Source: Blautia sp.
Lineage (GTDB): Bacteria; Bacillota; Clostridia; Lachnospirales; Lachnospiraceae
DNA length: 14,695 nt
Assembly: GCA_017420455.1 (NCBI GenBank)
Contig: JAFOJB010000051.1
Location: 1 to 14,695, forward strand
Direction of reading: 5' to 3'
Below, one piece after another: positions 1 to 14,695 of this stretch. Both the position numbers and the translations under genes were made by a program. The notes under the pieces were generated by a model. The model was not told where the DNA came from, did not search any database, and worked only from the letters and a program-made list of their open reading frames with translations. How positions within the stretch are numbered: the first letter of the stretch is position 1; each line of letters opens with the position of its first letter.

Positions 1-2
1 TC

Positions 3-272
3 AAAAACAAGAAGCTTCCCTGCGAGAAATATATCCTGCGGAACCTGGGAGATGTACGGCCTTTCTATACCACTGAGTACCGGGTCTATGTGACGATCCC
101 GAAAAAGATCAAGGCAACGGAGGTAAAAAGAAAGGCAACTCTTATCAGAAACGCCGCCGGAATGCCATATCTGATCAATCAGTATTATTACGAGGGGCAT
201 CCGGTGGGAACCGTTAAGGTTTATGAAAGAAAGATCATGAATGATCTTCTGATCAGAGATCCTTTTGGCTGA
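3..272 (+). CDS. 3' end of an unrecognised protein (partial, runs off left edge)
   Basis: The frame is open from the first complete codon at position 3 to TGA at 270-272, giving 89 residues of a C-terminus. A GTG at 90 could serve as a start, but the frame stays open and protein-like upstream (LPCEKYILRNLGDVRPFYTT), with no ribosome-binding site before the GTG, so I read this as the tail of a longer gene. The tail is basic, has no membrane segment, and ends in LLIRDPFG. I do not recognise the family. It is convergent with the exonuclease gene, and the large palindrome right after its stop probably terminates both transcripts. The coding call is fairly safe; the function is unknown. Confidence 0.7.
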   Translation, partial: KNKKLPCEKYILRNLGDVRPFYTTEYRVYVTIPKKIKATEVKRKATLIRNAAGMPYLINQYYYEGHPVGTVKVYERKIMNDLLIRDPFG

Positions 273-273
273 G

Positions 274-332
274 ACGCAGAAGCGGCTGTGAAAACAAGAG
301 CCTGGCTCTTGTTTTCACAGCCGCTTCTGCGT
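274..332. terminator. Long perfect palindrome, likely bidirectional terminator
   Basis: Two 28-base arms (274-301 and 305-332) are exact reverse complements around a 3-base loop (CTG). The inner part reads AAAACAAGAGC-CTG-GCTCTTGTTTT, so a GC-containing stem is flanked by A4 on one side and T4 on the other and can terminate in both directions. It lies between a + strand stop at 272 and a minus-strand stop at 346, where a shared terminator is expected. The stem is much longer than termination needs. Confidence 0.8.
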
Positions 333-345
333 TCGGGAGGATTCC

Positions 346-1281
346 CTATTTTTCTTTATTCATTCGTTTTTGATCGCGTTTGCTCCGTATAATATCCAGG
401 TCTTTTTCAGTTGCATTCCCAAGGGTTTTCTCTGCAAAGACTGTTTCACCCTCTCCTTTCCGGAACCGGATGCTTCCTGCAATATCCCCGTGTTCCGGAC
501 AGTTGGAAACGCTGTAATATACTTTTCCGTTGGGAGTGAACCACCGGAGGGTTCTTCTGGCGTTCTTCCGACAGTAAGGACATCGGGTGGAAGAGACTTC
601 TCTGTCTTTCATGGCTTTCTCTTTGGATGAAAATTCCCTGGAGACATATTTTGTACAGGCAGGGAAGGAAATGTGGTACTCATCGGTTTTATCCAGAGGG
701 TGCTGGAAGGTATCCAGAGAAGGATACTGATGCGTATAACGTGTCTCTATATGGGACAGTACCCGGGCAGTAAAATGCGCGTCATTCAAGGCTCTGTGAA
801 AATCTTCCTGTTTTTCTATTTTCAGGAAATCCGTTGCGTACTCCAAAGAGCGTCGGTTCTCGGGGTTATCATAACAATAGGCAAACAGCTTCTGGACATC
901 CAGATAGACCACCGGAGGCGGAATCAGCCGTAAAATGCCATAGTATTTCATGTTTCTCTGGAGTTCCATAACATCCTGGTCACCCCAGGTGCAAAAACGA
1001 TATTCCTTTCCGCACCAGGAAATAAAATCCCGGGCGGCGGCAGGAAAAATAACGCCTTCCTGCAAGTCTTTTATGTCCATATGTGTAACGTCATGAATAC
1101 TGTTGTGAATCCATTTGTAGACTTGCGGCCTGATCAGCCGGTGAAAGGAATCAGTGACCTGAAGCTGTTCATTCATTCTGACAGCTCCGATTTCGATGAT
1201 TTCGAAGGGCAGACGCTGGTTGGAATTCTGCCTGCCATCAGGGCATTGATTCCATTCCAGGTCAAAAACAACATAATCCAT
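346..1281 (-). CDS. DEDDh-family 3'-5' exonuclease domain protein with C-terminal zinc-ribbon-like segment
   Basis: This 311-residue protein begins with an exonuclease (RNase T/DnaQ-like) fold. Motif I is FDLEWNQ (D7, E9), motif II probably lies around WGDQD (D101 or D103), and motif III is HRALNDAHF, matching HxAxxD (H162, D167). These are the four acidic residues and the histidine of DEDDh nucleases, which cut DNA or RNA from the 3' end with two metal ions. The C-terminal third has C234-P-Y-C237 and C261-P-E-H264, a probable CxxC/CxxH zinc site that could bind nucleic acid. The start is ATG at 1281-1279 with GGAGG (1286-1290 on the complement) just upstream. It lies downstream of the acyltransferase on the same strand but has its own promoter in the gap. 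KapD-like or a sporulation-inhibitor-type exonuclease are possible relatives; the substrate is unknown. Confidence 0.85.
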   Translation of the reverse strand: MDYVVFDLEWNQCPDGRQNSNQRLPFEIIEIGAVRMNEQLQVTDSFHRLIRPQVYKWIHNSIHDVTHMDIKDLQEGVIFPAAARDFISWCGKEYRFCTWGDQDVMELQRNMKYYGILRLIPPPVVYLDVQKLFAYCYDNPENRRSLEYATDFLKIEKQEDFHRALNDAHFTARVLSHIETRYTHQYPSLDTFQHPLDKTDEYHISFPACTKYVSREFSSKEKAMKDREVSSTRCPYCRKNARRTLRWFTPNGKVYYSVSNCPEHGDIAGSIRFRKGEGETVFAEKTLGNATEKDLDIIRSKRDQKRMNKEK

Positions 1282-1300
1282 AATACCTCCGCTTTCAATC

Positions 1301-1336
1301 TACATACCGAATAAATATACTGCCGTTCGGTATGTA
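1301..1336. repeat. 11-bp inverted repeat, candidate operator for the exonuclease gene
   Basis: TACATACCGAA (1301-1311) and TTCGGTATGTA (1326-1336) are exact reverse complements separated by 14 bases. The pair lies on the predicted transcription start and early leader of the minus-strand exonuclease transcript, where a bound repressor would block initiation. The TACCG/CGGTA half-sites resemble those of many TetR-family operators, but no regulator gene is in the window. A 5' UTR hairpin is the alternative reading. Confidence 0.5.
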
Positions 1337-1337
1337 C

Positions 1338-1366
1338 AGTATACCAGAGCAGAGGAAGCATGTAAA
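1338..1366 (-). promoter_or_regulatory. Sigma-A-type promoter for the exonuclease gene
   Basis: On the minus strand, TTTACA (complement of 1361-1366) is followed after 17 bases by TATACT (complement of 1338-1343), with TGG just before it forming an extended -10. Transcription would begin near 1331, about 50 bases before the start codon. The -35 lies next to, and partly before, the acyltransferase stop codon. Confidence 0.6.
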
Positions 1367-1373
1367 CAGGGAT

Positions 1374-2114
1374 TTACAGGAGTTTTTCATTTCGGATCAG
1401 AGTTTCCCGGATGATATTCCGGGTATATTCGCCCAGATGCTTCTGCTGGACCCTGTCGAATTTCGAGGGATCGATGGGAGTTCCGTACTCAATGATGACA
1501 TGTGTGGATTTTACTTTTGGGAAGTGCGCTTCAAACATCTCCCTGGAATTGCAGATGGAAACAGGGATGATGGGAGCTCCGCTTCTGGTAGCGACCCGGA
1601 AGCTTCCTTCGTGGAAGGGGAGCATATCCAGTTCGCTCTCATTTTTATTCCTTGTACCTTCCGGGAAGATACAGATGGAAATGCCCCGGCCGATATAGTC
1701 GATGGCCTTCTGGATGGTCTGCATGCCCTGGCGCAGGTCGTCCCGGTTCAGGAACAGACAGTAGCAGAATTTCATCCAGTAGGAAAGGATCGGATAGCTT
1801 TCCAGGGTATGCTTCGCGACATATCCGGTACGGCCGGGACAGATGGCGTAAGTAAGCAGGGTGTCAAGATAACTCCTGTGATTGCAGATATACAGCACCG
1901 CCCTGTTCTTTGGAACATTTTTCCAGCCTTTTACGGTAATATGCGTTCCGGCGATGCGCAGGACGATCTTCATCTCTGCCTGCACGATCCTCAGGGAGGT
2001 CATATCTCTTGCCATGGGATTGATCTTTCCAAGGAGCCACTCCAGGAGCAGAAGTGGGAGAGAGACAATGGCGAAAACGGCTACTTCCAGCAAAATCAGT
2101 ATCAATCGTATCAT
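1374..2114 (-). CDS. Lysophospholipid / 1-acylglycerol-3-phosphate acyltransferase (PlsC type)
   Basis: This 246-residue protein has a hydrophobic N-terminal segment (about residues 3-28) that would anchor it to the inner face of the membrane. The acyltransferase signature follows: the NHRSYLD block (H79, D84; the HX4D catalytic pair) and the substrate-binding block FPEGTR (150-155). The length fits PlsC, which moves an acyl group to lysophosphatidate to make phosphatidate, the precursor of all phospholipids. The start is ATG at 2114-2112, preceded by an AAGGATGG-like ribosome-binding site. A promoter and a 12-bp palindrome lie just upstream. The family is clear; whether it is the housekeeping PlsC or a paralogue with another acceptor cannot be told. 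Confidence 0.88.
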   Translation of the reverse strand: MIRLILILLEVAVFAIVSLPLLLLEWLLGKINPMARDMTSLRIVQAEMKIVLRIAGTHITVKGWKNVPKNRAVLYICNHRSYLDTLLTYAICPGRTGYVAKHTLESYPILSYWMKFCYCLFLNRDDLRQGMQTIQKAIDYIGRGISICIFPEGTRNKNESELDMLPFHEGSFRVATRSGAPIIPVSICNSREMFEAHFPKVKSTHVIIEYGTPIDPSKFDRVQQKHLGEYTRNIIRETLIRNEKLL

Positions 2115-2127
2115 AAGATTCCATCCT

Positions 2128-2139
2128 TTCGATATCGAA
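2128..2139. promoter_or_regulatory. 12-bp perfect palindrome in the acyltransferase leader
   Basis: TTCGATATCGAA is a perfect palindrome between the predicted start of transcription and the ribosome-binding site of the plsC-like gene. Its layout resembles MarR-family operators such as FabT, which controls lipid genes, but the central bases differ from the FabT consensus as I remember it. Binding is inferred only. Confidence 0.35.
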
Positions 2140-2150
2140 TCATTTCTGTC

Positions 2151-2179
2151 ATTTTACCATTTATTCCCGGGAAAGTCTA
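2151..2179 (-). promoter_or_regulatory. Promoter for the acyltransferase gene
   Basis: On the minus strand, TAGACT (complement of 2174-2179) and TAAAAT (complement of 2151-2156) are 17 bases apart, with TGG before the -10 (extended -10). The spacer holds the palindrome TTCCCGGGAA (2164-2173). It diverges from the gcv promoter about 70 bases away. Confidence 0.55.
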
Positions 2180-2247
2180 CTCCTGTTGCAGTCCCCGGCC
2201 GGTGAGCTCCTGAACAGCGTTACAGTTCCCGGTCTCACCTGAAAGAG

Positions 2248-2276
2248 TTGACACCAGACAGAAAATGTGGTAATTT
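2248..2276 (+). promoter_or_regulatory. Sigma-A promoter of the glycine cleavage operon
   Basis: A perfect -35, TTGACA (2248-2253), is followed after exactly 17 bases by TAATTT (2271-2276), with TGG before it (extended -10). Initiation near 2283 would place the riboswitch about 50 bases into the transcript and give a leader of roughly 535 bases before gcvT. Confidence 0.75.
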
Positions 2277-2331
2277 TTAAGTAAAGAGGACGTCAGAAGT
2301 ATAAAAAAACTGTGCATTTTTATCATATCAC

Positions 2332-2603
2332 TGCGATTGAAGAATCCGGGAGAGATTCCCGCATCCGACTTTTCAGAAGGAGAAGCCTGCTGTTCCCATA
2401 GACGGCGGCCGGGCAGAGAAGGATGTAAGGGAACGCCGAAGGGGCAAAGGAAAAGAAACTCTCAGGCAAAAGAACCGTATTCCGACGCAACCCTGGAAAG
2501 CAGAGGAGACCGGAGAGGTTTTCTCCTGCACCGACGAAGTAAGACCTGCCGGAAGCTATGGAGGATGATACAGCAGGCCGAATCTTTCAGGTACAAAGAC
2601 AGG
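2332..2603 (+). promoter_or_regulatory. Tandem glycine riboswitch (two aptamers with leader-linker kink-turn)
   Basis: Aptamer 1 (about 2342-2482) holds the glycine-aptamer core GCCGAAGGGGCAA (2435-2447) and AAACTCTCAGGCAAAAGAAC, closed by P1 GAAT (2342-2345)/ATTC (2479-2482). Aptamer 2 (about 2491-2603) holds ACCGACGAAG, a CCTGC/GCAGG P3-like stem and GAATCTTTCAGGTAC, closed by CCTG (2492-2495)/CAGG (2600-2603). The leader TGCG (2332-2335) can pair with CGCA in the linker CGACGCAA (2483-2490), as in the kink-turn of tandem glycine riboswitches. The B. subtilis gcvT riboswitch, as remembered, has the same plan. The 3' strand of the aptamer 2 P1 overlaps the terminator arm, so glycine binding should prevent termination (an ON switch). 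Confidence 0.95.
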
Positions 2604-2647
2604 ACACATTCAGCTCTCAGAACAGGGGGCAGAATGTGTCCTTTTTT
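2601..2647 (+). terminator. Riboswitch-controlled intrinsic terminator
   Basis: AGGACACATTC (2601-2611) pairs exactly with GAATGTGTCCT (2632-2642), an 11-bp stem, followed by T6 (2642-2647). The first three bases of the 5' arm also belong to the P1 strand of aptamer 2, so the two folds exclude each other. This is the expression platform. Confidence 0.9.
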
Positions 2648-2655
2648 GTGAGATA

Positions 2656-2766
2656 AAGCCCCGGACGTGCGCCGGGCCTGCCTGGCCGTCTGGCAGCTGC
2701 CGCGGGGCCGGATATCCTGCAGCTCTGCTTCGCATACAGGCTGCATGTCCCGCAGCCTGCTGCGGG
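2656..2766 (+). other. GC-rich hairpin series between riboswitch terminator and gcvT
   Basis: About 170 bases separate the terminator from gcvT, and no ORF explains them. I see short stems in series: CCCGG/CCGGG (2660-2664/2672-2676), CTGCC/GGCAG (2678-2682/2692-2696), TGCAGC/GCTGCA (2718-2723/2740-2745), and an 8-base-arm dyad CCCGCAGC/GCTGCGGG (2749-2756/2759-2766). None is followed by a T tract, so they are not terminators. A role in mRNA stability or a palindromic intergenic repeat is possible. Confidence 0.4.
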
Positions 2767-2818
2767 TATCTGACTATCGGACGGCTTCTTATAGATAAAA
2801 CAGAGAGGAGGGTTTATT

Positions 2819-3937
2819 TTGGAAGGAAAAAAAACACCGCTTTATGAAGAGCATGTGAAATGCAAAGGGAAGCTGGTGGAATTCGGCGGATACTGCCTGC
2901 CGGTCCAGTACGGGACAGGGGTGATCAAAGAGCATATGGCAGTGCGTACTGCCTGCGGCCTTTTTGATGTCTCCCACATGGGAGAGATCAGGGTGCAGGG
3001 GCCGGACGCCGTGAAATATCTGAATCATCTGCTCACCAATGATTACACTGTGATGCAGGACGGACAGGCCCGCTACAGTCCCATGTGCATGGAGAACGGC
3101 GGCACGGTGGACGACCTGATCGTGTACAGGGTGAAGGAAGAGGATTATTTCGTGGTGGTGAACGCTGCCAACAAGGACAAGGATTTTGTCTGGATGAAGG
3201 AACACCGGACGGGAGAGGTTTCCGTGACAGATGTCTCGGATTCCTACGGACAGATTGCGCTGCAGGGGCCGCGCGCCGGGGAGATCCTGAAAAAACTCGT
3301 CAAGGAAGAAGATATTCCCGGAGGGTATTATACCGCTCTTTTTGACCGGGAGATAAACGGGATTTCCTGCATGATCTCCCGTACCGGCTATACCGGCGAG
3401 GATGGTTTTGAGTTTTATATGGATGCGGGGAAAGCCCCGGAGCTGTGGAATATCCTTCTGGAGGCAGGAAAGGAAGAGGGTCTGATTCCCTGCGGTCTTG
3501 GCGCCAGGGATACCCTCCGTCTGGAGGCTTCCATGCCCCTGTACGGACATGAACTCAGCGAGGATATCTCTCCTGTGGCGGCAGGGCTTTCGATGTTTGT
3601 AAAGCTGAGAAAAGAGGAATTTATCGGAAAAGAAGCCCTTGCGAAGGAAAAGGCCATTTTAAAGGGCGGGGAGAAAGCGCCGGAGGGACAGTACAGGAGA
3701 AGGGTGGGGCTTCGGGTGACCGGAAAAGGGATCATCCGGGAGCACCAGGAAGTGATGGTGGGCGACAGGCTGGTGGGTATGACCACATCGGGAACCCACT
3801 GCCCTTATCTGGGACATCCGGCGGCGATGGCCATGCTGGATCTGGATATCGACGCAGAAGGAGCCGAGGTGGAGGCTGTGGTGCGGGGCCGCAGGGTAGC
3901 AGCTGTGACCGTGCCGCTTCCCTTCTACCATAGATGA
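2819..3937 (+). CDS. gcvT: Glycine cleavage system T protein (aminomethyltransferase)
   Basis: GcvT (EC 2.1.2.10) takes the aminomethyl group from the lipoyl arm of H protein, passes the one-carbon unit to tetrahydrofolate as 5,10-methylene-THF, and frees ammonia. The 372 residues match the family's usual length. Visible motifs are FDVSHMGEI (49-57), GQARYSPMCMENGGTVDDLI (82-101, including the conserved Asp pair 98-99 near the catalytic position), GYTGEDGFE and GARDTLRLEASMPLYGHELS. The start is TTG at 2819: GGAGG (2807-2811) sits 7 bases upstream, and the next in-frame ATG would cut into the conserved N-terminus. It is the first gene of the operon, so the riboswitch acts directly on it. Confidence 0.96.
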   Translation: MEGKKTPLYEEHVKCKGKLVEFGGYCLPVQYGTGVIKEHMAVRTACGLFDVSHMGEIRVQGPDAVKYLNHLLTNDYTVMQDGQARYSPMCMENGGTVDDLIVYRVKEEDYFVVVNAANKDKDFVWMKEHRTGEVSVTDVSDSYGQIALQGPRAGEILKKLVKEEDIPGGYYTALFDREINGISCMISRTGYTGEDGFEFYMDAGKAPELWNILLEAGKEEGLIPCGLGARDTLRLEASMPLYGHELSEDISPVAAGLSMFVKLRKEEFIGKEALAKEKAILKGGEKAPEGQYRRRVGLRVTGKGIIREHQEVMVGDRLVGMTTSGTHCPYLGHPAAMAMLDLDIDAEGAEVEAVVRGRRVAAVTVPLPFYHR

Positions 3938-3985
3938 TTCCGGTGCAGAAAAATATCATTCAGAAGAAAAAAGGAGGAACAGAGT

Positions 3986-4366
3986 ATGTATTTTCCGGAA
4001 GAGCTGAAGTATTCAAAGACACATGAGTGGGTGAGATTTGAAGACGAGACCACAGCGTATATCGGGATTACCGATTACGCACAGGACCAGCTGGGAGACC
4101 TGGTATATGTCAATTTACCGGAGGAGGGGGAGGAAACCGCCGCAGGAGAGCCCTTTGCGGATGTGGAATCCGTCAAGGCAGTATCTGACGTGATCAGTCC
4201 GGTGACCGGGACGATCGAGGAGGTGCACAGCGATCTGGCAGATGAGCCCCAGATGATGAATCAGGCACCGTATGAAGCCTGGTTCATCAAGGTAAGGGAT
4301 ATCTCCGAGACAGAGGAACTGATGACCAGGGAGGAATACGAGAAATTCATTGCAGAGGAAGCGTGA
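3986..4366 (+). CDS. gcvH: Glycine cleavage system H protein
   Basis: This 126-residue lipoyl carrier shuttles the aminomethyl intermediate between the P, T and L proteins. The lipoyl-attachment lysine is K64 in ESVKAVSD, preceded by the usual THEWVRFEDE and LGDLVYVNLPEEGEE strands. The C-terminal YEAWFIKVRD block is also typical. Its ribosome-binding site is AAGGAGG (GGAGG at 3973-3977), 8 bases before ATG. It is the third substrate-bearing partner of this operon and the presumed target of the LplA encoded downstream. Confidence 0.96.
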   Translation: MYFPEELKYSKTHEWVRFEDETTAYIGITDYAQDQLGDLVYVNLPEEGEETAAGEPFADVESVKAVSDVISPVTGTIEEVHSDLADEPQMMNQAPYEAWFIKVRDISETEELMTREEYEKFIAEEA

Positions 4367-4424
4367 CAGTCCGCACCAGAGAAAAAACGGAATAAGACCA
4401 TCGCTATCAACTGGAGGTGAGAAT

Positions 4425-5783
4425 ATGGGAAGCTATGTGCCGGACACATCAGCACAGCAGATGGAAATGCTGAAGGAATGCGGCCTTTCTTCCTTTGAAG
4501 ACCTGTACGGGGATATCCCGGAGAGCGTAAAGCTGAGCGGTCTTCCGGGGGTTCCAAAGGGAAAATCAGAGCTGGAGGTAAAACGCGCGATCGAAGAAAT
4601 GGCAGAGAAAAACAAGGTATACCGCCATATTTTCCGCGGTGCGGGCGCCTATCATCATTATATTCCTGCCATAGTAGACGAAATCGCTTCGAAAGAGGAC
4701 TTTCGGACTGCTTATACACCCTACCAGGCAGAGATCAGCCAGGGGGTGCTTCAGTCCATTTTTGAGTTCCAGTCGGAAATCTGCATGCTTACCGGCCTGG
4801 AGGCCGCCAATGCCAGCGTCTATGACGGCGCGACTGCAGCGGCGGAGGCCTGCGAAATGTGCCGGGATAAAAAGAGAAGCAGGATCCTGGTCTGCGCCGC
4901 TGTAGATCCGAAGATTCTTTCTGTCGTAAAGACCTACAGCTTCGGCCGGGACGTGGAGGTAGAGCTGGTGCCGGAAAAGGACGGAACCACAGATCCGGAG
5001 GCGCTCAGAAAAGCCCTGACACCGGAGGTTTCCTGCCTCCTGTCGCAGCAGCCGAACTTCTTCGGGAACCTGGAGGAAATGGACTCGCTGTCCGCCCTGG
5101 TACATGAAGCGGGAGCAAAGCTGATCGTAAGCTGCAATCCTGTCTCCCTGGCTCTTTTAAAGACACCGGGAGAATATCAGGCGGATATCGCGGTGGGCGA
5201 AGGTCAGCCGCTGGGACTGCCCCTCGCTTGTGGAGGACCATATCTGGGATTTATGGCTGCCACGCAGAAAATGATGAGAAAGCTTCCTGGACGGATTGTG
5301 GGACAGACAACCGACGTGGACGGGAAGCGGGCCTTTGTGCTGACACTCCAGGCGAGAGAGCAGCACATCCGCAGGGAAAAGGCGTCCTCCAATATCTGCT
5401 CCAATGAAGCCTTATGTGCGCTGCGCGCAGCTGTTTACATGGCAGCCATGGGCCCCCGGGGCCTGCGGGATGTGGCTGCAGCGTGTACCTCCAAAGCCCA
5501 CTATCTTCAGGAAAAGCTGGCTGAGGCAGGGCTGCCCCTGGTCTATGAGAATAAAGAATTTTTCCATGAGTTTGTGACGGAATGCCCGGATGCAGAAGGG
5601 CTCAATGCGTTTCTTTCCGAAAGGGGCTTCCTGGGAGGACTTATGCTTTCGAAGAACCGGCTTCTGTGGTGCGCAACGGAGATGAATACCCGGGAGGAGA
5701 TCGAGAAGGCCGCAGCCCTTGTGAAGGAGTATCTTTCTGCCGCCGGGAAGGAGACACAGGGAAAGGAGGCGTCCGGGTCATGA
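4425..5783 (+). CDS. gcvPA: Glycine dehydrogenase (decarboxylating) subunit 1
   Basis: This is the N-terminal half of the P protein (EC 1.4.4.2), which pairs with GcvPB to decarboxylate glycine and load the aminomethyl group onto lipoyl-H. The ORF opens at 4350, but I place the start at ATG 4425: GGAGGTGA (4413-4420) lies just upstream, and MGSYVPDTSAQQMEMLKECG matches the usual GcvPA beginning, giving 452 residues, the normal size. Motifs include AYHHYIPAIVD, YTPYQAEISQGVLQSIFEFQ, QQPNFFGNLEE and the TLQAREQHIRREKASSNICS block. The PLP lysine is not here but in GcvPB. The stop TGA overlaps the gcvPB start (ATGA), implying coupled, equimolar synthesis. A split P protein is usual in Bacillota and archaea. 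Confidence 0.95.
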   Translation: MGSYVPDTSAQQMEMLKECGLSSFEDLYGDIPESVKLSGLPGVPKGKSELEVKRAIEEMAEKNKVYRHIFRGAGAYHHYIPAIVDEIASKEDFRTAYTPYQAEISQGVLQSIFEFQSEICMLTGLEAANASVYDGATAAAEACEMCRDKKRSRILVCAAVDPKILSVVKTYSFGRDVEVELVPEKDGTTDPEALRKALTPEVSCLLSQQPNFFGNLEEMDSLSALVHEAGAKLIVSCNPVSLALLKTPGEYQADIAVGEGQPLGLPLACGGPYLGFMAATQKMMRKLPGRIVGQTTDVDGKRAFVLTLQAREQHIRREKASSNICSNEALCALRAAVYMAAMGPRGLRDVAAACTSKAHYLQEKLAEAGLPLVYENKEFFHEFVTECPDAEGLNAFLSERGFLGGLMLSKNRLLWCATEMNTREEIEKAAALVKEYLSAAGKETQGKEASGS

Positions 5784-7177
5784 AGCTGGTATTTGAAAGA
5801 AGCGCAGAAGGCAGGGGAACCAGATATCTGCCGGAATGTGATGTCCCTGAAAGACTTCCGGCAGCAGCCCTTCGGGAAAAGCCTCTTCGGCTGCCGGAAC
5901 TGCCGGAGACGGAGGTGGACAGGCATTATACCTGTCTTGCCGGGCAGACCCACGGCGTGAACGACGGGTTCTATCCGCTGGGCTCCTGTACCATGAAATA
6001 TAATCCCCAGATCAATGAAAAGATGGCTTCCCTTCCGGGATTCGTAAATATCCATCCTCTTCAGGACAAAGAGTCCATGAAGGGGTGCCGGGAAGTGACA
6101 GAAAAACTGGAACAGCTCCTGTGCGAGATCACCGGGATGGATGCCATGACCCTTCAGCCCGCAGCCGGTGCCCACGGGGAATTCACGGGGCTTCTTGTGA
6201 TCAAGGCGTATCACAGGTCACGAAACGACACCGGACGTACAAAGATCATCGTGCCGGATTCCGCCCATGGGACCAACCCCGCCAGCGCGGCCATGGCAGG
6301 CTTCGATGTGGTGAGTATTCCTTCGGACGATCATGGATGCGTGGATCTTGACGCCCTGCGGGAAGCCGCAAAGGAGGATACCGCGGGACTGATGCTGACC
6401 AATCCCAATACCGTAGGCCTGTTTGATCCGAATATCCTGGAGATCACACGGATCGTCCATGAAGCCGGAGGTCTTTGCTACTATGACGGTGCCAACCTGA
6501 ACGCCATCATGGGCATTGCCCGTCCGGGAGATATGGGCTTCGATGTGGTTCATGTAAATCTTCACAAAACCTTTTCCACCCCGCACGGGGGAGGCGGCCC
6601 GGGCAGCGGTCCCAGCGGCTGCAAGAGTTTTCTGGCTCCCTTCCTTCCGGGGAAGGATTCCCCGCAGAGCATCGGGAATGTCCGCTCCTTCGGCGGAAAT
6701 TTCCTGGTGGAGGTGAAAGCGCTGGCCTATATCCTGACCCTGGGCCGGGAGGGAATCCCGGAGGCGGCCCGGAACGCGGTCCTGAACGCCAACTATATGC
6801 GGGTGAAGCTTGCGGATATCTATCCCATGGCTTACGATACCATCTGTATGCATGAATTTGTCATGTCTCTGGAAAAGCTGAAGCATGAAACCGGCGTCTC
6901 TGCGCTGGACGTGGCGAAGGCCATGCTGGATTACGGGATCCATCCGCCGACCATGTATTTCCCGCTGATCGTCCACGAGGCTCTGATGGTGGAGCCTACG
7001 GAGACGGAAACACGGGAGACCCTGGATGAAGCCATCCGGATCTACAGGGAGATCCATGAGAAGGCGGTGAAGGATCCGGAAGGAATGCACAGACTTCCTC
7101 TCCATACCCCGGTCCGGAGGCTTGACGAGGTGACAGCGGCAAGGAATCCGGTGATCCGATATGATTTCGACGCTTAG
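5780..7177 (+). CDS. gcvPB: Glycine dehydrogenase (decarboxylating) subunit 2
   Basis: This is the PLP-binding half of the P protein, 465 residues. The Schiff-base lysine is K263 in NLHKTFSTPHGGGGPG. Other family blocks are FYPLGSCTMKYNPQINE, LQPAAGAHGEFTGLL, PDSAHGTNPASAAMAGF and YYDGANLNAIMG. The frame is open from 5582, but the start is the ATG at 5780, with GGAGG (5765-5769) 10 bases upstream and overlapping the gcvPA stop. Its own 3' end overlaps lplA by 17 bases. The protein works as an alpha2-beta2-type assembly with GcvPA. Confidence 0.96.
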   Translation: MKLVFERSAEGRGTRYLPECDVPERLPAAALREKPLRLPELPETEVDRHYTCLAGQTHGVNDGFYPLGSCTMKYNPQINEKMASLPGFVNIHPLQDKESMKGCREVTEKLEQLLCEITGMDAMTLQPAAGAHGEFTGLLVIKAYHRSRNDTGRTKIIVPDSAHGTNPASAAMAGFDVVSIPSDDHGCVDLDALREAAKEDTAGLMLTNPNTVGLFDPNILEITRIVHEAGGLCYYDGANLNAIMGIARPGDMGFDVVHVNLHKTFSTPHGGGGPGSGPSGCKSFLAPFLPGKDSPQSIGNVRSFGGNFLVEVKALAYILTLGREGIPEAARNAVLNANYMRVKLADIYPMAYDTICMHEFVMSLEKLKHETGVSALDVAKAMLDYGIHPPTMYFPLIVHEALMVEPTETETRETLDEAIRIYREIHEKAVKDPEGMHRLPLHTPVRRLDEVTAARNPVIRYDFDA

Positions 7178-8297
7178 CTTTTATTGGGAAGAAAAAGGCA
7201 GAGAGATACCGAAGGGAGCCGGCGGAAGGGATATCCTGGATCCATACAGAAACCTGGCACTGGAAAAATACCTGACCTTTCATGCAGAGGAAGGGGAATG
7301 CATCCTGTACCTCTGGCAGAACCGCAGGACGGTGGTAATCGGGAAGAACCAGAATGCGTGGAAGGAATGCAGGGTAAATGCGCTGGAGGCGGACGGGGGA
7401 AGCCTTGTCCGCCGGCTTTCCGGCGGAGGAGCTGTGTATCATGATCCGGGAAATCTGAATTTCTCCTTCTGTGTCCGAAAAGGTGACTATGACGCAGCCC
7501 GCCAGCTGGAGGTGATCCTCCTGGCAGTCCGGATGCTGGGGATTCCCGCGGAGAAAAGCGGAAGAAACGACCTGGTGATCCCGGACGGAAAAAATCCTTC
7601 AACTGGTGGAGAAGCGGAGCATAAAGACAGACAGGAAACAGCCGCCGGTGAGGGGGGAGGCCGGGCGGCAGCCGCTGCCGGTGAAGGTGGAAGGAAATTT
7701 TCGGGAAACGCTTTTTATAAAAGCGGGGAATTCTGCTGCCACCACGGCACTCTGATGTTGAACGTAGACACCGGGGAGCTTGGCAGATATCTGCAGGTCT
7801 CCCGGGAAAAGCTGCAGGGAAAGGGGATTTCTTCGGTGCAGTCCCGGGTGGCAAACCTCCAGGAGTACGTTCCGGGTCTTACCTGTGAAATGCTGGCGGA
7901 AAGGCTCCGGGAGGCTTTTTCCGTGGTTTACCATCTCCCTGTCCAGCCCTTCCTGCCCTCCCGTTTTAACGAGACGGAAATCGCAGAGGACAGGGAGTTT
8001 TTCGCTTCCTGGGACTGGCGGTTCGGGAGAAAGATCCCCTTTACCGAACGGTTAGAAAAGAGATTTTCCTGGGGCGGGATGGAGCTGCTTCTCTGCGTCA
8101 ATGGGGGGCACATTACGGACTGCTGCTGTTATTCTGACGCCATGGACCAGGAGCTGGCCGGGGAACTGTGCCTTGCCCTGAAGGGACAGAGATTTGAAAA
8201 GAAAGAGGTTCTTTCCGCAGTGGAAAGGGCCGGTGCCGGACCAGAAGCACTGCCGATGAAGGGAGACCTTCTGCTCTGGCTGGAGGAGGAACTGTAA
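7161..8297 (+). CDS. lplA: Lipoate-protein ligase A with a low-complexity loop insertion
   Basis: LplA activates free lipoate with ATP to lipoyl-AMP and attaches it to lipoyl-domain lysines, here most likely K64 of GcvH. Seen are DPYRNLALEKYL (27-38), the lipoate-loop RRLSGGGAVYHDPGNLNFSF (84-103), GRNDLVIPDG, RKFSGNAFY with the catalytic lysine at K179, and HHGTLML. A C-terminal accessory domain follows, as in E. coli LplA. The protein has 378 residues, longer than the usual ~330: a Gly/Ala/Glu-rich insert (about 146-177, bases 7596-7691) splits the normally continuous stretch before K179, and a 33-base imperfect repeat is visible inside it. The ATG at 7161 lies inside gcvPB with only a weak ribosome-binding site, so translational coupling is likely. 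Its place here suggests reliance on lipoate salvage. Confidence 0.92.
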   Translation: MISTLSFYWEEKGREIPKGAGGRDILDPYRNLALEKYLTFHAEEGECILYLWQNRRTVVIGKNQNAWKECRVNALEADGGSLVRRLSGGGAVYHDPGNLNFSFCVRKGDYDAARQLEVILLAVRMLGIPAEKSGRNDLVIPDGKNPSTGGEAEHKDRQETAAGEGGGRAAAAAGEGGRKFSGNAFYKSGEFCCHHGTLMLNVDTGELGRYLQVSREKLQGKGISSVQSRVANLQEYVPGLTCEMLAERLREAFSVVYHLPVQPFLPSRFNETEIAEDREFFASWDWRFGRKIPFTERLEKRFSWGGMELLLCVNGGHITDCCCYSDAMDQELAGELCLALKGQRFEKKEVLSAVERAGAGPEALPMKGDLLLWLEEEL

Positions 8298-8336
8298 AAA
8301 ATACTGTTTATTCTTACGGATAAGAGGAGGAAGGTT

Positions 8337-9881
8337 ATGCGGGCATATGATCTGGTAGTGATCGGCGGAGGTCCGGGAGGCTATGAGGCGGCTCTGGAGG
8401 CAGCCGGCAGCTATGGAATGCGGACAGCTCTGGTGGAAAAGGAAGCGCTTGGCGGAACATGCCTGAACCACGGCTGCATTCCCACAAAGACGCTGCTGCA
8501 TTCAGCGGAGCTTTACCGGCAGATGAAGGAATGCGCGCTCTTCGGCCTTCGGGCGGAAAATCCTGCTTATGATATAGAAAGGATACAGGATAGAAAGGAA
8601 GAGGTCCTCACCCGGCTTCGCGGCGGCATCGCGGCCATGATGAAGCAGAAAAAGGTGGAGGTAATACAAGGAACGGGACGGATCCGGGATGGACATACCG
8701 TGGAGGTGTTTTCTGCAGACAGGGAAGAAACGGGCTTCGCAGCGGAGCCGGGGGAAGCTCCTCATTGTACGGGACGGGAGAGCGCAAGAATCCTGGATAC
8801 GGAGAATATCCTGATCGCCACAGGTTCCAGGGCTTTTATACCGCCCATAAAAGGCGCGGATCTTCCGAATGTGGTGACCAGCGACGAGCTGCTGGAAAAA
8901 AGGGATGGCCTGTATCAGCGGCTTACCATCATCGGAGGCGGCGTCATAGGCATGGAATTTGCGGGCATTTACAGTGATTTCGGCGCAAAGGTCACCGTAG
9001 TCGAAGCCCTGGAACGTATTATCGCCAACATGGACAGGGAGCTTTCCCAGAGCCTTAAGATGCTGCTGAAAAAGCGGGGAGTCGAGGTCATTACCGGAGC
9101 TTCGGTAAAGGAGATCCGGCAGGAAGAGGATGGGAGTCTGGTCTGTATTTATGCAGAGGAAGGAAAGAAACCTGCCGGCAGCAGCCTGAGCGCGGAGGAA
9201 AAAAAGAGCTCTGGCAGCAGCCTGAGTACGGGGGAGGAAAAAAGGAATTCCGGCAGCAGTCCCGGCGCAGCAGAGGAGAACGGAAAAAGAGTGGTTTCGG
9301 ACGGTATCCTGGTGTGCGTAGGGAGGAGGCCCTGTACAGACGGCCTTTTCGGCCCCGGTTTTACGGTGGACATGGAAAAGGGCCGGATCCTGACGGACGA
9401 ACATTTTCAGACCTCTGTTCCGGGAGTGTATGCCATCGGAGACGTCACGGGAGGCGTAATGCTGGCACATGCGGCGTCGGCCATGGGAAAGAACGCGGTG
9501 GCGGCGATGAACGGGAAGGATCCGGAATTCTGCATGACGGCCGTCCCGGGCTGCATCTATACGGAGCCGGAGATCGCCTCCGTGGGACTGACGACGGAGA
9601 TGGCAAAAGAGCAGGGGATTCCGGCCGAAAGCAAAAAAATCGTGATGACTGCCAATGGAAGGACGGTCCTCTGCGGGGGAGAGAGAGGCTTCATCAAGGT
9701 GGTATCCGAGAAGGATACCGGACGGATCCTTGGCGCTTCTATGATGTGTGAAAGAGCATCCGATCTGATCAGCGAATTCACCGACGCCATAGTGCATGGC
9801 CGTACCCTCCGGGAACTCGCCGAGGTGATACGTCCGCATCCTACCTTTTCCGAGGCCATTACAGAGGCGGTGAAGAGGTAA
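8337..9881 (+). CDS. lpdA: Dihydrolipoyl dehydrogenase (L protein) with low-complexity insertions
   Basis: Lpd (EC 1.8.1.4) reoxidises dihydrolipoyl-GcvH with FAD and NAD+. It shows the N-terminal FAD fold (VVIGGGPGGYEAAL), the redox disulfide GGTCLNHGCIPTKTLL (C42, C47), the NAD-binding GGGVIGMEFAG (200-210), AIGDVTGG, and the C-terminal catalytic His-Glu pair in HPTFSE (H501, E506). There is no N-terminal lipoyl domain. At 514 residues it is some 45-50 longer than usual. A Ser/Gly/Glu/Lys-rich repeat fills the loop at about 274-318, and a second extra stretch lies at about 127-150. GGAGG (8326-8330) sits 6 bases before ATG. It is the last gene of the operon, followed by a terminator. Confidence 0.94.
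   Translation: MRAYDLVVIGGGPGGYEAALEAAGSYGMRTALVEKEALGGTCLNHGCIPTKTLLHSAELYRQMKECALFGLRAENPAYDIERIQDRKEEVLTRLRGGIAAMMKQKKVEVIQGTGRIRDGHTVEVFSADREETGFAAEPGEAPHCTGRESARILDTENILIATGSRAFIPPIKGADLPNVVTSDELLEKRDGLYQRLTIIGGGVIGMEFAGIYSDFGAKVTVVEALERIIANMDRELSQSLKMLLKKRGVEVITGASVKEIRQEEDGSLVCIYAEEGKKPAGSSLSAEEKKSSGSSLSTGEEKRNSGSSPGAAEENGKRVVSDGILVCVGRRPCTDGLFGPGFTVDMEKGRILTDEHFQTSVPGVYAIGDVTGGVMLAHAASAMGKNAVAAMNGKDPEFCMTAVPGCIYTEPEIASVGLTTEMAKEQGIPAESKKIVMTANGRTVLCGGERGFIKVVSEKDTGRILGASMMCERASDLISEFTDAIVHGRTLRELAEVIRPHPTFSEAITEAVKR
9177..9290 (+). repeat. In-frame tandem repeat inside lpdA (three 36-39-base units)
   Basis: Units start at 9177, 9213 and 9252, each with GGCAGCAG(C/T)C, and encode GSSLSAEEKKSS, GSSLSTGEEKRNS and GSSPGAAEENGKR. 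Units 1 and 2 are close copies at the DNA level (GGCAGCAGCCTGAG in both); unit 3 has diverged. All spacings are multiples of three, so the frame is kept. Confidence 0.85.
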
Positions 9882-9896
9882 ACTCCATCCGGCTGT

Positions 9897-9942
9897 AAAA
9901 GGGCTTCTGGATCCTGATGGTTCCAGAGGCTCTTTTGTTTTG
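9897..9942 (+). terminator. Intrinsic terminator of the gcv operon
   Basis: A 15-base arm (9897-9911) pairs with 9922-9936 (TCCAGAGGCTCTTTT), with two G-U pairs, around a 10-base loop. The run TTTTGTTTT follows, 16 bases after the lpdA stop. It separates the operon from the DUF815 gene. Confidence 0.85.
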
Positions 9943-9995
9943 TCTGGCTTTAGCCGTGAAGTCTGTTCCCCTGCCGGTGATAATGAAAAACAGCA

Positions 9996-10024
9996 TTGTC
10001 ACCAGAAAACCCGCATGATAAAAT
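9996..10024 (+). promoter_or_regulatory. Promoter of the AAA+ ATPase gene
   Basis: TTGTCA (9996-10001) and TAAAAT (10019-10024) are separated by exactly 17 bases. Initiation near 10031 gives a leader of about 60 bases. The AT-rich tract after the -10 supports promoter character. Confidence 0.6.
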
Positions 10025-10092
10025 AAAAAAATAACTTCCAGCGCAGAAGACTGGCGTAAAGGAAAAAAACGGAAATAAACGGGGGAGAGAAA

Positions 10093-11424
10093 ATGTATCA
10101 GGAAATATCACAGCTGCTTATGTACGGTGATCTGGAGGAATCCAGCATTTTATACAGGTTTGGTGCGGCGATGGCGAAGCTGGAAGACCCTGCCTGCAAA
10201 AAGACCGAGATCGTGAAGGAAATCCACGCCATCTCGAAGCGTCTTCTGATGCTTGCCACGGATTATGGGTTCGATGAAAACCTGTGGCACAACTACCTTG
10301 CTTTTTATATCATCATGAATGAAAACCCTTTTTCTCTGGTGAACGAGCACAGCGATGTACGGGAGGGAACTGTAAATACCCTGGTAAAGGAGGATTTTTC
10401 CATCCTCCGCTCCCTTTTTTACTATGATTTCACCGCTCTGGAGGAAAAACTGGGGATCCGCTGTTTCTCTCTGTTCTCCCATTACCAGGCTGTACAGAAA
10501 AATAAACAGATGTACAACCAGAATGTCAGCGAAAAGGTGCGCTCCCTTTCCAGAGCGCTGGAGAACGCTGAAGATGACAGGGAATTCTTCCAGGTGATCA
10601 CCAGCTTTTACAAGGCCTTTGGCGTGGGAATGTTCGGCCTGAACAAAGCCTTCCGTATCAACGAGCACGCCCAGGGAGAGGTAGAGTTCGTACCCATCAA
10701 CAACATGGAGCAGGTCGTTCTTTCCGACCTGATCGGCTACGAAACCCAGAAACGGAAGCTGATCGAGAATACGGAAGCCTTTGTAAAGGGAAAGAAGGCA
10801 AACAATGTCCTTCTTTTCGGAGACAGCGGCACCGGAAAATCCACCAGCATCAAGGCCATTGTGAACCAGTACTATGACCAGGGACTCCGGATGATCGAGA
10901 TCTACAAACATCAGTTCAAAAATCTTTCCACCGTCATCGCGGCCATCAAGAACCGGAATTACAAATTCATCATCTACATGGACGACCTTTCCTTCGAGGA
11001 GCATGAGATCGAATACAAATTCCTGAAGGCCGTCATCGAAGGCGGCGTGGAGACAAAGCCGGACAATATCCTGATCTACGCCACCTCCAACCGCCGCCAC
11101 CTGATCCGGGAAACCTGGAATGACCGGAACGACCAGGACAATCTGGACGACAAGCATCATTCCGACACCGTGGAGGAGAAGCTTTCCCTGGTGAACCGTT
11201 TCGGTGTGACCATCAATTACAACAAACCGGCGCCAAAAGAATACGCGGATATCGTAAAGGAGCTGGCAAGGAGGAACGGCATCTCCATGCCGGAGGAGGA
11301 ACTGGTAGCCGAGGCCCGCAGATGGGAGATGGCCCACGGAGGCATCTCCGGCAGGACCGCACAGCAGTTGATCAATTATCTTCTTTATCACCTGGAGGTA
11401 GAAAACACGGGCATCGACGAATGA
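10093..11424 (+). CDS. AAA+ ATP-binding protein of the DUF815 type
   Basis: This 443-residue protein has a helical N-terminal half (about 1-200) and a AAA+ ATPase module. Walker A is GDSGTGKST (243-251, K249), Walker B is IIYMDD (293-298), a sensor-1 Asn lies in YATSNRRH (N333), and an arginine-finger candidate is R369 in SLVNRFG. A C-terminal lid-like helical region follows, with GGISGRTAQQLINYLL near the end. DUF815 proteins are widespread predicted ATPases of unknown role. GGGGGAG (10081-10087) precedes the ATG. It has its own promoter and sits alone between two terminated or promoter-bounded operons, so context does not suggest a pathway. Confidence 0.88.
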   Translation: MYQEISQLLMYGDLEESSILYRFGAAMAKLEDPACKKTEIVKEIHAISKRLLMLATDYGFDENLWHNYLAFYIIMNENPFSLVNEHSDVREGTVNTLVKEDFSILRSLFYYDFTALEEKLGIRCFSLFSHYQAVQKNKQMYNQNVSEKVRSLSRALENAEDDREFFQVITSFYKAFGVGMFGLNKAFRINEHAQGEVEFVPINNMEQVVLSDLIGYETQKRKLIENTEAFVKGKKANNVLLFGDSGTGKSTSIKAIVNQYYDQGLRMIEIYKHQFKNLSTVIAAIKNRNYKFIIYMDDLSFEEHEIEYKFLKAVIEGGVETKPDNILIYATSNRRHLIRETWNDRNDQDNLDDKHHSDTVEEKLSLVNRFGVTINYNKPAPKEYADIVKELARRNGISMPEEELVAEARRWEMAHGGISGRTAQQLINYLLYHLEVENTGIDE

Positions 11425-11600
11425 CGGCGCTGCGTGCCAGTGGTACGCGTTTAGCGCATGACCGAGCCGGAAGGCGAGACCAACGCAGTCTGGGCGAATT
11501 TAGACGCGCCAGATGTAAAGGTTTTTTAAGGTGAAGCGAAGAGATGGGCGAGGCCGTGAACTGCAACCTCTTAAACTATAGTTAGAACACATGGACGATC
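11425..11600 (+). other. Unexplained structured intergenic segment; possible small RNA or small ORFs
   Basis: No gene is convincing here. The sequence folds into CTGCGT/ACGCAG (11430-11435/11483-11488) stacked on TGGT/ACCA (11441-11444/11479-11482). These enclose GCG-TTTAG-CGC (11447-11457) and GCC-GGAA-GGC, whose loop is a GNRA tetraloop. A hairpin TCTGGGCG...CGCGCCAGA (11489-11513) and a looser stem TTAAG/CTTAA follow. Three small ORFs overlap it: 37 codons from an ATG at 11421 (overlapping the upstream stop, Arg-rich), 23 codons at 11458-11529 (MTEPEGETNAVWANLDAPDV...), and 13 codons from 11544. Each is open, but none has a good ribosome-binding site except perhaps the last. T6 at 11522-11527 is too far from a stem to be a standard terminator. 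Confidence 0.4.
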
Positions 11601-11607
11601 ATCGGCG

Positions 11608-11635
11608 TTGACAAACTTTGGAAGAAAGTTATACA
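11608..11635 (+). promoter_or_regulatory. Promoter of the membrane protein/P-type ATPase operon, with dyad in spacer
   Basis: A perfect -35, TTGACA (11608-11613), is followed after 16 bases by TATACA (11630-11635). The spacer contains AACTTT (11614-11619) and AAAGTT (11625-11630), exact reverse complements 5 bases apart, a plausible repressor site. It is about 130 bases upstream of the first gene, and nothing else recognisable lies between. Confidence 0.55.
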
Positions 11636-11765
11636 ATTACAACAAACCGAGAACTGCCGAAGATCAGGACATTCTCATACTGTCGACAGCTCATGGAATG
11701 CTTGGGATTGAAACAGGTATTTCTGGATCAATCCTTACGCCAGAATGGCAGAAAGGGAGATAACT

Positions 11766-12095
11766 ATGGTAAAAGACTGGAACTGGAAGAAAATCGGATT
11801 ATTTGCAGGTGGAGTTCTTTTGGGAAGCTATGGGGTGAAGATACTGAAGAGCAAGGATGCGAAAAAAGCCTACACCCATGCCGCGGCAGCAGTGCTTCGG
11901 ATGAAGGATGAGGTACAGAAGGATTTTACCACGCTTCGGGAAAACATCGATGATATCCAGGCGGAGGCAGGGGACATCAACGAGAAACGCCGCCAGGATT
12001 ATGAAGCACAGGCAATTGAAGACGCGAAGGCGCTTCTGGCAGAAGCGGAGGAAGCCGGCGCAGAGGAATGCGGGATTGAGGGGAAGGAAATATGA
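11766..12095 (+). CDS. Small single-pass membrane protein, DUF6110-like, paired with a P-type ATPase
   Basis: This 109-residue protein begins MVKDWNWKKIGLFAGGVLLG. One membrane segment (about 9-27) carries glycine-zipper spacing (G11, G15, G16, G20, G23). A long amphipathic, charged helix follows (about 30-95), then an acidic tail with a single cysteine (C102). The start is ATG 11766, preceded by AAGGGAG (11752-11758); an in-frame ATG at 11745 lacks such a site. Its stop overlaps the ATPase start (ATGA), so the two are probably made together. I recall DUF6110 proteins beside heavy-metal P-type ATPases in Bacillota. The layout also resembles mycobacterial PacL (DUF1490) proteins that scaffold Ctp ATPases. 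A metal-pump accessory role is inference. Confidence 0.8.
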   Translation: MVKDWNWKKIGLFAGGVLLGSYGVKILKSKDAKKAYTHAAAAVLRMKDEVQKDFTTLRENIDDIQAEAGDINEKRRQDYEAQAIEDAKALLAEAEEAGAEECGIEGKEI

Positions 12096-14182
12096 GGTGC
12101 AGGATCCTGCATGAATCCAGAGGACGCATGCGCGTTCATATCTGCAAGGCATATATGACCTGCAGCCAGGCAGATATTCTGGAGGCCTGGCTTCTGGGCT
12201 TTCCAGGTATCCGGGAAGCAAGGGTCGATGAACGTACGGGAAATGCCGCCATACGCTATGAAGGGAAGGCCAGGAGCAGCATATTGTCTGCCCTGGCCGG
12301 GTTTCATTTTGAAACCACTGAAATAACCGTCCCGGAGCACAGTCAGAGAGCATTGAACCGGAAATATGAAGATAAGATGTTCTTCCATGTGGCAAAGAGG
12401 CTGGTCTCCCGGTTTTTGCTTCCGCTCCCCCTCCGAAGGATCCGCACCGTCGTAAAGGCGGTTCCCTATCTGTACCGGGCGGCGCGTTCTCTTGCCGGGG
12501 GAAAGCTGGATGTCTCTGTTCTGGATGCGGCTTCTGTTTCTGTCTCCATGCTGCGCGGGGAATTTAATACCGCCGGATCCATTATGTTCCTGCTGGGGAT
12601 CGGAGATATCATGGAGGAATGGACGCACAAAAAATCCATGGAGGACCTGGCAAGTGTCATGTCGCTGAACGTGGACAAGGTGTGGGTGAAAACACCGGAG
12701 GGCGGGGAAGTCCTTCTGGGAGTGGACAAGGTGAAGGAGGGCGACCAGATCGTGGTGCGTACCGGGAACATGATCCCGCTGGACGGCATGGTTTGCCTGG
12801 GAGACGCCATGGTGAATCAGGCCTCTATCACCGGAGAACCGCTTTCGGTCCATAAGAAACCGGGCGCCTTGATCTATGCAGGGACCGTGGTAGAGGAAGG
12901 TGAGATCACCGTGACCGTCCGCGAGGAAAAGGGAAGCGGCCGGTATGACAGGATCATTGCCATGATCGAGGAATCGGAAAAGCTGAAATCCAGCTCGGAG
13001 GCCAGGGCGGCTCACCTGGCGGACAGGCTGGTGCCCTGGACTCTGGGAGCTACGCTCCTGACCTGGGCGCTCACCGGGAATGCAGCCAGGGCAGCCTCTA
13101 TTCTGATGGTGGATTTCTGCTGCGCCTTGAAACTTTCCATGCCGATATCGGTGCTTTCCGCCATGCGGGAGGCCGGAACCCACCATATTTCTGTCAAGGG
13201 AGGAAAGTTTCTGGAAAATTACGCAGAGGCTTCTGCCATTGTATTTGACAAGACAGGAACCCTTACCAACGCTTCTCCCAGAGTAAAGGCTGTGATCCCC
13301 TTTGGAAATGAGGACGAGGAGGAGCTGCTCCGTCTGGCAGCCTGCCTGGAGGAGCATTATCCCCATTCCATTGCCAACGCGGTGGTAAATGAAGCTGGAA
13401 AAAGAGGGCTTTCCCATGAAGAAAAGCATTCCAGGGTGGAATATATCGTAGCGCATGGAATCGCCAGCAGCGTGGACGGCAGGCAGATCCGTCTGGGAAG
13501 CTACCATTTTGTGTTTGAAGACGAAGAAAGCAGGATTCCGGAAGGAGAGAAGGGGAAATTTGAAAGACTTCCGGATGAATACTCCCATCTTTATATGGCA
13601 GTCGACGGAAAGCTCGCGGCTGTTATTCTCATCGAGGATCCCCTTCGGGAGGAGGCTTCTTCGGTGATCAGACAGCTCCACAGCCTGGGGATCGACCGGG
13701 TAGTGATGATGACCGGGGACAGTGAACGTACTGCGAGAGCTGTCGCAAAGCTTACCGGCGTGGACCAGTATTATTCCGAGGTCCTGCCGGAGCAGAAGGC
13801 AGCCTTTATCCGGGCGGAGCATGAGGCCGGAAGAAAGGTTATTATGGTGGGAGACGGGATTAACGATTCTCCGGCCCTTTCCGAATCCGATGCGGGCGTC
13901 GCCATCAACAGCGGAGCGGCTATCGCACGGGAGATCGCAGATATTATCATTTCGGAGGATGACCTTCATTCCCTGGTGACCATGCGGCTTCTGAGTGAGG
14001 GTCTGATGGAACGGATCAGAAAGAATTACAGGACGATCCTTTCCTTCAATTCCTTCCTGATCCTGATGGGAGTGCTGGGGTTCTTTCCTTCTGCAGTCAC
14101 GGCGCTTCTGCACAATGCCTCCACCATCGCCATAAGTCTTCACAGCATGACAAATCTGCTGCCGGAAGACAGACGGGCGTAG
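12092..14182 (+). CDS. P1B-like heavy-metal P-type ATPase with atypical membrane motif
   Basis: This 696-residue ATP-driven cation pump has an N-terminal HMA-like ferredoxin fold (about 1-75) that lacks CxxC, with only C18 and C24 near the expected loop. The actuator domain has ITGEP (246-250), the phosphorylated aspartate is D386 in DKTGTLT, and TGD (541-543) and VGDGIND (586-592) complete the P domain. The nucleotide domain has HYPHSIA (423-429) in place of the usual SEHP. In the metal-site helix, where most P1B pumps have CPC, this one reads DFCCALKLSMP (341-351). The last helices contain LLHNASTIAISL. The first membrane helices are weakly hydrophobic. The metal cannot be assigned from this motif. 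It starts at ATG 12092 with AAGGA upstream, overlapping the DUF6110-like gene. Confidence 0.9.
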   Translation: MRCRILHESRGRMRVHICKAYMTCSQADILEAWLLGFPGIREARVDERTGNAAIRYEGKARSSILSALAGFHFETTEITVPEHSQRALNRKYEDKMFFHVAKRLVSRFLLPLPLRRIRTVVKAVPYLYRAARSLAGGKLDVSVLDAASVSVSMLRGEFNTAGSIMFLLGIGDIMEEWTHKKSMEDLASVMSLNVDKVWVKTPEGGEVLLGVDKVKEGDQIVVRTGNMIPLDGMVCLGDAMVNQASITGEPLSVHKKPGALIYAGTVVEEGEITVTVREEKGSGRYDRIIAMIEESEKLKSSSEARAAHLADRLVPWTLGATLLTWALTGNAARAASILMVDFCCALKLSMPISVLSAMREAGTHHISVKGGKFLENYAEASAIVFDKTGTLTNASPRVKAVIPFGNEDEEELLRLAACLEEHYPHSIANAVVNEAGKRGLSHEEKHSRVEYIVAHGIASSVDGRQIRLGSYHFVFEDEESRIPEGEKGKFERLPDEYSHLYMAVDGKLAAVILIEDPLREEASSVIRQLHSLGIDRVVMMTGDSERTARAVAKLTGVDQYYSEVLPEQKAAFIRAEHEAGRKVIMVGDGINDSPALSESDAGVAINSGAAIAREIADIIISEDDLHSLVTMRLLSEGLMERIRKNYRTILSFNSFLILMGVLGFFPSAVTALLHNASTIAISLHSMTNLLPEDRRA

Positions 14183-14195
14183 ATCACGGACAAAG

Positions 14196-14306
14196 ATGAC
14201 AGAGCTGATGCTGCTGGAAGAGGCGGAACGGTGCGTTGCGGAACCGGTTTCTGAACGGACTGTGCCAGAGAGAAAAACATACGGTGATAGAAGAAAAAGG
14301 AGATGA
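14196..14306 (+). CDS. Possible 36-codon ORF between the two ATPase-like genes
   Basis: ATG at 14196 opens a 36-residue frame, beginning MTELMLLEEAERCVAEPVSE and ending in a basic tail rich in Arg and Lys. It stops at TGA 14304-14306, inside the next gene's ribosome-binding region (AAGGAGATGA). It fills most of the 133-base gap and has one cysteine. There is only a weak GGA upstream and I know no homologue, so this may be chance or an untranslated spacer. Confidence 0.25.
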   Translation: MTELMLLEEAERCVAEPVSERTVPERKTYGDRRKRR

Positions 14307-14315
14307 AAAAAAGGG

Positions 14316-14695
14316 ATGAAATACCGGATCCTGGAAGAAAGCAGAAGAAGAATCCGCATTCATCTGTATGCCGGCAAGCTTGATGAAGCGCAGGCGGAAA
14401 TTCTGGAATATGCCTTTTCCGGGATTCCCGGGGTGAAAAAGGTGACCGTCTACAGAGCTACGGGAAACTGTGCGCTGGAGTACGATGGAAGAAGAGAGGC
14501 GGTGATCTCCCGGCTGGATGCTTTTCATTATCAGAATGTCAGAGTGTTTGCCAGGGAGACAGAGTCCCGCATTGACGAGGAAGAGATGACGAGAAGAAAG
14601 CTGTCTCCGCAGCTGAAGCGAAAGCTCCGGATCCGGGTTGCGCTGGAGACGGCGGCTGACATGATGCTGCCTGTGCCCATGCAGCTTGCATATCA
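14316..14695 (+). CDS. N-terminus of a second HMA-domain/P-type ATPase-like protein (partial, runs off right edge)
   Basis: The frame is open from ATG 14316 to the window end, giving 126 residues. It starts MKYRILEESRRRIRIHLYAG and matches the first ATPase block by block: RIL.ES.RR.R.H at the start, ILE..F.GIPG, TGNCALEYDG against TGNAAIRYEG, then a charged linker and LPVPM against LPLPL just before the first membrane region. It also lacks CxxC, and even the two loop cysteines of its neighbour. It is most likely a second P-type ATPase made by tandem duplication; an HMA-only protein cannot be excluded. AAGGAG (14297-14302) is 13 bases upstream, a long spacing, with AAGGG nearer. Confidence 0.8.
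   Translation, partial: MKYRILEESRRRIRIHLYAGKLDEAQAEILEYAFSGIPGVKKVTVYRATGNCALEYDGRREAVISRLDAFHYQNVRVFARETESRIDEEEMTRRKLSPQLKRKLRIRVALETAADMMLPVPMQLAY

Follow-up and report, generated by a model that had tools for sequence, protein, structure and literature searches.

What is the role of a small protein with a glycine-rich membrane helix whose gene overlaps that of an atypical P-type ATPase in a Blautia sp., and does the pair represent a Bacillota counterpart of the mycobacterial PacL/Ctp system, as the earlier note proposed? The window analysed here (14,695 bases) is one whole contig of a draft assembly that is broken into 593 contigs and 77.9% complete, and all features located in it below lie on the forward strand. 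Judging from the genes, the pair is probably FezA-FezB, the core of a ferrosome iron-storage system, here in a gut-dwelling member of the Lachnospiraceae.

The small protein is encoded at 11766..12095 (109 aa), with a ribosome-binding-like AGGGAG site 5' of the start; an alternative longer in-frame ORF from 11745 has 116 aa. Its gene, referred to here as fezA-like, shares a stop/start ATGA (12092..12095, read from the sequence) with the fezB-like ATPase gene (12092..14182, 696 aa), and the coordinates, lengths and overlap given in the earlier note proved exact. Pfam assigns the small protein to DUF6110 (PF19605) with 96.2 bits and an E value of 1.2e-27, the curated cut-off being 26 bits. A sigma-70-type promoter-like site, TTGACA-18-TACAAT (11608..11637), ends 128 bases 5' of the fezA-like gene; it was identified solely by its match to the consensus at 11 of 12 positions, and the searched region contains three such sites against a mean of 2.0 in shuffles. 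Between the upstream gene and the fezA-like gene lies a dispersed repeat of about 107 bases (11425-11531), present full-length or partially at 19 further places in the same genome with an 80-98% match (20 of 95 candidates scored). The folding of a 183-base stretch at this repeat is little better than that of shuffles (z -0.47), and an Rfam search of 9800-14695 for a riboswitch gave three matches, all far below gathering scores.

AlphaFold2 predicts a short helix at residues 7-26 (11784..11843) and a single long helix at residues 30-99 (11853..12062), followed by a short acidic tail (mean pLDDT 71), in agreement with the long helix that had been anticipated after the membrane segment. The N-terminal segment carries glycines at positions 11, 15/16, 20 and 23, and in an alignment of the window's protein with 39 relatives chosen from 69 listed, all 40 rows have a GxxxG within the first 40 residues. 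The glycine helix is thereby upheld, with the qualification that its hydrophobicity is weak, the Kyte-Doolittle profile over 19 residues peaking at 1.33. All 40 rows have a tail of net acidic charge. A cysteine, of which the window's protein has one in this tail, occurs there in just 13 rows and is therefore not a family feature; two or more tail Cys/His residues are found in four. The tail of the window's protein, with one Cys and no His, contains no metal-binding motif, and a search of solved structures returned no relative of this protein (best E 0.12).

The fezB-like gene encodes a P1B-type heavy-metal ATPase (TIGR01525, E 2.9e-143). Its N-terminal HMA-like domain (approximately residues 1-70, 12092..12301) has a GRMR motif and lacks CxxC, TM4 reads DFCCALKL (residues 341-348, 13112..13135) where CopA and CadA types carry CPC, the phosphorylation motif is DKTGT (13247..13261) and TM6 contains HN (residues 674-675, 14111..14116); the absence of CPC and CxxC together with the HN pair justifies the description of this pump as atypical. 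The AlphaFold2 model of the ATPase has an N-terminal HMA-like fold and eight membrane-type helices, as read from the helix list (pLDDT 78), and both profile and model match known P-type pumps in the PDB, P1B pumps for copper, cadmium and zinc ranking near the top. The P1B6 class is defined in part by the absence of CPC, and the primary ferrosome papers reportedly call FezB a P1B-6 ATPase. HN is given as a P1B6 feature in the available text of PMC9374683, and the window's ATPase combines HN in TM6 with a TM4 free of CPC. Wherever the regions are present, the ATPases linked to DUF6110 in the survey described below share TM4 [ML]VD[FY][SC]CA, DKTGT and TM6 HN; two Deinococcus pumps have LVDISC in TM4.

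How constant is this gene arrangement? DUF6110 matches at E 0.001 were collected from 100 genomes of the family and 291 of the class, the window's genome being in both sets, and were found in 37 family genomes (36 over the Pfam cut-off) and 19 class genomes (15 over the cut-off). The resulting survey of 58 places, which includes the window's pair and a second pair of its own genome, was combined with 80 named loci (the best 80 of at least 535 relatives), giving 134 distinct loci after removal of four duplicates (L149, L173, L206 and L208). An ATPase ORF comes next on the same strand at 56 of the 58 survey places and at all of the named loci (the best 80 of at least 535), and thus directly follows DUF6110 in 132 of the 134 distinct loci. 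The pairing is not due to chance, DUF6110 members do not lie mostly away from P-type ATPases, and the view of DUF6110 as a pump-partner family gains firm ground. The two exceptions are a contig that ends just past DUF6110 (L072) and an orphan DUF6110 gene (L101) in a genome where a different copy does have an ATPase beside it (L102). At a further locus just an ATPase end fragment is found (L090), three ATPases are cut by contig ends (L060, L094 and L100), and three are split across more than one frame (L139, L142 and L188). The distance to the ATPase is within 500 bases in 79 of the named loci (the best 80 of at least 535), C. difficile CD160 having 582, and the exact 4-base overlap of the window is uncommon (8/126 loci measured). 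No fused FezA-FezB protein was noticed in passing among the ATPase ORFs of the survey and named loci. The second pair of the window's genome is divergent, and its ATPase is cut by a contig end.

A characterised relative of the pair was found in Clostridioides difficile. Three records of that name (CD160, CD10-165 and HC132) have DUF6110 followed by an ATPase, and the small protein in one of them (L132) matches Pfam DUF6110 at E 5e-24. DUF6110 occurs in six of 71 genomes of a family taken as Peptostreptococcaceae, all six in one genus, taken as Clostridioides; the three C. difficile genomes and two more of the same inferred genus each contain a single close ATPase, 93-100% identical to the query, with any further match no nearer than 29-31%. 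According to the published text, as far as it was available, C. difficile fezAB is CD630_05910-05920, encoding the membrane protein FezA and the transporter FezB, both required for ferrosomes and both repressed by Fur. From gene order and uniqueness, we infer that the DUF6110-ATPase pair of the C. difficile records is this fezAB locus. In CD160 (L131), a long AT-rich repeated stretch lies between the fezA-like and fezB-like genes (6366-6930), and in the other two records (L132 and L133) the ATPase ORF begins 133 and 45 bases past the DUF6110 match. In a tree of 45 ATPases, the 31 linked to DUF6110, among them those of the window and of C. difficile, form one clade (support 100/99); its nearest neighbours, each on a long branch, are a fez-like pump of Vibrio and a pump of Deinococcus. 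The window thus encodes a DUF6110-type membrane protein together with an ATPase that falls in the same clade as C. difficile FezB.

Across much of the family, the pair resides in an iron-related context. Among the 134 distinct loci, which include the best 80 of at least 535 named relatives, fur is located near DUF6110 in 43, always on the same strand and at a median of 651 bases upstream, and further neighbours are feoB (33), dtxR (29), feoA (21 and 10, in two clusters), DUF3793 (19), a small FeoB-associated-like protein (18), flavodoxin (17) and DUF2325 (12); a generic ABC-transporter cluster, present in 39, is nearly as common as fur. Pfam confirmed Fur, FeoA, FeoB, DtxR, DUF3793 and DUF2325 on single proteins of L242 and L243, and the ABC, flavodoxin and FeoB-associated labels were assigned by eye. 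Of 41 survey windows of at least 14 kb, 14 contained feoA or feoB, compared to one of the 40 controls, which were 15-kb windows on the same contigs (P 3e-4); the control match is 30% identical, and one survey window depends on a 29%-identical FeoB match; for any of feoA, feoB, fur and dtxR the counts are 18/41 and 2/40. Two relatives of the same genus display the gene order feoA-feoB-fur-fezA-fezB, one of them with dtxR before fezA. No feo, fur or dtxR match is found in 36 of the 58 survey loci and 34 of the named loci (the best 80 of at least 535), some of these loci being short, nor does the window have such a neighbour. DUF3793, DUF2325, the flavodoxin-like and the small FeoB-associated-like proteins recur near fezAB and feoAB (e.g. 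L063 and L134) and may be iron-starvation genes.

The upstream regions point in the same direction. We scanned the 131 regions of at least 150 bases (the named loci again being the best 80 of at least 535) alongside 394 control ORF upstream regions, requiring at least 11 of 14 positions for the Fur consensus, and found it in 42 of the 131 compared to 14 of the controls (P 5e-17). The PerR consensus is also enriched in this set (32/131 compared to 34/394, P 1e-5), so the regulator belongs to the Fur family and is not surely Fur itself, and the Zur consensus is not enriched (1/131 compared to 6/394). The operator TGATAAANTTTATCA occurs in 58 of these 131 regions and 13 of the 394 controls; it was derived from the same loci, and the prior Fur consensus is therefore the fair test. 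In the window's own upstream region the best Fur-type site reaches 10/14, and none is recognisable.

Other classes of P1B ATPase are capable of iron export, and the pump type and iron context described above would also suit a simple Fe(II) exporter acting against iron excess, with the DUF6110 protein as a stabilising subunit and no organelle in the window's species, a reading in keeping with evidence that consists of genes and includes no vesicles. The requirement of C. difficile fezA and fezB for ferrosomes and their repression by Fur, as reported in the partly available sources, argue against it: genes repressed by Fur would be expressed during starvation, a timing that fits storage more readily than export, and we consider the simple exporter rather doubtful. 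On the preferred reading as a ferrosome-type FezA-FezB pair, the substrate, direction of transport, clustering and organelle formation can be envisaged as follows. FezB, an iron(II)-type P1B6 ATPase, would carry iron from the cytosol through a membrane once starvation has ended and iron is available again, the most likely destination being iron stores enclosed by membrane. FezA would reside in the same membrane by means of its glycine-rich helix, through which it may also self-associate, and its long cytosolic helix would hold and cluster FezB, thereby concentrating the pumps in one membrane patch or vesicle. The adjoining HMA-like protein described below probably has an accessory role, binding or regulating FezA or FezB.

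In order to relate the pair to PacL, we turned to profile comparisons between DUF6110 and DUF1490, the latter represented by nine proteins from plasmids of Rhodococcus, Pseudonocardia and Mycobacterium (L212 was left out). A group A of 19 DUF6110 proteins matches a short-tailed Clostridia subgroup of 11 at E 8.2e-19, and the subgroup in turn matches DUF1490 at E 5.7e-7 to 2.9e-6 with a score of 38.4, the best of 200 column shuffles reaching 18.5 (E 0.0075). At a loose limit of E 1, 10 of the 11 subgroup proteins match Pfam DUF1490 (best 8.5e-7) and all 11 match DUF6110. The direct match of group A to DUF1490 is weak (E 0.005-0.007, probability 5-7%), and its score of 20.3 is barely above the best shuffle (18.8), so the homology claim depends on the short-tailed subgroup. 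The C. difficile relatives match Pfam DUF1490 at E 0.06-0.1, below the cut-off, and the window's protein does not match it at E 0.1. These weak and missing direct matches would be expected if the likeness were a convergence of two helical proteins rich in Ala, Glu and Lys, which the bridging subgroup, tied to both families, renders very improbable. DUF6110 and DUF1490 most likely form one superfamily, in which PacL and FezA appear as branches of a single pump-partner family. The relationship suspected in the earlier note is thus recovered by way of the subgroup and is already in print: the available text of PMC9374683 describes DUF6110 as related to DUF1490, without a predicted metal-binding motif, mainly from Firmicutes and typically encoded with P1B6 pumps, and that of PMC13043812 terms DUF6110 proteins PacL-like. 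The observation itself is confirmed, and most of it was known before. The helix of the window's family has a conserved K8 and G16, G20 and G23 with the spacing GxxxGxxG, and PacL has GxxG. The six DUF1490-linked ATPases in our tree are not one group (three changes are needed), carry CPC or SPC and fall with other CPC/SPC-type pumps. We rejected a sister relation of the DUF6110- and DUF1490-linked pumps because of this scatter, and partner and pump therefore did not simply co-descend. On a Mycobacterium avium plasmid (L215, 2514-4251), a DUF1490 gene lies between an ABC ATPase gene and fetB, which encodes an ABC permease for iron export, and the 5.4 kb inspected carry no annotation of a P-type ATPase; this PacL is possibly paired with another pump class.

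Homology to PacL raises the possibility that DUF6110 scaffolds a plasma-membrane pump exporting zinc, cadmium or another toxic metal. According to the available text of PMC9374683, zinc resistance with CtpC depends on PacL1, and the authors propose platforms for DUF6110; that of PMC13043812 states that PacL2 requires K9 and G17/G20 for normal cluster formation. Such an efflux platform is nevertheless difficult to reconcile with a tail devoid of a metal-binding motif, with a pump of the SC/CC...HN type in place of CPC, with iron-type neighbours and operators in the absence of Zur enrichment, and with a characterised relative, FezA-FezB, that stores iron; we judge it quite improbable. The proposed Bacillota counterpart of PacL/Ctp accordingly holds as a homologous pump-partner system and is not supported as a counterpart in zinc or cadmium efflux.

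The fezA-like and fezB-like genes of the window are followed by a stand-alone HMA-like gene (14316..14693) that runs off the contig, so that 126 of its about 137 aa are present, and whose product resembles the ATPase N-terminal domain (26-34% identity). We had taken the open frame from 14316 for the beginning of another P-type ATPase and dropped this idea upon finding counterparts in four genomes of the same genus, which are separate proteins of about 137 aa (54-58% identical). In these genomes (L238-L241) the gene precedes fezA-fezB, and a 53% relative also sits before fezA in L091. The protein is rare, occurring in 3 of the 58 survey loci and 1 of the named loci (the best 80 of at least 535), the window's own included, and the matches among these in L072 and L188 seem to be pieces of an ATPase start; it is thereby marked as a clade-specific addition. 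We regard it as a candidate third component.

PacL, in mycobacterial effluxosomes, and FezA, in ferrosomes, may form one ancient pump-clustering family that employs a shared helix-zipper scaffold to build an export patch or an iron vesicle, with a stand-alone copy of the pump N-terminus as an overlooked third member in some Lachnospiraceae; we hold the arguments for and against this picture to be evenly balanced. Our literature search, which was partial, found no paper joining PacL1 or DUF6110 with the ferrosome or FezB, though one may exist beyond its coverage, and, within the same coverage, no explanation of FezA's role in ferrosome formation. What the analysis usefully adds is a link between the literature on PacL and that on ferrosomes, together with the designation of the window's genes as a fez pair to which a third component may belong. 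As the clustering residues of PacL are mapped, the tie can be tested directly on the lysine and glycines conserved in the helix of FezA. With DUF6110 in 37 of 100 family genomes (36 over the cut-off), we further predict that many commensal Lachnospiraceae store iron in the manner of ferrosomes; the available text of a 2025 review (PMC12574912) lists the presence of ferrosomes in commensals among the open questions.

Three known systems can be compared with the window. An operon without annotation on a plasmid of Vibrio sp. THAF190c (L118, 6286-10049) encodes an HMA_2 protein that stands alone, a protein of 241 aa whose start is rich in His, Met and Pro, two small proteins of membrane type and an SC...HN ATPase. 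Six-gene fez operons were reportedly described by Grant in 2022, and we take the Vibrio operon to resemble these. Like the window, it has a small membrane protein gene overlapping the ATPase gene by 4 bases and a stand-alone HMA_2; unlike the window, it has more genes, and Pfam does not assign its small protein to DUF6110. This protein gives a weak YtxH match (E 0.008) and E 0.0086 with the group A profile, too weak to call it a DUF6110 relative. Mycobacterial PacL, encoded with CtpC, CtpG or CtpV, shares with the window a small protein, composed of a membrane helix and a long Ala/Glu-rich portion, encoded just before a P1B ATPase, as well as distant profile homology to DUF6110. It differs in that the window's protein has no metal-binding tail and its pump carries SC/CC and not CPC, and the context of the DUF6110 family is iron, not zinc, cadmium or copper. 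Compared to C. difficile FezA-FezB, the window lacks a detectable Fur box and has the extra stand-alone HMA-like protein, the FezA-like proteins are 33-35% identical, and the tail, about 60 aa in C. difficile, is shorter in the window; in both, a DUF6110 protein is encoded directly before the same type of ATPase, and the two ATPases belong to one clade.
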